NCBI RefSeq assembly: GCF_002554795.1
Contig: NZ_PDEQ01000004.1
Location: 1 to 64,000 of the forward strand
Direction: 5' to 3'
From: Longibacter salinarum
GTDB lineage: Bacteria; Bacteroidota; Rhodothermia; Rhodothermales; Salinibacteraceae
DNA: 64,000 bases
The position numbers and the translations under genes are program-made. The notes under the pieces are model-generated. The model worked only from the letters and a program-made list of their open reading frames with translations. It was not told where the DNA came from and did not search any database. This document shows, in pieces, positions 1 through 64,000 of this stretch (the stretch's first letter is position 1; every line of letters starts with the position of its first letter).

Positions 1-2
1 GG

Positions 3-110
3 TTTGGCGGCTATCGTCGCCTCATTCGAGACTATGAACGTCTTCCTGAAATGTCAGAAGCCATGGTCCGAGTGGCCATGATTAGACTCATGATCCGCCG
101 CGTTACCTAA
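3..110 (+). CDS. IS5-family transposase, C-terminal fragment (runs off the left edge)
   Basis: The open frame entering from the left edge ends at TAA 108-110 and encodes 35 residues containing YRRLIRDYERLPEMSEAM followed by a basic RLMIRR tail. This matches the conserved last segment of IS5-group DDE transposases (typically 'RRL.KDYErlp.tseAmi..AMirlMlrRL'). The catalytic part lies outside the window, so intactness cannot be judged. The stop codon is immediately followed by the terminal sequence tccgccaaacag, as is usual for compact insertion sequences whose gene reaches the inverted repeat. Family assignment rests on this short motif but the match is distinctive. Confidence 0.8.
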   Translation, partial: FGGYRRLIRDYERLPEMSEAMVRVAMIRLMIRRVT

Positions 111-122
111 TCCGCCAAACAG
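111..122. repeat. Probable right terminal inverted repeat of the IS5-family element
   Basis: The 12 bases tccgccaaacag abut the transposase stop. The same 12 bases form the right ends of the two MITE-like elements at 9737-9932 and 35954-36121, which supports reading them as the transposon terminus. The left terminus is outside the window. Confidence 0.65.
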
Positions 123-136
123 CTTCTCACACCTTC

Positions 137-180
137 ATACTTTCACACTTTCACACTTTCACACTTTCACACTTTCAAAC
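137..180. repeat. Octamer tandem repeat (TTTCACAC) directly 3' of murF
   Basis: About five copies of TTTCACAC (last copy TTTCAAAC) run up to the base before the murF stop codon; on the murF coding strand the unit reads GTGTGAAA. A degenerate relative lies downstream of gatA at 19248-19282. No hairpin or T-run accompanies it, so it does not look like an intrinsic terminator. Confidence 0.75.
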
Positions 181-1812
181 CTATTCCTCTAGTTGATCCG
201 GGAGGTCGTTTTCGTACAGCACGATGTCGCCTTCTCGCAGATAAGTCTGGAGAAACTCCTGTGCGTCGAATAGCGACGAGAAGACCTTGGTCTGGTGCTC
301 CGGGAATCCGGCCTCGCGAAGGCCTTCACGGATGGGTTCCGTCTGATCCGGACCGACGAGAACAGCCAGGTCGAGCTTGTTTTCCGCGATGTGTACCCCG
401 AATTGCTTGTTTTCACCCCATTGCCGCTCGCCCAACTCGACCATGCCTGGCGTCACGATGACGCGGCGGCCGCCATTCATCTGGCCCAGAATCTCTACGG
501 CATTTCGAGCACCGACGGGATTTGAGTTGAATGCGTCGTCAATCACCGTGATGGCGCCGCGCTGACGGAGCTCAAGGCGATGCTCGACCGGGTCCACCCG
601 CCGGATGGCGTGTGCCATGGCGCGGAGACGGAGCCCCATCGAGCGCGCGACGGCGATAGCGAGCAGAATGTTGACCACGTTGTGCCGCCCCAGCAGTCGG
701 GTCCGAAATTCTGCCTCCGCCCCGGTGTCGTCCTGGACGGTGAATCGGGTACCGCTGGTGTCGTACGAAATGTTCGAAGCCGTGATTTTCGCGTCTGGAT
801 GGTCCTCCAGGCTAACGCCCCAGATCGGCCCGTCGGCTCGCTCCCGCATCGCTTCGACACGCGGATCATCTAGATTCAGTACGGCCGGTCCTCCCGGTGC
901 CGTATGCTCAACAAGTGTCCCTTTCTCCTGCGCGATGGCGTCCTGCGTCCCCATCGTCTCGAGATGGGCGATGCCGATCGTCGTCACGACCGAGGTATCC
1001 GGTCGCGCGATATCCGTGAGCTCCTCGATGTCTCCCGGGTAGCGGATTCCGTACTCGAGAACCAGGACCTGATGCTCCGGCCGCAATTTGTTGTTTACGA
1101 CAATGCAGATCCCCATTGGGGTGTTGTACGAACTCGGCGTCGCCAGCACATTAAACTTCTGACGCAGAAGCTCTGCCAGAATAAATTTGGTGCTCGTCTT
1201 CCCGTACGAGCCGGTGATGCCGATGACGTGCAAGTCGGAGCGTTCCTGAAGCTTCGCGCGGGCCTGCCGCTTGTATCCTTCTTGAATGCTCGTTTCGACC
1301 GGCGTCATCAGACCCGCGGCCATGGCGACCCAGATCGGTGCAGCAAGGTCAGCAACGAAGAGCCCCAGTAGGTACCAGAAAGCCCCGGAAGCATCTCCTG
1401 TGCCCCACCCGACCCATCCGCCGACAACGACGGGAATTGCCGACACCACGCCGGCCGTTACGGCAAGACGCGTCATGCGCGACGTGAACGCGAGCGGCTT
1501 CTTCTGCTGTGTGCTGCGATACCGCTTCGACGAGATAAACGCCCCGGTCCACAGCACGAACGCACCCGCGGCCACCCATCCGGGCGTCAAAAATGCAAAC
1601 CCGGCCGCTGCGGCCAGCAAGATCGCGACACCAGCGACGTGCGAAACCCGGACGACGGCATCCGTGATGTGGCTCGTGCACCAGTTCGCAAAACGATCCA
1701 GCTTGTATGTTTCCAGCTGAAAGACGTGGAGGAAGAAGCGCACCCGGCGCATGGTGCGCCACCCGGCGAACAGGGAGGCCAGAAGAGCAAGGACGAGGAG
1801 CAGGACGGTCAT
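181..1812 (-). CDS. murF: Membrane-anchored Mur ligase, MurF-like (UDP-MurNAc-tripeptide--D-Ala-D-Ala ligase)
   Basis: A 543-residue protein. MurF adds D-Ala-D-Ala to the UDP-MurNAc-tripeptide using ATP, the last cytoplasmic step of peptidoglycan precursor synthesis. The ATP-binding loop GITGSYGKTST is at residues 198-208, followed by the central-domain region NTPMG and ATTIGIAHLE-type Mur ligase signature, then the C-terminal domain start DDAFNSNP and VIVTPGMVELG. Unusually, residues 1-170 hold four to five hydrophobic segments (about 3-19, 57-93, 114-135, 142-168) instead of the soluble UDP-binding domain of classical MurF (about 450 residues). The ligase core argues for MurF; a paralogous membrane Mur ligase acting on another acceptor cannot be excluded. 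The alpha/beta hydrolase gene lies 63 bp upstream on the same strand, possibly cotranscribed. Confidence 0.8.
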   Translation of the reverse strand: MTVLLLVLALLASLFAGWRTMRRVRFFLHVFQLETYKLDRFANWCTSHITDAVVRVSHVAGVAILLAAAAGFAFLTPGWVAAGAFVLWTGAFISSKRYRSTQQKKPLAFTSRMTRLAVTAGVVSAIPVVVGGWVGWGTGDASGAFWYLLGLFVADLAAPIWVAMAAGLMTPVETSIQEGYKRQARAKLQERSDLHVIGITGSYGKTSTKFILAELLRQKFNVLATPSSYNTPMGICIVVNNKLRPEHQVLVLEYGIRYPGDIEELTDIARPDTSVVTTIGIAHLETMGTQDAIAQEKGTLVEHTAPGGPAVLNLDDPRVEAMRERADGPIWGVSLEDHPDAKITASNISYDTSGTRFTVQDDTGAEAEFRTRLLGRHNVVNILLAIAVARSMGLRLRAMAHAIRRVDPVEHRLELRQRGAITVIDDAFNSNPVGARNAVEILGQMNGGRRVIVTPGMVELGERQWGENKQFGVHIAENKLDLAVLVGPDQTEPIREGLREAGFPEHQTKVFSSLFDAQEFLQTYLREGDIVLYENDLPDQLEE

Positions 1813-1875
1813 GCGAGGCGTGCAGCAGAAGAACGAAGGGGCAGAAAGATGGGAGCCGACGGAGCAGCATGCCGT

Positions 1876-2691
1876 CTATCCAGATGCGGGATCGCCGTCC
1901 CGCTCCTTGTTGACACCGGCGTTTTCGAGGAAATAGCGGGTCGCGGACAAAACCGTCGAGGGTTCATCAAGATAACCGTAATGCCCTGCGCCCTCAAGCT
2001 CCACGACACCACAGTCCGACAACGCGTCTTTCAGGTGCTCAATCTGCGGTCGCGTGACGGCTGTATCCTCCGTTCCCCAGAAAATGAGTGTGGGTACATC
2101 GATACGATGAACGGGGCCATCCAGCGTGTGTGTGACGGTCTTGACGAACGTTTCACGCATGACACCAGAGGCCTGATTATAGTCGGTCGAACCAAGCGAG
2201 CGCCACAGAATCGTATGGCGGAGCCAGTCTTCAGCAGGTTCTCGCAGCGGCGACGGCAGAGCCATGACCGGAGCCTTCAGCGTCTTCGCCAATGTCGCCT
2301 TTGCACGCGTCGACCAGGACCGTTCCGGCGTGATGCCAGAGGGGCTAACGAGAACGAGTCGATCGACGACCTCAGCGTACGGATCAGTGGCCGCCATGTA
2401 CAACCCGATGCGACCACCATTCGAATGACCGAAAATGGTCACCTTTCCTCCAATAACGTTGTTGATGTACGCCAAAAGCAGGTCTGCATGCTCTGGAACG
2501 CCCCATGGCTCCGGCGGCGGAGGCGACTCTCCATGTCCCGGCAAGTCAATATTATGTATCCTGAAGCGACCGGAGAGTCCATCCGCGACGGGCTGCATAT
2601 TCCGGGCATTGCTACCCCACCCGTGAAGCAAAATTACGGGCGGGGCATCGACCGGACCGCTATCGTCGATATGTAGGTCCTGGTACGTCAC
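1876..2691 (-). CDS. Alpha/beta-hydrolase fold protein
   Basis: A 271-residue soluble alpha/beta hydrolase. The oxyanion-hole motif HGWG is at residues 23-26, the nucleophile elbow is GHSNGG with Ser90, the acid is likely the Asp in FWGTEDTAV (about 216), and the catalytic His is in GAGHYGY (about 248), so the Ser-Asp-His triad is complete. The substrate cannot be told from sequence; related proteins are esterases, C-C hydrolases or haloperoxidase-like. There is no signal peptide, so it is cytoplasmic. It precedes murF on the same strand. Start at ATG 2691. Confidence 0.85.
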   Translation of the reverse strand: MTYQDLHIDDSGPVDAPPVILLHGWGSNARNMQPVADGLSGRFRIHNIDLPGHGESPPPPEPWGVPEHADLLLAYINNVIGGKVTIFGHSNGGRIGLYMAATDPYAEVVDRLVLVSPSGITPERSWSTRAKATLAKTLKAPVMALPSPLREPAEDWLRHTILWRSLGSTDYNQASGVMRETFVKTVTHTLDGPVHRIDVPTLIFWGTEDTAVTRPQIEHLKDALSDCGVVELEGAGHYGYLDEPSTVLSATRYFLENAGVNKERDGDPASG

Positions 2692-2945
2692 AAAGAGAGC
2701 GGCAAAAGATGAGGAGCACGAGCAGATAGATCGTTCGGGAAACCATCCTGTTAAGGTAGCGTTCCACCTTCTTGAAACTCATCGTCACCCCGTCTCCGCC
2801 CCACGTACCGGTACGTTTTCGGTGCGTATCCTTCCATCAGTCCAAGATTGGTAAGGTCTGGCGTTGACGATCTCCGTTCCGCGTTGTATCCTCCCTAGCA
2901 CTACTCGGAGGTTCGCGGAAACGAGTCCCCGAGGATCATCCCTCG

Positions 2946-3238
2946 CCGATGCCCTCGCATCGGTCTGTATCCCCTCGCGGTTCCTGCTGCCACCGTATGT
3001 AGCACATGTACGGTGAAAGCGAACGGATCCTAGCATGTCGTATCGCAATGATTCGTCACGCCGCATCAAGGATGCGTTGCATGTACCCGCCCCCGGGTTG
3101 TCACGTGCCGTCTTGGCACGATCAGCCATGGTCTGCGGATGTCGTGTGACGCCACCATGCCCGCCGGCAGCCTAACGACACACATGCATTCCTGCTGGCG
3201 AGGCTGATCGACGAGGTACCTCACGGCTTCCGCCGAGG
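2946..3238 (+). ncRNA. Candidate structured RNA (cluster of about eight hairpins)
   Basis: Within 293 bases these perfect or near-perfect stems can be read: CCGATG/CATCGG (2946-2963), CACCGTA/TACGGTG (2991-3015), CGCATC/GATGCG with a 3-base loop (3062-3076), ACCCG/CGGGT (3085-3098), CGTGCC/GGCACG with a 5-base loop (3104-3120), TGCC/GGCA (3158-3169), palindrome GAGGTACCTC (3213-3222), and CCT..CGGC/GCCG..AGG (3219-3238). No RNase P, tmRNA or SRP signature was found. The strand is unknown because stems are symmetric; plus is assumed because rho follows. It could be a long rho leader, an independent RNA, or chance in decayed DNA. Confidence 0.3.
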
Positions 3239-3437
3239 TTCGTCGCGATCACCGTAGACCTGGAGTTAATTTTACCGTTCTCGCGGGATAGACGATGTTC
3301 GGGCCTGCTGGTCCATTGCCCGCCGAAGCCCCGTATGGCGAGGGGCCTTTACCCAGTTGCAGCATGGCATACGGTAGACGTTATAGCTGCACCACCTGAC
3401 GGCCCGATGCATTCGCCGTTGCATGTCATGCAGGCAT

Positions 3438-3503
3438 CGAGGTTCAACCTCGCTGGTTGAACACAGCCGGTGTCTGCCACGCGACATCTTAAGTACCTTT
3501 TTT
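3438..3503 (+). promoter_or_regulatory. Mutually exclusive hairpins and terminator-like element in the rho leader
   Basis: Stem A, CGAGGTT/AACCTCG with a one-base loop (3438-3452), and stem B, GTTCAACC/GGTTGAAC with a five-base loop (3442-3462), share bases and cannot form together. A third stem, GGTGTC/GACATC (3469-3488, one G-U pair), is followed by six Ts at 3498-3503. Such an arrangement resembles an attenuator or riboswitch-like switch about 170-230 bases before the rho start codon. rho autoregulation by leader attenuation is known in E. coli; any such role here is inferred. Confidence 0.35.
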
Positions 3504-3672
3504 ATCTGGATCTTACACCCGTAGCATATCGGCGGCCGGCCGTCTTGGACCGGTATCTGTCGTACGCCCACCATGCTCCCCCGTCCCATAGGGCTACAGC
3601 ACGAGCTTAGCGTACAGCGACGCGTCCACCTCATTCGGCTGCCGAGTCGATCAATCACCTTCTTTCCGTCTT

Positions 3673-4785
3673 ATGTCAGATAAATCGTTTCGCCGGCTCC
3701 TCGAACTCATCGGTGATAAGAAGTACGGCTTCATGCGGGAAATGCGGCCTGACCTTCCCAAGGATGATGACGATCCGTTCATGCCGCCTCCGCTTATCCG
3801 CAAGTTCAATCTTCGAGACGGTGTTCTCATCGAAGGATCGCTGAAGCCCGGCCGCAAGGGTGGAATGCAGGTAGGTTGGATCGACACCGTGATGGGCGTT
3901 CCCCCGAAGGAATGGGCCCAGAAGAAAGACTTCGATCACGGCTCGATCATCTACCCGGATGAGAAGCTGAACCTCATCACCGGGCCGGAAGACATTTCGA
4001 TGCGTGTCGTCGATCTCGTCGCCCCAATCGGAAAAGGGCAGCGGGCCTTGATCGTCGCGCCTCCGCGTGCTGGTAAAACCGTCCTGTTGAAGAAGATGGC
4101 GGCCGGTATTTCCCAGAATCACGAGGACGTCGAACTCGTCGCCCTCCTGGTTGACGAGCGTCCCGAAGAGGTCACGGATTTCCGCCGGACGACCAACGCA
4201 CAGGTCTTCGCGTCGTCAAACGACCGCGGCGAAGACAACCACGTCCGCGTGTCGACCCTCGCCCACGAGTACGCCAAGCGCCTCGTCGAACTCGGCAAGG
4301 ACGTCGTGATGCTCCTCGACTCGCTCACCCGTCTCGGGCGGACGTTCAACCTTGCCATTGATGGGAGCGGTCGTACCCTCTCCGGTGGCCTGGACGCGAA
4401 AGCTCTGAAGGTGCCACGTCAAATTTTTGGCGCCGCGCGAAATATTGAAGGCGGCGGGTCGCTCACCATCATCGCCACGGCGCTGATCGAAACCGGCAGC
4501 CGAATGGACGATGTGATCTTCGAGGAGTTCAAAGGCACGGGTAACTCCGAGATCGTGCTCGACCGCGAGATGGCCGATAAGCGCATCTACCCGGCGATCA
4601 ACCTCCGCGAAAGCGGTACGCGAAACGAGGAACGCCTCCTCGGCCAGGCGCGCATCCAGAAGCACAACAAGCTCTTCCGCGCGCTCAACTCCCGTTCGCC
4701 GGTCGACGCGATGCAGGCGCTGCTCCGCCACCTGCGCAACAGCCCGACCAATCTGCACTTCCTCAACGAGTTTGTGCCGGAATAA
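3673..4785 (+). CDS. rho: Transcription termination factor Rho, short form
   Basis: A 370-residue hexameric RNA helicase that terminates transcription. The cold-shock-like RNA-binding domain spans about residues 40-110 ([20 protein letters not shown] region), the Walker A loop APPRAGKTV is at 129-137, Walker [14 protein letters not shown] near 210-222, and the Q/R-loop and C-terminal region ([35 protein letters not shown]) are intact. Typical Rho proteins have about 420 residues; this one starts almost at the RNA-binding domain and lacks the N-terminal Rho_N helical subdomain. The upstream frame is closed by stop codons, so the short N-terminus seems real. It is followed by an intrinsic terminator at 4826. 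Confidence 0.95.
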
Positions 4786-4825
4786 TACCGGTTCACATTC
4801 GAACGTCCACGTATCGTGGATGACG

Positions 4826-4857
4826 GCGGCTCAGCCTTTAGGGTTGAGCCGCTTTTC
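4826..4857 (+). terminator. Intrinsic terminator after rho
   Basis: Stem GCGGCTCA/TGAGCCGC around a ten-to-eleven-base loop, followed by TTTTCT. It lies 41 bases after the rho stop codon. Confidence 0.85.
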
Positions 4858-5060
4858 TATGATCTGCGCACGCGCCCAAGACCTGCGTACGATCGCATTC
4901 CGTCCAGATGGACGTCGACAAGTGCAAGTCGAAGCCAGACGCTGTTCCAGCGTACGTTATGTTTTCGGTCCGGCGTGGGTCTTACAGATAGGCGCCAAGC
5001 ATATCCAGCGCCCCGAACCTACGATTCGAAGGCCTCTCCTGACGACACGCCCGCGACTGC

Positions 5061-5849
5061 ATGTCCGAAACCACGAGCGAAGAATCCGTTGACGAACCGG
5101 CATCCGAACACACCCCTTCGAAGGAAACGACCAACGAACCCCTCGCCCCGCTCATGTACGTCCCGATTCACGAGTGGGACCCGGACGACCGCCCGCGCGA
5201 GAAGCTGATGCAACAGGGTCCGTCCGTACTCTCGGATGCTGAGCTCTTGGCCCTCCTTCTCGGGACGGGCACGCGGACGAGCGACGGACCGATCTCGGCC
5301 GTTCAACTTGGGCGTGCTGTGCTCAGCACCTTCGGTTCCCTCCACTCTCTTTCGAAGCGAGCGTTGAAGGAGCTCACGCGCGTCCCCGGGATTGGACCGG
5401 CGAAAGCGTCCACCCTGATGGCTGGATTTGAAATGGGTCGGCGCGCCGCCTCTCAGACATCCGGCGAACGCGTCCAGGTCACGTCCCCCGCAGATGTCGC
5501 CGCCGTCTACGGTCCGCTCATGCGCGACCTCAAAAAGGAAATCTTCAAGGTGGTCCATCTGAACACGGCGAATGTCATACTAAACGACTACACCGTCAGC
5601 GAAGGTGGACTTGCCGCCAGTATCGTCGAGCCGCGCGCCGTGTTTGAAAAAGCGATTCTCGACAACGCCGCCTCCGTCATCTGCCTGCACAATCACCCGT
5701 CCGGCAATCTGGAGCCGAGCCGCGAGGATATTCGCATTACGCGCCAGCTTGTGGATGCCGGCGGCCTGATGGGCATCCCGATTCAGGACCACATCATCAT
5801 CGCGGGCGACAGCTTCACTTCTCTCGCCTCTCGAGGCGTCATCAGCTGA
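5061..5849 (+). CDS. radC: RadC family JAB-domain protein (UPF0758)
   Basis: A 262-residue protein. Residues 1-30 are an acidic Ser/Thr/Glu-rich extension; about 37-130 is the helix-hairpin-helix-containing UPF0758 N-domain with TRVPGIGPAKA; about 140-262 is the RadC/JAB MPN domain. The JAMM metal motif is complete: HNHPSGNLEPSRED gives His210, His212, Ser220 and Asp223. The biochemical role of RadC is unsettled; the fold predicts a metal-dependent hydrolase with nucleic-acid association. It is monocistronic between the rho terminator and the convergent aroK. The start at ATG 5061 keeps the acidic tail; a later start would cut nothing conserved before residue 34. Confidence 0.92.
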   Translation: MSETTSEESVDEPASEHTPSKETTNEPLAPLMYVPIHEWDPDDRPREKLMQQGPSVLSDAELLALLLGTGTRTSDGPISAVQLGRAVLSTFGSLHSLSKRALKELTRVPGIGPAKASTLMAGFEMGRRAASQTSGERVQVTSPADVAAVYGPLMRDLKKEIFKVVHLNTANVILNDYTVSEGGLAASIVEPRAVFEKAILDNAASVICLHNHPSGNLEPSREDIRITRQLVDAGGLMGIPIQDHIIIAGDSFTSLASRGVIS

Positions 5850-5891
5850 CCCGTGCTCTGCTCACTGGTGTTGCCCTCACGCGGCACCACG

Positions 5892-6449
5892 TCAGCCGAC
5901 GTTGTGGACCTCCCCGCGATGCTTCCACACTGTGGCGATTTCGTCGATGACCGACGCGACGACGTCGGGCTCCCGATCGGCATCGACCACGGCGTGAACC
6001 TGCTCGTACGCCGCGCGACGCTCCGACAGCATCTGCTCGATCCGCCGCCGCATGGCCTGCCGGGCGAGCGGCTGCTCATTCTCATCCTGAAGCAGCGGTC
6101 GGTGGTCTGCTTCATCCGCCACACGATCCAGGATGGTGTCCGCATCGACCTGTAGCGTCACGACGAGACCGTGCTCCATCGCCCAGTCTCGATTCTCTTT
6201 GCTCACGATCGTTCCTCCACCAAGTGAGACGACAACATCGTCGTTTTCAGCCGTCGCCCAGAGCGCTTTTGTCTCCCGCTGCCGGAAGCCGAGCTCACCC
6301 TCTATAGCAAAAATCTCCGGGACGGATCGGTTGGCTTCATCCTCGATGGCGTCATCCAAATCGAGAAAGTCGAGATCCCGACGCTCGGCGACGAGAGGAC
6401 CAACGGTCGACTTCCCGCTCGCCATGAAACCGGACAGGTAAATGCGCAT
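5892..6449 (-). CDS. aroK: Shikimate kinase
   Basis: A 185-residue kinase that phosphorylates shikimate at O3 in the chorismate pathway. P-loop [11 protein letters not shown] is at the N-terminus, DLDDAIE holds the Asp that binds shikimate, the Arg in FRQRETKAL and the GGG motif (SLGGGTIV) line the substrate pocket, and RRPLL-type lid residues appear as DHRPLLQD. The start MRIYLSGF at 6449 was chosen because the P-loop begins right after it, as in the family; the frame is open further upstream but that would overlap truA. It diverges from truA with a 43-bp shared promoter gap. A second chorismate pathway gene, aroA, lies at 22760. Confidence 0.93.
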
Positions 6450-6492
6450 TGCGACAGGTGCTGTCTTATATGCCTGGTTCGATTCGGTCGAT

Positions 6493-7245
6493 ATGCCGCG
6501 CTTCAAACTTCTCATTGAGTATGATGGAACGGATTTCCATGGCTGGCAGATCCAGCCCGATGTTGTAACCGTACAGGGCGCGCTCGAAGACGCCCTGCAG
6601 ACCATCTTCTCCGAGAGCATCCGGCTGACCGGGTCTGGACGCACCGATGCGGGTGTTCATGCTCGCGGTCAGATCGCGCACGTCGACCTCCCCGAGGGAA
6701 CCGATCCATTCCGTCTCCGCGGCTCATTGAACGGTCTCACACCCGACGCCATCGCCGTTCGTCACATTGAGCAGACGCACGAAAGCTTTCACGCCCGATA
6801 CGACGCCCGGCGTCGGCGCTATCACTACCACATCCACACCCAGCCCTGCGCGCTCGACCGGTTCACGCGCACCCTCGTGCGCCCCATTCCGGACGTGCAG
6901 CTCATGAACAAAGCCGCTCCCGACTTGCTCGGCGAACAGCACTTCGGTGCATTTTGCATCACGCAGTCCGACACAGAGAATCGCGTCTGCCATATGTACG
7001 AAGCGAACTGGGTCGAAGAAGAAAGACGCGGCTTCTGGCGTTTCGAAATTGAAGGCAATCGCTTCCTCCACGGAATGGTACGAGCGATTGTGGGCACACT
7101 CGTCGAAATCGGTCGGGGACAGCGCCCCGTCGACGACCTCCCGCGGCTGCTGTCCACACGTGACCGCCGGGAAGCCGGCCCGTCCATGCCGCCTGAGGGT
7201 CTGGTACTGGAGAACGTGGGATACGACTCACCCTCGGATCTGTAA
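6493..7245 (+). CDS. truA: tRNA pseudouridine(38-40) synthase TruA
   Basis: A 250-residue enzyme that isomerises uridines 38-40 of the tRNA anticodon stem-loop. The catalytic Asp lies in [13 protein letters not shown], preceded by the N-terminal [19 protein letters not shown] family signature, and [19 protein letters not shown] is the conserved C-terminal motif. The start at ATG 6493 matches the usual N-terminus; an ATG at 6442 in frame would add 17 residues and overlap aroK. Length is normal for the family (about 245-270). Confidence 0.95.
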
Positions 7246-7308
7246 CTCTTACCGTAGGGCTACACGTTGTATTGGCGAGACTTCACGCAGGACACCACGC
7301 GTTTGGAT

Positions 7309-7398
7309 CCTTTGTGGCGGATGAATCAACAGCCAGAAAGGGTAGACCTTGAGGAGGTCAGCGCCACTGTGGTGGCCGGAGACCGTCTGCCAAACCGC
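7309..7398. repeat. Possible degenerate third MITE copy
   Basis: The left edge cctttgtggcgga matches the MITE terminus cctgtttggcgga at 11 of 13 positions and the right edge tctgccaaaccgc matches its inverse at 10 of 13. The interior shows little similarity to the other copies and the element is only 90 bp, so this may be chance. Confidence 0.25.
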
Positions 7399-7427
7399 TT
7401 CTCTGACGTTCATCAACGCGCCCAACC

Positions 7428-7610
7428 ATGAACGACCTATCGACCATTCTCCGATGGATCATCATCGGTATCCTTATCATGATCGGGCTCAGCGTCCTCG
7501 GCATTATCGCTGACATCGCGGTTGCCGTGCTCGGGTTCGGCATCAAGCTGCTCGCTCTTGTCCTGATCGCGGTGATCATTGTGAAGGTCGTCGACCGACT
7601 CCTCGGCTGA
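7428..7610 (+). CDS. Small hydrophobic membrane protein, 60 residues
   Basis: ATG at 7428 opens a 60-residue protein that is almost wholly hydrophobic: one or two membrane segments over residues 8-55, with Lys/Arg/Asp only at the ends (KVVDRLLG). No family was recognised. A real gene is likely because the composition is typical of small membrane proteins and unlike out-of-frame noise, and because it fills the space between truA and the arginine deiminase gene. No function is proposed. Confidence 0.55.
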   Translation: MNDLSTILRWIIIGILIMIGLSVLGIIADIAVAVLGFGIKLLALVLIAVIIVKVVDRLLG

Positions 7611-7867
7611 GCATCCCGCCTCAAGCTGAAATTCTGGGAGAACGAGAGCGTCCGAATCCTTCGGCACTTCTCTGCGATAGGTAGAAATTGGGCGTTCCGT
7701 AACCGAGGTTTTGTCTACGTGCTGAGCGACGTGACGCACAACCTCCAGTAATCTGGAAGCGGTTTCGGAGCAACATGCCCTCTGGATCGTTGAGCAACGA
7801 CGGTTGACGGTTCGTCTTTTCATCAGCCCGTATCTCTCGTCCACTCCCTCATCAGTTCCTACCGTCT
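7611..7867. other. Intergenic, no feature seen
   Basis: 257 bp between the small membrane protein and the arginine deiminase gene. No convincing terminator, promoter or repeat was seen. Confidence 0.4.
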
Positions 7868-9139
7868 GTGTCTGTCGACGCCGCCTCCCCGCCCCGTACC
7901 GACGCCAGTTCACTCAGCGTAACCTCGGAAGCTGATTTACTGCGCCAGGTCATTGTTCACACGCCTGGCCACGAAATGGAGATGGTTTCTCCAAGCAATC
8001 GGCTGGAGCTCCTGTTTGACGACATTTTATACGTCGGCCACGCGAAAAAGGAGCACCTCCTGATGTGCGCGGTGTTCGAGAAAATCGTCGGCCATTCCGA
8101 CGCCGTGCTGCAGATCGGGGAGTTGCTTCTCGAAGCCTTCCAGTCGGAGGACGCGCGATACGACTTCGTCGAGCGTCTCTGCCAGTCCTTGCCTGAAGCC
8201 AACCTGCAGGCCGTCGAGGACGACCTGAAACGACTCTCGCCGGAGGAACTGCATCGCTTCGCGCTGACGGGCGAGAGTGATCTGCCCGTCATGACGCTCC
8301 CCGTCCCCAACTTGATGTTCACGCGGGACCTCGCGGCGGTTGTGCACGATCGCATCATTATGAGCCACGCCGCGACCTCCGCACGCACGCGAGAGAGCAT
8401 TATCATCCACGTCGTCCTCCACCACCATCCGCGGTTCGAGGACGTCCAGGACAACATCATCAAGCTACCCAAAGGGGTTACCTTCGAAGGTGGAGACCTC
8501 CTCGTCGCCTCTCCAGAAACCGTTCTTATCGGACACTCCGAGCGCACCTCGTTCGGTGCGATCATGGCGATTGCCCACGAGCTCTTCGAGCATACGCCGG
8601 TCGAGCACGTTCTGGCTGTGGATCTACCGAAGATCCGGGCGATGATGCACCTCGATACGGTGTTCACGTTCGCCTCGCCTGACGAGTGCGTCGTCTTCCC
8701 GCCCGTCATCGAAAATGACTCCTTCGGATACTGCGTTCACCTGACGGCGTCCGGCACGGAGGGCAAATTTGTGACGGACATGCGGCTCAGCTTTCGGTCG
8801 GCACTGGAGGAGTTGCTGGAGCGCGAAATCACATTTGTCAAGTGTGGTGGAGGGGAGCGTCTTCAGCAGGAACGAGAGCAGTGGACCGACGGTGCGAATG
8901 TGTTCACCGTAGGACCGGGCGCTATTATCGGGTATGAGCGAAACCGCCGCACCTTCGAGGGCCTACGCGACCGTGGCTATCGCGTGGTCAAAGCCGAAAG
9001 TTTCCTCTCCTACTTCGAGGACTCCGATTACACGCCCGGCGCTGAGAAATTGGCAATCCAGCTCGCCGGCACGGAGCTCTCGCGCGGTCGTGGCGGTCCC
9101 CGCTGCATGACACTCCCGATCGCTCGGACCACCAGCTAA
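7868..9139 (+). CDS. arcA: Arginine deiminase
   Basis: A 423-residue enzyme that hydrolyses L-arginine to citrulline and ammonia. Guanidino-group-modifying-enzyme motifs are all present: FTRDL near 152, FEGGDLL (about 212-218), the MHLDTVF catalytic His region (about 263), and the C-terminal nucleophile Cys413 in GGPRCMTLP. Length fits bacterial ArcA (about 400-420). GTG 7868 is taken as start; the first 20 residues are poorly conserved and a later start is possible. No ornithine transcarbamylase, carbamate kinase or antiporter gene is adjacent, so it is not part of a classical arc operon here. Whether it serves energy, pH homeostasis or nitrogen supply cannot be told. Confidence 0.92.
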   Translation: MSVDAASPPRTDASSLSVTSEADLLRQVIVHTPGHEMEMVSPSNRLELLFDDILYVGHAKKEHLLMCAVFEKIVGHSDAVLQIGELLLEAFQSEDARYDFVERLCQSLPEANLQAVEDDLKRLSPEELHRFALTGESDLPVMTLPVPNLMFTRDLAAVVHDRIIMSHAATSARTRESIIIHVVLHHHPRFEDVQDNIIKLPKGVTFEGGDLLVASPETVLIGHSERTSFGAIMAIAHELFEHTPVEHVLAVDLPKIRAMMHLDTVFTFASPDECVVFPPVIENDSFGYCVHLTASGTEGKFVTDMRLSFRSALEELLEREITFVKCGGGERLQQEREQWTDGANVFTVGPGAIIGYERNRRTFEGLRDRGYRVVKAESFLSYFEDSDYTPGAEKLAIQLAGTELSRGRGGPRCMTLPIARTTS

Positions 9140-9214
9140 CCACTGTCGGCAGCGCCACGCTTCCACACGGTGATGACGCGCTCGACACTGTTTTTCTCAC
9201 GCTCTCTCCGACCG

Positions 9215-9700
9215 ATGTCGCTCGATCGCATGATGGAACCGGATCGCAAATGGATGCAGAAAGCGTTTCGCGAAGCCGAACGCGCGTTCGATGCAGACGA
9301 AGTCCCGGTGGGCGCCGTCGTTGTAAAGGACAACCAGATCATCGGGCGCGGCCATAATATGGTCGAGCAACTGAACGACCCGACGGCCCACGCTGAGATT
9401 ATCGCGATTACGGCGGCCTGCGAGACGCTTGGCGAAAAGTTTCTTACCGACTGCACGCTCTACGTGACGCTCGAACCCTGCCCGATGTGCGCCGGCGCAA
9501 TCGTACATTCGCGCCTGGACCGCCTCGTTTTCGGTGCGTTCGATGAAAAAGCGGGGGCTACCTCTACGCTGTATAACATCGTCCAGGACGATCGACTGAA
9601 TCACCAGGTTGAGGTCGTCTCCGGGCTGGACAGTGAGCGCGCGGGCGGGATCTTGCGAGACTTCTTCCGTCAAAAACGCGAATCAGCCCGTCAAGAATAG
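9215..9700 (+). CDS. tadA: tRNA-specific adenosine deaminase TadA
   Basis: A 161-residue zinc deaminase that converts adenosine-34 of tRNA(Arg) to inosine. Zinc ligands and the proton shuttle are visible: His59 and Glu61 in HAEI, Cys89 and Cys92 in PCPMC, followed by AGAIVHSRLDRLVFGAFDEKAGA, the TadA-type signature that separates it from cytosine deaminases. The ATG at 9215 or 9230 gives the usual N-terminus; an upstream GTG at 9170 would add 15 residues without similarity. It follows arcA by 75 bp. Confidence 0.92.
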   Translation: MSLDRMMEPDRKWMQKAFREAERAFDADEVPVGAVVVKDNQIIGRGHNMVEQLNDPTAHAEIIAITAACETLGEKFLTDCTLYVTLEPCPMCAGAIVHSRLDRLVFGAFDEKAGATSTLYNIVQDDRLNHQVEVVSGLDSERAGGILRDFFRQKRESARQE

Positions 9701-9736
9701 GTCGAGGGAGCACATGAGAGTGTAACCCGTTCAGAT

Positions 9737-9932
9737 CTTATCTGGCGGAGAGCTTTAGGCGATCCTACGGTACGGACCTCCCGACGGTCGGTCCTCGCGC
9801 CGCTCTCAACCTTAGGCTTCGGTGATTTCACAGGCCGTGCCTGCTGCATCCGTGCCAACCTATAACCATGCGGCCTAAGGATTAGGTATGGACGGCTGCG
9901 CTCACGTTTTCGCGGTCCATCCGCCAAACAGG
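9737..9932. mobile_element. MITE-like element, copy 1 (196 bp)
   Basis: The right end tccgccaaacagg (9920-9932) is inverted relative to the left end cttatctggcgga (9737-9749, 10 of 13 matching). Internal blocks ACGGTCGGTCCTCGCG, TCCGTGCCAAC and GCGGTCCATCCGCC are shared in the same order with the copy at 35954-36121. It has no coding capacity. The right end equals the sequence abutting the IS5-family transposase stop at 111-122, so mobilisation by that transposase is the simplest inference. No clear target duplication was seen. Confidence 0.65.
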
Positions 9933-9978
9933 TTATCAAACTCGCCACGCTTTTTACGACCCCTTCCTGCTGAACGCG

Positions 9979-10515
9979 ATGTCTACGTTTTATTCTTCCT
10001 CGACGTACCTGAAGGTGTTTGCTGCCGGTATATTGATCGCAGCCGCCGGCATTCTCATCTACACGTTTATGCAACCCGACGCCGCATCGCAGGCTGGGCC
10101 TGCCTCGGCACGTAATTTCGAGGGGATCGCTGAGTCGGCGCCCACAATGACCGTTTACTCGAGTCCTACCTGTGGATGCTGCAGTAAATGGGTCGACCAC
10201 CTTCGCGAAAATGGGTTTTCCGTCGAGAAGGTTAACATAACGGACCTCGGTCGCAAAAAGTCAGAGCTCGGCGTCCCCCGCAACCTTTCTTCCTGCCACA
10301 CCGGCGTGATCGGAGATTACGTCATCGAGGGACATGTACCTGCCCAGCAGGTCAAGCGACTGCTCGCGATGGACGCAGACGTTCACGGACTCACCGTTCC
10401 CGGAATGCCCATCGGCTCGCCCGGTATGGAGCAGGGCGATCGCAAGGAACCGTACGACGTACTCGCATTCAACCCCGATGGGTCAACCGGACTCTTTGCC
10501 GAATACCACAAGTAG
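9979..10515 (+). CDS. DUF411 family metal-binding protein, membrane-anchored
   Basis: 178 residues: an N-terminal membrane segment (about 11-30), a linker, then a DUF411 domain (about 57-165). The domain shows the signature SSPTCGCCSKWVDHL with Cys65, Cys67 and Cys68, LSSCHTGVIGDYVIEGHVP, and GLTVPGMPIGSPGME. DUF411 proteins often sit near copper-resistance genes and are thought to bind metal through these cysteines; no copper gene is adjacent here. Active-site orientation is probably extracytoplasmic given the anchor. It is single-gene between the MITE and a terminator. Confidence 0.88.
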   Translation: MSTFYSSSTYLKVFAAGILIAAAGILIYTFMQPDAASQAGPASARNFEGIAESAPTMTVYSSPTCGCCSKWVDHLRENGFSVEKVNITDLGRKKSELGVPRNLSSCHTGVIGDYVIEGHVPAQQVKRLLAMDADVHGLTVPGMPIGSPGMEQGDRKEPYDVLAFNPDGSTGLFAEYHK

Positions 10516-10560
10516 TTACAAGGTAGCATCTGTTGCCCCCCAAGGGACGCAAATCATCCG

Positions 10561-10600
10561 ATCCCGCCTCCGCGACGTGCTGTTGTGGGGGCGGGATTTG
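10561..10600 (+). terminator. Intrinsic terminator after the DUF411 gene
   Basis: Stem ATCCCGCCTCC/GGGGGCGGGAT (one mismatch) with a 15-base loop, followed by a short T-rich tract TTGTCT, 46 bases after the stop codon. Confidence 0.7.
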
Positions 10601-11135
10601 TCTATACAGTCCCCTGCTCAGAAACCTTCCCGTCGCTCCTTCAACCGAATTCAGATGCGAGTTGACTTTTGACGAGATTGTAACGACCTTTTATTATCTG
10701 TTGTCCAGCCCCTTCTAGTCCACCGTACCGCAGTCATGAACGGGTCGGGATTGCAGATTCACTCGAGGATGTGGAGTCCCCGAAACCCGATGTCCCCAAC
10801 TCGAGTGCCCCCTTCTTTCGTAGCTCCATTGGTCGCAGTGCTTCGTCCACGAGCAACGGCAAAAGCTGCCGGCGTCTGTTTCTTGCCGGTTCGCTGACAC
10901 AGATGATAGCCAGATAGCTTTCGCGATTCGCTGGTCAAATGTGTAGGGTCTGATGGTCGCCTAGACCGATCTCGTTCCCTGGCGTCGATTGAGCTTGACG
11001 GCTCTGAGCCCCACAGAGCGCCCCAAGCGCCGAAGCGAAGCGAGTTGTAATCGTTTTCCTGTATACAGTACAGCATACGTGGGTATTCCAACCCACGCCG
11101 ATGCATCGGTCGACTTCCATCTTCCTGATCTACTG
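10601..11135. other. Intergenic region upstream of the histidine kinase gene
   Basis: 535 bp. It holds a sigma70-like sequence at 10669-10697. The kinase frame stays open upstream to a TTG at 10989, but the residues it would add lack any domain. No other feature seen. Confidence 0.4.
10669..10697 (+). promoter_or_regulatory. Sigma70-like promoter sequence
   Basis: TTGACG at 10669-10674 and TATTAT at 10692-10697 are separated by 17 bases. It is about 440 bases ahead of the chosen kinase start, so a long leader or unannotated transcript would follow. Bacteroidota sigma factors often prefer another consensus, which lowers confidence. Confidence 0.3.
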
Positions 11136-12641
11136 ATGACCGCTCATCCATTTACGCCGCTTTCCTCTGAGAATAGTGACGATGTCGACCGTGCGGAATC
11201 GACCGGGAATATCGTGTTCGCCTCAGCAGGAAGCGACCGTCCGAAGCAAATCGGCACCAATGCGGTCGTCGACGGCATTGACCCGGGACCGGAGCATGCC
11301 TTCGACCGGATCGCAGAGTTAGCCGCACACCTGTTCGATACGCACTCAGCATTCATTTCGCTTATCGAGGAGAACCACCTGTGGTTCAAGGCTGCTGTTG
11401 GCATTGACGGAAACGTATGCCCGCTCGAGACCTCTTTTTGCATCCACGCATTTGAAGCCCGCGATGTCCTCGTCGTACCCGATGCCAGTCAGGATGATCG
11501 GTTCGCGAACAACCCGCTGGTGACAGCAACGCCTGGCATCCGCTTTTACGTCGGGACGCCCCTCATCACCGACGAGGGCGACATCATTGGATCAATCTGT
11601 GTTCTGGATCCGGAGCCGCGCAACGAACCGGTCGACTCGGAGAAGATCCAGCATCTCCTCCATCTCGCTGACGTCGTGATGGACGAACTTGAACTCCGCC
11701 GTGAGATTCGCCGCAGAGAAGATCGAGAGCGGGAATTGCGCGACGCGCGCAACAAAGCGGAATCCGCAAAAGAGACGATGTCTCAGTTCTTTGCCGGCAT
11801 CACGCACGATCTGCGAACGCCGCTGACGCGCATCTTGCTCTTCAACGATCTGCTCGAACGCGTGATCGAGGAACCGCGTCCGGGCAAGAGCGGACAAGAG
11901 TACATTGAAAAAATTCGCGGCGCAGGAACGCGAATGAACCGGCTAATCACATCCCTTCTCGAGCTCGCTGAACTCCGTTCCGGGCGTCTCGAACTCGAAC
12001 TCGTTCCAGTGAACGTCCTCGATATTGTGACGGCTGCGTGTGAGGGCGTCGAAATGATGACGGAGTCTCAGGTCGACCGCCTCTCGATGCATGTACCCGA
12101 TGCCCCCCTCTTCGCGCGCGCTGATAGTAGCGCCCTGACGCGCGTCATGGACAACCTCATCGGCAACGCGATCAAGCACACAGGACCGGACGATCAGGTT
12201 CATGTAACGTTACGTCTGCCCAAGACGAGCCAGGGCGGCGATAGTCGAGAGGAAACGATGCTTAACGTGTCGGGAGATGGATCTCCGCAGCGTAGGGGCA
12301 TCGCATTTAGCAAGGATGTCCGAGAGCTACCTGCGCGCGGCCCGGGAGCCAATGACAATCCGGGCGAGATGACGCATATCGATGATCCGAGCATTTTGAT
12401 CGAGATCGCTGATAATGGTCCCGGTATCCCGGACGAGCTAATCGACACACTATTTGATCCGTATACGCGCGGACCAAAACGTCGCGATGGCGAAAACGAC
12501 TCGTCGTCCACCGGCGTGGGGCTCGGACTCGCAATCACGAGTGATCTGGTTCAAGCTATGAACGGTGCAATCCACGTGCATACGAGCGAGGGCATCGGGA
12601 CGTGTTTCCACATCCACCTGCCAGCGGTTCCGCTGGACTAG
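11136..12641 (+). CDS. GAF-domain sensor histidine kinase, cytoplasmic
   Basis: 501 residues: GAF domain about 55-180 (CPLETSFCIHAF, VGTPLITDEGDIIGSICVLD), a helical linker with heptad-like charged residues, DHp domain with phospho-acceptor His224 in FAGITHDLRTPLTR, and a HATPase domain with N-box NLIGNAIKHT, G1 DNGPGIP and G2 STGVGLGLAI. Between N-box and G1 there is an insertion of about 65 polar, Gly/Asp-rich residues absent from most kinases. No membrane segment or HAMP domain is present, so it senses a cytoplasmic cue. No response regulator gene is adjacent, making it an orphan kinase. ATG 11136 gives a sensible N-terminus. Confidence 0.88.
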   Translation: MTAHPFTPLSSENSDDVDRAESTGNIVFASAGSDRPKQIGTNAVVDGIDPGPEHAFDRIAELAAHLFDTHSAFISLIEENHLWFKAAVGIDGNVCPLETSFCIHAFEARDVLVVPDASQDDRFANNPLVTATPGIRFYVGTPLITDEGDIIGSICVLDPEPRNEPVDSEKIQHLLHLADVVMDELELRREIRRREDRERELRDARNKAESAKETMSQFFAGITHDLRTPLTRILLFNDLLERVIEEPRPGKSGQEYIEKIRGAGTRMNRLITSLLELAELRSGRLELELVPVNVLDIVTAACEGVEMMTESQVDRLSMHVPDAPLFARADSSALTRVMDNLIGNAIKHTGPDDQVHVTLRLPKTSQGGDSREETMLNVSGDGSPQRRGIAFSKDVRELPARGPGANDNPGEMTHIDDPSILIEIADNGPGIPDELIDTLFDPYTRGPKRRDGENDSSSTGVGLGLAITSDLVQAMNGAIHVHTSEGIGTCFHIHLPAVPLD

Positions 12642-12835
12642 GCTGAACACTCTCCACACGGTACGCGCGGCCGGTTGATTCCAAAGCGACGTCGTTCTTC
12701 ATCGACGCAACTCGGCTACGCCTGCGTCGAACGCCTTTCTGCGCATCCCTCCGTCTCGCGCTCACTGGGTCCGCTGGCGGTTGGGACAAAAAGCCTAACC
12801 GTCCTGTGCACGACGCTTGGCAAATGTCGTGGCCG

Positions 12836-13786
12836 CTACACGTTGTAGTTAAAGTCGGGCCATTCGTCTGGCTCCCAGGAGTTCTCGCTCGTGGATTCCT
12901 GGGCTTCTTCCTCTTCCAGAATGGATTCAAGAATGTCCCAAGCCATTGGTTCGTCGTCGTCAGACGAACCGTCCCACTCGGTCTGTGCAACGTCAGCCGC
13001 CACCCGTGCCTCGCGCTCCGGATCGGGAGCGTCACTGGATCGCTCGAAGGCCTCGTCGTCCTCACGCGGGAACGACCAGAGCGTTCGACCTTCTGGCTGA
13101 GGATCGGCGTCATCGTCCGGCCACTGCGCCCAGGTCTCGTCTGCATCGGTATCCGCTGTTGCACTGCGACTCCCGTTCGATGAACGGGATGGCCCGGTGG
13201 CTGCCATCTTTGGGGCACGACCCGACTGTGCCTTTCCATCGCCCGTCGACTCACCAAACGACCAGAGTGAGCGAGCACCGGTATCCGATGTCGCGTACTC
13301 TGGCTCTTCGGTTTGCTGCGGACGCCGAATACGCTGCTCGTGCTCGGGAACGAAGTCTTCTGCCTCCTCCGTCACTGGCTCGATCGCTTCCTCTTCTACA
13401 GATTCCTTTACCCGTTCATCGGGCTTGAGGAAGAGAATGAGCGGCGTCCAGACCATCACGGTGAGCATTGATACCCCGAGGTGAATGCTCCAACGTGCTG
13501 CCTCCTCCGGCACGATGACCAGCATGGAAAGGCTCGCAAATGTCCATATCACGAGACCGACCTCAACCGCAACACCGACCAGCCACATAATATAGGGACG
13601 ACGCCTTTTCGCTGTATCGGACCGCTCCTCGGCGTTCTTTCGGGACGAAAGCATCGCCGGGGCCGCGAGGGCCAACGTAAGCGTTGAAGCAACAAGCGCA
13701 GCGGTCAGAGCACCAGCATGGTCGGGGAAAATATAGACGGCGACCAAACTGCTAATGGGAACGGCAAACGGAAGCGCGACTCTCAT
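12836..13786 (-). CDS. Membrane protein with long acidic cytoplasmic tail
   Basis: 316 residues, no recognised family. Four hydrophobic segments fall within about residues 1-130 (arranged as two pairs, each around 20 residues), followed by about 180 residues rich in Glu, Asp, Ser and Arg. The tail contains a repeated tetrapeptide LWSF (SLWSFGEST and TLWSFPRED) and ends in EPDEWPDFNYNV. The start MRVALPFAV at 13786 places the first membrane helix at the N-terminus; the frame is open further upstream but those residues look random. Low-complexity tails with short aromatic motifs often mediate protein binding; that is inference only. Confidence 0.65.
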   Translation of the reverse strand: MRVALPFAVPISSLVAVYIFPDHAGALTAALVASTLTLALAAPAMLSSRKNAEERSDTAKRRRPYIMWLVGVAVEVGLVIWTFASLSMLVIVPEEAARWSIHLGVSMLTVMVWTPLILFLKPDERVKESVEEEAIEPVTEEAEDFVPEHEQRIRRPQQTEEPEYATSDTGARSLWSFGESTGDGKAQSGRAPKMAATGPSRSSNGSRSATADTDADETWAQWPDDDADPQPEGRTLWSFPREDDEAFERSSDAPDPEREARVAADVAQTEWDGSSDDDEPMAWDILESILEEEEAQESTSENSWEPDEWPDFNYNV

Positions 13787-14401
13787 AGATGGACAGGCAT
13801 CTTTACGGGGGGCGCAGGCGGCGATCCGTGTACATCGGACACGACATTCCCGCGGAGTTACTGTGGTAACGAAACCAAGCCCAGCATCACTCGCATCATC
13901 TTTTGGATGACCGACGGTGGGCGAAAGCACCGTAGCATGGTCGACAGCAAATCCAGGGCTCGACTCCGTACGGATGAGCTCGAAGGTGGGTACGGGATTG
14001 AACGGATCCGCGTCCATGTGCCCATACGATCATCTCGGCACGCACCCGACATCCGTGGTCCTTTCGCAGGGGGATGCGTACCAGCAACCGCGCCCGGCGT
14101 CCGGCACTGCCGAATGCCCATTCTCCCGCCGGACGAGTGGACAAACCATCTGACGATGCTCAATCCGAGATCCACACGGCGTTGCGAACATTGTCTCTCG
14201 GCGTTTCCGATTCCGTGTTCGTACCATCTGTCCAACGGAATCCATATGCGTCGCTTGCAAGCCATAAGGTGACATCGACCCTGCAGCACAGGCACGTCGA
14301 CACATTGCGAGACGTTCACGCGAACACTCACCACCCGAGAAACTGCGGGGAACGAGTGACGGTTTAGCCGACGTGACTTTCTGAAAGCAACGAAGCAACC
14401 T
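13787..14401. other. 615-bp divergent intergenic region, nothing recognised
   Basis: It lies between the membrane protein (minus) and ypdA (plus). Reading frames exist on both strands but none resembles a protein, and no strong hairpin, repeat or RNA gene was identified. Both promoters must lie here. Confidence 0.5.
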
Positions 14402-15391
14402 ATGCTCGACGTCATCATCATCGGTGCAGGCCCCGTCGGCCTCGCGTGCGGTATTGAAGCCAAGCGGCGTAATCTGAACGCACGCATCTTCGATAAAGGA
14501 GCGCTCTGCAACTCTTTTATCGGCTACCCCACGCAAATGGAGTTTTTCTCGACGCCGGAACGCCTTGAAATCGGCGGGTACCCGTTCTCCACGCGGGAAT
14601 ACAAGCCACGCCGCGAGGAGGCGCTCGATTACTACCGGCGCGTTGCGACAACAGAAAACCTCGACATTGCGCTGTACGAAGGTGTCTCGACCGTGAACGG
14701 CGGCGATGGAAATTTCACCGTCGTCACGGAAAAAGACGATTACCGCGCTCGCAAAGTCATCGTCGCAACTGGGTTCTACGACATTCCGAACCGCCTGGAC
14801 GTGCCGGGCGAGGACCTAGACAAGGTCACGCATTACTTTAAGGAGCCCTATCCGTACGCTCTCACCGATGTCGCCATCGTCGGCGCAGCGAACTCTGCCG
14901 TAAAAGCAGCCCTTGCCTGCTTTCGGCACGAGGCGAACGTAACCATGATCGTGCGGGACAGTGGGATCGACGACACCGTGAAGTACTGGCTGAAACCCGA
15001 TATCGAGAATCGGATTCGGGAAGGAAGCATCGATGCACTTTTCGACAGCGAGGTCTCAGCCATCACGCCGACGTCGCTTATCGTTGATACGCCAGACGGA
15101 ACGAAGGAGATCGATAACGACTTCGTCCTCGCCATGACCGGATATCGACCGAATTACGCGATGCTCGAATCGTTCGGCATTGCTATTCGAGACGATGAGG
15201 CACGAACGCCCGTGCACGACGAGGAAGGGAAAACCTTCGAAACCAACCGTTCCGGACTCTATCTCGCAGGAACGGTCTGCGGCGGATGCGATACGTCCCG
15301 GTGGTTCATCGAAAACGGCCGATTCCATGCTGAGAGAATCGTGGACCACGCAGCTGCACATCTTCAGGAATCGGTTGCGGTCGACGCGTAA
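14402..15391 (+). CDS. ypdA: YpdA family bacillithiol disulfide reductase (putative)
   Basis: 329 residues with two Rossmann folds: FAD-binding IIGAGPVGLACGIEAKRR at 6-23 and NADPH-binding VAIVGAANSAVKAALAC near 158. The ATG motif IVATGFYDIPNRLDVPGEDL and the C-terminal YLAGTVCGGCDTSRWFIENG are diagnostic of YpdA/Bdr, a flavoprotein reducing oxidised bacillithiol with NADPH. It lacks the CxxC redox pair of thioredoxin reductases, as expected for YpdA. Its presence suggests that the organism uses bacillithiol. It is followed by a bidirectional terminator shared with serA. Confidence 0.9.
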   Translation: MLDVIIIGAGPVGLACGIEAKRRNLNARIFDKGALCNSFIGYPTQMEFFSTPERLEIGGYPFSTREYKPRREEALDYYRRVATTENLDIALYEGVSTVNGGDGNFTVVTEKDDYRARKVIVATGFYDIPNRLDVPGEDLDKVTHYFKEPYPYALTDVAIVGAANSAVKAALACFRHEANVTMIVRDSGIDDTVKYWLKPDIENRIREGSIDALFDSEVSAITPTSLIVDTPDGTKEIDNDFVLAMTGYRPNYAMLESFGIAIRDDEARTPVHDEEGKTFETNRSGLYLAGTVCGGCDTSRWFIENGRFHAERIVDHAAAHLQESVAVDA

Positions 15392-15428
15392 TCGCCAGCG
15401 TCTTGGTCAGAAATCCAGTGACATAGAA

Positions 15429-15466
15429 AACGCGACGACCCCGTCCGGGCCGTCGCGTTTCTGTTT
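15429..15466. terminator. Bidirectional terminator between ypdA and serA
   Basis: Stem AACGCGACG/CGTCGCGTT with a 13-base loop and a T-rich tract on the plus strand (TTTCTGTTTTT). The A-rich left flank could also serve the convergent serA gene. Confidence 0.8.
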
Positions 15467-15488
15467 TTCTTCAATCTACAAGCCGCTG

Positions 15489-17081
15489 CTAACGGATTTT
15501 AACGGATCGAACGTCTTCGACCCCATCAAGGGATGCGATCTCTTCGAGCACAGCAGCAGGGACCTCGTCATCCACGCTCACCGCGGTCAGCGCCATCTCA
15601 CCGCGTGCCTTCCGGCCGAGCGCCAGCGCACCGATGTTCACGTTGGCCTTCGCCAGCAGATCTCCGACCGTCGCTAGCATGCCGGGACGATCAACGTTGC
15701 GGTATAGAATCATCTCTCCTTCCGGCTTCGCCTCCAGTTCGTAGGTGTCGATCCGGACGATGCGCAGATCCGTTCCATGGAAGATGGTCCCGGCCACGAC
15801 GTGCGTCTCGTCTCCGGCTTTGACCTCGACCTCAATTAAGTTCGTATAGCTACCGTGCTCGGCCTCTCGGGTCTCACTGAAGCGGAGCCCCATGTCTTCA
15901 GCAAGCACCGGTGCATTGATGAAGTTGACCGGCTCGTCGGCCCACTGGTTGAGCACGCCCCGAAGTGCTGCGACTGATAGAACCTCCGCGTACCGACGCG
16001 GCACTTCACCGCGACACTTCACCGTCAGGCTCTGTGCGTTTCCTTCCATGAGCTGGTAGGCGATCTGCCCGAGGCGGTCGGCCAGCTCCAGATATGTTTG
16101 CACCTCCGGCTGCGCGGCCATCCGAATCGCCATGCCGTTCACCGGTGTCATCACGGGTTCTCCCATCAACCCGTTGATCACCTGCTCCGTGATCTGCTGG
16201 GCGACCTTCTCCTGCGCCGCCCCGGTCGTCGCGGCAATATGCGGTGTCGCAACCACATTCGGATGCTGAATAAGCTCGGTGAGCTCCTCGGGGGGCGGCT
16301 CCTTCGAGTAAACGTCGAGAGCCGCGCCGGCAACCTTCCCGGCCTTGAGCGCATCGAGAAGCGCCATCTCGTCGACGATGCCCCCGCGTGCACAGTTCAC
16401 GACGCGTACGCCGTCCTTGCAGCGCTCAAAGGCCTCGGTTCCCAGCAGACCTCGCGTCTCCTCATTCATCGGCGTATGAATCGTGATGAAGTCGCTGTTT
16501 TCGATCAGTGTATCGAGATCGACGAGCTCGATGTCATGGCGCGCAGCGACCTCCTCTGACACCAGCGGGTCAAATCCCAGGAGCTTCATGCCGAAGCCCT
16601 GCATGCGCTCGGCTACGGCTCGTCCAACTTTGCCAACCCCGACGATTCCGAGCGTCTTGCTGTGGAGCTCCGAGCCGGAGAACTTCTTCCGCTCCCACTT
16701 TCCACTCAACAGCGACCGATTGGCCTGCGGGATGGTGCGAGCAAGCGCCTGCATCATCGCCGTGGTATGCTCCGCCGTCGAGATGGTATTTCCGTCCGGC
16801 GCGTTGCACACGAGGACGCCTTTGCGCGTGGCAGCATCCAGATCGATGTTGTCAACGCCGACCCCGGCTCGTCCGATGACCTCCAGGTTGTCGGCCAGTT
16901 CGATCAACTCGGCCGTGACGGTCGTGCCACTTCGAACGATCCACCCATTGGCAGATGAGACGTGCTCTCGAAGCGTCTCTTCGTCGTACTCAAGAAGCAA
17001 ATCTACCTCGAACCCCTTGTTCTCCAGCATGTCGGTGCAGACCGGATCGACGGGGTCCGTAATCAGAACTGTATGAGGCAT
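15489..17081 (-). CDS. serA: D-3-phosphoglycerate dehydrogenase, ACT-containing long form
   Basis: 530 residues, first committed step of serine synthesis (3-phosphoglycerate plus NAD to 3-phosphohydroxypyruvate). Order: substrate-binding half (about 1-95), Rossmann NAD domain with GIVGVGKVGRAV near 145, substrate-binding return, an intervening ASB domain (about 320-450) and a C-terminal ACT domain (NVDRPGMLATVGDLLA, about 458-530). Catalytic motifs RAGVGVDNID, NCARGGIVDE and PHIAATT supply Arg, Glu and His. The start MPHTVLITDP at 17081 fits the family; upstream in-frame residues look random. The ASB-ACT arrangement suggests serine feedback inhibition. Confidence 0.95.
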   Translation of the reverse strand: MPHTVLITDPVDPVCTDMLENKGFEVDLLLEYDEETLREHVSSANGWIVRSGTTVTAELIELADNLEVIGRAGVGVDNIDLDAATRKGVLVCNAPDGNTISTAEHTTAMMQALARTIPQANRSLLSGKWERKKFSGSELHSKTLGIVGVGKVGRAVAERMQGFGMKLLGFDPLVSEEVAARHDIELVDLDTLIENSDFITIHTPMNEETRGLLGTEAFERCKDGVRVVNCARGGIVDEMALLDALKAGKVAGAALDVYSKEPPPEELTELIQHPNVVATPHIAATTGAAQEKVAQQITEQVINGLMGEPVMTPVNGMAIRMAAQPEVQTYLELADRLGQIAYQLMEGNAQSLTVKCRGEVPRRYAEVLSVAALRGVLNQWADEPVNFINAPVLAEDMGLRFSETREAEHGSYTNLIEVEVKAGDETHVVAGTIFHGTDLRIVRIDTYELEAKPEGEMILYRNVDRPGMLATVGDLLAKANVNIGALALGRKARGEMALTAVSVDDEVPAAVLEEIASLDGVEDVRSVKIR

Positions 17082-17285
17082 AAAGCCGGGCTCAGATTTC
17101 GTGGGAAGAAAGGCAAGACCGTACGCTTGTAAGGAAGCCACCGTTGCCGTCGAACGCAGGAGGCGCTCCGTAAAGAAACCGCCAACTCTGCACACAGTCT
17201 CCACCCAAATCCGGCCTGCTCTCCACGGAAGCGCTTCCGATGCACGTAACGGAGCCCGGGCGGACCCTACGGCTCCCGGCGCTGG

Positions 17286-17870
17286 CTATCCCAGAAAGTC
17301 TCGCAGCCATCCCCGCATCTCCTTGATCCCGCGTCCGGACTTCGAAGACGTGAGAATAATTGGAACGGACCGTCCGACCTCCTCCAGACGTTTCTCCAGA
17401 CGCTGGACCGTTTTAAAGCGCTCGTTTCCAGAGAGCTTGTCAGCCTTCGTTAAAGCGATGAGATACGGCACATCACTCCCCCGCATGAAGTCGATCAGGT
17501 CCTCGTCCTGCTCCATCGGAGGATGCCGGCTATCGATCAGGTGAACGACCGCACGCAGCGTCTGCCGTTCGTCTAGATACTGCTCGATCAGGTTTGCCCA
17601 TTTCTCCCGCATGCTCTTCGAGACGCGGGCGTAGCCGTATCCCGGTAGGTCGACGAAGTAGTACTTCCCATCGATGAGAAAGAAATTGAACTCCGTCGTC
17701 TTGCCGGGGCGCTTGCTGACGTACGCAAGCTTTTTGCGGCTCATCACTGCGTTCAGCATCGAGCTTTTCCCAACATTGGACCGACCAACGAAGGCAATCT
17801 CTGGGCGGCCGTCGCGAGGCAATTGCTTCCACGAAACAACCCCTTTCGTAAATTCTGCTTTGTCAAACAT
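17286..17870 (-). CDS. engB: Ribosome biogenesis GTPase EngB/YsxC
   Basis: 194 residues, a TRAFAC-class GTPase required for large ribosomal subunit assembly. G1 GRSNVGKSSML, G2 GKTTEFNFF, G3 VDLPGYGYA, G4 LTKADKL and G5 TSSKSGRG are all intact. The start MFDKAEFTKGV at 17870 matches the common EngB N-terminus and length (about 195-210); the frame is open for another 114 codons upstream through the terminator of sucD, which is clearly not coding. It lies downstream of sucD but is separated by that terminator. Confidence 0.95.
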   Translation of the reverse strand: MFDKAEFTKGVVSWKQLPRDGRPEIAFVGRSNVGKSSMLNAVMSRKKLAYVSKRPGKTTEFNFFLIDGKYYFVDLPGYGYARVSKSMREKWANLIEQYLDERQTLRAVVHLIDSRHPPMEQDEDLIDFMRGSDVPYLIALTKADKLSGNERFKTVQRLEKRLEEVGRSVPIILTSSKSGRGIKEMRGWLRDFLG

Positions 17871-17944
17871 GATGTAATGCGAAGGGCTAAATGCGGAAGG
17901 CGAAATGGAAGTGCGAACGCTTCGGTATGCGGAGGCGAGCCGAT

Positions 17945-17983
17945 AAAAAAGCGCCGCGCTTCCGTTTCCGGAGACGCGGCGCC
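17945..17983 (-). terminator. Intrinsic terminator after sucD
   Basis: On the minus strand stem GGCGCCGCG/CGCGGCGC is followed by six Ts. It lies 50 bases past the sucD stop codon and 75 bases ahead of the engB start. Confidence 0.9.
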
Positions 17984-18033
17984 ACTGTCTGTCGGGGTCG
18001 GGAGCGGAGGGCAAACGTTCTCCGCTGGTTGAC

Positions 18034-18903
18034 CTACCCGATCGTCTCTTTGACCGTTTCGCCGATGAGCGCCGGGTTTTTGACGACCGTTGCGCCCGCT
18101 TCTTCGAGCGCGGCGAACTTGGCTTCTGCCGTTCCTGAGCCCCCGGACACAATCGCGCCCGCGTGACCCATGCGGCGCCCCGGAGGTGCCGTCTGGCCAG
18201 CGATGAAGCCAAAGACCGGCTTGGTCATGTGTTCTTTGATGAAGGCCGCGGCTTCCTCCTCCGCCGAGCCTCCAATTTCACCGATCATCACGACGGCGTC
18301 CGTGTCGTCGTCAGCTTCGAACAGCTTGAGGACATCGATGAAGCGCGTGCCGATGACGGGATCACCGCCGATGCCAACCGCCGTGCTCTGGCCGTAGCCG
18401 GCGCGCGTAAGCTGGTCGACCGCCTCGTACGTCAGCGTACCGGAGCGGGAGATGACACCGATGTTGCCGGGCTCAAAGATCATTGCGGGCATGATGCCGA
18501 TCTTAGCCTCTCCGGGAGTGATCACGCCCGGGCAGTTCGGACCAATGAGGTGGGCACCGGACTTCTGGACGTAGTGATACGTCGGCTTCATGTCCTTGAC
18601 CGGGATGCCCTCAGTGATGCAAATGATCACTTCGATCCCGGCTTCTGCCGCCTCCTGAATGGCGTCTGCGGCGAAGGGCGGCGGAACGAAGATAATAGAG
18701 GTATTGGCTCCCTCCTGTTTGACGGCTTCCTCCACCGTGTTGAAGACGGGGCGGTCGAGGTGCGTTTGACCACCTTTGCCAGGGGTCACGCCGGCCACGA
18801 CGTTCGTGCCGTACTCGATCATCTGCTCCGCGTGAAAGGTGCCCTCCGAGCCGGTAAAGCCCTGCACCACCAGGCGGGTGTCCTTATTGACCAGAATGCT
18901 CAT
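18034..18903 (-). CDS. sucD: Succinate--CoA ligase, alpha subunit
   Basis: 289 residues. This subunit binds CoA and carries the phospho-histidine in succinyl-CoA synthetase of the TCA cycle. CoA-binding Rossmann start [32 protein letters not shown], and the active-site His in [18 protein letters not shown] are present; length is typical. ATG 18903 gives the standard [10 protein letters not shown]-terminus. The beta subunit gene sucC is not in this window, so the two are split, as in many Bacteroidota. A 400-bp upstream gap separates it from gatA. Confidence 0.96.
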
Positions 18904-19306
18904 GCGTAGACGAGGCTGCTTTGAGTTGGCGTGTCGTGCTCGATATCGGATTGGCGCTCTCGCGCAGGCGCTCATGCCCGCGAATCGCCCGATTGTTCGA
19001 ACGACGAGCGGCGCCTGCGCCCTCCACGGTGTCGATGGTACGGTGCACACCGCGCAACCGCAAAATCTCCGGCATTTCTTCGTCCGCGAGACGGCGCTGC
19101 GGCGTTTGGCGTAGCAACGGTAGAACGTAGCCCGGGCGCATGTCGATGCTCTGGCGAACCAACGGCGATACGCGGCGGGCGCATTGCGATGCGCCCTTAC
19201 GGGACCTGGCTTTCCACGCTTGCGGCCAACCATCTCTCCGTTTCTACCGTCCACACCTTCACACTTCCATACCTTCAGACGTCCCCATCCCCCCGCACCT
19301 CACCGC
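18904..19306. other. 403-bp gap between gatA and sucD
   Basis: Reading frames of about 60-130 codons exist in several directions but none resembles a protein. The end next to gatA holds a degenerate octamer array (19248-19282). The sucD promoter must lie here. Confidence 0.5.
19248..19282. repeat. Degenerate octamer repeat downstream of gatA
   Basis: Consecutive CACACCTT, CACACTTC, CATACCTT, CAGAC units relate to the TTTCACAC array after murF. It lies 25 bases beyond the gatA stop codon. Confidence 0.5.
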
Positions 19307-20875
19307 TCATCCCTCATTGATTCGTTCGACGGCTTGGCCGACCTGAAGGAGTAGGGACTCGTCGAAGTGGCGGCCGATCACTTGCATGCCAACAGGTAGG
19401 TTCGGCTCGGAGGGGTGCCGCCCGATGGGAACGGAGAGGGATGGGACGCCGGCCAGACTCGCGGGCACCGTAAACACATCGCTGAGATACATGGACAGCG
19501 GGTCGTCCGTTTTCTCGCCGAGACGAAATGGCGGCGTCGGGGTCGTCGGTGCAATCAGAACGTCACACGACTCGAACGCTCGATCGAAGTCATGACGGAT
19601 GAGCGTCCGCACGCGCTGTGCTTTCTCGTAGTACTTGTCGTAGTAGCCCTCGGACAGGACATACGTCCCGAGCATGATGCGACGCTTGACCTCTTCGCCA
19701 AAGCCCTCCGTTCGCGACCGCGTGTACAGGGCGTCCAGTGTCGAGTTCGTATCCTTAAGTTGGGTCGCGATCCGCTCCGCGCGCTGCGCATTGCCATTTC
19801 GCTCGGCCTCCTGCTTTGCTTCTTTGAGCTCCGCTCGCTGTTCCTGAAGCACCTCGACGGTGTCCTCCTCGGAGGCCCGATGACCGTAGCGGATGCCGTC
19901 GTAGCGAGCCAGATTGCTTGACGCCTCCGCTGTTGCCAGGAGGTAATACGTTGCAACGCCATGCTCAGTATGCGGCAGCGACACCTCATGGACGACGGCT
20001 CCATCATCTTCGAGTGCCTCGACCTGCGCACGGACCATCCGATCGATATCCGGGTCGATGCCCTCGGCAAAGTACTCTTTCGGAATACCGACGCGAAGCC
20101 CCGAGACGGTATCTCCCACCGTCACATCGAGCGCTTCGAGGTAGTCCGGCACATCGACGGGCGCACTCGTGCTATCGGACGCGTCTTCCCCGGCAATGAT
20201 GTTCAACACGGTGGCGATGTCTTCCACCGAGCGCGCCATCGGACCGATCGTGTCAAGCGACGAGGCGTACGCGACGAGGCCCGAGCGGCTGACCCGTCCA
20301 TACGTCGGCTTCAGCCCGACCGTCCCGCAAAACGCGGAGGGCTGCCGGATCGAGCCGCCGGTATCGGACCCGAGCGCAATGTGGCAAAAGCCGGCTGCGA
20401 CCGCTGTAGCGGATCCCCCCGACGAGCCCCCCGGCACAAATTCTGTATCGTGTGGATGCCGAACAGGACCAAAATGGGATGTCTCATTCGACGACCCCAT
20501 GCCGAACTCGTCGCAATTCGCCTTCCCGATAAAGATCGCTCCGGCTTCCCGTAATCGCTCAATGACCGTCGCATCGTAGAGCGAGGAAAAGTTCGCAAGC
20601 ATCTTGGACCCAGCGGTCACCTGCTGGCCCCGGATGCAGATATTGTCTTTTACGGCGAGGACGAGACCGGACAGAGGACGCGCATTTCCGCGCTCACGCT
20701 GGCTGTCCAGGTAGCGCGCATGGTTGAGCGCTCCGTCCCGATCCACGGTCAGCAGAGCGTTCAATTCCTCATTCCTCTCATCGATGCGCTGCAAAAAGGA
20801 AGAGACCAGCTCTTCGCAACTGGTCTCTCCTTGCTCAATCGCCCGGTGGGCTTCAGCAAACGTCGGCATGTTCAT
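19307..20875 (-). CDS. gatA: Glutamyl-tRNA(Gln)/aspartyl-tRNA(Asn) amidotransferase subunit A
   Basis: 522 residues, the glutaminase subunit of the GatCAB complex that amidates mischarged tRNA. The amidase-signature triad is visible: Lys in LAVKDNICIRG, cis-Ser in GGSSGGSATAV and nucleophile Ser in GSDTGGSIRQP; IAPTTPTPPF and FTVPASLAGVPSLSVPIG follow. Most GatA proteins have about 485 residues; this one carries an extra charged, predicted coiled-coil stretch of about 45 residues (roughly 332-378) just before LYTRSRTEGFGEEVKRRI. gatB and gatC are not adjacent. tatA lies 96 bp upstream on the same strand. Confidence 0.95.
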   Translation of the reverse strand: MNMPTFAEAHRAIEQGETSCEELVSSFLQRIDERNEELNALLTVDRDGALNHARYLDSQRERGNARPLSGLVLAVKDNICIRGQQVTAGSKMLANFSSLYDATVIERLREAGAIFIGKANCDEFGMGSSNETSHFGPVRHPHDTEFVPGGSSGGSATAVAAGFCHIALGSDTGGSIRQPSAFCGTVGLKPTYGRVSRSGLVAYASSLDTIGPMARSVEDIATVLNIIAGEDASDSTSAPVDVPDYLEALDVTVGDTVSGLRVGIPKEYFAEGIDPDIDRMVRAQVEALEDDGAVVHEVSLPHTEHGVATYYLLATAEASSNLARYDGIRYGHRASEEDTVEVLQEQRAELKEAKQEAERNGNAQRAERIATQLKDTNSTLDALYTRSRTEGFGEEVKRRIMLGTYVLSEGYYDKYYEKAQRVRTLIRHDFDRAFESCDVLIAPTTPTPPFRLGEKTDDPLSMYLSDVFTVPASLAGVPSLSVPIGRHPSEPNLPVGMQVIGRHFDESLLLQVGQAVERINEG

Positions 20876-20971
20876 CGTACAACGGGGAAGAATCGCTGCG
20901 GGAAAGGATCGAGGCGAAGCGTCGAACGAAGACGTACATGGCAGTAGCCACGTGGATTACCACCGCGCGAG

Positions 20972-21295
20972 CTACTTGGACTCGGAAGCTGCGTCGTCGC
21001 CGGGATTGTCCGCGCGGGCGGGCTCCGGCGGAGCGTCGTCCGTCGACTCACGTGCGACCGGCTCTTGCTGCTGCTGACGAGCCTGCGGCGCTCCCTGTTG
21101 CGGCGGGCGCGGCTGATCGATCTGGCGTCGCTGGTCCTCTGCCTGCAACTCGCGAGAAATCTCATTCGTCGCATCCTTGAATTCACGGATGCCCTTACCG
21201 ATGCCCCGAGCGATTTCGGGAATCTTGTTCGCCCCGAATATCAACAGGACGACGAGGAAGATAAGAAAGAGTTCTAGAGGGCCGGGAGTACCCAT
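20972..21295 (-). CDS. tatA: Sec-independent translocase component TatA/E
   Basis: 107 residues. A single N-terminal membrane helix (ELFLIFLVVLLIFGA), then the conserved hinge and amphipathic helix NKIPEIARGIGKGIREFKDA, then a low-complexity Gln/Pro/Glu-rich tail. TatA oligomerises to form the pore for folded, twin-arginine-signal proteins. The start MGTPGPLELF at 21295 fits the short periplasmic N-terminus of the family; residues further upstream in frame are not conserved. No tatC is adjacent. Confidence 0.93.
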   Translation of the reverse strand: MGTPGPLELFLIFLVVLLIFGANKIPEIARGIGKGIREFKDATNEISRELQAEDQRRQIDQPRPPQQGAPQARQQQQEPVARESTDDAPPEPARADNPGDDAASESK

Positions 21296-21652
21296 GGTAA
21301 AGCGGGGTATGTGATGGTTCGTTCTCGTCGCGAAGCCGCAACGGTGGTCGTACTCACTGCACCTTCGGCAGTTCGCACCACGTGCGTGAATGGATAGCGA
21401 ACGCCAACCGCGCCACGATCGAATATGCTCCGACCTGGCTGACCTGGCCTCGCCACTACAGTTCCTACAATCGATCAGCGGCGGATCTGATTCATACGCT
21501 TTCTCGAATCCCATCTCAACGCCGGTCGGCCCCATCAAGCATTTCTCGTGAGACGAAACCGCCTGCCCGTCGATTCGGTTACGCAGGCACGAGATCTGAA
21601 CCGTCTATACCGCGCTCAGATCGCCCTCTTTTTGACCTGACTAACGCCCTGC
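21296..21652. other. 357-bp divergent gap between tatA and add, nothing recognised
   Basis: No repeat, hairpin with T-run or RNA signature was seen. It must hold the tatA and add promoters. Confidence 0.45.
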
Positions 21653-22711
21653 ATGACTCTTACCCGCGACGATATTCTGGACTGGCCGAAAGCCGAACTT
21701 CACTGCCACCTGGACGGCTCTCTTCGCCTCGACACGATGATTGACATCGCGGAGAAGGAGGGCAAAATGCAGGTTTTACCCAGTGACACGGTCGAGGGCC
21801 TGAAGGAAATCCTCCGTGAGGTCGACAATTCGGAGACGTTGGAGGCATATCTAGCCTGGTTCCGATACACCATTCCCCTCCTGCAGACGAAAGAGGCGCT
21901 GTACCGTTGCACGTACGAGTTGGCAGAGGATAATGCGAAAGAGAACGTACGGCACCTCGAACTCCGGTACGCTCCGATCCTCCACACCGAGGAAGGGCTA
22001 TCGCTGGAAGAGGTCAATGAGACGGTCCTGCAGGCGTTGAAAGACGCAGAGCGCGACCTCGACATCAATACCGGCCTCATCATCTGCGGCCTGCGCGATC
22101 GGTATGAGAGCGCGTCGATGCGCCAGGCTGAACTCGCAGCCGAATACCGCCACCGCGGCGTCGTCGCGTTCGACCTGGCAGGCGGCGAGGCTGGAAACCC
22201 GCCCAAGGGCCACCTGCATGCCTTTTATCACGCGCGAAACCACCTGCTCAACCTGACAGTCCACGCCGGTGAATCCTGGGGGCCGGACTCGATCCGGCAG
22301 GCCCTTTTCTACTGCGGTGCACACCGTATTGGCCACGGAATATCTCTTCAGGAGGACCCTGAGCTGATGCAGTATTTTGCCGACCATCGCATCCCTCTTG
22401 AAATGTGCCCGACGTCGAACGTGCAGACGCACGTGGTCCCGAGCCTGGAGGCGCATCCGATCACGACGTACGTCAAGAACGGCGTGCCCGTAACGGTCAA
22501 CACCGATAACAGACTCTTCAGCCGGACATCGGTCACCGACGAACTGTGGAGCGTTTACCAGTACTGCGACATTGATGCGGAGGAACTCCGGGAAGTGGCC
22601 ATCAATGGCTTTCGGTATGCCTTTATCCGACGCGATGAAAAACAGGCGTTGCTACGATCTGTGATCGATGATTTCCCTCTCGCTCCAAGTGACGAAACAC
22701 CGGTCTGGTAA
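21653..22711 (+). CDS. add: Adenosine deaminase
   Basis: 352 residues of the TIM-barrel metallohydrolase family. Zinc-binding HCHLDGSL is at 17-24, the HAGES motif near 203 and GAHRIGHGISL near 222 carry His and catalytic residues, SNVQTHVV and NTDNRLFS give the late Asp. The enzyme deaminates adenosine to inosine in purine salvage. The GTP/AMP deaminase-specific extensions are absent and length fits Add. It begins a likely operon with aroA (48-bp gap) and the secreted amidohydrolase (80-bp gap). Confidence 0.92.
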   Translation: MTLTRDDILDWPKAELHCHLDGSLRLDTMIDIAEKEGKMQVLPSDTVEGLKEILREVDNSETLEAYLAWFRYTIPLLQTKEALYRCTYELAEDNAKENVRHLELRYAPILHTEEGLSLEEVNETVLQALKDAERDLDINTGLIICGLRDRYESASMRQAELAAEYRHRGVVAFDLAGGEAGNPPKGHLHAFYHARNHLLNLTVHAGESWGPDSIRQALFYCGAHRIGHGISLQEDPELMQYFADHRIPLEMCPTSNVQTHVVPSLEAHPITTYVKNGVPVTVNTDNRLFSRTSVTDELWSVYQYCDIDAEELREVAINGFRYAFIRRDEKQALLRSVIDDFPLAPSDETPVW

Positions 22712-22759
22712 CGGGTCCACGCACGTCTCGCTTGCCCCCTTCCCACCCTTCGTGAGTCC

Positions 22760-24055
22760 ATGACGCAGATCCTCCCAACCGCCGTCTCTCTCCACGGCTC
22801 GGTATCCATCCCCGCCGACAAATCGATCTCCCACCGTTCGGCGATGCTCTCGGCGCTCGCGGACGGCACGTCCCGAATCCGCAACTTCCCGCGATCAGCG
22901 GACCCCCTGTCGACGCTGCGGGTCCTTCGCGGCCTGGGCGTATCGATCCATCGCGACAACGACGATGTTCTCGTCGTCGAGGGTGTCGGTATCGACGGAC
23001 TGCGCCCCCCCGACGCGCCGCTCGACTGCGGAAACTCCGGGACGACGATGCGCCTCATGTCCGGAATCCTCGCAGGCCAGCCATTCGGCAGCGTTCTGAC
23101 GGGCGATGAATCGCTCCAGATGCGGCCGATGAAACGAATCGCAGACCCGCTGCGAGCGATGGGCGGCCGCGTGACGCTTGTAGATGGCCATGCGCCCATC
23201 CGTCTCCGTCCGGCGCCCGAAGGCGGTCTCAAGGGCACGAAGTACCGGCTACCCGTGGCATCGGCCCAGGTGAAGTCATGCGTCCTTCTCGCCGGGCTTT
23301 ACGCACGTGGCCGGACGACCGTCATTGAGCCCACGCGCTGCCGTGATCACACGGAACGAATGCTCGGGCTGGAAACACACGAAGTCGGGGGCGAACGGGA
23401 GATTTACGTCGATGGCGGCCACCGTATCGAACCTGGAACGTGGACGGTCCCGGGTGACTTCTCCGGCGCCGCATTCTTCATTGTCGCGGCGACGATTACA
23501 CCGGGCAGTGAGATTCTAATCGAGAACGTCGGCCTAAACCCATCCCGAACGGCGCTAATCGACGTGCTTCGAGAGATGGGCGCAGACATCCGAATCGAAA
23601 ATGAACGAGCCGAAGGAAGCGAGCCCATTGGCGACATCCTCGTGTCCTCTGCCCCGCTTCATGGCGTAGAGGTCGGCGGCCGCGTAATTCCAAACTTGAT
23701 CGACGAGGTCCCCGTCCTGGCCGTTGCGGCCGCGTGCGCAGAGGGGCAAACCGTCATTCGGGACGCAGAAGAGTTGCGCGTCAAGGAAACCGATCGCCTT
23801 CACGCCATCACGGAGAACCTCCGGGCCATGGGCGCGGAAATCGACGAGCGCCCAGATGGCCTCGACATCGAAGGAAACGGGCCGAACCTCCTTGGCACGA
23901 CGGTGCGAAGCTTTGACGATCACCGCATTGCGATGGCCATGGGCGTTGCAGCCTGCGTCGCCCACGGTCCGACGCAAGTCGTCGACGCGAAGTGCGCACG
24001 CGTATCGTTTCCCGGGTTCTGGGACGAACTGGATCGTCTCGCGAAGCCACGGTAA
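22760..24055 (+). CDS. aroA: 3-phosphoshikimate 1-carboxyvinyltransferase (EPSP synthase)
   Basis: 431 residues, joining shikimate-3-phosphate and phosphoenolpyruvate in the chorismate pathway. Family motifs occur in order: PADKSISHRSAML (16-28 region), LDCGNSGTTMRLM, SAQVKSCVLLAGL, GDFSGAAFF, LIDEVPVLAVAAA with the catalytic Asp, RVKETDRLHAI with Lys/Glu, and DDHRIAMAMGVA. The LDCGNSGTTMRLMSG segment fits the class with GNSGTTMR rather than GNAGTAMR, seen in the glyphosate-tolerant class II enzymes; that subclass call is tentative. Confidence 0.95.
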   Translation: MTQILPTAVSLHGSVSIPADKSISHRSAMLSALADGTSRIRNFPRSADPLSTLRVLRGLGVSIHRDNDDVLVVEGVGIDGLRPPDAPLDCGNSGTTMRLMSGILAGQPFGSVLTGDESLQMRPMKRIADPLRAMGGRVTLVDGHAPIRLRPAPEGGLKGTKYRLPVASAQVKSCVLLAGLYARGRTTVIEPTRCRDHTERMLGLETHEVGGEREIYVDGGHRIEPGTWTVPGDFSGAAFFIVAATITPGSEILIENVGLNPSRTALIDVLREMGADIRIENERAEGSEPIGDILVSSAPLHGVEVGGRVIPNLIDEVPVLAVAAACAEGQTVIRDAEELRVKETDRLHAITENLRAMGAEIDERPDGLDIEGNGPNLLGTTVRSFDDHRIAMAMGVAACVAHGPTQVVDAKCARVSFPGFWDELDRLAKPR

Positions 24056-24135
24056 GTTAGAGCCTACATGTGGACGGATCCTTTACGCCACGCCCGCCCG
24101 GCCCCCCTGCCTTTTCTGACTTGCCTACTCCCTCC

Positions 24136-25716
24136 ATGCATCGTGCATATCTTCGTCTGTTCGGGCTCCTTCTGGTCGCCCTTTGTGTCACGCTCCCCTC
24201 TGCGCCGGTTCTCGCTCAGGAAACGCCTCCCGCCGCCCCCGACCGCACCGAAGGAGATGGCCCCTACGACCGCCTCATCCTTCGAGGCGCCACGCTGATC
24301 GACGGTACGGGCGCGCCTCCGATCGGCCCAGTCGATATTGTCGTTGAGGATGACCGTATCACCGAGATCCGCAGTGTGGGGTACCCGGGCGTTCCCATCG
24401 ACAAGAGTGAGCGTCCAGCTCCCGGTGACCGAGAAATCGACCTGTCCGGCCACTACATCCTGCCGGGGTTCGTCGACATGCATGCTCACCTCGGAGGCAT
24501 CAGTCAGGGAACGACGGCCGAATACGTCCTCAAGCTCTGGATGGCCCACGGCATTACGACGGTGCGAGAGCCTGGAAGCTTCAACGGGATGGACTGGACC
24601 TTCGAGCACCGAGAGCGGAGCGCCGCCAACGATATCGTCGCCCCCCGGATCGTAGCCTACGTCGGCTTCGGAATGGGCGAAGATCAGCCTCCAACCACGC
24701 CTGAGGCCGCACGCTCCTGGGTGCAAAGCGTGAAGGAGCGCGGCGCGGAGGGTATCAAATTTTTCGGTGCCGCGCCGAACGTCATGAAGGCCGCCCTCGA
24801 CGAGGCAAAGGAACAGGGCCTTGGCACAGCCATGCACCATGCTCAACTGAACGTGACGCGCGTCGACGCACTCACGTCGGCTAGCTGGGGGCTCACGACG
24901 ATGGAGCACTGGTATGGCCTACCGGAAGCGCTCTTCACCGACCGGGTCATCCAGGATTATCCGCCCGACTACAACTACAACAACGAGCAGCACCGATTTG
25001 GCGAGGCGGGCCGACTCTGGAAACAGGCCGCAGCCCCGGGCAGCGACCACTGGAACGCGGTCATGGATTCGCTCATCACCCTCGACTTCACGATGGTCCC
25101 GACGCTCACAATCTACGAAGCCAGTCGAGACCTGATGCGCGCCCGTCATGCCCCCTGGCACGACGAGTATACGCTGCCATCCCTCTGGGAATTCTACCAG
25201 CCCAGCCGCCGCGCCCACGGCTCCTACTGGTTCCACTGGACGACGCAGCACGAGATCGACTGGAAGGAGAATTACCGTTTGTGGATGACCTTCCTGAACG
25301 AATACAAAAACCGTGGAGGACGTATTGTGACCGGCTCCGATAGCGGCTACATCTACAAGCTCTATGGCTTCGGCTACGTGCGCGAACTGGAGCTGCTTCA
25401 GGAGGCCGGTTTTCACCCACTGGAGGTCATTCAGGCTGCGACGCTGAACGGCGCAGAGACGCTCGGCATGGACGACGAGATTGGCTCGATCGAGGTTGGC
25501 AAGAAGGCAGACTTTGTCGTGGTCGACGAGAATCCTCTCGAGAATCTGAAAGTCCTCTACGGCATCGGGGCCTTGAAGCTGGATGACGAAACCGACGAGC
25601 CAACCCGCGTCGGAGGCGTGAAATACACAATTAAAGACGGCATCATCTACGACGCGCCTGCCCTGCTCGAGGACGTCCGGCAGATCGTCGAGGACGCGAA
25701 GGCTGCTGATGAGTAA
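24136..25716 (+). CDS. Secreted amidohydrolase family protein
   Basis: 526 residues with a clear signal peptide ending PSAPVLAQ, so it is exported. The mature part is an amidohydrolase: N-terminal beta-sandwich (LILRGATLIDGTGAPP), zinc motif DMHAHLGG, MHHAQLN and TTMEHWYG supplying His, late Asp in GSDSGYIYKLYG, and the return of the sandwich GSIEVGKKADFVVVDENP. Related secreted enzymes act on peptides such as Xaa-Pro or on cyclic amides; the substrate is not identifiable. A GTG at 24070 in frame would precede the signal peptide by 22 residues and is rejected. It ends a likely add-aroA operon with a strong terminator. Confidence 0.88.
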   Translation: MHRAYLRLFGLLLVALCVTLPSAPVLAQETPPAAPDRTEGDGPYDRLILRGATLIDGTGAPPIGPVDIVVEDDRITEIRSVGYPGVPIDKSERPAPGDREIDLSGHYILPGFVDMHAHLGGISQGTTAEYVLKLWMAHGITTVREPGSFNGMDWTFEHRERSAANDIVAPRIVAYVGFGMGEDQPPTTPEAARSWVQSVKERGAEGIKFFGAAPNVMKAALDEAKEQGLGTAMHHAQLNVTRVDALTSASWGLTTMEHWYGLPEALFTDRVIQDYPPDYNYNNEQHRFGEAGRLWKQAAAPGSDHWNAVMDSLITLDFTMVPTLTIYEASRDLMRARHAPWHDEYTLPSLWEFYQPSRRAHGSYWFHWTTQHEIDWKENYRLWMTFLNEYKNRGGRIVTGSDSGYIYKLYGFGYVRELELLQEAGFHPLEVIQAATLNGAETLGMDDEIGSIEVGKKADFVVVDENPLENLKVLYGIGALKLDDETDEPTRVGGVKYTIKDGIIYDAPALLEDVRQIVEDAKAADE

Positions 25717-25744
25717 CATCGGACGTGCCACGGTAAGCACACAA

Positions 25745-25783
25745 GCGCCCCGGACCGGTGTACCCGGATCGGGGCGCTTTTTT
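25745..25783 (+). terminator. Intrinsic terminator after the amidohydrolase gene
   Basis: Stem GCGCCCCG/CGGGGCGC with a 17-base loop followed by six Ts, 28 bases after the stop codon. Confidence 0.92.
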
Positions 25784-25797
25784 AGTGGCGGCCGAGT

Positions 25798-26169
25798 TTA
25801 CGCGTCCTCCAGTCCATCATCGAGAAAGTCGCGAGCCGGCGGCAAGTGCTCCGCCGGTACCCAGCGGTGCGTGTCCATAACAACGCTGCCATCCGTATCG
25901 AAGGCCACCTCCTCACTACGAAGCCGCTCCTCCATCACCGTCGGCGTCTCGAAAAATCGTGCGCCCGTCAGTTCGCCGTTTCGGTTCACGACGCGGTGAC
26001 AGGGAAGGTCGCTTCCGACCGCAGCGTTCATCGCCCACCCGACGGTCCGCGCCGCCGCTCGGGTGCCAACGTATTCCGCAATGTCGCCGTACGTCGCGAC
26101 GCGTCCAACGGGAATTTTGGCTACAACGTGCCAGACGCGTTCGTAGAAGGAGGACCGGGAAGTAGACAA
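25798..26169 (-). CDS. MGMT-family DNA alkyl repair protein, single domain
   Basis: 123 residues covering only the C-terminal DNA-binding/active-site domain of O6-alkylguanine-DNA alkyltransferases. The helix-turn-helix with Arg finger (ATYGDIAEYVGTRAAARTVGWAM) and the active-site motif PCHRVVN with Cys57 are intact, followed by GELTGARFF. Alkyltransferase-like (ATL) proteins of this length usually have Trp in place of the Cys; keeping PCHR suggests either real methyl transfer or recruitment of excision repair. The N-terminal Ada/Ogt domain is absent. Single gene, converging on the amidohydrolase terminator. Confidence 0.88.
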   Translation of the reverse strand: MSTSRSSFYERVWHVVAKIPVGRVATYGDIAEYVGTRAAARTVGWAMNAAVGSDLPCHRVVNRNGELTGARFFETPTVMEERLRSEEVAFDTDGSVVMDTHRWVPAEHLPPARDFLDDGLEDA

Positions 26170-26205
26170 GGGGTAGGCGTTCTATATTGTCAATAATCGG
26201 TATTT

Positions 26206-28104
26206 CTACGGCTCCGCTACGTCAAGCTCAATGGTTCGTGACGATGTAGACTGTGCAACATCGTCGGTCATTTCAACAGTGAGGCGGATGGTATCTCCGT
26301 CTTCGACCTCCACGTCTCCCAGGTCAACCAGAATATACTCCTCAACGCGGCTGGAAGAGCCTTCTTGCGTCACCTCCGTGGAGCTACGCTCGAACTGATC
26401 GCGAAGTAACCAGCGCGGCGATCTCACCTCTACGTCGTACTGGACGGTATACTGGACTCGGTCGTCCGATCCATATCGCAGATTATACGCCTCAAAGTAG
26501 ATTACAAGCTGATCGTCCGGCTGAATCTCCATCCGCGGCGTAGGCGTCGCGGCAGATTCTATGGACGAGCCAACGAGCGATTGGATCTCGACATCCCGTG
26601 GAAGAAGCATGGGACGAATGTCGCTGAGCAGGAGTCGTCTCCCCGTCTCGTCCAGCGGGGAGAGGTCACGCTCCCAGTCAACGGCGTAGGAGAACGGAGG
26701 CCCGTACTGGACAACATCTTCCTTGATCGTCGACATGTGCGCGTTCGTCTGGAGGGCGAGATGCTTTGCATTTTTTGGTAAAGCGAACGTGAGGCTATTC
26801 GTTCTGCCTTTGCTCACATCCGCTGAAGCATCTTCAAATACGACGAGTTGGCGCTCGGCCCCGATGGACTGATAAGACGGGTCGCGTATGCTGACGTTTA
26901 CCTCCACGGAGCGGTCCTGGTATCGACTAAGGGAGGAGCGTCGAAAGCGTTTCACGACCGACTTATCCGGTTGCAGCTCCTCCGGCTCCATCGCCCAATC
27001 TAGCACCACCCTCGTCGTGCCATCCGGATTCAAGAAGCGAGACGTGATGTACTGTAGATCAGCCGTTGGGAGCTTGATGACCTCCGTCGCCTGCGCTGGC
27101 ATTTCCTTATCTCGGCGTCGTTCAAAGTTTCTATCCGCGGCCTCCACCTCCGACACGATGCGAGTGGCCACGACCGATGGTTGTTCGTTTACTGGATACG
27201 ACATCCCCCCGAGTTGAGCCACCCTCCTGTTCTCCTCAATCAAGGAAGCGTACTTCCACGTGTCCAGATAAGCAAAGGCGATATGGTCCTGGTAGTAGGC
27301 CAGACGCTCGTATACAAGAGACATAATACCCAACAAGCGCACCGCATTTTGATTACCGCGCCTAGATGGACTGAGCGCCAAAGCTCGTTGCCGTTTTGGT
27401 ATCAAATCCGTTGACCTACCGAGCTCAAATTCATCGTCGTCTTCGATAAAAAGAAACGATCCATTTTGAGCTAGGGCCGGGTAACTCCAAATCTCGTTTT
27501 CCGGAAAACCGTCAATCATAGACAGGTTGTGCATCTCATCCCAGTTCACCTGGTCAACGCGGGACGGCGGTCCGTATTTCACATAGATGAGCCCCCGATC
27601 ATCAAAACCGCTAACTGACTCGGACGAAGCATACTCTCGCTCCGCAATCTGAACCCGTTCGACGTGCTCCAGGAGTCGCTCATTGCCCGGCGTCGAAGGC
27701 ACTACGTCTTGCATTCGCCACCAGGCCAGCAACCGCTCGCCAGCCTCATCTGCGAACACCCACTCGTCTGGCTCGTCCCGGTCTCCTTCGCTCACAACAG
27801 CGTCGTAGGTTGAGTCCGCGAGCATAAACACCATCTGTGAGAATCGCTTTCGCACCGCGTCTCGGTCTTCAACTGAAAGCTGGTCTGCACTCGCACGTTG
27901 CAGAATACAGAGATAGAGTTTCGCGGCTCGTTGCTTCGACACGCGGGATTCCTCCTTTGACAGACGATCCATTTCTGCATCAAGCGAAACAACGCCCTGT
28001 TCGCAGAGCCCTGGATTCGTAAACCGACCTGCATGCGCGTCCGAAGTCACGCCAACCTGCAAGAAGGTACTCAGATATAGAGCGATGGCTGCATAAATAT
28101 GCAT
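26206..28104 (-). CDS. GWxTD-domain protein with signal peptide
   Basis: 632 residues. A hydrophobic signal segment (residues 2-22) precedes an exported protein. About 100-260 matches the GWxTD domain of Bacteroidota and related phyla: WWRMQD, then DDRGLIYVKYGPPSRVD and NEIWSYP, where the second half is the recognisable 'DRGriyi.yGpPd.......eiW.Y' block. The rest has beta-rich segments without assignment. Function is unknown. The gene and its flanks are visibly more AT-rich than neighbours. An AGAAGGGGG tract lies just before the ATG, a rare Shine-Dalgarno-like sequence in this window. A terminator separates it from the upstream fasciclin gene. Confidence 0.78.
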   Translation of the reverse strand: MHIYAAIALYLSTFLQVGVTSDAHAGRFTNPGLCEQGVVSLDAEMDRLSKEESRVSKQRAAKLYLCILQRASADQLSVEDRDAVRKRFSQMVFMLADSTYDAVVSEGDRDEPDEWVFADEAGERLLAWWRMQDVVPSTPGNERLLEHVERVQIAEREYASSESVSGFDDRGLIYVKYGPPSRVDQVNWDEMHNLSMIDGFPENEIWSYPALAQNGSFLFIEDDDEFELGRSTDLIPKRQRALALSPSRRGNQNAVRLLGIMSLVYERLAYYQDHIAFAYLDTWKYASLIEENRRVAQLGGMSYPVNEQPSVVATRIVSEVEAADRNFERRRDKEMPAQATEVIKLPTADLQYITSRFLNPDGTTRVVLDWAMEPEELQPDKSVVKRFRRSSLSRYQDRSVEVNVSIRDPSYQSIGAERQLVVFEDASADVSKGRTNSLTFALPKNAKHLALQTNAHMSTIKEDVVQYGPPFSYAVDWERDLSPLDETGRRLLLSDIRPMLLPRDVEIQSLVGSSIESAATPTPRMEIQPDDQLVIYFEAYNLRYGSDDRVQYTVQYDVEVRSPRWLLRDQFERSSTEVTQEGSSSRVEEYILVDLGDVEVEDGDTIRLTVEMTDDVAQSTSSRTIELDVAEP

Positions 28105-28248
28105 GATAACCCCCTTCTAATTACATGATACACATTGCTTATATACCCAGGTCTTCTACGTTTGTTCAAACGCTCGCTCTCGTTTTCAGGATTGTAAAAG
28201 GTCGCTGCAACCAGCAGGATACCGGTTCGCACGCCTTGGCTAGATACA

Positions 28249-28285
28249 CAAAAAAAGCCGGAGCCTCGCTAAGAGACTCCGGCTC
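28249..28285 (-). terminator. Intrinsic terminator after the SusC-SusD-fasciclin operon
   Basis: On the minus strand stem AGCCGGAG/CTCCGGCT is followed by seven Ts. It lies 62 bases after the fasciclin stop codon and ahead of the GWxTD gene. Confidence 0.92.
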
Positions 28286-28347
28286 GTGGCGCTTTGTTTG
28301 TAAATCCAACACGGATGGCACATCCATCCGGTGGATCGTTGCAAACC

Positions 28348-28938
28348 TTAGAGTCCCGGGGGAATGAGAAGACCATCGATCACGTGTACGACACCGTTTG
28401 AAGCTTCGATGTCGGCGAGATCGATGACCACCTGTGCATCACCGTTGATCTCAATAACGGTTTCACCATTGGCCGTTCCCGACGTAATGGTGAGCTCTTC
28501 GCCATTCAGGGTTTGCACCTGCTGCGAAGATCCCAGGTCTTCGGAAAACGTCTCCGAAGCAACAACGTGGTATTGAAGGATTTCGACGAGTTGGGCTTCC
28601 GTCAGCTCGTCGCCAACGACGACGCCATCACCATCGGCGTCGAGCGAGGCAAGCGTAGCGTTGATGGCTCCACTCGTCGGAGCAAATACAGTGAACGGCC
28701 CCGCGGAATCATCCTTAAAGGTTTCAGCCAGCGGCGTGTCGGCTGGATAAGCGCTAACGAGACTGGCGAGCGTCCCCGTTTCATTGAGGATGTTCAGCCG
28801 TTCAGCAATGTTGATCTCGCTGTTCGTAATCGTCGGATCTGCCGTCTCATCACATCCCATGAGTCCTATTACAACCAGGACTAGGGCCACGTGACGAAGC
28901 CAGGATAGGGATGGGCGCATCGTAGAGAATATGTTCAT
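28348..28938 (-). CDS. Fasciclin-domain lipoprotein with an EF-hand-like loop
   Basis: 196 residues. A lipoprotein signal ends in VIGLMGC, so the mature protein is lipid-anchored. Residues about 45-196 form one fasciclin (FAS1) domain: FTVFAPTSGAINATL (H1-like box), ILQYHVVASETF, and GVVHVIDGLLIPPGL (H2-like box). Inside the domain, LDADGDGVVVGDEL (about 98-111) has the DxDxDGxxxxxE spacing of a calcium-binding EF-hand loop, not a normal part of FAS1. FAS1 proteins mediate adhesion. It is last in a likely operon after susC and susD-like genes (97-bp gap), suggesting that it acts with them at the outer membrane. The start may be the ATG of MRPSLSW, six residues later. Confidence 0.88.
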   Translation of the reverse strand: MNIFSTMRPSLSWLRHVALVLVVIGLMGCDETADPTITNSEINIAERLNILNETGTLASLVSAYPADTPLAETFKDDSAGPFTVFAPTSGAINATLASLDADGDGVVVGDELTEAQLVEILQYHVVASETFSEDLGSSQQVQTLNGEELTITSGTANGETVIEINGDAQVVIDLADIEASNGVVHVIDGLLIPPGL

Positions 28939-29035
28939 GTCAACAAGAGGGGATCATCGGTAATTCGGAGGAATCTCCTCTCTGCGTTCCACAGTTCCGA
29001 ACGCAGAGAGGAGCGGTTCAGATCATTCGCCAGGT

Positions 29036-30472
29036 TTAGTATCCCGGGTTCTGATCATCCTCACTAATTTCGCTGTTGATTTCGATCTCGGTCTGCGGGA
29101 TCGGCAGGATCCGCTGAGGATCGCCTTGGACCGTCGTTCGCATCGGGGAGCCCGTGCGCACGAGGTCATGGCGGTAGTCGCCTTCGAACGCCAACTCAAG
29201 GCGGCGCTCAAGGAGAACCGCGTCGATCAGATCTTGCTGCGACGATGTGTTCACCGAGGAGGCGCCTGCGCGGGTCCGAACGGTGTTCAGGTAATCCTCC
29301 GCGTCGTCTTCGCGAGCAGCATAATCGGAGCGTGCGATAGCTTCCGCAGCGATGAGATACATCTCAGCACCGCGAAGCACGATGGCGTCATCACCGAAGT
29401 TGCTATCAGACCACTTGTTCGTCCATGGAGCACCGCCATACGCATAGATCAGGAAGTCGCCACTGTTCGGCGCGCTCGCCTGGCCCAATCCGCGTTCGTC
29501 CGAGGTTTCGTACAGGCTGATTAGATCCGATGTGGGGTTGATATCGCCACGTCCACCGAAGTCACTCGGCAGATAAAATGCACTTGGGAAATCGTTCGTA
29601 CCCGAGTTGTCGATTTCATTGTTGGCGACACTGAAGATGATCTCCGTGTTCGTCTCGCTCACAGAAGCATAGATGGAGGAAACGGATTCAACGAGAGACA
29701 TATCTCCGGAGCCGATGACCGCCTCGGCGTCGTCAATCGCGCCCTGGTAATCCCCCGTATAGAGGTTCACTTTGGCCCGGAGTGCCTGAGCGGCCGTACC
29801 CGATCCTCGGTTCCGATTCGAGATGCCACCGAGTTTACTGACGGCATCATTCAGATCCGTATAGATCTGGGAGTACACCGCGTCGACCGTTGCACGCGGC
29901 TGATCGGTAAATTCCGAATCGGTCGCCTGCTCTAGCGTACGTAGTGGTTCGAGGGTGAGCGGGACGCCTAGCTGGTCATTCGTGCCACCGATGTTGTACG
30001 GCTGTGCAAACCACCGTACGAGATCGAAGTACATCAGCGCGCGAAGGAACTGTGCCTCGCCGGTGATGCGATCGAGGTCGGCAGAGCTAATATCCGGAAC
30101 CTCAGATGCGCGAGCGATGATGGTGTTGAGACGCAAAATGACATCATAGTGATCGTCCCATACCGTCAGGCTCGGGCCGTGCGTCGACGTAATATTAAAG
30201 CTTTGGGCCGCAGACCATGTGCTGAAGGATCCCGAGAAACTCGAGTTTCCACTTTGAAAATCCGCAGCCACGACCGGGAACCCGCCGTAGTTGCCGGGAA
30301 GCTGTAGGCCGTCATAAGCACCGTTAAGTGCAGCTTCCGCATCCGTGACGGAGGTGAAAGCCTCCTCTTCAGGGATGCTTTGCTCCGGCTCCACATCGAG
30401 CGTGTCGCAACCGACCAACCCGAGGGCCAGCACGGCGGCGACGAGAATCGTAAAGGTGTGTCGAGCAATCAT
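29036..30472 (-). CDS. SusD/RagB family outer membrane lipoprotein
   Basis: 478 residues. A lipoprotein signal ends in LALGLVGC and is followed by the acidic stretch typical of surface-exposed lipoproteins. The SusD N-terminal region (ITGEAQFLRALMYFDLVRWFA) and the RagB/SusD C-terminal domain ending in DQNPGY are clear; repeated TPR-like helices lie between. SusD caps the paired SusC transporter and binds the ligand. The ligand is unknown: no glycoside hydrolase, sulfatase or peptidase gene belongs to the cluster. The start MIARHTF at 30472 was chosen since the signal peptide begins there; 14 in-frame upstream residues are not part of it. Confidence 0.93.
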   Translation of the reverse strand: MIARHTFTILVAAVLALGLVGCDTLDVEPEQSIPEEEAFTSVTDAEAALNGAYDGLQLPGNYGGFPVVAADFQSGNSSFSGSFSTWSAAQSFNITSTHGPSLTVWDDHYDVILRLNTIIARASEVPDISSADLDRITGEAQFLRALMYFDLVRWFAQPYNIGGTNDQLGVPLTLEPLRTLEQATDSEFTDQPRATVDAVYSQIYTDLNDAVSKLGGISNRNRGSGTAAQALRAKVNLYTGDYQGAIDDAEAVIGSGDMSLVESVSSIYASVSETNTEIIFSVANNEIDNSGTNDFPSAFYLPSDFGGRGDINPTSDLISLYETSDERGLGQASAPNSGDFLIYAYGGAPWTNKWSDSNFGDDAIVLRGAEMYLIAAEAIARSDYAAREDDAEDYLNTVRTRAGASSVNTSSQQDLIDAVLLERRLELAFEGDYRHDLVRTGSPMRTTVQGDPQRILPIPQTEIEINSEISEDDQNPGY

Positions 30473-30601
30473 GAGTTGTTTCCTGTATTTCAGTAAGTCG
30501 AGGAGGCAGCGCACGAGCCCCCAGGTAGCTCCCTCTTCCCGGACAAACGCCGAGAAAAAGGGAGCTGTTGGGTGGCCATCGGAACGCGGGGCTTTTACCG
30601 C

Positions 30602-33600
30602 TTAGAGCGTGAGGCTAAAGCCACCAGTAATCGAGCGCTGCTGCGGAGCCGTGAAGAAGCTTTCACCGGAGTTCAGGACACCAAAGCTTCCGCCGGTGTT
30701 CACTTCCGGATCCCCTGTTCCATCGGTAATCTTGTCGAAGGTCAGGAGGTTCGTTCCTTTCACATAGATCCGCGCTCGGGAAATCTGAAGCGCGTTGAGC
30801 ACGCTAGACGGAAGACTGTAGGACAGCGTCACGTCGCGAAGACGCAGGTAGCTACCATCCTGCAGCCACCGTGTGGATTGCCGCGTGTGATTGTCGGCGA
30901 TGTCCGCGAAGTAGTTACGCGGTACGCCCGTGACGTCGCCTCGCTCCTGCCAACGGTTCATGTAGTTCTCGTGCAGGTTAAACGTTGCCGGGAGCATCAT
31001 GAACCGGTAGGTGTCGTTGTAGATATCATGCCCTGTTTCGAACTGCAGAAGGGCACTCAAACTAACACCTTTGTAGCTGAACCGGTTGGTCAATCCGCCG
31101 GTCCATGTCGGAAGCACTTTTCCAACGTTCCGGCGATCCGTACCCGCCGAAGGGCTGGTTGTGAGGCTACCGTCTGCGGCTCTCCAGAGAGGCTTACCCG
31201 TAACCGGGTCAACACCTTCATACGGTATCAGGTTGAAATAACCGAGGGGCTCGCCTTCTGTGGCATACTGCACCCCGGATGGAATTTCCTCAACCAGATC
31301 CGTGACTTCATTCTTGAGCCACGAGAGGTTGAAGTTTGTTGTCCAGGAGAATGCGCCCGTAAGGTTGCGCGTCTCAAGACCGAGATCGACGCCCTGGTTC
31401 TTCATCGACCCGACGTTGCGGAAGTAGGAGTTGTATCCCTGGCTTCGCGGCACCGGAACCTCAAGGATGAGGTCATTGGTGGTCTTGTCGTAGTAATCTG
31501 CCGTCAGGAAAATCCGGTTATTGAAGAGACCAAGATCAAACCCGACATCAAGCTGCGTGACACGCTCCCACTTCAGGTCCGGGTTGGAGATCTGTGAGGG
31601 TACGAAGCCCGGCGTCCGGTTGTAATTGTTTCCAGCGGCAAACAGGCCCAGCTGCGGGAAAAAACCAATCTGGTCGTTTCCAGTCACACCGTAGCTCGCG
31701 CGAAGCTTCAGCTCCGAAAGAGCATCGACATCTTCCATAAACGACTCGTCGGAAACGAGCCAGGCAACCGATCCAGCCGGGAAGAATCCGTACTGGTTGT
31801 TTTCACCGAAGCGGGACGAACCATCAACACGAGCGGAAAACTCGAAGATGTAGCGATCGTTCAGCGTGTAATTCAAGCGGGAGAAGTAAGACTCCAGACC
31901 GCTCTTTCGATCGACGGTTGACGATGTCGTTACCGGCGTCGCGCCGGAAGCTACGTTCGGGAGTTCGTTGTTTGCGAAGTTATTTGCCTCCGCAAACACA
32001 TTATTCCGGCGGTCAAACTCGAAGCTTGACCCACCCAGAATGCTTACGTCGTGGATGTCGTTGAATGTGTCCACGTAATTGGCGGTGTACGTCATCAGGT
32101 ACTTCCGCTGCTCGCGGTAGTACTGAGCACCGAATCCGTTCGGCTGTCCATCCGTCGACTCTTGAATGTACCGGAAGTACTCGTCGACGACGAGCAGGTC
32201 ACCACCAACCTCCGCCCGAAGCGTGAGTTTGTCGATCGGGTCCAACTGGATGAATGCATTACCGTACGTACGCCAGTTGTAGGCGTCCGCTTCGTTGAAC
32301 TTGGACGATGCGACGACGTTGTCGGCGATGTTCCACGGGTTCTGGAAGTTGAATCCGCGATAATCACCGGGCTCCGGCGTTCCATCTTCTTCCTGATCGA
32401 CACGAATCGGAACCACCGGTGGAACCAGCGCAGCAGACGTCAGCGGCGCCGACACCAGGTTATCCGACGAGGCACGATCATTCAGGGATCGCGTAACCGT
32501 CAGGTTAGCACCGGTACGTAGCCACGGCGTCGGGTCATGCTCAACATTGACGCGTCCGTTGATACGACGGAATTGGTTCTCAATGATGTAGTTCTGCAGA
32601 TCGTCGTACGACCCACTGACGAGAAAACGTGTTTTCTCATCACCTCCGCGAACAGAGAGATTGTACGTCTGCGTAACGCCCGTCTGGAAGACCTCGTCCA
32701 CCCAGTTATAGGTCGGAGCCTCATCGACCTCAGGCAGTGTCGGATAGCCAAAAACCTGTGTACCAACGTTCGGGTCGGCTGGGAAACCGAAGAAAGCACT
32801 CGCGTTAGCAAACCCTTCGCGATACACCTCGGCCCACTGTGAACCGTTAAGCATGGACCACTTCTCAACCGCCGGCGTGACCGCACCCGCTTCGTAGCCA
32901 AAGCTGACCTCGGTTTGCCCTGATGCTGATCCGCTCTTCGTGGTAATGAGAACCACACCATTCGCGCCTCGCGATCCGTAAATCGCCGTGGCGGACGCAT
33001 CCTTGAGGATCTCAATGGACTGGATGTCAGACGGGTTCAGGTCGGCGAGCGCATTGGTCTGCTGCCCGAAGTCGGATGCCGACGTACCGGAAATAACCGG
33101 GATGCCGTCGATTACATAGAGCGGCTCGGTGCCAGACTGAATCGATGACGGTCCACGAACCTTAACGGAAATCGCGGCACCGGCAACACCGGAAACCGTC
33201 GATACCTGCACGCCGGAGGCGCGGCCCTGGAGCAGCTGCTCCGTTGACACAACACCTGCCTCAGCGACCTCGGCCGCGTCAATCGACGACACAGATCCTG
33301 AAACGCGCTGACGCTGCTGCTGGCCGTAACCGACAACGACAACCTCTTCGAGTTCTTCAGTCCGCGGCTGCAGCGCGAAATCCAGACTTGTGGTTTCGCC
33401 CGCAGCGACGTCGACGGTCTTCATCATCGGATTGTAACCGACGAACGAAGCCTGAACCTCGTGTGTCCCTTCAGGGACGTCAAACTCGAAGTTACCGTCT
33501 GCATCTGTTGCGCTACCGATACCGAGCTCTTGAACTCGAACAGTCGCGCCCGGCAGTGGGTCGCCGGTTGCTCCGTCCGTAACCGTACCGGATAATGTCC

Positions 33601-33679
33601 CGTCCTGTGCGAACACAGTCGCAGGTGCGAGGAGCAATATTGCCACCCCGCATAGAAGTTTAGTAAACAATGCCTTCAT
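30602..33679 (-). CDS. SusC/RagA family TonB-linked outer membrane transporter
   Basis: 1025 residues. Signal peptide ending TVFAQ; carboxypeptidase-regulatory-like domain about 27-110 (GTLSGTVTDGATGDPLPGATV); TonB-box-like EELEEVVVVGYGQQQR; plug domain with the SusC signature ATAIYGSRGANGVVLITTKSG (about 235-255); then a 22-strand barrel ending in the aromatic-poor SITGGFSLTL. It imports bulky ligands across the outer membrane with energy from TonB. It heads a likely operon with SusD (129-bp gap) and fasciclin genes. No ECF sigma/anti-sigma pair or hybrid two-component regulator is next to it, so regulation is not visible. Confidence 0.95.
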   Translation of the reverse strand: MKALFTKLLCGVAILLLAPATVFAQDGTLSGTVTDGATGDPLPGATVRVQELGIGSATDADGNFEFDVPEGTHEVQASFVGYNPMMKTVDVAAGETTSLDFALQPRTEELEEVVVVGYGQQQRQRVSGSVSSIDAAEVAEAGVVSTEQLLQGRASGVQVSTVSGVAGAAISVKVRGPSSIQSGTEPLYVIDGIPVISGTSASDFGQQTNALADLNPSDIQSIEILKDASATAIYGSRGANGVVLITTKSGSASGQTEVSFGYEAGAVTPAVEKWSMLNGSQWAEVYREGFANASAFFGFPADPNVGTQVFGYPTLPEVDEAPTYNWVDEVFQTGVTQTYNLSVRGGDEKTRFLVSGSYDDLQNYIIENQFRRINGRVNVEHDPTPWLRTGANLTVTRSLNDRASSDNLVSAPLTSAALVPPVVPIRVDQEEDGTPEPGDYRGFNFQNPWNIADNVVASSKFNEADAYNWRTYGNAFIQLDPIDKLTLRAEVGGDLLVVDEYFRYIQESTDGQPNGFGAQYYREQRKYLMTYTANYVDTFNDIHDVSILGGSSFEFDRRNNVFAEANNFANNELPNVASGATPVTTSSTVDRKSGLESYFSRLNYTLNDRYIFEFSARVDGSSRFGENNQYGFFPAGSVAWLVSDESFMEDVDALSELKLRASYGVTGNDQIGFFPQLGLFAAGNNYNRTPGFVPSQISNPDLKWERVTQLDVGFDLGLFNNRIFLTADYYDKTTNDLILEVPVPRSQGYNSYFRNVGSMKNQGVDLGLETRNLTGAFSWTTNFNLSWLKNEVTDLVEEIPSGVQYATEGEPLGYFNLIPYEGVDPVTGKPLWRAADGSLTTSPSAGTDRRNVGKVLPTWTGGLTNRFSYKGVSLSALLQFETGHDIYNDTYRFMMLPATFNLHENYMNRWQERGDVTGVPRNYFADIADNHTRQSTRWLQDGSYLRLRDVTLSYSLPSSVLNALQISRARIYVKGTNLLTFDKITDGTGDPEVNTGGSFGVLNSGESFFTAPQQRSITGGFSLTL

Positions 33680-34855
33680 GGTTGATGTCCTCTGGTGAAA
33701 CCGAGAAACGGTGAGATCCGATCGAGATTCCGATACTCCAGCTGGGTGCGTGTGGGACGCAGACCGAGCAGCAACCGAACCTCGAGCGTGTGTGAACTAA
33801 CGTTGTAGCACTCACTTCATGGCTGAACAGTGGAAAAAACGTCCTGAAGCCATGAATTGGGACTCGTCACCCGGCGGCGAGCCGCAGTGGGACGCGGTCG
33901 GCGCAACGGAGAGAGTGCTGTGCACTGAGGCTGACGTTCATGTCATCCTCAGGAGCATGACGAGTATAAGTTTCGCAAAAAGAACGATGAAGTCAAGCGG
34001 AAGTCAGATTTCAGCACCACATCTGAGATAGGTGGGCCAACCAAGCTGGGAATCGCACAGTCGAATGACCACACTGCACGTTCCGTTTAGCGGTTGTCTA
34101 CTGCGCACCACATCTTGATCAGAACAACGGAACAGCTGAGTGCACGCCTCTACATGCGTACCAGGCGGCTGAACGCATTCGGCCTAATACGAGTATCAGC
34201 GTTCATTTCCTGTTTCAACTCACCCCTTACGCGTTCTATACAGTCTAAATACCTGGTTGGTACAGTTCTGGAATGAAGCGGTGCGAAGTGATCATGCTGA
34301 AATGGCCTAGCGATCCGGCTACCATAGCGAGCATGGGCACGGTTCTCTTTCCTGATGATTTGCAGAAAAGTGATTATCGCCTCATGCTGGCTAAGGAATA
34401 TATCTCGCTAAATCATGATTTCAAACTGACAATCACAATAGGCGCGGATTCCGGGTTAATGTTAAGCGCTGGTCTATGACTGAATAACGCTATGCGCTAT
34501 GCTGCCTTGACATGTTCCTTTATGAATCGGTAACAATGTGCGAGCCATCCTTGAAGATGTCAAGGCGAATCTTGAAAATCATGTTCCGCAATCGTGCCAG
34601 ACGGATACGACGCACTACTTGAGTTGACGATACGAATCAAGGTACTCGCGCGACAGACGGGGTTCTGATTCCCTTGTCTCACTCCGTTGGGAAAACAAAC
34701 TGTACCGGCATAAAACCAACTTCATCACATTTGGACGTTCCCGAGGAGACGTTCGGCACGCGAATAGACAGCAAACCTTCCCGCTAGCGCTAACTATAAC
34801 AACCCACTCGCATTCGATACGCTCTTCCGTCGTGATCTCCTGACTCCCTCAAACT
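33680..34855. other. 1.18-kb gene-free region between susC-like and murB genes
   Basis: The stretch is more AT-rich than its neighbours. Several frames of 60-70 codons are open but none resembles a protein. A 9-bp inverted repeat TTCATGGCT/AGCCATGAA at 33816-33856 flanks a tract with AAAAAA. No RNA gene, MITE end or transposase remnant was recognised. It may be decayed coding sequence plus the promoters of the SusC operon and murB. Confidence 0.5.
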
Positions 34856-35914
34856 GTGTCGACTCCCCCTATTCCTGCCCCCGCCCTTGACGCACTGCGA
34901 GATCTGTTCGGTGCCGATCGCGTCAAGCAAAACGTCCCCCTCGCCCCCTTCACGACCTTCCAGCTTGGCGGACCTGCTGATGTGTATGTCGAAGCTCAAA
35001 CCGACGACGAGCTTGCACAAGCCATTCGCATTGCCCGTGAGCACGACGTCCACTTTTTCCTGTTAGGGATGGGAGCGAACGTTCTCGTGGGCGATCAAGG
35101 CTTTCGGGGCCTTGTGATTCGCAATGCGGCCACGCACACTGAGATTGATGCGGATGCAGGGACGCTCTGGGCCGAAAGCGGGGCAATCATGTACCCAACC
35201 GTGATCAATCAGGCGATCAACGCCGGACTGAGCGGCCTCGAACACTACGCGGGCATTCCATCTACGGTTGGCGGCGCTCTCTGGCAGAACCTGCACTTCC
35301 TCTCCCCTGCGCCGGCACGCGAGCGCACGATGTTTATCGAAGAGGTCCTTCAGGAGGCCGACATCCTGACGGAATCGAATGAACGCCGGACGGTGGGCGT
35401 CGACTACTTCGAGTTCGGCTACGACGACTCCATCCTTCACCACCGCGACGACGTCGTACTGTCGGCCACCTTCCAACTCGACGCGGGTGACCCGGAACGG
35501 ATGCGGGAGATTGTCGAGCAAAATTTGGAGTGGCGCTCCCTCCGTCATCCACCGCTCGATACGGAGCCCAGCGTCGGATCCATCTTCAAGAAGATCGAGG
35601 GCATCGGCGCGGGCCGCCTCATCGATGAATGCGGCCTGAAAGGCGCGAAAATTGGTGGCGCACGCGTGACCCACCGACACGCCAATATCTTCGTCAACGA
35701 CGGCGGCGCAACGGCCGCGGATCTGATCGGACTGATCCAGTACGTTCAACGCGTTGTCGAAGAGAAGACGGGGTATCGTCTGGAGACGGAAATCGGATTC
35801 ATCGGTCAGTTCGATGAGCCCTCCGAGGAAACACCGACGTTTGTGCCGAAAGACCCGGACCTCGTTACCGCAGCCGACCTCGCAAAGAAGCGACAGGCCC
35901 AGGCGAACAGCTAA
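34856..35914 (+). CDS. murB: UDP-N-acetylenolpyruvoylglucosamine reductase
   Basis: 352 residues, an FAD enzyme producing UDP-MurNAc with NADPH. FAD-binding TTFQLGGPADVYVEA and LLGMGANVLVGDQGF, GLSGLEHYAGIPSTVGGALWQN, DYFEFGYDDSILHH, catalytic-site PSVGSIFKK, and C-terminal LIDECGLKGAKIGGARVTHRHANIFVN are present. It starts with GTG at 34856; an earlier start is blocked by in-frame stops. The last 30 residues are a family-atypical polar tail. It is single, with a MITE 40 bp downstream. Confidence 0.95.
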   Translation: MSTPPIPAPALDALRDLFGADRVKQNVPLAPFTTFQLGGPADVYVEAQTDDELAQAIRIAREHDVHFFLLGMGANVLVGDQGFRGLVIRNAATHTEIDADAGTLWAESGAIMYPTVINQAINAGLSGLEHYAGIPSTVGGALWQNLHFLSPAPARERTMFIEEVLQEADILTESNERRTVGVDYFEFGYDDSILHHRDDVVLSATFQLDAGDPERMREIVEQNLEWRSLRHPPLDTEPSVGSIFKKIEGIGAGRLIDECGLKGAKIGGARVTHRHANIFVNDGGATAADLIGLIQYVQRVVEEKTGYRLETEIGFIGQFDEPSEETPTFVPKDPDLVTAADLAKKRQAQANS

Positions 35915-35953
35915 CGTTTCCAAACGGATGCGCGAGTCTGCCCGGAATCGGGT

Positions 35954-36121
35954 CCTGTTTTGCGGACATCCTGCATTCGCTTCGGAATACGCCCGTAACG
36001 GTCGGTCCTCGCGACGCTAGAAGCAATGAAACGTCGTGCATCTCACGCACCGGGTCTAGTCCGTCCGTGCCAACGGATGGCCTTCTGCGCTCGCGATTTT
36101 GCGGTCCATCCGCCAAACAGG
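35954..36121. mobile_element. MITE-like element, copy 2 (168 bp)
   Basis: Ends cctgttttgcgga (35954-35966) and tccgccaaacagg (36109-36121) are inverted repeats with 12 of 13 bases matching. The interior shares ordered blocks with the copy at 9737-9932: ACGGTCGGTCCTCGCG, TCCGTGCCAAC, and CTGCGCTC followed by GCGGTCCATCCGCC. It has no gene. It ends 3 bases before the stop codon of the ADP-ribosylglycohydrolase gene, between the 3' ends of two convergent genes. Similarity of its ends to the IS5-family terminus at 111-122 suggests trans-mobilisation. Confidence 0.75.
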
Positions 36122-36124
36122 TGA

Positions 36125-37114
36125 TCAGCGCTTCACCGTTTCGAGGTTCTGTGCAAACGCACCCGCCTCCTCCTCCAGCCGCGCCCGGGCCTCGAGTCCG
36201 TCTCGCCATTCGTCCGGAAACGCCTTCCAGCCGTGGAGTGCCCCCAGTAGTGCGCCGAGCATTGCTCCGTGCGTATCGGCATCCCCACCGACGTTGATGC
36301 TCGACAGCAGCGTATTCTCCAGAAGATGCGGCCGTCGCACGAACATCGCGCAGGCGTACGGCCACGCCTCGTCCGCCCGAACGCCGGCGCCGCCACAGAG
36401 GTCGCGCATGTCGAGCGGAAATTCGTCCAGGTGCATGCGCAGTCGTTCGAGTCGGTCGGAGACGCGCCGGTCCGAGTCGCCATCTCCCGACACGCTGTTT
36501 TCGGCGTAGATGACGTGCTCGATCAGGTCCTTCCAGAACGACTCTTTGTCGAACGTCTCCACGTCTGCCTCTATGGCGAGAGCGACCGCCCGAGCCTGCC
36601 CATAGCCGGCCGCAAGGGAAGCCGGGTGCCGATGCGTCACGGACAGCACCGGGATGATTGCATCCAGGGCTTCATCCCTTGACGCTCCGGTGCACGCCCA
36701 CCACACCCCGAGAGGCGCAGCACGCATCGCCGCTCCGTTCGTCGGATTGTTCGCGCTTCCGGATGTATCTGGGGACACACCCTCCGCGAGCCGATCAATG
36801 GCTGCTTTCGTCGTCGGCCCCCAGCGCCGTGCATCATCGCGAAGCACAACATACTGCGTTGCCACTGCCTGCGGCCAGGTCGCTGGCTCAACATTGGAGG
36901 CCAGCGCCCGAACGAGCGCAAACGTCATCTGCGTATCGTCCGTCCACTGCCCGGCGTCGAGATCTTTTCGCTGCTCATCATCCCGATATTCCTTGACACC
37001 CTTGTAGTAGGTCCGGACATTCTGATGACTGATGCCTTCAATCGGCATCCCAAGGGCGTCACCGACGGCGGTGCCGAGACACGTACCGAGAATGCGGTCG
37101 GGGGAGCAAGCCAT
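36125..37114 (-). CDS. ADP-ribosylglycohydrolase family protein
   Basis: 329 residues of the DraG/ARH all-helical fold. N-terminal GTCLGTAVGDALGMPIEG, metal-binding GQWTDDTQMTFALVRAL (about 58-73), PLGVWW, THRHPASLAAGYGQA, and the second metal site NVGGDADTHGAMLGALLGALHG (about 287-308) give both magnesium sites of the family. Such enzymes remove ADP-ribose from proteins, nucleic acids or small molecules. No ADP-ribosyltransferase or nitrogenase-linked gene is nearby, so the target is unknown. Start ATG 37114. Confidence 0.9.
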   Translation of the reverse strand: MACSPDRILGTCLGTAVGDALGMPIEGISHQNVRTYYKGVKEYRDDEQRKDLDAGQWTDDTQMTFALVRALASNVEPATWPQAVATQYVVLRDDARRWGPTTKAAIDRLAEGVSPDTSGSANNPTNGAAMRAAPLGVWWACTGASRDEALDAIIPVLSVTHRHPASLAAGYGQARAVALAIEADVETFDKESFWKDLIEHVIYAENSVSGDGDSDRRVSDRLERLRMHLDEFPLDMRDLCGGAGVRADEAWPYACAMFVRRPHLLENTLLSSINVGGDADTHGAMLGALLGALHGWKAFPDEWRDGLEARARLEEEAGAFAQNLETVKR

Positions 37115-37266
37115 ATAATCGGGTCGTCATTCTGATGAGCGGAGCGAAAAAAAGCGGGCGCCGAACAAACATCGACGCCGGATTTCCGGTGGGTGTGGAT
37201 CCGTGGTCGGCGTAAGCCGTGTGTGTCGAGCGCTGCGTGCTACCTGTCATCACCAACGGACGCTAC

Positions 37267-37935
37267 ATGAACTGGATTCGCGGGGCCTGGGCCGTTTTCC
37301 GCAAAGATCTTCGTACGGAGCTTCGTAGCCGGTACGCGGTGAACGTTCTGCTCATGTTCGTCCTGTCGGCCCTCCTGCTCGTTCTGTTTGCGATCGGACA
37401 AGAAACGGTCAGTGAACGGGTTCAGTCCGCTCTCCTCTGGATCGTCATCCTGTTTTCGGCCTCGATCGGGCTCGGACGGTCGTTCGTCTCGGAGGAAGAG
37501 ACGGGGACCATGCTACTCCTGCAGCTCAACACGCGGGCAAGTATGGTCTTCGCCGGTAAGCTTCTCTACACGCTCGTTCTGGTGCTTGGTCTCAACACCG
37601 TGGCCGTCCTCGTCTTTCTCCTCATTCTCGGGATTCCCGTTCGATCGCCCGGTCTACTGGCGGCGACCCTTGCCCTCGGCGCGCTGGGACTTTCCGGAGC
37701 CACCACGCTGCTTGCAGCGCTCATCGCCCGGGCTGCGCGAAGCGGACCTCTGCTTCCCGTTCTGCTCTTACCCTTGTTGGTCCCGCTTCTCCTCTCGGCC
37801 GTGACAGCCACAAGGAAGGCCATTCTCGGCGTCGAGTGGGCCGCTGCCGAAAGCGAACTGATGACCCTGATCGGATTCGCCGGGGCAACCATCTCTGCTG
37901 CCACCCTCCTCTTCGATTACGTCTGGACGGACTGA
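37267..37935 (+). CDS. ccmB: Cytochrome c maturation heme exporter subunit CcmB
   Basis: 222 residues with six membrane helices. The N-terminal WAVFRKDLRTELRSRYAVN and EEETGTMLLLQLNTRASMVFAGKLLY match CcmB, the permease of the CcmAB transporter that releases holo-CcmE in System I cytochrome c assembly. The ATPase ccmA is not adjacent: the upstream gene points the other way. The start MNWIRGAW at 37267 fits the family; an in-frame GTG start at 37219 would add 16 residues. A heptad array begins 3 bases after its stop, and ccmC follows 454 bp later. Confidence 0.92.
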   Translation: MNWIRGAWAVFRKDLRTELRSRYAVNVLLMFVLSALLLVLFAIGQETVSERVQSALLWIVILFSASIGLGRSFVSEEETGTMLLLQLNTRASMVFAGKLLYTLVLVLGLNTVAVLVFLLILGIPVRSPGLLAATLALGALGLSGATTLLAALIARAARSGPLLPVLLLPLLVPLLLSAVTATRKAILGVEWAAAESELMTLIGFAGATISAATLLFDYVWTD

Positions 37936-37937
37936 AA

Positions 37938-37970
37938 GAAGTTCAGAGTTCAAGGTTCAGAGTTCAAGGT
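37938..37970 (+). repeat. Heptad array GTTCARR downstream of ccmB
   Basis: Units GTTCAGA, GTTCAAG, GTTCAGA, GTTCAAG, GTT follow each other without gaps, starting 3 bases past the ccmB stop codon. Same family as arrays at 38236, 46993 and 49270. Confidence 0.85.
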
Positions 37971-38235
37971 TGGGAAGGACGTTGTCGTCTTCAATTGACG
38001 AAGTTGGCCTGCTCTTTCGTCGTGCCTGTAACCAAATTCTTATCGGATTTCGGTATCTCACACATCATTGTTTGCGCCGCGGAGGCGGAAGACTCTACTG
38101 TATGGTGACAGCCTTCGCAGAAAAGACAGCAACCGTTACACAGAGGCTAACCATACTCCAGTACGTAGCAGTTCGGTGTAAATCAGGATGGCTCGAAGCT
38201 AAAACAATTGCCGATACGACTCACGTACCCGGGAA

Positions 38236-38300
38236 GCACCCATTGAACTCTGAACGCTGAACCCTGAACTCTGAACCTTCCCTACCTGAACCCTGAACTG
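38236..38300 (-). repeat. Heptad array, inverted, upstream of ccmC
   Basis: On the plus strand units read TGAACTC, TGAACGC, TGAACCC, TGAACTC, TGAACCT, then a second short run TGAACCC, TGAACTG. Reverse complement gives GTTCANN units. It faces the array at 37938, so the two could form a long stem. Confidence 0.85.
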
Positions 38301-38389
38301 TATTATTTTTTCAAGCCGGGTGCGGACACTTTGAGTTGCCTTGACGTTGCCAATACATCAAGCATCTTTCTCCGGCCCGCCGGATCGAT

Positions 38390-39124
38390 ATGGCGACATC
38401 TTCTCCCGCTTCCCCATCTCCCGTCGCTGACGTTGGATCGCGTATGTACACGGCGGTTCGCGTGTTTGTGACGCTAACGCTTACGTACGTCATCGTGGCC
38501 GGTCTGCTCGGCACAATCCCGCAGATGTCGATCCTGGAAGAGACAGCGCGGAACCTTTATTTCCACGTCCCGATGTGGTTTTCGCTGATGGGACTGACGG
38601 TTGTCTCCGCCTACCACTCGTTCCGCTTTCTTCAGACGAGAGATCTGCTCCGGGACGTACGCGCACGTGAAGCGGCTCGCGTTGCGATGCTTTTCGGCCT
38701 GATCGGTATCGTGACGGGTATGATGTGGGCGCGATTCACGTGGTACGAGGGCACGAACAAATGGTGGAACTTCGACCCGAAGCAGTCGATGGCCGCGATC
38801 CTACTTCTCATCTATGGCGCGTATTTTGTTCTGCGCTCAGGCATCGATATTGTGGAGAAGCGAGGTCGCATCGCAGCCGTCTATAATCTGTTCGCCGTGG
38901 TGACGATGCCCTTCCTACTGTACGTGCTTCCGAGACAGATGGACAGTCTTCATCCCGGTGCAGAGGGAAGCCCGGCGTTTAGCCAGACAGACCTCGCCCC
39001 GGCGATGCGCTGGATCTTCTACCCGGCCGTCCTCGGTTTCTTTGGCCTGGCCTGGTGGATCTACACACAGCGCGTTCGGGTCGCATGGCTTGAGGAAGAC
39101 GCCCGTGATGAACCCGAACTGTAA
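38390..39124 (+). CDS. ccmC: Cytochrome c maturation protein CcmC
   Basis: 244 residues with six membrane helices. The tryptophan-rich heme-handling segment appears as RFTWYEGTNKWWNFDPKQSMAAILLLIYGAY (quoted in part: KWWNFDPKQ), and conserved His occur in NLYFHVPMWFS (near 60) and LHPGAEG (near 187), the expected axial ligands. CcmC transfers heme to CcmE at the periplasmic face. It starts a tightly spaced operon with the ccmD-like gene (42 bp) and ccmE (53 bp). Confidence 0.9.
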   Translation: MATSSPASPSPVADVGSRMYTAVRVFVTLTLTYVIVAGLLGTIPQMSILEETARNLYFHVPMWFSLMGLTVVSAYHSFRFLQTRDLLRDVRAREAARVAMLFGLIGIVTGMMWARFTWYEGTNKWWNFDPKQSMAAILLLIYGAYFVLRSGIDIVEKRGRIAAVYNLFAVVTMPFLLYVLPRQMDSLHPGAEGSPAFSQTDLAPAMRWIFYPAVLGFFGLAWWIYTQRVRVAWLEEDARDEPEL

Positions 39125-39166
39125 GATCACCCCGCCCGTCTTTCTGCGCGCGACATCCCCTGTTCG

Positions 39167-39520
39167 ATGACGATCACCCCCCTTCCGGCCTCCGCCGTCC
39201 CTCATACGCTTCCGTATGTGAGACTCGATGCTGCGTCGAACGCTCGTCTACAGATATCTGCAGAACAGGACAGCGCGACGACAGCACGGAGCGCACAAGC
39301 GACCACGCAGGACTCCTCCGCGTACGACTCCGTCTGGACCGCCGAGACGGAGATCCCCACGAAACAGCCCCAAGGATTCGAGCAGACGATGATCGCTGAC
39401 GGCAAAATCCTCGTTGTCCTCGCCGTGGTATTGATCATCTGGTTCGCGATTCTCGGCTTTCTTTTCCGAACGGACCGACGGATTACCTCACTGGAACGCG
39501 AGATCGAACAGGACCGTTAA
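39167..39520 (+). CDS. CcmD family protein with N-terminal extension
   Basis: 117 residues. The C-terminal part (about 72-117) matches the short CcmD family of Bacteroidota: FEQTMIADGKILVVLAVVL, one membrane helix, then FRTDRRITSLEREIEQ. CcmD helps holo-CcmE leave the CcmABC complex. CcmD proteins are usually 40-80 residues; residues 1-70 here are polar, Ser/Thr/Ala-rich and of unknown meaning, and a later start (M75) is possible. Position between ccmC and ccmE supports the assignment. Confidence 0.78.
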   Translation: MTITPLPASAVPHTLPYVRLDAASNARLQISAEQDSATTARSAQATTQDSSAYDSVWTAETEIPTKQPQGFEQTMIADGKILVVLAVVLIIWFAILGFLFRTDRRITSLEREIEQDR

Positions 39521-39573
39521 GTTTTTGCTGTCTGACCCGGCGGCTTTTCATTCCGCATCACCCCATTTCTACC

Positions 39574-39993
39574 ATGAAGATCAAAACCATCCTCGGCGTC
39601 GTCGCCATCATCGCATTCGGCGGAATGCTGTTCGCCAACTTCGGTTCTCAGGTCGGCGGGTATCAGAACTTCGCCAAGGCCGAAGCGACCGGGACGCGTG
39701 CGCACGTCGTGGGTACGTGGGCTGAAGATATGCCGACGCGCTACGACCGGCAGCAGAACGTGTTTATCTTCCACATGCGCGACAAAGAGGGAACGATCCA
39801 GCGCGTTCGGTACGCCAATCCGAAGCCGGCGAATTTTGAGGAGGCCGAGCAGCTGGTCGTGGAAGGATACGCAGGCGATGATGCCTTTGTCGCGGAAAGC
39901 ATCCTGGTGAAATGCCCGTCGAAGTACAACGACGCACGCGGGCTGAAAGGAAAAGAGGCAAGCAACGCGCCGTCCTCGACGTCCGCTCAATAA
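39574..39993 (+). CDS. ccmE: Cytochrome c maturation heme chaperone CcmE, CxxxY type
   Basis: 139 residues: N-terminal membrane anchor (about 3-22), then the OB-fold domain (RAHVVGTWAE, QNVFIFHMRDKEGTIQRVRY, VVEGYAGDDAFVAESILVKCPSKY). In classical CcmE the heme is bound by His in HDENY; here the equivalent position is Cys114 with Tyr118 (CPSKY), the CxxxY variant described for some archaea and bacteria with a modified System I that lacks CcmH. The C-terminal tail (120-139) is polar. It follows the ccmD-like gene by 53 bp. Confidence 0.92.
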   Translation: MKIKTILGVVAIIAFGGMLFANFGSQVGGYQNFAKAEATGTRAHVVGTWAEDMPTRYDRQQNVFIFHMRDKEGTIQRVRYANPKPANFEEAEQLVVEGYAGDDAFVAESILVKCPSKYNDARGLKGKEASNAPSSTSAQ

Positions 39994-40042
39994 CCCCAGT
40001 CGTTGCGCTCTGCTTCGTTCGCTAGACCTGCCCTCCTGCCGA

Positions 40043-40474
40043 ATGCCTCGGTCGCTCCTCGTATCGGGCATCCTCGGTGTATGGCTCCTCCTTTGCTCTC
40101 CCTCGGTCCTCGCCCAGCCTGTGGCTACGTCCTCTCCCCTACAGCCCTGCCCTGATTCACCAAATTGCGAGCTCACGCAGCGATCGTACGAGACGGATCC
40201 GGACACGCTCTTCGCTGCTGCCGTAACGGCGCTCGATGATCTCGGCCCGGCCGACCTGGACGTAAACGACGACGCCCGGCGTGCTCACGCCGTCTATCGC
40301 GTGGTCCTCATCTTCAAGGATGATGTGCACATCGCCGTCACGTCGGAAGGCGAGTCGGGCAGCACGCTCCACATCCGGAGCGCAAGCCGGGTTGGCCACA
40401 GTGATCTTGGTGTAAATGCGCGTCGGGTTGAGCGCTTCTTCGAGGCACTCGAATCTGCGCTTCCTGAGGAATGA
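40043..40474 (+). CDS. DUF1499 domain protein with signal peptide
   Basis: 143 residues. A signal peptide ends around SVLAQP; the DUF1499 hallmark CPDSPNC begins at about residue 36, and the domain continues to IRSASRVGHSDLGVNARRVERFFEAL, whose SASRVGHSDLGVNRRR-like block is conserved in the family. Function unknown; exported. It trails ccmE by 49 bp and ends at a terminator, so it is probably the last gene of the ccm transcript, though a role in cytochrome maturation is not established. Confidence 0.87.
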   Translation: MPRSLLVSGILGVWLLLCSPSVLAQPVATSSPLQPCPDSPNCELTQRSYETDPDTLFAAAVTALDDLGPADLDVNDDARRAHAVYRVVLIFKDDVHIAVTSEGESGSTLHIRSASRVGHSDLGVNARRVERFFEALESALPEE

Positions 40475-40504
40475 CCGGTCTTGCACCCAGAATTATCGTC
40501 ATGA

Positions 40505-40538
40505 AAAAGGCTCTCCAGACCGAATCTGGAGGGCCTTT
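40505..40538 (+). terminator. Intrinsic terminator after the ccm-DUF1499 cluster
   Basis: Stem AAAAGGCtCTCCAGA with its complement around a five-base loop, followed by TTTTG; 30 bases after the DUF1499 stop codon. The A-rich left arm could make it bidirectional. Confidence 0.88.
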
Positions 40539-40603
40539 TGTCGTGTTACGCGTCCGCGAGTCGTTCCCGGTCCGCGTGACAACGATTTTGCGTGACGGCT
40601 GCT

Positions 40604-41062
40604 TCAGTCGTCGGCCGGCATGGAGGAGTCGAGGCGCCAGAAGGAGCGTCCCTCCCCGTCCGGCGTCGTTGAACTGCGGCGACGCGGCTTGGCACGGGTG
40701 TAGGACCCGACGGTGTCTATCGGAGCCTGAAGCACATCGGCATGGAAGAATTTCAACGCGTCGAGGGCCTGTTCCTGATCGGCCGGGGAGATCCCGGGGC
40801 GTCGGGCCAGGTGCGTGAGAAACGCGGATACGTGCTTCGAGTCGAGAAGGCCCAGCGGCTTGGTCTGGTAAAATCGCACGTAGCGCTCGATCCAGTTGAC
40901 GTACGCCGGCTCAAGGTGCGGCTTTCGATCTCGTTTACGATAGGCGGACCGGACGATACGCAGGAGCTGCGGCAAGTCGCGGAGGGATGCTGAGACGGAG
41001 CGCAATGTTTCGATCATGGACCGCTCGTCCTCGTGCAGAGCCGGGTTCAATGATTCACTCAT
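40604..41062 (-). CDS. Orphan phage-integrase N-terminal SAM-like (core-binding) domain protein
   Basis: 152 residues. About residues 30-112 match the SAM-like core-binding domain of tyrosine recombinases of the integron-integrase type: RDRKPHLEPAYVNWIERYV, FLTHLARRPGISPADQEQAL and DALKFFHADVL. The catalytic domain (R-H-R-Y) is absent, and the 125 bp downstream contain only a terminator, so this is not a simple frameshift of a full integrase. The C-terminus is basic then acidic (TRAKPRRRSS). It might be a domesticated DNA-binding protein, an integrase regulator or a remnant. No attachment site or cassette array was seen nearby. Confidence 0.8.
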   Translation of the reverse strand: MSESLNPALHEDERSMIETLRSVSASLRDLPQLLRIVRSAYRKRDRKPHLEPAYVNWIERYVRFYQTKPLGLLDSKHVSAFLTHLARRPGISPADQEQALDALKFFHADVLQAPIDTVGSYTRAKPRRRSSTTPDGEGRSFWRLDSSMPADD

Positions 41063-41292
41063 AAGAATGCGGGGTGGATGGACGAGGGGGGAAGACTTCG
41101 ATCCGGAGGAAAATCAGGGACTGATCACGAATGAAGCTACGATACGGGTTTGGGCAACCCTGTAGTGATTGGCGCATGTCCGCGTAAGCACCTCTATCCC
41201 CGGTTTTGCTCCGCCAATCTCTCCATGCTCGTCCTTTCATTGGTGTCTGCCCTCAAAGATGGAGCAGTGAACCTGGCAACCACCGCCAACGC

Positions 41293-41342
41293 AGAAACGC
41301 TCCCGCCTGGGCCCGAAGGTGGCGGAAGCGTTCGTCGTATGT
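41293..41342 (-). terminator. Terminator after the T9SS-type gene
   Basis: Arms AACGCT-c-CCGCC and GGCGG-a-AGCGTT pair around a 13-base loop; the minus strand continues GTTTCTG. It lies 20 bases past the stop codon at 41362. Confidence 0.75.
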
Positions 41343-41361
41343 CGATTGTGGAGATGGTCTC

Positions 41362-42713
41362 CTATCGAACGACGGAAATCCGCTGGACATCATTGCCCAT
41401 GTTCGACGTGGTACGGATGAAGTACGTGCCGCTCGGAATCCCGTCGGCATCGATATCGACGACTTTCGTCCGCCCAGAGTTCACCGTCCCCGTGTACAGT
41501 GTCTGAACGCGCTGACCAAGGAGGTTGAAGAGTTCGACCTTGATCGGCGATGCTGTTTCCGCGCTGATGCTAACAGACGCGGCACGCGCAATCGGATGCG
41601 GCGAGACCCTTGAGACGGCAAGACCATTGACCCCGATGTCAAGCGAGATGGCCTCGCTGAGATCGGACGCCCCATCCATGTCGAACTGGCGGAGACGGAA
41701 CTGGTGCGTACCCGGTGCGAGGTCGCGCACCGTAAACTGGTAGTCCGTCTGCTGCGTGGTGGTCCCCTGCCCTTCGACCGAGCCTACTGTTGCGAATCCG
41801 GCGCCGGGAGCCGCGTGCTCAATCACGAAGCGGTCGTTGTTCGTCTCGGACAGGGTCTTCCACGAGAGGATGGCGTTCCGGCCGTTCGGTAGGACATCGA
41901 AGGCCGAGAGTTCGACGGGAAGCTGCGATTCAACCGTGTGATACGGTCCACCCGAATACGTGTCGAACGATGCATTGAAGCCCGGCTGACTCGACCCTGT
42001 GTAATCGCCAGGAACAGTCTCGTTTGAAAAGAAGGCGCTACTGCTCACAACAACGGCGAAGACCTGAACATACATATCGCTCGTCGCACCGAACTCAGAA
42101 AATGGGATGGCAAGTTCGATGCCTGTGTCACTTCCACCCGAATTGTCCGTTGCGAACGTAAATGTCGCACCGCCGGGCCCGTACCCGTCGCGGACGTTCC
42201 GGATTGATCCATCGAACCGACGTATGTAGCGGCTGGAGTACCGCCTATGACGTTTGCTGCATCAAAATAGACGTCCGTATTTGAACTGCCAGTGTTGAAT
42301 GCATACATCGCATCCACGTCGAAAGCGGCCGAAAAGTCAGTGCCACCACTACCACCGATGTAGTGCCCTCCTCCGGAAACCGCCAGCGCGGTGCCAGCCG
42401 CCCGGCCATCCGGGGCACCGGGGCCTAGAATATTGATCCAGACTCCGATCCCGTCGCTGGTTGACGTGGACATTGCTCCGACGATCCCGAGGTACAACAT
42501 ATCATTGGACGAGTCGGCGTACTTCACGATCTTCTGAACATCCGTTCCGTTACTAAAGCTGTTATTACTGTTTTGCTTCGTTCCAATCTCCGTGTATTGC
42601 ACATCCGTCAGGTCTCCATCCACTGTTGGTTGTGCGGAAACTGAAAGCACTCCCGAAAACAGTACGCCGAGCACGACGAGCCCGGCTGTCCAAATCGTAT
42701 CGAGTCGAATCAT
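41362..42713 (-). pseudogene. Secreted protein with C-terminal T9SS-type sorting region, interrupted by a -1 frameshift
   Basis: Two overlapping frames together make one protein of about 450 residues. Part 1 (42713 downwards) has a signal peptide ending LSVSAQP and a beta-rich domain (VDGDLTDVQYTEIG, YLGIVGAMS). Near 42213-42230 the sense continues in another frame (FDGSIRNVRDGYGPGGATF, then DTGIELAIPFSEFG), running into part 2 with LPVELSAFDVLPNGRNAILSW and a C-terminal sorting region (VELFNLLGQRVQTLYTG, GIPSGTYFIRT). One missing base explains the break; a sequencing error is equally possible. If intact it would be exported by the type IX secretion system. An AAGGGGGG tract precedes the ATG. 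Confidence 0.75.
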
Positions 42714-43102
42714 AGTCCCCCCTTATTCTCTGAGTTGATGTTCGCGAACGTGCAAGTGCACCCAAAGCACTACGCACGAAAATATTTAGAATGATTGAAG
42801 TCTCGCGGATTATGGAGGAAATGTCAAATGTTCTAATAAGGGGAATCCATCCGTCGACGGCATTCAGCGTGTAGTCGAGCGTCGCCCGTTTTTCGTGGCC
42901 GGACGGGGCCGCGGGGCGTGGCGGCAAACGGTTTGGCCGAACACCAACGACGAACCGGCCCCGCGGAAGCAGGCGGCCCGGCAGAACGGTGGGCGGAGCA
43001 CCCTGTCCGGGCCTCCTGAGGCAGTTATATTTTCACCTATAAAAAAGCCTCCCGGGGCACAGGAGCCACGGGAGGCATAACGACTCAGTGACCGAGTGAG
43101 CA
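42714..43102. other. 389-bp gap with the mgtE terminator
   Basis: Apart from the terminator at 43041-43076 nothing was recognised; the half nearest the T9SS-type gene is AT-rich and presumably holds its promoter. Confidence 0.5.
43041..43076 (-). terminator. Intrinsic terminator after mgtE
   Basis: On the minus strand stem GCCTCCCG/CGGGAGGC with a 14-base loop is followed by six Ts, 27 bases after the mgtE stop codon. Confidence 0.9.
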
Positions 43103-44494
43103 TCAGAGATAAATGTACGACGCGATCAGAAAGTAGACGGTGAGGCCGAGGATGTCGTTGAGAGTGGTGACGAACGGCCCCATGGCGCTCGCGGGGTCGA
43201 TGCCGAACCGGGTGAGGATGAAGGGAATGAGGGCGCCATTCGTCGTGGCCATGACACTGATCGTGAGCATCGTCAGGCCGAGGGTAGCGACCAGCAGACT
43301 CGGGTCGCCCAGGTCAAAGACGGCGACGGCCGTGCACAGAAGGGCAGCAACGACCGCCCCGTTGACCATGGCAACGGCCACCTCTTTGCCCACGCGGCGG
43401 AAGATGTCGTCCACCCAGAGCTCGCCGCTGCTGAGGCCCTGAACGGCAATCGCCGCGCTTTGAACCGCGGCATTCCCGCCCATGGCGGTGACGATTGGTA
43501 TGAACGTGGCGAGCACGACGGCCTGCTGCAGTGCGCCTTCGAACGTCGTGATCACGCTCCCGGACAGTCCGGAGCCGATGAGCCCGACGATGAGCCAGGG
43601 CAGACGGCCGCGGCTGATCCGGAAGATGGTATCGGACGTGCCCTCATCGCCCGTCAGACCACTCATGATCTGGATGTCCTCTTCGGCCTCGTCGCGAATA
43701 ACGTCCACGACGTCATCGATGGTGATGCGACCCATGAGGCGTCCGTGCTCGTCCAGCACCGGAACGGACACGAGGTCGTAGCGCTGCACGATCCGGCCAA
43801 CCTCCTCCTGATCGACGCCGGTGGTGACGGAGATGAAGTCCGTTTCCATGACGTCGCGCACGAGGACGTCGGCGGGCGACAGCAGCAGTTGCTTCAATGA
43901 AAGGACGCCAACGAGGGTGCCGTCGGACTCGGTGACGTATGCCGTGTACAGTTCGTCGACCTCTTCGGACGAGCGCCGGACCTGCTCGGTGGCTTCCGCA
44001 AAGGTCCACCCCGGGCGAATGGCGACGAACTCGCGGGCCATGAGCCCACCGGCCGTCTCCTCGCCGTAGTCGAGCAGTTCGGTGAGGTCCTCGGTGTCCT
44101 CGAGCGTCGGTAGGAGGTCGAGCGCCATCTCCTCCGGCAAGTCGGCCAGGACATCGGCTGCGTCATCGGTGTCCAACGCGTCGAGGAGCTGCGTCAGGCT
44201 GTGCTGCGGCAGGTCTTCGAGCAGGGAGGCACGGAACGTGTCCTCGAGCTCGGCGACGGTGTCTCCGGCCGTCTCCGGGGGCAGCCAGCGCAGGAGCCGA
44301 CGCGCTTCATCAAACGGCAGGTGCCGCAGCAGGAGCGCGATGTCGGCCGGGTACAGGTCGGCGATCAGGTTGAGCACCATGCCGCGCTGCCCGTGCGAGA
44401 GGAGCGCAGTAAAATCGTCGACGACGCCGGCATCGACCTCGAGGAGTCCGGCGGGACGGTCTTCGGTAGGAGTGTCGGGCGCGGCGGAGGGCAT
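43103..44494 (-). CDS. mgtE: Magnesium transporter MgtE
   Basis: 463 residues. Order: helical MgtE N-domain (about 20-135, with repeated LPxEEMALDLLPTLEDTED-like acidic helices), tandem CBS domains (about 140-265, VRDVMETDFISVTTG and LMGRITIDDVVDVI), a plug helix, and five C-terminal membrane helices with MGGNAAVQSAAIAVQGL and MATTNGALIPFILTRFGIDPA. The cytoplasmic domains sense magnesium and gate the channel. Length and order are typical. It is monocistronic with its own terminator. Confidence 0.95.
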   Translation of the reverse strand: MPSAAPDTPTEDRPAGLLEVDAGVVDDFTALLSHGQRGMVLNLIADLYPADIALLLRHLPFDEARRLLRWLPPETAGDTVAELEDTFRASLLEDLPQHSLTQLLDALDTDDAADVLADLPEEMALDLLPTLEDTEDLTELLDYGEETAGGLMAREFVAIRPGWTFAEATEQVRRSSEEVDELYTAYVTESDGTLVGVLSLKQLLLSPADVLVRDVMETDFISVTTGVDQEEVGRIVQRYDLVSVPVLDEHGRLMGRITIDDVVDVIRDEAEEDIQIMSGLTGDEGTSDTIFRISRGRLPWLIVGLIGSGLSGSVITTFEGALQQAVVLATFIPIVTAMGGNAAVQSAAIAVQGLSSGELWVDDIFRRVGKEVAVAMVNGAVVAALLCTAVAVFDLGDPSLLVATLGLTMLTISVMATTNGALIPFILTRFGIDPASAMGPFVTTLNDILGLTVYFLIASYIYL

Positions 44495-44570
44495 GCGGAG
44501 GAGCGGTTGGGACGTGTTGCCGGATTTGAGATGCTGTGCTGAGCCTGGACGGTGGTGCTATCTTCTTGTA

Positions 44571-44594
44571 GCGGGTCGACTGCGGTCGACCCGT
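44571..44594. repeat. Hairpin repeat GGGTCGAC..GTCGACCC, copy 1
   Basis: A perfect 8-bp stem with a TGCG loop (44573-44592). A diverged copy lies 88 bp further at 44657-44684. No T-run follows, so it is not an obvious terminator. Confidence 0.6.
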
Positions 44595-44656
44595 ACTTGG
44601 ATTGAAGCGAGTGCGCTCGGGGAAAAACCGGAATCAGGCGAAAAAAGGTAAGCGGT

Positions 44657-44684
44657 ACGTGGGTCGACTGCGATCTACCCGCAC
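44657..44684. repeat. Hairpin repeat, diverged copy 2
   Basis: GGGTCGAC, TGCG, then ATCTACCC (two mismatches against copy 1), flanked by CGTG/CACG that also pair. It lies 41 bases beyond the rsmA stop codon. Confidence 0.55.
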
Positions 44685-44724
44685 GTGGGCTCCACCGCCT
44701 CGGCATCTAGATTGGCCTGGCGGC

Positions 44725-45525
44725 TTACGAGGGGAGGCTGTCGGTTTTGCCGTGGAGGTAGCGGGCGAGGTCGGCGAAGTCGGCGGGCGAGAGCGCCTCG
44801 GCGCGTTTGCGGCCGATCTCTTCAGGGAGGTCGCGTTCAGTGGTCCAGGCGCTGAGGCTGTTTCGCAGCATTTTGCGGCGCTGGTTGAACGCGTCCTGAA
44901 CGATCGGGCGGACCTCGTCCAGCGTCAGATTAACCGGCCCCGCGTCTGCATCGAACGTCACGTGCAAAACGGCACTCGTGACGTCAGGTTGCGGATAGAA
45001 GACGTGGCGCGAAACGGTGAACGCATAGTGCGGACTCGCAAACAGCTGAAGCAGCACGCTGAGGATCCCGTACGCCTTGGTCCTCGGCTCCGCCACGATC
45101 CGCTCGGCGACTTCCTTCTGCATCGTCAGCACGGCTTCCGCAACGTGCCCGCGCGCCTCCAGCAGGGCGAAAAGGATTTCTGTGGTGAGATAATACGGCG
45201 TGTTGCTGATCACGTGCAGTGGTCGCCCCCGCTCTTCGGCCACGGCCTCCCAATCCACCTCTCGGACATCCTGCTCGCGGACGTCGAGTTCGGGAAGGGT
45301 GCCGCGCAGGACCTCCACCGCACGCTCGTCGACCTCCACGGCCAACAGGTTGTCGTACTTCGCTACGAGACGTTCGGTCAGTGCTCCCGTTCCCGCGCCC
45401 ACCTCGACGACGGCGGCATCGGGCGGTGCCTCCAGCGTATCCACGATCTTCGCGATCATGTTGGGGTCGTGAATGAAGTTCTGCCCCAGGCTCTGCTTGG
45501 GGCGGAAGGGAACGCGGTCGGGCAT
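44725..45525 (-). CDS. rsmA: 16S rRNA adenine-N6 dimethyltransferase RsmA (KsgA)
   Basis: 266 residues. The enzyme dimethylates A1518 and A1519 in the 3' hairpin of 16S rRNA during 30S maturation. SLGQNFIHDPN is the family N-terminus, VVEVGAGTGALTERL binds S-adenosylmethionine, and the catalytic N-[LT]-P-Y motif appears as ISNTPYYLTT. The C-terminal helical domain includes FNQRRKMLRNSL. Length is normal. Confidence 0.95.
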   Translation of the reverse strand: MPDRVPFRPKQSLGQNFIHDPNMIAKIVDTLEAPPDAAVVEVGAGTGALTERLVAKYDNLLAVEVDERAVEVLRGTLPELDVREQDVREVDWEAVAEERGRPLHVISNTPYYLTTEILFALLEARGHVAEAVLTMQKEVAERIVAEPRTKAYGILSVLLQLFASPHYAFTVSRHVFYPQPDVTSAVLHVTFDADAGPVNLTLDEVRPIVQDAFNQRRKMLRNSLSAWTTERDLPEEIGRKRAEALSPADFADLARYLHGKTDSLPS

Positions 45526-45718
45526 GGAAATGAGGTTTCAGGTACGGTAATGCAGAAGGAACCACGTCGAACATGCAGGGCGCGGTTCAAGCGAATGCAC
45601 CCGGCACGATCTTACGCGCTGTGCTCACCAAACGATAGATGATCCACGGACAAACCAAAAGCCGCCCGTGGTCAAGGACGGCTCGGTGAACACGCTGGCA
45701 ATCGAACGGTGTCGACGC

Positions 45719-46825
45719 TTAACGGATGCGCTTGCGCCGGTTTCGGACGTAATCTTCGAACAGATACTCGCCGAGATTGTCGAGGTCGGCGTAGTAGGCC
45801 CGCCCGTGATTGGCTTCCGTCAATTCGCGCACGAAGTTCTGCAGGTAGGGATCACGGGCGATCATAAAGGTTGTGATCGTGATCCCCTCCCGGCGGCACA
45901 TGACGCCTTCGTCGAGGACTTTGTTCACGATCCGGCGATCCAGGCCGAAGGCATTTCGGTACATCTTGCCGTTCTCGAAGTGGCAACTGGGCTTGCCGTC
46001 CGTGATCATGAAGATCTGCTTGTTGCGGTTCTTGCGGCGGTGCAAGATGTCCCGCGCCCGCTGCAGTCCGGCTCGCGTGTTGGTGTAGTACGGCCCGACG
46101 TCGAGATACGGCAGATCCTTGACGCTCACCTCCCAGGCTTCGTTGCCGAACGCGACGACATCCAGCGTGTCTTTCGGGTAACGCGTCATGATGAGCTCCG
46201 CCAGCGCAAGAGCCGTCTTCCGCGCCGGCGTGATGCGGTCTTCGCCGTAGAGCACCATCGAGTGCGACAGGTCGACCATCAGCACGGTGGCCATCGTCGA
46301 CTTGTGATCGGTTTCGTGCACCCGGAAGTCGTCCTCGGCCAGATTCCAGTCGCTTCCAATGCCGGACCGTTTGAACGAGTTGGAGAGCGTGTTCGTGACA
46401 TCCAGACGGTTGACGTCATCGCCGAACTGCCAGCGGCGCGTCTCGGGAAGGCGCTCGTCCCCCTGACCGATGTGCGGCGTACGATGCGCTCCGCGCCCGT
46501 GCTTGCGGAGCTGTGAGAACACTTCTTCGAGCGCCGACTGCCGGATGGTGCGCTCGGTTCGCGCCGTGATCTGCACCGAGCCCGTCTCCTCGTCATCGCG
46601 AAGGTAGCCGCGCTTCTTGAGCTCCTCGATGAAGTCGCCGATACCCTCCTCGTGCCCGTCGGTGAGTCCGTACTGCTCGTCGAGTTGCGTGAGCCAATTC
46701 AGCGCTTCCTGTGCGTCGCCGGCCGTGTGCTGCAGCAGCTTCTTGAAGAGGTCGAACAGCTGATCGAATAGCGGCTGTTCGCTGCCGTGGCGTGCGGGGT
46801 CCCAATCGGTGTAACGGAAACGCAT
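45719..46825 (-). CDS. VWA-domain protein
   Basis: 368 residues. The N-terminal half (1-170) is helical and charged; about 185-350 is a von Willebrand factor A domain whose MIDAS is intact: DLSHSM (DxSxS), a Thr in TNTRAGL and Asp in MITDGKPS. Such cytoplasmic VWA proteins usually work with an AAA+ MoxR-type ATPase as metal-dependent chaperone pairs; none is adjacent here, so a partner must be elsewhere. No signal peptide or membrane helix. Start ATG 46825. Confidence 0.87.
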   Translation of the reverse strand: MRFRYTDWDPARHGSEQPLFDQLFDLFKKLLQHTAGDAQEALNWLTQLDEQYGLTDGHEEGIGDFIEELKKRGYLRDDEETGSVQITARTERTIRQSALEEVFSQLRKHGRGAHRTPHIGQGDERLPETRRWQFGDDVNRLDVTNTLSNSFKRSGIGSDWNLAEDDFRVHETDHKSTMATVLMVDLSHSMVLYGEDRITPARKTALALAELIMTRYPKDTLDVVAFGNEAWEVSVKDLPYLDVGPYYTNTRAGLQRARDILHRRKNRNKQIFMITDGKPSCHFENGKMYRNAFGLDRRIVNKVLDEGVMCRREGITITTFMIARDPYLQNFVRELTEANHGRAYYADLDNLGEYLFEDYVRNRRKRIR

Positions 46826-46992
46826 GGCCGGTGTCTCTCCCCGTGGATCGTGGAATCTGGTGATGACGAATGTACGACCCGGTGTTACCCTTTGTTTTCG
46901 CCGGACATGTTACGCGTTGGCCATGGCCGGGGCACACCGATCATCCGCGGACGTGGGCACGGATCGACGCGGTCGCCCCCTGCGGTCGCTTA

Positions 46993-47043
46993 AATGAACC
47001 CTGAACGTTGAACCCTGAACGTTGAACTCTGAACCCTGAACCA
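46993..47043 (-). repeat. Heptad array GTTCANN downstream of the DUF1684 gene
   Basis: On the minus strand units read GTTCAGG, GTTCAGA, GTTCAAC, GTTCAGG, GTTCAAC, GTTCAGG, GTTCA without gaps, ending one base from the stop codon at 47045. Same unit as the arrays around the ccm insert and near bioY. Confidence 0.88.
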
Positions 47044-47044
47044 T

Positions 47045-47695
47045 CTAAAACAACGGTTTTTGCTCGCCAACCGGCACGTCGAACGCAAGGGCGTTTTCCT
47101 CCGGGGGGATCGGGCACGCGAACCGCGGATTGTACGCGCACGTCGGGTTGTACGCGGTGTTGAAGTCGACGATGACGGAATCGCCGTCCATTTTCTCGAC
47201 GTCGACGTATCGCCCCAGCTTGTACGTCGTCCCGCCGTTCGTCTCATCCGTGAAGGGAATCCACCATTGCCCGCGCTCCTCTCCTTCCGTGACCTCGAAG
47301 ACGGCCAGGGTGTCTCCCCGCTGTGGAAACGGGATTGCCACAGTGCCAACGCGCAACTGGTCGGCGACGCCACCGGTACTCTGGGCCATGCGGACCGTAT
47401 CCGGCGTTGCCGGCCGATCGACCGGACGGACGAAGCGATAGGTGCTGTCGATGTCGTAGTACTGCAGGCCACGGAAGGACTTGCGCTGCTTTGCCGGGAT
47501 GACGCTGCGATCGCCTCGCATCTCCATGTCACGGGAGACGCGCTCCTGCGTGATCCGATCGGCGTAGCTCTTCTCCGACTGCTGATTTCCGCACCCGGCG
47601 AACGCGAGACCGGTACAGAGCAGCAACATCCCAAGAATCCACATCCCGCGCGGCGCAATAGCAGATGCGTTGTTTCGCACCAGAACATCGGCCAT
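47045..47695 (-). CDS. DUF1684 family lipoprotein
   Basis: 216 residues. A lipobox LAFAGC marks the signal; ATG 47695 or the later M18 (47644) could start it, the latter giving a normal signal length. The DUF1684 domain ends with its hallmark: VIVDFNTAYNPTCAYNPRFACPIPPEENALAFDV, of which DFNTAYNPTCAYN and CPIPPEEN are the recognisable parts. The function of the family is unknown. It lies 151 bp after the TPR protein gene on the same strand and is followed immediately by a heptad array. Confidence 0.88.
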   Translation of the reverse strand: MADVLVRNNASAIAPRGMWILGMLLLCTGLAFAGCGNQQSEKSYADRITQERVSRDMEMRGDRSVIPAKQRKSFRGLQYYDIDSTYRFVRPVDRPATPDTVRMAQSTGGVADQLRVGTVAIPFPQRGDTLAVFEVTEGEERGQWWIPFTDETNGGTTYKLGRYVDVEKMDGDSVIVDFNTAYNPTCAYNPRFACPIPPEENALAFDVPVGEQKPLF

Positions 47696-47846
47696 CAGAA
47701 ATTCGACGTTTCGTTCAGGAAAACCATTTTCGTTCCTAACGCATCACGGCCTGCGAGCATCCGCATGCACAGCAATTTCGCGGGACCCATCTGGGAGCGG
47801 ATACACGTCCGCCTGGCTCTAACCGCGAGCCCGCACGTGCCTTCTC

Positions 47847-49079
47847 TCAGTATCCGTACGGATCATCCAGGTACCGCTCGGCCTGATCATGGGCATTTGC
47901 GTAGTCGTCCATGCGCAGGACCATTCGGTATCGGTTCACTGCGAGATCACGCCGCCCCTGTCCATCGTACGCCATGCCCTGATACAGGTAGCCAAGCACC
48001 TTAAACTTTGTGTCGCCCTTGTCGCGGCTCGTCAGCGCCTCAAGTGCTGCAAGATGCTGCAGTGCACCGTCATAGTCGCGACGCACCATCCGCTCGCGGG
48101 CGAGGTAGTACCGCGCCACTTCCGCCATGTGTGCGTTGTAACCCGTTCGGCCTTCCTCGTGGCGCGCAACGACTTCGCTGAAGACCTCTTTCGCCTGCTT
48201 CCATCGGCCCCAGCGAGCCATCACACGGCCGTGCATGTTGTGGAAGTACGGATTGTAATCGTGCCGTTCGCGAAGCTCCTCCGTGTACTGGATCGCCTTC
48301 GAGTAGTCATCCTCGTAGATATAGTAGATTTGCGCGAGGAAGTAGATGGCTTCCGTCTGGATGTAGTACCCATCGGTTGCCGCCTGGCGGATCAGACGAA
48401 TGCCCCGCTCTCGGTCCCCGTCGGGCATCATCCACATCAATGCCTTCGACACCGGGTACTCTTCCGGGATGATGGCTGCGTAGTAGTCGTACATGCCCTT
48501 CCCGAAGACGTAATCGTCGTTCTCAGGATCTTGCTGGGCGACCTCCCGAACGTACCCGATGGCCCGTTTCCCGTCGAGAGTGGCCTTGAACCAGTCGCCC
48601 CGATTGGAGCGAAGCCGACCGCGAAACCCGAGCGCGGCGCCCTTGAAAAAGGTGGCGTCGAAGTTATCGGGATCCTCGTCGAGGATTTCCTCACACCGAT
48701 CGATGGTCTCGTTCATCGCGTTGTAGAACGTCTCGTCGTGCGAGGCGTCCGGAAGGTCGATGAGAATCTTCCACCAGACGTTCAGCCCTTTCAGAAAAGG
48801 ACCCACCGGATGATCCGGATAGCGAGCATCGATCTTGTCGAAGTGCGTTCGAGCCTCGTCAAACTCCATGTTGTACAGAAGCTCGAGGCCCTTCGCGCCA
48901 TGCTCCCGCACAAACGGTGTATCGAGCACGGAGCTCTGCGGGTCCGGCACCGGGTCCTCCACCATCGCCCGCTGCCACACGCTCGCCGTCGCCTGATTCG
49001 CTGGAGCACCAAAGAGGACACCGAGGACGATGGCGACTGCCACGCCTCGCAACCACGTCAAGAGGGAAAAGTCATTCAT
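47847..49079 (-). CDS. Exported tetratricopeptide-repeat protein
   Basis: 410 residues. A signal peptide or anchor (about 8-33) precedes helical repeats from about residue 60 to the end; TPR-like consensus pairs are readable in LLYNMEFDEARTHFDKIDARYPDH, AIYFLAQIYYIYEDDYSKAIQYTEEL (in part), and YQGMAYDGQGRRDLAVNRYRMVL (in part). The middle part (DYYAAIIPEEYPVSKALMWM) is conserved in related Bacteroidota proteins but undescribed. Likely periplasmic scaffold; no function is assigned. Confidence 0.8.
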   Translation of the reverse strand: MNDFSLLTWLRGVAVAIVLGVLFGAPANQATASVWQRAMVEDPVPDPQSSVLDTPFVREHGAKGLELLYNMEFDEARTHFDKIDARYPDHPVGPFLKGLNVWWKILIDLPDASHDETFYNAMNETIDRCEEILDEDPDNFDATFFKGAALGFRGRLRSNRGDWFKATLDGKRAIGYVREVAQQDPENDDYVFGKGMYDYYAAIIPEEYPVSKALMWMMPDGDRERGIRLIRQAATDGYYIQTEAIYFLAQIYYIYEDDYSKAIQYTEELRERHDYNPYFHNMHGRVMARWGRWKQAKEVFSEVVARHEEGRTGYNAHMAEVARYYLARERMVRRDYDGALQHLAALEALTSRDKGDTKFKVLGYLYQGMAYDGQGRRDLAVNRYRMVLRMDDYANAHDQAERYLDDPYGY

Positions 49080-49269
49080 GCAGCATTCCGACCGTGTGTA
49101 GAAACCGTCGTCGATATGGTACCAACCCTAAAATCGGGCTGTTCCTTTGTGAGGGATGAGGTTTGGGGTTCGAGGGACGAGAGGGCGCCAGAGCGAGAGG
49201 GAGCGTGTACGGAAAAATCGATGACATCCGAGAAGGCCGAGACGATCGTTCAAAGCTCTCACGCCCATC

Positions 49270-49318
49270 CCGAACCCTGAACCCTGAACTCTGAACCCTG
49301 AACTCTGAACGTTGAACT
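49270..49318 (-). repeat. Heptad array GTTCANN beyond the bioY terminator
   Basis: On the minus strand units GTTCAAC, GTTCAGA, GTTCAGG, GTTCAGA, GTTCAGG, GTTCAGG follow directly after the terminator T-run. Confidence 0.88.
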
Positions 49319-49358
49319 AAAAAAAAGCGTCCCTCCCCGGTGCAGGAAGAGACGCTTT
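49319..49358 (-). terminator. Intrinsic terminator after bioY
   Basis: On the minus strand stem AAGCGTC with its complement GACGCTT (about 24-base loop containing CTTCCTGC/GGGAGG pairing) is followed by eight Ts. Confidence 0.88.
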
Positions 49359-49382
49359 GAACCGCTCAGAAGTAACGGCGTG

Positions 49383-49988
49383 CTACTTGTCTTTCGTGGT
49401 GAAGAACGACCGCGTGCCTGTGTAGAGGAGGCCAACGCAGAGGATCTTCGCTGTGTCGATCAGAACGAAGCGAAGGTATCCTTTGTCGATCGACTCCATC
49501 CACGTCTCGTGCCCAGCTGCAAAGTGCAACCACACAACGCCGGCGGTGAAGAAAATGGTCGCTCCGGCAAGCATCGAAAGCATCGATCCGGAAAGCGAAT
49601 TCCAGCGCTCGGAGAGGTACCCGATCGCAGCGGCTGCAAGGGGATACGAAAGCAGGTATCCCGCCGACATCAAGCCAAGCAGGTACGAGGGGCCAGCTCC
49701 GTCACCGGCAAACACCGGGAGAAACATGCCAAGCAGCAAATACAGACCCTGCGCGAGCATGCCGTTTCTCCATCCCAGGTACAGGCCGCTCCCGTAGACG
49801 GCAGCCGTCTGGAGAGTAATCGGCACTTCCCAGAGGTACAGGCGGACGCTCGACTCGGCGGCCAGAACCGTCAGCAGGGCAAAGCCGACAACACCGAGCG
49901 CCTGAAGAGCAGCGGACGCGTCATCGGAGCGCAGGCGATCGACAATAGCGGATCGCGAGGAACGAAGCGAGAGTGTGTCTGTGATCAT
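49383..49988 (-). CDS. bioY: Biotin ECF transporter S component BioY
   Basis: 201 residues, six membrane helices. BioY motifs VPITLQTAAVYGSGLYLGWRNGMLAQGLYLLLG (read in part: VPITLQT, GLYLLLGMFLPVFAG), LLGLMSAGYLLSYPLAA are clear. BioY captures biotin and associates with the EcfT/EcfA energising unit, or acts alone in some bacteria; no ecf genes adjoin. The start MITDTLSLRS at 49988 was chosen since the family N-terminus begins there; in-frame residues further upstream look random. Confidence 0.93.
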   Translation of the reverse strand: MITDTLSLRSSRSAIVDRLRSDDASAALQALGVVGFALLTVLAAESSVRLYLWEVPITLQTAAVYGSGLYLGWRNGMLAQGLYLLLGMFLPVFAGDGAGPSYLLGLMSAGYLLSYPLAAAAIGYLSERWNSLSGSMLSMLAGATIFFTAGVVWLHFAAGHETWMESIDKGYLRFVLIDTAKILCVGLLYTGTRSFFTTKDK

Positions 49989-50295
49989 GGGCGCAGTCAG
50001 GATGAGGTCGCGAGCGTCGAATGAACGTCGGAATGGCCGGTCACGGCATTGTCGAACAAAGTCGTTCGCGGGTGAGCCTGCCGCACGGGGAGCCACCGGA
50101 CGTCCACGGTTCATCAACCATGAGGATACTGACAGGCAACAAGAACTTCCAGCCGTCGCACTGCTTGTCGAAATGTTCAACAGAAATCGGACACTCCCGA
50201 ACGCTGTGTCGTCGTACCGGGATTTTGTCGAACTCTGCCCTGCGGCTGCAAGTACAAGCGGCCGTTCTTGATCCCCTCAGCCCTACCGATCGCTC
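49989..50295. other. 307-bp divergent gap between bioY and the ABC ATPase gene
   Basis: No hairpin, repeat or BirA-like operator was recognised; promoters for both genes must be here. Confidence 0.4.
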
Positions 50296-51042
50296 ATGTC
50301 GTCGTCCCCTGCCCCCTCCGCCGCTTCGTCGGACGCGGTGTCTTCGAATTCGGCGCCCTCGCTCGTCACCTTCGACGATGTGGCCAAAACCTACGAGATG
50401 GGATCGGAAACGGTCACAGCGCTAACGGATATTTCTATCACGATTCCGCAGGGTCAGTTTGTCGCGGTCGTCGGCCCGAGCGGCTCCGGTAAATCCACGT
50501 TTCTGCACTTGCTGTCGGCCATGGATCGACCAAGCCGCGGCCGGATCACGGTCGGCGACTGGGACCTTGGCTCCCTCGACCGACAACAGCAGGCCCGCTT
50601 CCGCCGAAGCATGATCGGCATCATCTTCCAGCAGTTTCATCTGGTGCCGACGATGACGGCGCGAGAAAACGTGGCCCTTCCGCTTATCCTGGCCGGCGTT
50701 GCTCCTTCGGACCGACAGGGACGCGCAGCCAACGCGCTCGACATTGTGGGACTCGGTGACCGCATGGATCATCGCCCGGCGGAGCTCTCCGGCGGCGAAC
50801 AGCAGCGCGTGGCCGTCGCCCGGGCGCTCGTCACAGATCCGCCGCTCCTCTTGGCGGATGAACCAACCGGCAACCTCGACTCTGAAACCGGAGAGCAAAT
50901 TATCGACCTGCTTGAACACGTCCACCACGAGCAAGGGCGAACGGTCGTGGTCGTCACCCACCACTTCGACGAAGTTCAGCACGTTACCGAACGCGTTTTG
51001 AAACTCCGCGACGGCCGCATCCTGGCCGACGAAGATTGCTAA
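50296..51042 (+). CDS. ABC transporter ATP-binding protein, LolD/MacB type
   Basis: 248 residues. After a Ser/Ala-rich N-terminus (1-24), Walker [11 protein letters not shown] is at about 60-69, Q-loop FQQFHLVP, signature [15 protein letters not shown], Walker [14 protein letters not shown] and H-loop VVVTHH. The [15 protein letters not shown] and DEPTGNLDS segments are those of the LolD/MacB/FtsE group that powers extrusion of lipoproteins, drugs or peptides without spanning transport. The permease gene of the same class lies at 53040, separated by hisE and hisG, and is the likely partner. Confidence 0.92.
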
Positions 51043-51512
51043 ATCCGGTGCTTGATGGGAAGGTTTTTTGCGAAACCACGCCCACCCTTCAGGAGGCCGT
51101 AGCATATCGCTCCGTCCCCCGTCGTGCCAGGCCGCCGCTTCCGTGGGGCCGGTGCATCGCCCATATGGCGGCGATCGGCGTGCCTCCACGCCCCACGGCC
51201 CCGTCCGTCCACGAGATCACGGCCGCGCTCGCAGGCTGTTCAGCCCGTAGATGCGTTTCGATCCGGAACGGTCGGCAGGACGCGGACAATTCCACCCTCC
51301 AGCGGGGACCGCCCGTTGTCTATTCCGGCTACGTGGGTTCTCCTCCCCCGTCGTCCTCTGCGAATTCTGAGACAAACGTCCGGTACGCCCTGTGCGAACC
51401 GATCTGTGCCGCCTATTCTGTGTTTAGCGTCGCGAAGCCGAATACCCGGCGACATACGACGTGGTCATCTGCCTCTCCATGTTGTCGCTCGTTTAATCTC
51501 CATCGCTCGCGT
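51043..51512. other. 470-bp gap upstream of hisE, nothing recognised
   Basis: The hisE frame is open upstream through most of it but the encoded residues (Arg/Pro/Ser/Cys-rich) are typical of non-coding GC-rich DNA. No histidine-rich leader peptide, T-box or attenuator was seen. Confidence 0.5.
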
Positions 51513-51776
51513 ATGAAACGATTCGAAGAGCTGTTTGCCGAACTCCAGGAAAAAGTCGACCGACAGGATCCGGAATCCGGCACTGTGAAAGCAGTGAATG
51601 CAGGCTCTCATGCGATCGGCAAGAAAATCCTCGAGGAAGCCGGAGAGGTGTGGATGGCGTCCCAGCACGAAGGACGCCAGCGGACGGCAGAAGAAATCTC
51701 GCAGCTTCTCTATCACGTGCAGTGCATGATGATTGCCTGCGACCTCGACCTGGACGATATCTATAAACACTTGTAG
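51513..51776 (+). CDS. hisE: Phosphoribosyl-ATP pyrophosphatase
   Basis: 87 residues. HisE hydrolyses phosphoribosyl-ATP to phosphoribosyl-AMP, step two of histidine synthesis. The MazG-like fold signature is visible: [19 protein letters not shown] with the metal-binding Glu pair, then [15 protein letters not shown]. Stand-alone HisE of about 90-110 residues is normal where it is not fused to HisI. It is followed 165 bp later by hisG; the rest of the his pathway is not in the window. Confidence 0.92.
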
Positions 51777-51808
51777 CGAAGCTATAACAATCTGTAGCCT
51801 TGCTACAG
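51774..51808 (+). repeat. Tandem small hairpins between hisE and hisG
   Basis: TGTAGCgaaGCTATA is followed, after AACAATC, by CTGTAGCcttGCTACAG (51792-51808), a perfect 7-bp stem with a 3-base loop. The first overlaps the hisE stop codon. They could be a weak terminator or processing site between the two his genes. Confidence 0.4.
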
Positions 51809-51941
51809 CATTTATAGCCCAGAGAAAAGCCGTTTCAACCTCCAGCCGTAAGCGCCTCAAGCCCGACGGCGCCCGCGGATGCCGGGCTGGCGTCCGCCCG
51901 TTTTGCCCTCTACCTCACGACTCTCTCAACCCCACCCACCT

Positions 51942-52793
51942 ATGCTTCAGATTGCCCTCCCTAACAAAGGAGCCCTCTCCGACGGAGCCGTCACCCTAGC
52001 CGAGGAGGCCGGGTATCATGCGAAGCGCCGTGGCCGGGAATTGTCGGTCCGGGATGCGGACAACGACGTCGAGTTCATCTTCCTCCGCCCCCGCGACATC
52101 GCGACGTACGTCAGCAAGGGCATCGTCGAGCTCGGTGTGACCGGCCTGGACCTGCTCCATGACAGCGGCGCGGACGTCAAGCAGTTGATGCCGCTCAAAT
52201 TCGGAAAGGCCCGGTTCTGCTACGCCGTCCCGAAAGAAGGCGGACTCACGCCCGATACGTTCACCGCCGACACTCGCATCGCGACCTCCTACGACAGCCT
52301 CGTCCGCCAGGACTTGGAGCGTCGCGGCATTGACGCGAAGGTGGTGCACCTCGACGGCGCCGTGGAAATTTCGATCCAGCTTGGCGTTGCTGACGCGATT
52401 GCCGATGTCGTGCAGACCGGCCGCACGATCGATGAGGCAGGACTTACGACGACGGGCGATCCGATCCTGAACACTCAGGCCATCCTGATCGCCCAGAACA
52501 ACGATGTCGCAGCGCTTGAACCGGCACGGCTGTTCGCCGAGCGCATCAAAGGCATTCTTGTAGCGCGCGAGCACATCGTCGTGGAGTACGACCTGCCGAA
52601 GGAGCACTTGGCAAAGGCAAAAGACATCACACCGGGCATCGAGTCTCCCACCGTGTCGCCGCTAAGCAAGGACGGCTGGGTCGCTGTGAAGGCGATGGCC
52701 CGGCAGGGCGACATCAACCGGATCATGGACGAACTGACGGCGATTGGCGCGAAAGGCATTATCGTGACCGACATCCGCACGTGCCGAATCTGA
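51942..52793 (+). CDS. hisG: ATP phosphoribosyltransferase, long form
   Basis: 283 residues, first step of histidine synthesis. MLQIALPNKGALSDGA is the family N-terminus, DIATYVSKGIVELGVTGLDLL and LDGAVEISIQLGVADAIADVVQTG the catalytic signatures; residues about 205-283 are the regulatory ACT-like domain (SPTVSPLSKDGWVAV), so this is the HisZ-independent long form with histidine feedback. ATG 51942 gives the normal N-terminus; 21 residues further upstream in frame are rejected. Confidence 0.95.
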   Translation: MLQIALPNKGALSDGAVTLAEEAGYHAKRRGRELSVRDADNDVEFIFLRPRDIATYVSKGIVELGVTGLDLLHDSGADVKQLMPLKFGKARFCYAVPKEGGLTPDTFTADTRIATSYDSLVRQDLERRGIDAKVVHLDGAVEISIQLGVADAIADVVQTGRTIDEAGLTTTGDPILNTQAILIAQNNDVAALEPARLFAERIKGILVAREHIVVEYDLPKEHLAKAKDITPGIESPTVSPLSKDGWVAVKAMARQGDINRIMDELTAIGAKGIIVTDIRTCRI

Positions 52794-52823
52794 CACTCCC
52801 GACTCGATTCTCGCAATGACGAT

Positions 52824-52867
52824 CGAACCCGACCGGGCATCTCGCCTCCGGTCGGGTTCTCCTTTTG
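52824..52867 (+). terminator. Intrinsic terminator after hisG
   Basis: Stem GAACCCGACC/GGTCGGGTTC with a 16-base loop followed by TCCTTTT, 31 bases after the stop codon. It separates the his genes from the permease gene. Confidence 0.9.
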
Positions 52868-53039
52868 AACCACGTACTGCGTTCTCCACCTCGCCGGCCG
52901 ACTCCTTCCTGGCAAACGGAACGGGAAATTCGAATTTGTCCTGCCGTCTTCGCTCAACCCCGGATGTCCTCGGGCGTGTGTAGACGAGCAGCCGCCTTAC
53001 TGCCTCCGACGATTCATCCTGTACGCCTCCTCCATCTTC

Positions 53040-54395
53040 ATGCGCGTAGCCGACCTCTTCAAGCTGGCGTGGGACAACCTCCGCCGAAACCAAACACGTA
53101 GCGTCCTGACTGTGATCGGCGTCCTGATCGGTGTCGCCGCGCTCATGACGCTCCTCGCCTACGGTTCGGGACTGCAGCAGAACGCCCAGCGTGAGTTCAA
53201 CGCCCTGGAGCTGTATAACACCCTCCGCGTCACGTCCAACCGCATTCCCGCCCTGACCGGACCGGGGCGTGTCGCCATGCAGGTCGCAGACACGGCCAGC
53301 ATGACGGGCCAGGTTGCACTCACCGATAGTCTCGTGCACGAAATCGAGAAGATCGACGGCGTGCTCGCAGCCTATCCGGAAGACAACTTCCCCGGTAAGC
53401 TTCGTGCCAACGGGCGCGAGATCGTCATCAATGCGGAGGCGATCCCGATGGAGTTTCAGCAGATCGACCTGTATCGGCCCAAGTATGGCAACTTTTTCGA
53501 CCAGCCCGACCAGGCCGGCGTCTTGATCAGCCCATCAATGGCGAAACGACTCGGCTTCGAAACGCCAGAATCAGCCGTCGGGCAACCCGTCGAGATCATC
53601 ACGGCTGCGTTCAACATGTCGAAGATGCAGAACCTTGCCCAGATGTTTGGCGGCGGTCTGAACGCGCTACCGATGGGACAGCACAGCTATGACGCGACGG
53701 TGTCCGGCATCATCAAGGACGACCAGCAACCGCTGACCGGCTTCACGCGGGCCCTCGTCCCCGTCCAGTACGCGCAGTCGCTCGACAAAATCTCCTTTTT
53801 CTCGACACTCGATCTGCTTTTTCGAAATGCCGAGACGCTCGACGGGTATCAGGCAGTTCGCGTGCAACTCAAAGACGCCAGTACACTCCCAGAAGTACGT
53901 CAGGAGATTGAAAAGATGGGCGTGTACGCAACCAGCTTCCGGGAGCAGTTCGACCGCCTAGAGCAGCTGTTCCTGATTATGGACCTCGCGCTCGGCATCA
54001 TCGGCTTTATCGCTATGATTGTCGCAACCATCGGCATCGCCAACACGGTAATGATGAACGTTCGCGAGCGCTACCGAGAGATCGGCGTCATGATGGCGGT
54101 CGGCGGCGACGCGAAGGACCTGCAGCGGCTCTTTGTCATCGAAAGCGCGACGCTCGGCGCGCTCGGTGGAATTGCGGGTCTGATCTTCGGCGGGTTGATC
54201 GTAATCGGTCTCGACGCGGCGGTCAACATGTATCTCGACTCCCTCGGCGTGCCGCCCATCACGGTCTTCAGCACGTCCGCGGCGATGATGGCCGTCATTT
54301 TCGTCGGGGCGGTGCTGATCAGCCTGCTCGCGGGTGTCTTTCCCGCCCGGCGGGCAGCACGCATCGAGCCGGCAGAGGCGCTCCGGAGCACCTGA
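53040..54395 (+). CDS. ABC transporter permease, MacB/FtsX type
   Basis: 451 residues. One N-terminal membrane helix (about 18-40, RSVLTVIGVLIGVAALMTLL), a large extracytoplasmic MacB-periplasmic-core-like domain (about 41-300), then three C-terminal FtsX helices (about 320-445) with NTVMMNVRERYREIGVMMAVGG and the closing PARRAARIEPAEALRS motif. These permeases act with LolD/MacB-type ATPases; the one at 50296 fits. Whether it moves lipoproteins, peptides or drugs cannot be told; an outer membrane factor and adaptor gene are not adjacent. Confidence 0.92.
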   Translation: MRVADLFKLAWDNLRRNQTRSVLTVIGVLIGVAALMTLLAYGSGLQQNAQREFNALELYNTLRVTSNRIPALTGPGRVAMQVADTASMTGQVALTDSLVHEIEKIDGVLAAYPEDNFPGKLRANGREIVINAEAIPMEFQQIDLYRPKYGNFFDQPDQAGVLISPSMAKRLGFETPESAVGQPVEIITAAFNMSKMQNLAQMFGGGLNALPMGQHSYDATVSGIIKDDQQPLTGFTRALVPVQYAQSLDKISFFSTLDLLFRNAETLDGYQAVRVQLKDASTLPEVRQEIEKMGVYATSFREQFDRLEQLFLIMDLALGIIGFIAMIVATIGIANTVMMNVRERYREIGVMMAVGGDAKDLQRLFVIESATLGALGGIAGLIFGGLIVIGLDAAVNMYLDSLGVPPITVFSTSAAMMAVIFVGAVLISLLAGVFPARRAARIEPAEALRST

Positions 54396-54452
54396 ACGAC
54401 GATTTTGAAGCCGGAGAGCGATCCGGATAAGAGATACGATGATGCATCAAAC

Positions 54453-54500
54453 AGAGAGCGGACGCCGGCACCAAGAGGGTGCGACGTCCGCTCTCTTTGT
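54453..54500. terminator. Bidirectional terminator between permease and SppA-like genes
   Basis: Stem AGAGAGCGGACG/CGTCCGCTCTCT with a 19-base loop followed by TTGTTT on the plus strand and TGTTT on the minus strand, lying between convergent genes. Confidence 0.88.
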
Positions 54501-54530
54501 TTCGGTCGACCGATCCTGTACGATGCCTTC

Positions 54531-57014
54531 CTAGCGCGGCTCGACCGGGTACAGTCCCGGCGGAATCATAACAAACGGGGCCGGCTGATTCTCGACGGCC
54601 GTGCGAATGAATGCCTCGGCCGGCGACTCCGTCTCACTGTCACCGGAGCCACGTGCAATGAGGCGGAATGGGAAGGGCAGTACCCGGCTCAGATTCCAGA
54701 AACCCGACTCTGGATTTACCTCTACGATCTCCGCGCGATCGGCCGGGACACCGGAGGCACGCCGTGCGAGATCGATGGCATCGAGGAAGCCGCCAATCTC
54801 ATCCACGAGTCCGACCTGTTTGCCGTCGATGCCCGAGTAGATTCGTCCTTCCGCAACCTCTCGGATATGGGTTTCGGTCGTATCTCGCCCCTCGGCCACC
54901 AGTTGTACGAAATCGGTATAGAACGATTGAAACAGCTCCTCCACACGCTCTCGCTCGTCCGTCCGCAGCGGACGTGCCGGAATCTGCGCCCCGATAATCG
55001 GAAGTCGATATCCGGTGAACAGATCGGCACGACGGCCCTCCTGCACGACATCGTAGGTCTGTCCGGTTTTCTCGCTCCAGCCGTCGGCGTAGAGCCAGCC
55101 GCCAATAACGCCGATGGATCCAGTGACGGTCGTCGGCGTGGCGAGAATCGTGTCGGCGTACGCCGAGATCCAGTAGCCGCCAGATCCCGCGACCTGTCCC
55201 TGAGAAACGATGACCGGCTTCTCGGCCGCCACCTCTTTTAGCGCCTGAGCGACGAGATCGGAGGCCATACCGTCCCCTCCCGGCGAGTCCACACGGAAAA
55301 CGACGGCCGACACATCATCACGCGACTTGAGGTCACGGATCGATTTATGCAGCGTGCGTGCCTCGATGCCGGTGTCCATCGACGTCGGACCGATCCCATA
55401 CACCACAGCGATCTTGTCCGGTTCGCTCCAGGCGCGTGTCGCAGTCGCGACTTCGTCTAGCTCCTCGGCATCGATCATGCGAGTGCCATGCCCGAGCAAA
55501 TCGTCTACAAACTGATCGCGATCATGCCAGCGCCCCAATGAGTCAACCAGACCAGCCGATTGTGCATCTCTGGCCGTGAGAATGGTTTTCTCGTCGATTA
55601 GGAGATCCAGAGAGTCGCGGTCGATGTCCCGATCGTTTGACATGCCACGAACGACGGTAGCGTACACGTCCTCGAGGTACTCCGCGCGTTGCGTGCTGTC
55701 GGCTTCTGAGAACTCTTTTCTGGAAAGGGTCTCTGCCGCGGACTTAAACTCGAAGAAGCGCCACTCATCGAACTCCAGACCGAGCTTGTCTAGGGTGCCG
55801 TCGAGGTACGTACGGCTCAGCGCGTACCCGGGCAGGATCATATTTCCTCGCGGATCCTGAACCACAACGTCCGCCGCACTCGCGAGGTAGTAATCCGTCA
55901 TCTGGGCATTTTCCAGATAGGCGACCACCGTGATGCCGCGGTCTGATGCCGTCTGCAAGGCGCGCCGCAACTCCCAGGCTTTCGCCGTCCCCAGTTTTAC
56001 GCCGCTGAGATTGAGCGTAATTACGCGAACTGTTCCCGTTTCAGCCGCCTGCCGAATAGTGCGCAACACCTCATAGTACCGTGGCGGCGCGCTGCCAAAG
56101 AAACTCGCGATCCTGGTCTTGCGATAGGGCAACGACCCCGACAGGTCGAGGTCGATGCGCTGACGCCCCGATGCGACGGCGCGATAAAGCGCGCTGGGCT
56201 GATGCGATCCCATCCGGATCCGACTGACCTGCCCGCTGTAGTCCCCGTCCGTGTCGATGCCCGAGAAGGATTCGACGCCGCCCCGGCCGACGTCGATGCG
56301 GAGCCCGATGGTCTGTGTCTCATTCTCGAAAAAGCGCCCGAAGAGTTGCACGCCGTCGACAATCTCTACCGCGCCACCTGCACTCCAGAGCGCATCCTGG
56401 ATCGCCTCGCCATCCTCCATGGACGCATCTGCGAAGAGCGTCAGCCGCGACGTGCCGAATGGACGCACCCCGATCTCCCCGACGACCTCCCAGTCGTCCG
56501 TCTCCAGTGCCAGGTTACCGACAGCTCCGACGGACAGATAGCGCGTTGGCCGAAAGACAGAGCCCGCCACGAAGCGGTTGTACCGGCCGAGTGCCGTCGC
56601 ATCGCCGCCAAAGCCCTGATAGGCAATGCCAATCGCACCACTCCGCGTACCGCCACTCAGGCCAATGTGGTACCGATTCACCTCGAGCGGTCCACGATTC
56701 AACCGAGTGAAGCTGGCGGAGAGGCCGCCCAGGTTGGAAAAGACTCCCCAGTTCTGCATCGAGCCCACGTCCGTTCCATCGCTGCTCCAGATGAACGCCG
56801 TTCCAGATCCAACCATTCTTGCGAGTGCAGGATTTGCCGTACCGAACAGTCCGTCACCGAAGGAAGCCGGCGGCGCGGAAAGGAAGAACGATTGATCGTA
56901 GTACCGCGCCATATCCGGCGATCCTGCCTGCGCCATCACCCCGACGGGACGAACGAGCAAACTGGTTAGAATCAGAAGGCACGCTACCGACACCCCACGC
57001 AGAAACGCTGACAT
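54531..57014 (-). CDS. Signal peptide peptidase SppA-like S49 protease fused to an N-terminal barrel-like domain
   Basis: 827 residues. A signal peptide (to GVMAQA) is followed by about 260 residues (30-290) of alternating beta strands with aromatic girdles (FGTANPALARM, NRYHIGLSGGTR, RYLSVGAVGNLALE), resembling outer-membrane barrel proteins. Then come two S49 halves: the first with the catalytic Lys424 in EFKSAAETLSRKEFS, the second with nucleophile Ser611 in QVAGSGGYWISAYAD, the same Lys/Ser split as in the 67-kDa E. coli SppA. SppA degrades cleaved signal peptides in the inner membrane; here the fusion suggests an outer-membrane or periplasmic location. ATG 57014 begins the signal peptide; the upstream in-frame ATG at 57071 is less likely. 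Confidence 0.85.
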   Translation of the reverse strand: MSAFLRGVSVACLLILTSLLVRPVGVMAQAGSPDMARYYDQSFFLSAPPASFGDGLFGTANPALARMVGSGTAFIWSSDGTDVGSMQNWGVFSNLGGLSASFTRLNRGPLEVNRYHIGLSGGTRSGAIGIAYQGFGGDATALGRYNRFVAGSVFRPTRYLSVGAVGNLALETDDWEVVGEIGVRPFGTSRLTLFADASMEDGEAIQDALWSAGGAVEIVDGVQLFGRFFENETQTIGLRIDVGRGGVESFSGIDTDGDYSGQVSRIRMGSHQPSALYRAVASGRQRIDLDLSGSLPYRKTRIASFFGSAPPRYYEVLRTIRQAAETGTVRVITLNLSGVKLGTAKAWELRRALQTASDRGITVVAYLENAQMTDYYLASAADVVVQDPRGNMILPGYALSRTYLDGTLDKLGLEFDEWRFFEFKSAAETLSRKEFSEADSTQRAEYLEDVYATVVRGMSNDRDIDRDSLDLLIDEKTILTARDAQSAGLVDSLGRWHDRDQFVDDLLGHGTRMIDAEELDEVATATRAWSEPDKIAVVYGIGPTSMDTGIEARTLHKSIRDLKSRDDVSAVVFRVDSPGGDGMASDLVAQALKEVAAEKPVIVSQGQVAGSGGYWISAYADTILATPTTVTGSIGVIGGWLYADGWSEKTGQTYDVVQEGRRADLFTGYRLPIIGAQIPARPLRTDERERVEELFQSFYTDFVQLVAEGRDTTETHIREVAEGRIYSGIDGKQVGLVDEIGGFLDAIDLARRASGVPADRAEIVEVNPESGFWNLSRVLPFPFRLIARGSGDSETESPAEAFIRTAVENQPAPFVMIPPGLYPVEPR

Positions 57015-57310
57015 ATTACCCTCGAAGAATAAATGTATACGACGAACCATCTGAGCCACCCTTTTGTGCACCGGGGCGTCTGCGCACGGTACGAAATACG
57101 GCGGACAAGGTTACACGCATCGAGCGTGTGTCGGAGCCGAAGCATAGCGGGAGAGCAAGATTAGCCTCTCAGTTGATCCGGGCATGGCGACGTCTTTTAT
57201 TGATTTCATCGGATTGAGCACTGCCCCCACACACCGAACCATCGATAACGCTACCCGCGCGAGCGGGTGATTTTTCCTTTCCCTCCCTCACTCTGCCATC
57301 TTTCCTCCCT

Positions 57311-57784
57311 ATGCCGAACGCTTCGATCCGCGTCGTTGACGTCTACCCGTATCGCCTTACGCCCGAAGCGGGAATGGGTGTTGAATTACTGCTCTTGCGC
57401 CGGGCGGACGGCACCTCGTACGAAGGAACCTGGCGCATGGTCGGTGGCGGAATCGATTCGGGAGAGGCCGCCTGGGAAACCGCGAAGCGGGAATTGCTCG
57501 AAGAAACGGGATGCACGCCGGATCGGCTCTGGGCATTGCCATCGGTCAATACATTCTACGAGTGGAAAACAGACCGCATTAGCCTGACGCCGGCGTTTGC
57601 CGCTGAATTGCCCGACGCGAACATCACTCTCAACGCCGAACACGACGAGTACCGGTGGTTCACGCCAGCCGATGCCTGCAGCGAACTGGCGTGGCCCGAA
57701 CAGCAGCGACTCGCCCTGCTCACCGCGGAGATGGCGACGAGCCCGATTCCGCCCTCGCTCCACATCCCATCCGACGTCAAATGA
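57311..57784 (+). CDS. NUDIX hydrolase
   Basis: 157 residues. The Nudix box GGGIDSGEAAWETAKRELLEETG (about 45-67) is complete; read in part as GGGIDSGEAAWETAKRE and LLEETG. It hydrolyses a nucleoside diphosphate linked to another moiety; the specific substrate is not inferable, though DVYPYRL at the start and EHDEYRWFTPADA at the end are like the dATP/dihydroneopterin-triphosphate group. It precedes the M28 peptidase gene by 49 bp. Confidence 0.9.
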   Translation: MPNASIRVVDVYPYRLTPEAGMGVELLLLRRADGTSYEGTWRMVGGGIDSGEAAWETAKRELLEETGCTPDRLWALPSVNTFYEWKTDRISLTPAFAAELPDANITLNAEHDEYRWFTPADACSELAWPEQQRLALLTAEMATSPIPPSLHIPSDVK

Positions 57785-57833
57785 GCGACGCCCGACGTCC
57801 CAATCGCACGTTTTTCCCCCGGCCCTTTCTCTT

Positions 57834-59954
57834 ATGTTTCCACGCTTCATCGCCGTCGTTGTCGCTCTCGCTGTCATTCTCACCTTCAGCGCGCAGCCAC
57901 AACGCGTTGCCGCGCAGCCCCTCACCGGCTTCTCCCCATCCTCGTCCGATGCCCAGCAGACGTGCGAGTCGAGACTCACGGATATTCCCACGGCATCAGC
58001 ATTTCGCGCTCACCTGCAACGGCTGACGAAGGAGCCGCATCCCGCCGGTTCGGCAGCCAATGAGCGGGTCGCTGCCTACATCGACTCCGTCATGAACGCG
58101 GCGGGCCTGGACGTCGAGCGCTACCCGTACGACCTCTACATGCCCTCTCCGGATGCGGCGCACAATATCGACGTGGAGCTCGTCACTCCGATTCGCCAGC
58201 CGCTCAATCGACAGGAATACATCCTCGAAGAGGATCGGTTTTCGAATCACCCGAACCTCGATCCCGCCTGGAACGCGTATTCCGGGTCGGGCGACGTGAC
58301 AGCAGAAGTCGTGTACGCCAATTATGGGCGCAAGGAGGATTTCGAGTGGCTCGCCGAAAACGACATTTCCGTCAAGGGGAAAATTGTTCTCGCGCGCTAC
58401 GGTGGCAACTTCCGCGGCTTCAAGGCCAAGTACGCGGAGGAAGCGGGCGCTGCGGGCCTGATCATGTACACGGATCCAGCGGACGGTGGATATGCCGATG
58501 GCCTACCGTATCCCGAGGGGCGCCACGCGAGTGAAAGCACGATCCAGCGTGGCTCGGTGCTCACGCCCCTGTCTGGCGATCCGCTCACCCCGGCCGGGCC
58601 GTCGCTGCCGAACGGTGAGGGGGCCGAACGACTCTCCCCTGAGGAGGCCGATCTCCCGACGATCCCCGTGACCCCGCTTCCGCACGCCTCGACGAAGAAA
58701 ATCCTCGAGCGAATGGACGGGCAGCCGGTCCCGCAGGGATGGCAGGGCGCGCTCCCGTTCGCGTACCGCGTGACCGGCGGCTCCGAGCTCACGGTTCGTC
58801 TGCGCGTCGACCAGCCGAAGCAGATGGTGCGCGCGTCGAACGTGATCGGTCGCATCGAGGGGAGCGAGTACCCGGAGCAGTGGATCGTTCTCGGAGCACA
58901 CTACGACGCGTGGACGTTCGGTGCCGTTGACCCGAACAGCGGCACGGCGAGCCTTCTCCTCATCGCAGAGGCGCTCGGGGAGATGGCTAAAAACGGCTGT
59001 CGCCTCCGTCGCTCGATCCTCATCGGCCACTGGGATGCAGAAGAGTACGGTATTCTCGGCTCAACCGAATGGGTGGAGCAGTTGCAGGACGAACTAACAA
59101 CGGGCGGCGTGGCGTACATTAACGCGGATGCAGCCGTCTCCGGCGATCGCTTCGGCGGTGCTGCAGCTCCTTCCCTCAAGCAGCCGCTCCTCGACGCGGC
59201 GGCCACGGTCGATCATCCGTCGTCCGACTCACTTACCGTGCTCGAGCGCGCCCAGACACGGGCGGATGACGACAGCATTCTCGGCAATCTCGGCGGCGGA
59301 TCGGACCACGTCGGCTTTTACACGTTCGCGGGCGTTCCCTCGCTGGGCGCCGGCATGCGAGGCTCGGCACCGATTTACCATAGTGCCTACGACAATTTCG
59401 CGTGGTATGAGCGCTTCGCCGACACGACCTTCGTCCACGGCCCCGCCCTGGCTCGCGTCGACGGCATTCTTGCCCTTCGCCTCGCCAACGCGGAGGTGCT
59501 TCCGTACGATGTCGTTCGCTACGCGACGGACCTGCGCTCTCACCTCGATGACCTCGCAGAACGTGCCAGTGAACAGGACGTGGAAGCTGACTTCACGGCT
59601 CTCGATTCGGCAATCGACTCGCTTCGCGATGCCGCGACGACCTTTACAGAGGCACGCGATGCGGCTCTCGCAAACGATAGAACGGTCCCGAACCTCGAAC
59701 AGGTAAACGAGGCGATGATCGGGCTCGAAAAGGCGTTTCTTCACCCCCCAGGGCTCCAGAACCACCCGCTCAAACGGTCGCTGTATGCATCGCCCGACCC
59801 GTTCAGCGGATACGCCTCGTGGATGCTCCCGGGACTTCGCTACGAGGTCGAAGCCGGCACCGCCTCCGGCCTTGCCCGGTGGGTCGATATCTACGTCCGT
59901 GCCGTGAACGACCTGACCGGTCGCGTGCAGAAAGCGATCGACCTTCTCCAGTAA
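57834..59954 (+). CDS. Secreted M28 metallopeptidase, glutamate carboxypeptidase II-like
   Basis: 706 residues. A signal peptide ends RVAAQP. Order: N-terminal peptidase part, protease-associated domain insertion (about 130-300, GKIVLARYGGNFRGFKAKYAEEAGAAG in part), M28 catalytic core, and a C-terminal transferrin-receptor-like dimerisation domain (about 580-706). Zinc ligands and base are visible: His in LGAHYDAW, Asp in GAVDPNSGTAS, Glu-Glu in WDAEEYGILGSTEW, Asp in NADAAVSG, His in YHSAYDNF. This set and domain order match PSMA/GCPII, which trims C-terminal acidic residues. The enzyme is exported; the specificity is inferred only. Confidence 0.92.
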   Translation: MFPRFIAVVVALAVILTFSAQPQRVAAQPLTGFSPSSSDAQQTCESRLTDIPTASAFRAHLQRLTKEPHPAGSAANERVAAYIDSVMNAAGLDVERYPYDLYMPSPDAAHNIDVELVTPIRQPLNRQEYILEEDRFSNHPNLDPAWNAYSGSGDVTAEVVYANYGRKEDFEWLAENDISVKGKIVLARYGGNFRGFKAKYAEEAGAAGLIMYTDPADGGYADGLPYPEGRHASESTIQRGSVLTPLSGDPLTPAGPSLPNGEGAERLSPEEADLPTIPVTPLPHASTKKILERMDGQPVPQGWQGALPFAYRVTGGSELTVRLRVDQPKQMVRASNVIGRIEGSEYPEQWIVLGAHYDAWTFGAVDPNSGTASLLLIAEALGEMAKNGCRLRRSILIGHWDAEEYGILGSTEWVEQLQDELTTGGVAYINADAAVSGDRFGGAAAPSLKQPLLDAAATVDHPSSDSLTVLERAQTRADDDSILGNLGGGSDHVGFYTFAGVPSLGAGMRGSAPIYHSAYDNFAWYERFADTTFVHGPALARVDGILALRLANAEVLPYDVVRYATDLRSHLDDLAERASEQDVEADFTALDSAIDSLRDAATTFTEARDAALANDRTVPNLEQVNEAMIGLEKAFLHPPGLQNHPLKRSLYASPDPFSGYASWMLPGLRYEVEAGTASGLARWVDIYVRAVNDLTGRVQKAIDLLQ

Positions 59955-59973
59955 CCACTCCGAGGAAACGAAA

Positions 59974-60549
59974 CTACTCGCCATCCGGGGATGTGACCGA
60001 ATCCGGTAGGTCGCACTCCGTGCGCCGGGTGTCAACGAGCTGGAGAATCTTCCACTGCCCGTTCCCCTTGACGAGCTGCACGGCATTGACCCCGCAGTGG
60101 CTCAGTTCGTCGCCCAGGTAGAACGCGTACGGCACCCACGCAGAGGCCATCGGACCGTCGATGTCGACCGTCACCTCGTACGTCCGCTCGTCCCACACCT
60201 GGTCCCGCGGCGACCCGACGGCCTCGGCAAAGCTCTCGATGTTACCCGACCGGAGCGAATCTGCAGTTGCGGTGAAAAGGCGCGCGTCGTCGTGGAAGGC
60301 CTCTCGCACTGCAGAAGCATCACCGGCTCGCATTCCGTCAAAGAGCGCTTCGATCGCGCCGCGGACGGCCGCTTCTGCGGTGTCGCGAGGCGCCACCCGT
60401 TCCTTCACCTCCCCATGCTCGGGCGAAGCGGCCAGGGACGGCGCCGATCCGGCGGTTCCCGCACAGAGCATCAGAACCAGACACCGATACCAGAAGCGGG
60501 ACGATGAGCGGGTCGGCGTGCTCGTGGCGATGCGCTTGAAGCAGTCCAT
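59974..60549 (-). CDS. Exported NTF2-like (lumazine-binding-type) protein
   Basis: 191 residues. A signal-like hydrophobic segment lies at about 23-42; about 60-180 is an NTF2-like cone fold: AAVRGAIEALFDGMRAGDASAVREAFHDDARLFTA (in part), SAWVPYAFYLGDELSHCGVNAVQLVKGNGQWKILQLVDTRR (in part). The first helix and the WKIL...D ending resemble the putative lumazine-binding family. No catalytic role can be told. It lies 7 bp after the FG-GAP gene on the same strand (likely operon) and converges on the M28 gene with a 19-bp gap. Confidence 0.82.
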   Translation of the reverse strand: MDCFKRIATSTPTRSSSRFWYRCLVLMLCAGTAGSAPSLAASPEHGEVKERVAPRDTAEAAVRGAIEALFDGMRAGDASAVREAFHDDARLFTATADSLRSGNIESFAEAVGSPRDQVWDERTYEVTVDIDGPMASAWVPYAFYLGDELSHCGVNAVQLVKGNGQWKILQLVDTRRTECDLPDSVTSPDGE

Positions 60550-60556
60550 GTATGAT

Positions 60557-61939
60557 CTAGTCGGTTGAAAGGGTATCCGTTAACGTTGTGTCCTGAAGCA
60601 TCGAGTCAGACGATGCCGAATCACGGGACATGGTGTCGCGCGAGAGGCTATCGGTCGTCAGCGTGTCCACTGCGATCGTGTCCGGGAGAGGCGGCGGGAC
60701 GGACAGCAGTAACCGGTCCACGGTGCCGCGACTGCAGAGAAACAGATCCGGGCGGCCATCCGAGTCAAAGTCGGCCGCCTCCGAATCAAGCCCGCGCCCG
60801 GTGATAATCTTCGGCAGAGCGAAGCGTGTGGCGTCCGAAAAGCGCCCACCGCCATCGTTCAGTAAAATGCCGTAGGGTGCGCTCTTAATGGATTCACCGT
60901 CGAAGAGCACGTTCGACGTCACGATGTCGAGGTCGCCGTCAAGGTCGAGATCGACGAAGTCTGCATCGAGCGAACTCTGGTCGTCGATCGGTATGCGAGC
61001 CGCGGTCGCGTCCCGAAACCGGCCGCTACCATCGTTTAGCAGGAGCCGATTCTGGCGCCGGGCATCTTCGACAAAAAGCCGAACATTGGCGAAGATCAGG
61101 TCGAGGTCGCCGTCGCCGTCGACGTCTCCGAAATCAGCCTCCCGGGTTTCCTCCGGGACATCGAGAATGGGCAGAGCTCTCGGGTCAGCATCCCGAAAGC
61201 GGCCACGACCGTCGTTCAATAGCAGGCGGTTGACGTCTTCGTTTCCGACAATGAGATCCAGATCGCCGTCACCATCGACATCCCCGAGTTCAAGATCCTG
61301 CGTGACATCATCGCGACTTGGTAGGCGCGACGCCGTTTCATCCGAGAAACGACCGGTACTATCGTTGATGAGCGCACGGTTTTGCCCGTTGTTGCCGACA
61401 AGAAGATCTGGAAAGCCGTTATCGTCCAGGTCGACCACGATAACAGCGTTCGAGGTGCCTTCCACCGGCCAGCGATCGCCCGCGTCCCTGAAGTGGCCCG
61501 AGCCATCGTTCAGGTAGAACTCGTTGACCGTGTCGTCCTCCGTGACGACCACAATGTCGAGGTATCCGTCGCCGTCAAAATCGGCGACAGCTACATCTTC
61601 GCTGTCACGATCGTGCGAGGGAATGCGTTCGGAAGCGTCCCGGAAATGACCGGTTCCGTCTCCGAGAAGCAGGATATTCGGCTTAAACTCGTTGGCAATG
61701 ACCACATCGAGCGCGCCGTCTCCATTCACGTCTGCCACGGCCGCGTCCATGCTGTATCCCGTGAGCTCCGACGTCGGGAGGTGCTTCACGGTCGCGTCTC
61801 GAAAGAGCATCGTGGTATCGTCGGCGACGCCTGACGACTGTGCGCTGCCGGTGCTTCCAGTTGCACCGGCAAAGGTCAGCACACCAGCGACCAATGCCAG
61901 CAAGGCGAACGAAATGGACGACGCAGCGGAACGGGTCAT
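60557..61939 (-). CDS. Exported FG-GAP/VCBS repeat protein
   Basis: 460 residues. Signal peptide within 1-33. Six or seven repeats of about 60 residues follow, each with a calcium-binding-like DxDGDGxxDLxxxN core (DVNGDGALDVVIAN, DFDGDGYLDIVVV, DVDGDGDLDLIVGN, DVDGDGDLDLIFAN and others), which build a beta-propeller seen in integrin-alpha-like and adhesion proteins. The last 36 residues are a Ser/Thr/Asp-rich run (DTLTTDSLSRDTMSRD...). The start MTRSAASS at 61939 begins the signal peptide. Ligand unknown. Confidence 0.88.
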   Translation of the reverse strand: MTRSAASSISFALLALVAGVLTFAGATGSTGSAQSSGVADDTTMLFRDATVKHLPTSELTGYSMDAAVADVNGDGALDVVIANEFKPNILLLGDGTGHFRDASERIPSHDRDSEDVAVADFDGDGYLDIVVVTEDDTVNEFYLNDGSGHFRDAGDRWPVEGTSNAVIVVDLDDNGFPDLLVGNNGQNRALINDSTGRFSDETASRLPSRDDVTQDLELGDVDGDGDLDLIVGNEDVNRLLLNDGRGRFRDADPRALPILDVPEETREADFGDVDGDGDLDLIFANVRLFVEDARRQNRLLLNDGSGRFRDATAARIPIDDQSSLDADFVDLDLDGDLDIVTSNVLFDGESIKSAPYGILLNDGGGRFSDATRFALPKIITGRGLDSEAADFDSDGRPDLFLCSRGTVDRLLLSVPPPLPDTIAVDTLTTDSLSRDTMSRDSASSDSMLQDTTLTDTLSTD

Positions 61940-62021
61940 GGTTCGGAAACCGGCGGCGGGGGTGTCATCGGGGAGACACCGGGTGCACGCCAAACCGCAG
62001 CCGTCCGTTCCAGCCAGCGGG

Positions 62022-62342
62022 TTAGCTCGTCGGGAGGTCCTGCATCGTGACGACCTCGGCGTCCGACTCTACGGCGAACGGTTCGGGCGTCGGCTCCGTC
62101 AGAGCGAACGCAGAGGAGACTGCGATAATTACAACCAGCGCCAGGCCGATGAGGCTCGTTAGGATCGCCTTGTTCTGCATCGAATGGCGCCGCGCGTCGC
62201 GGGACGCCATCATGCCCGGAAGAAGCTCATCGGGAAGGAGGTCGACGGAGGGGTTGAGTTCGCGTTTCTTTCCGTGATCCTGCATGTAGCGAACCGAACT
62301 GGAGAAGGCGCGGCGTGGAGCGTATTGCTTCGAAGACGTCAT
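62022..62342 (-). CDS. Hypothetical protein with one membrane segment
   Basis: 106 residues, no recognised family. Residues 1-55 are basic and polar, then one membrane helix (about 58-80: AILTSLIGLALVVIIAV), then a short acidic tail. The start MTSSKQYAP at 62342 is chosen; the frame is open 27 codons further upstream. It lies between the M1 aminopeptidase and FG-GAP genes on the same strand. Confidence 0.6.
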   Translation of the reverse strand: MTSSKQYAPRRAFSSSVRYMQDHGKKRELNPSVDLLPDELLPGMMASRDARRHSMQNKAILTSLIGLALVVIIAVSSAFALTEPTPEPFAVESDAEVVTMQDLPTS

Positions 62343-62501
62343 CGTGTAGAAACGGCTGAGTCGGTAGAATGGTGAGACCGGAACCTCGGGATCGTCTCCC
62401 TTCCGTCGTTCACCCCGCCACACGAATACCGGCCGCTAGAGGTTACAGCCCGCCGTCGATTTGTTTGCCTGCTCACTCCGCGCGGACCTCAATTCATCGG
62501 C

Positions 62502-64000
62502 TCATTTCGACGCCGAGTGAACATCCCACTCCCCCAGAAGCCACGTGTGCGGATCGACCGTGACGTCCGACACAGGCGCTGGCACATCGACCGTGAACGT
62601 TTCCTTCCGTTTCGTGATGTCGAGCGTGGCGAGATCTTCGGTATCGCCAATAGCAAGACCGATCTCGAGCGGCACGTCGAAGACGGGGGACCTCTGAACC
62701 TGCTCGACCGTCAACTCGACCGCTTCGTTCTGATCGCTGTAGTGCCACTCGATGTCAAGAATCGGGTATCCGGCACGCCGGGTCCACTGCTCGAAAAAGA
62801 TGTCCAGGCTCTTCCCAGAGACATCCTCCGCCGCCGACTGAAAATCTGCCGTGGTTGCATTGCCAGACTTTTTTCTCTCGTAAAATGTCTGCAGCGTCGA
62901 CCAGAAGGCCTTGTCGCCAAGTTCGAAGCGGAGCATGTGCAGGACCCAGGCGCCCTTCAGATACGGATTGGATGTGAGCAATTGCGCGGGATCCGTATAC
63001 GTCGTGTCAACCAACGGCTCGTCTGGGTTCTGACGCTGAAACGCCAGTGCCTGATTTCGGGCTGACGCCATCGACTCCCGCATCTCCTGAGCTCCTTCCG
63101 CATATTCGAGATACAGTTTCTCAAGGTACGTTGCGAAGCCTTCGCTGAGCCAGAGGTGCGGCCAATCTGCCTCTGTTACCGTGTTACCAAACCACTGGTG
63201 CGCGATCTCGTGGGCGACGAGACCCGTCGACGGCTCACCGTCTGCCATAGCACTTTCACTGTAGAAGATCGCGCTCGCGTTTTCCATTCCCCCGTAGCGT
63301 GTCGTCGACTGCACGTTGGCCAGCTTGGCAAACGGGTACGGCGCGATATTCCCCTCGAAGAACCGCACGATGCGAGGAGCGACCTGCAGATCTCGCATGG
63401 CCGGCCCGCGGTCTTCTGGATATACCCAGCTCTGCATCGGGATGTCGCCCTGAACGCCGAGCGAGTCGACGACGAATTCCGCCGCCCCGAAGACCATCAC
63501 CTTCGTCGGTAGAGTTGCTTCGGTACGATAGCGGGTCACGCGGCGATCGCCATGGTCCGTCTGTCCGAGTCGTTCGCCATTCGCCACAACATCGTAGCGA
63601 GACGGAGCATCGACCGTCCAGGCCACCGTCGCCTTGTCCGACGGGTGATCGACAACCGGTACGTAATGCCGAGCACGATTGGGCCAGTTGTCACCGAAGA
63701 AGGTTCTATCGCCGTGGCGATTGCTTCCAATGATGAGACCATCGGCTGGTGTGCCCGAATAACGTATCGTAAATGTGCGCTCCTCACCCTCTTTCAGCTG
63801 GCCCTCTGGCTCGATGACCACATGATCGTTCACCTGTCGAAATGAGACGGAGCGGCCTTCCTCCTCCACTGCCGTGACGGTCATCCCGGTTTCCTTTACA
63901 TTGTCGGTCTGTGGATCATCGAGATCCAGACGGATCGCCGTTAGCGTATCGGTCGTGAGGCGGAGTCGAACGGTCGCCTCGCCAGTGATTTCGTCGCTAC
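62502..64000 (-). CDS. M1 family aminopeptidase, C-terminal part (runs off the right edge)
   Basis: The open frame enters from the right edge, so the N-terminus is missing; about 499 residues are visible. Family motifs: substrate-binding YGGMENASAIFY, zinc site HEIAHQWFGNTVTEADWPHLWLSEGFATY (read as HEIAHQWFG and LWLSEGFATYLE), giving HExxH plus the distal Glu, and a late catalytic Tyr region. The C-terminal extension after about residue 290 of the fragment is a short M1 C-domain (DVSGKSLDIFFEQWTRRAGYP), typical of the short bacterial M1 enzymes without ERAP-like helical domain. A signal peptide cannot be checked. It removes N-terminal amino acids. Confidence 0.92.
   Translation of the reverse strand, partial: SDEITGEATVRLRLTTDTLTAIRLDLDDPQTDNVKETGMTVTAVEEEGRSVSFRQVNDHVVIEPEGQLKEGEERTFTIRYSGTPADGLIIGSNRHGDRTFFGDNWPNRARHYVPVVDHPSDKATVAWTVDAPSRYDVVANGERLGQTDHGDRRVTRYRTEATLPTKVMVFGAAEFVVDSLGVQGDIPMQSWVYPEDRGPAMRDLQVAPRIVRFFEGNIAPYPFAKLANVQSTTRYGGMENASAIFYSESAMADGEPSTGLVAHEIAHQWFGNTVTEADWPHLWLSEGFATYLEKLYLEYAEGAQEMRESMASARNQALAFQRQNPDEPLVDTTYTDPAQLLTSNPYLKGAWVLHMLRFELGDKAFWSTLQTFYERKKSGNATTADFQSAAEDVSGKSLDIFFEQWTRRAGYPILDIEWHYSDQNEAVELTVEQVQRSPVFDVPLEIGLAIGDTEDLATLDITKRKETFTVDVPAPVSDVTVDPHTWLLGEWDVHSASK

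Follow-up and report, generated by a model that had tools for sequence, protein, structure and literature searches.

A predicted outer-membrane β-barrel fused to an intact SppA-type S49 protease in Longibacter salinarum and its relatives

We analyzed a 64,000-nucleotide stretch of the Longibacter salinarum genome (contig NZ_PDEQ01000004.1, positions 1 to 64,000; hereafter, the window), in which positions 54531-57014 of the minus strand hold a reading frame of 827 codons plus a stop, with an ATG start and no internal stop. The product runs from a signal peptide through a β-domain (residues about 36-272) to a tandem S49 module like that of E. coli SppA. An earlier note, made from the DNA letters, had described a tandem S49 protease with an intact catalytic dyad behind a signal peptide and a barrel-like region, and this was confirmed by the frame, Pfam and NCBIfam profiles, the E. 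coli SppA structure 3bez, and structural models. Its estimate of about 260 residues of strands needed trimming: the strands are predicted, although they span nearer 200 residues (71-272) and follow a hatch-like stretch at ~36-70. The features are as follows.

54531-57014, minus strand: whole gene for the putative barrel-anchored SppA, 827 aa (open frame)
56931-57014, minus strand: signal peptide, residues 1-28, the sole stretch of the protein with transmembrane-like hydrophobicity
56805-56909, minus strand: hatch-like N-terminal stretch, residues 36-70, aligning structurally to the FadL-family N terminus
56826-56834, minus strand: NPA motif, residues 61-63, in 51 of the 53 N-domains with letters there
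56199-56804, minus strand: predicted outer-membrane β-barrel, residues 71-272 (AlphaFold2 models, structural matches)
56289-56312, minus strand: β-signal-like strand TIGLRIDV, residues 235-242; its pattern, picked after the alignment was seen, fits 60 of 62 N-domains
55425-56162, minus strand: first S49 half, residues 285-530, with Lys424 (sequence and fold alignment to 3bez)
55743-55745, minus strand: Lys424, general base, in register with SppA and kept across the alignment
54714-55424, minus strand: second S49 half, residues 531-767, with Ser611 (Pfam, NCBIfam and 3bez alignments)
55182-55184, minus strand: Ser611, nucleophile, in register with SppA and kept across the alignment
54534-54713, minus strand: C-terminal tail, residues 768-827, closing in a proline-rich end that is conserved (alignment of relatives)

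Residues 1-30 read as a cleavable signal peptide, with no other hydrophobic anchor predicted in the protein, and signal peptidase I would be expected to cut after VMA-28. At the opposite end, the tail (residues 768-827; 54534-54713, minus strand) closes with a conserved run rich in prolines, which reads QPAP..(I/L)PPG.Y in most of the complete relatives aligned. Elsewhere in the window, 57597-59954 (plus strand) encodes a large peptidase of family M28 that also has PA and transferrin-receptor-like dimerisation domains, a layout that we take to be like that of glutamate carboxypeptidase II. At 50296-54395 (plus strand), PRA-PH and HisG of histidine biosynthesis stand between an ABC ATPase and a permease of MacB/FtsX type on the same strand, and 60557-61993 (minus strand) encodes an FG-GAP protein of six repeats with a C-terminal tail of threonine/serine/aspartate near-repeats. 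No conserved neighborhood was found when ten window genes were compared with nine loci (L014-L022); the one match, of an ABC ATPase in L022, seems to reflect family-wide resemblance.

The protease half was readily assigned. Pfam PF01343 matched the 827-aa protein in two stretches with 177.4 bits against a cut-off of 24.9, and NCBIfam TIGR00706 (SppA_dom) scored 175.5 bits, above its cut-off of 155.45. E. coli SppA (3bez) aligned to residues 313-753 with an E-value of 1.9e-40, and its fold matched the model with a Z-score of 16.2. The earlier note had placed the catalytic pair at Lys424 and Ser611; both positions are right and in register with SppA, with the Lys and Ser kept in 55/55 barrel proteins and 18/18 canonical SppAs compared. 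The protein shares with SppA 67K (protease IV, E. coli 3bez/3bf0) a tandem S49 layout whose first half supplies the Lys and whose second half supplies the Ser. It differs in having a signal peptide and ~240 residues of putative hatch and barrel in place of the inner-membrane anchor, and in falling under the cut-off for TIGR00705 (SppA_67K; 240.3 bits against 311.45). The canonical SppA of the same genome (G000:C1) carries a hydrophobic stretch at residues 3-40. By eye, the S49 part starts similarly in the two proteins (LDLSGSLP in the barrel form, LDIQGPIP in the canonical one), which suggests that the barrel occupies the place of the canonical transmembrane anchor.

We modeled the protein with AlphaFold2 in two runs, each with ten aligned sequences, one of the full-length chain and one of residues 28-298 only. 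Both runs agree on a run of strands in the N-domain. The full-length model has a mean pLDDT of 55.7 and is poor across the S49 part, so it does not give the placement of barrel relative to protease, while the N-domain model reaches a mean pLDDT of 75.0 (strands about 72-87) and a pTM of 0.73. With the whole model, Foldseek returned E. coli SppA first and then outer-membrane barrels, along with a few unrelated proteins in weaker rows; with the N-domain alone, the leading matches were membrane barrels. A structural aligner placed the FadL family on top, with Z-scores of 16-22 over ~220-240 residues and an rmsd of 3.2-4.2. TodX (6z38; Z 21.9 and 20.7) and PorV (8gl6_F; 21.0 and 19.2) were joined among the top structural matches by FadL and TbuX (FadL/TodX Z about 17-22), and BamG scored 16-19. 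OmpG, KdgM and NanC came next, at about 10-17. Structure prediction of this region, a check proposed in the earlier note, returned a barrel.

The NPA motif of FadL occurs in 51/53 N-domains with letters at that position (9/62 rows are gapped) and is invariant in an alignment of 14 FadL proteins of relatives. Residues 235-242 follow a polar-x-G-x-x-hydrophobic-x-hydrophobic (TxGxxΦxΦ-like) pattern, which we take to be the β-signal of the BAM literature; the 60/62 matches were counted by hand, and a looser form fits 21/21 N-domains. Pfam gave no family name to 21 N-domains (PF03349 0/21; PorV PF19572 0/21), with a single weak HP_OMP match (E 0.001). A profile search of PDB sequences found no homologue of the N-domain, the best row being a T-cell receptor at E 0.069, and hhalign returned probabilities of 2.7% against FadL (14-row alignment) and 0.5% against PorV (9-row alignment). 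For lack of profile-level homology to either, we claim the fold and not membership of the FadL family. The likeness to FadL/Toluene_X, PorV and BamG lies in the predicted fold, the NPA motif and the position of the N-terminal hatch. Unlike the FadL/Toluene_X family, the protein lacks a Pfam or profile-level match and carries a C-terminal protease, and its N-domain of ~240 residues is short beside the 345-445 of solved FadL-family chains.

A soluble or peripheral β-rich N-domain, which would make the protein a free periplasmic peptidase, could be argued from the moderate model confidence and from strand alternation in the sequence that goes only modestly beyond chance (P 0.028, 21-row alignment). 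We consider this very unlikely, as the leading structural matches are membrane barrels and both the NPA and β-signal-like motifs are present. That the N-domain is predicted to be an outer-membrane barrel, fused to an intact SppA, is well supported by the models and matches.

The side of the membrane on which the protease would lie depends on the number of strands, since an even count, 12 or 14 alike, places the S49 part in the periplasm and an odd count does not. DSSP assigned 13 strands in both AlphaFold2 models, the twelfth being 20 residues long. We interpret the barrel as best fitted by an even number. The models would fit either 12 strands ending at the β-signal-like strand (235-242) and followed by a hairpin, or a FadL-like set of 14 strands that turns tightly at GRGG. 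Covariation across 62 sequences gave no strand-pair signal, control hairpins included.

PorU-PorV of the type 9 secretion system pairs a FadL-like barrel with a surface protease, and PorV is present in the Longibacter genome. This precedent, together with the 13 strands in both models, would favor the same barrel with the protease outside, through an odd strand count or a flipped insertion, trimming surface or extracellular proteins. The two differ: PorU-PorV comprises two proteins with a surface cysteine protease, whereas here a Ser/Lys protease shares one chain with the barrel and is probably periplasmic. Most turns in the N-domain model span two residues and alternate with long loops, the pattern of a barrel that starts and ends in the periplasm; the structural alignments extend to the last strand of the even-stranded FadL, OmpG and KdgM, and the β-signal-like strand closes a 12-strand count. 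Because motif, loop pattern and alignments all favor an even count, we regard an outward-facing protease as unlikely; E. coli SppA, moreover, acts in the periplasm (PMC9360617). Of the earlier proposal, an outer-membrane protease remains likely given the predicted barrel and the intact SppA fused to it, but surface proteolysis is not favored.

To see how far the fusion extends, we searched for the N-domain in related genomes and beyond. Matches were found in 10/27 genomes of the source organism's family (single-sequence search), 30/244 of its class and 38/394 drawn from the Bacteroidota, spread over several families; seven of the last 38 are weaker than E 1e-20, one of them (G036) in a 326-residue frame. 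The earlier note had also called for a search in other phyla, and the fusion is present in one, KSB1, in 36/82 genomes. A contig scan gave nine loci, among them Salinivenus, Longimonas and a KSB1 bacterium; plasmid records gave no match. A fusion artefact can be set aside: 90 locus frames (same-gene repeats included) carry both N-domain and S49, and a contig end truncates the two with the N-domain only (L013, L051), such that the N-domain is fused to S49 at every locus whose contig is long enough. No description of an SppA-barrel fusion was found in titles and abstract openings of the open-licence PMC literature, though absence there does not prove that nothing has been published.

We then built a phylogeny from the tandem S49 module of 55 barrel and 18 canonical proteins, 73 in all (partials and duplicates dropped; short 36K-type SppAs absent). 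A branch supported at 100/100 sets all the barrel proteins apart from the 18 canonical SppAs, and N-domain and S49 distances across 44 proteins are correlated (Mantel r 0.87; 0/2000 permutations as high). The single barrel clade and the correlated distances fit one fusion within the sample, and the barrel-SppA genes covered here appear to share a single origin. The source family contributes eight sequences; these fall among those of KSB1 (100/99) and not beside other families of the class, which suggests lateral movement between phyla.

A PF01343 search of 54 chosen genomes, 49 with the barrel form and five family members without it, addressed what other S49 proteins accompany the fusion. In eight of the 49, both PF01343 stretches lie in the barrel protein, the only S49 protein detected; a further genome, G421, differs from these by an additional stretch that scores under the cut-off. 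The eight include three single-contig genomes of 98-99% completeness and two from KSB1 whose completeness is not known. Other barrel-bearing genomes retain an additional S49 protein, canonical or short, as does Longibacter salinarum with its canonical SppA, and the five family members without the barrel form have only a canonical tandem protein.

What computation gives is the domain order, the catalytic dyad, the predicted barrel, its conservation, the single clade and the genomes without a further S49 protein; outer-membrane location, orientation, oligomeric state and substrates are our inference. Sec would export the protein and the signal peptide would be removed. BAM would then insert and fold the FadL-like barrel at the outer membrane, the hatch with its NPA motif sitting within it, as model and motif suggest, and the chain would exit on the periplasmic side, where the tandem S49 module would hang, probably as an SppA-like tetramer. 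Ser611-Lys424 dyads may then cut small or unfolded peptides beside the outer membrane, with shed signal peptides, lipoprotein fragments and failed outer-membrane proteins as candidate substrates. Such an enzyme would supplement the inner-membrane SppA in Longibacter and may substitute for it in lineages that yielded no further S49 protein. According to PMC9360617, E. coli SppA is a tetramer of the inner membrane and breaks down signal peptides once these are released into the periplasm, and it is by analogy with this enzyme that we propose an outer-membrane-tethered, peptide-cutting version. We put the probability of this reading, a periplasmic protease tethered to the outer membrane and degrading peptides there, at roughly 0.7.

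The barrel might also serve as a conduit tied to the protease, through which cut peptides exit or hydrophobic peptides enter by way of barrel and hatch. A transport-barrel fold with a conserved hatch motif, fused to S49 wherever the contig allows, speaks for such a device. The fold itself does not imply a channel, however, as BamG and PorV, both with a FadL-like fold, are described in PMC12578637 as serving for attachment and for shuttling substrates, respectively, and the barrel is short for the family. We therefore judge a conduit to be quite unlikely; with FadL-like barrels serving as scaffolds in Bacteroidota (BamG; PMC12578637), transport through the barrel is possible but not required by the tethered-protease reading.

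SppA is the textbook inner-membrane enzyme that clears signal peptides. Tentatively, and with more doubt than confidence, we suggest that some bacteria shifted the whole S49 signal-peptide-peptidase function from the inner to the outer membrane when SppA became fused, once and long ago, to a FadL-like barrel, whose hatch-bearing structure may even pass cut peptides across. In several near-complete genomes the barrel form is the sole S49 protein found, so either clearing takes place at the outer membrane there or SppA is needed for something else, and either answer bears on the role of SppA. If the tethered-protease reading is true, Bacteroidota and KSB1 would gain an integral outer-membrane protease in their proteostasis, and its barrel would join PorV and BamG as a third scaffold of FadL-like fold.
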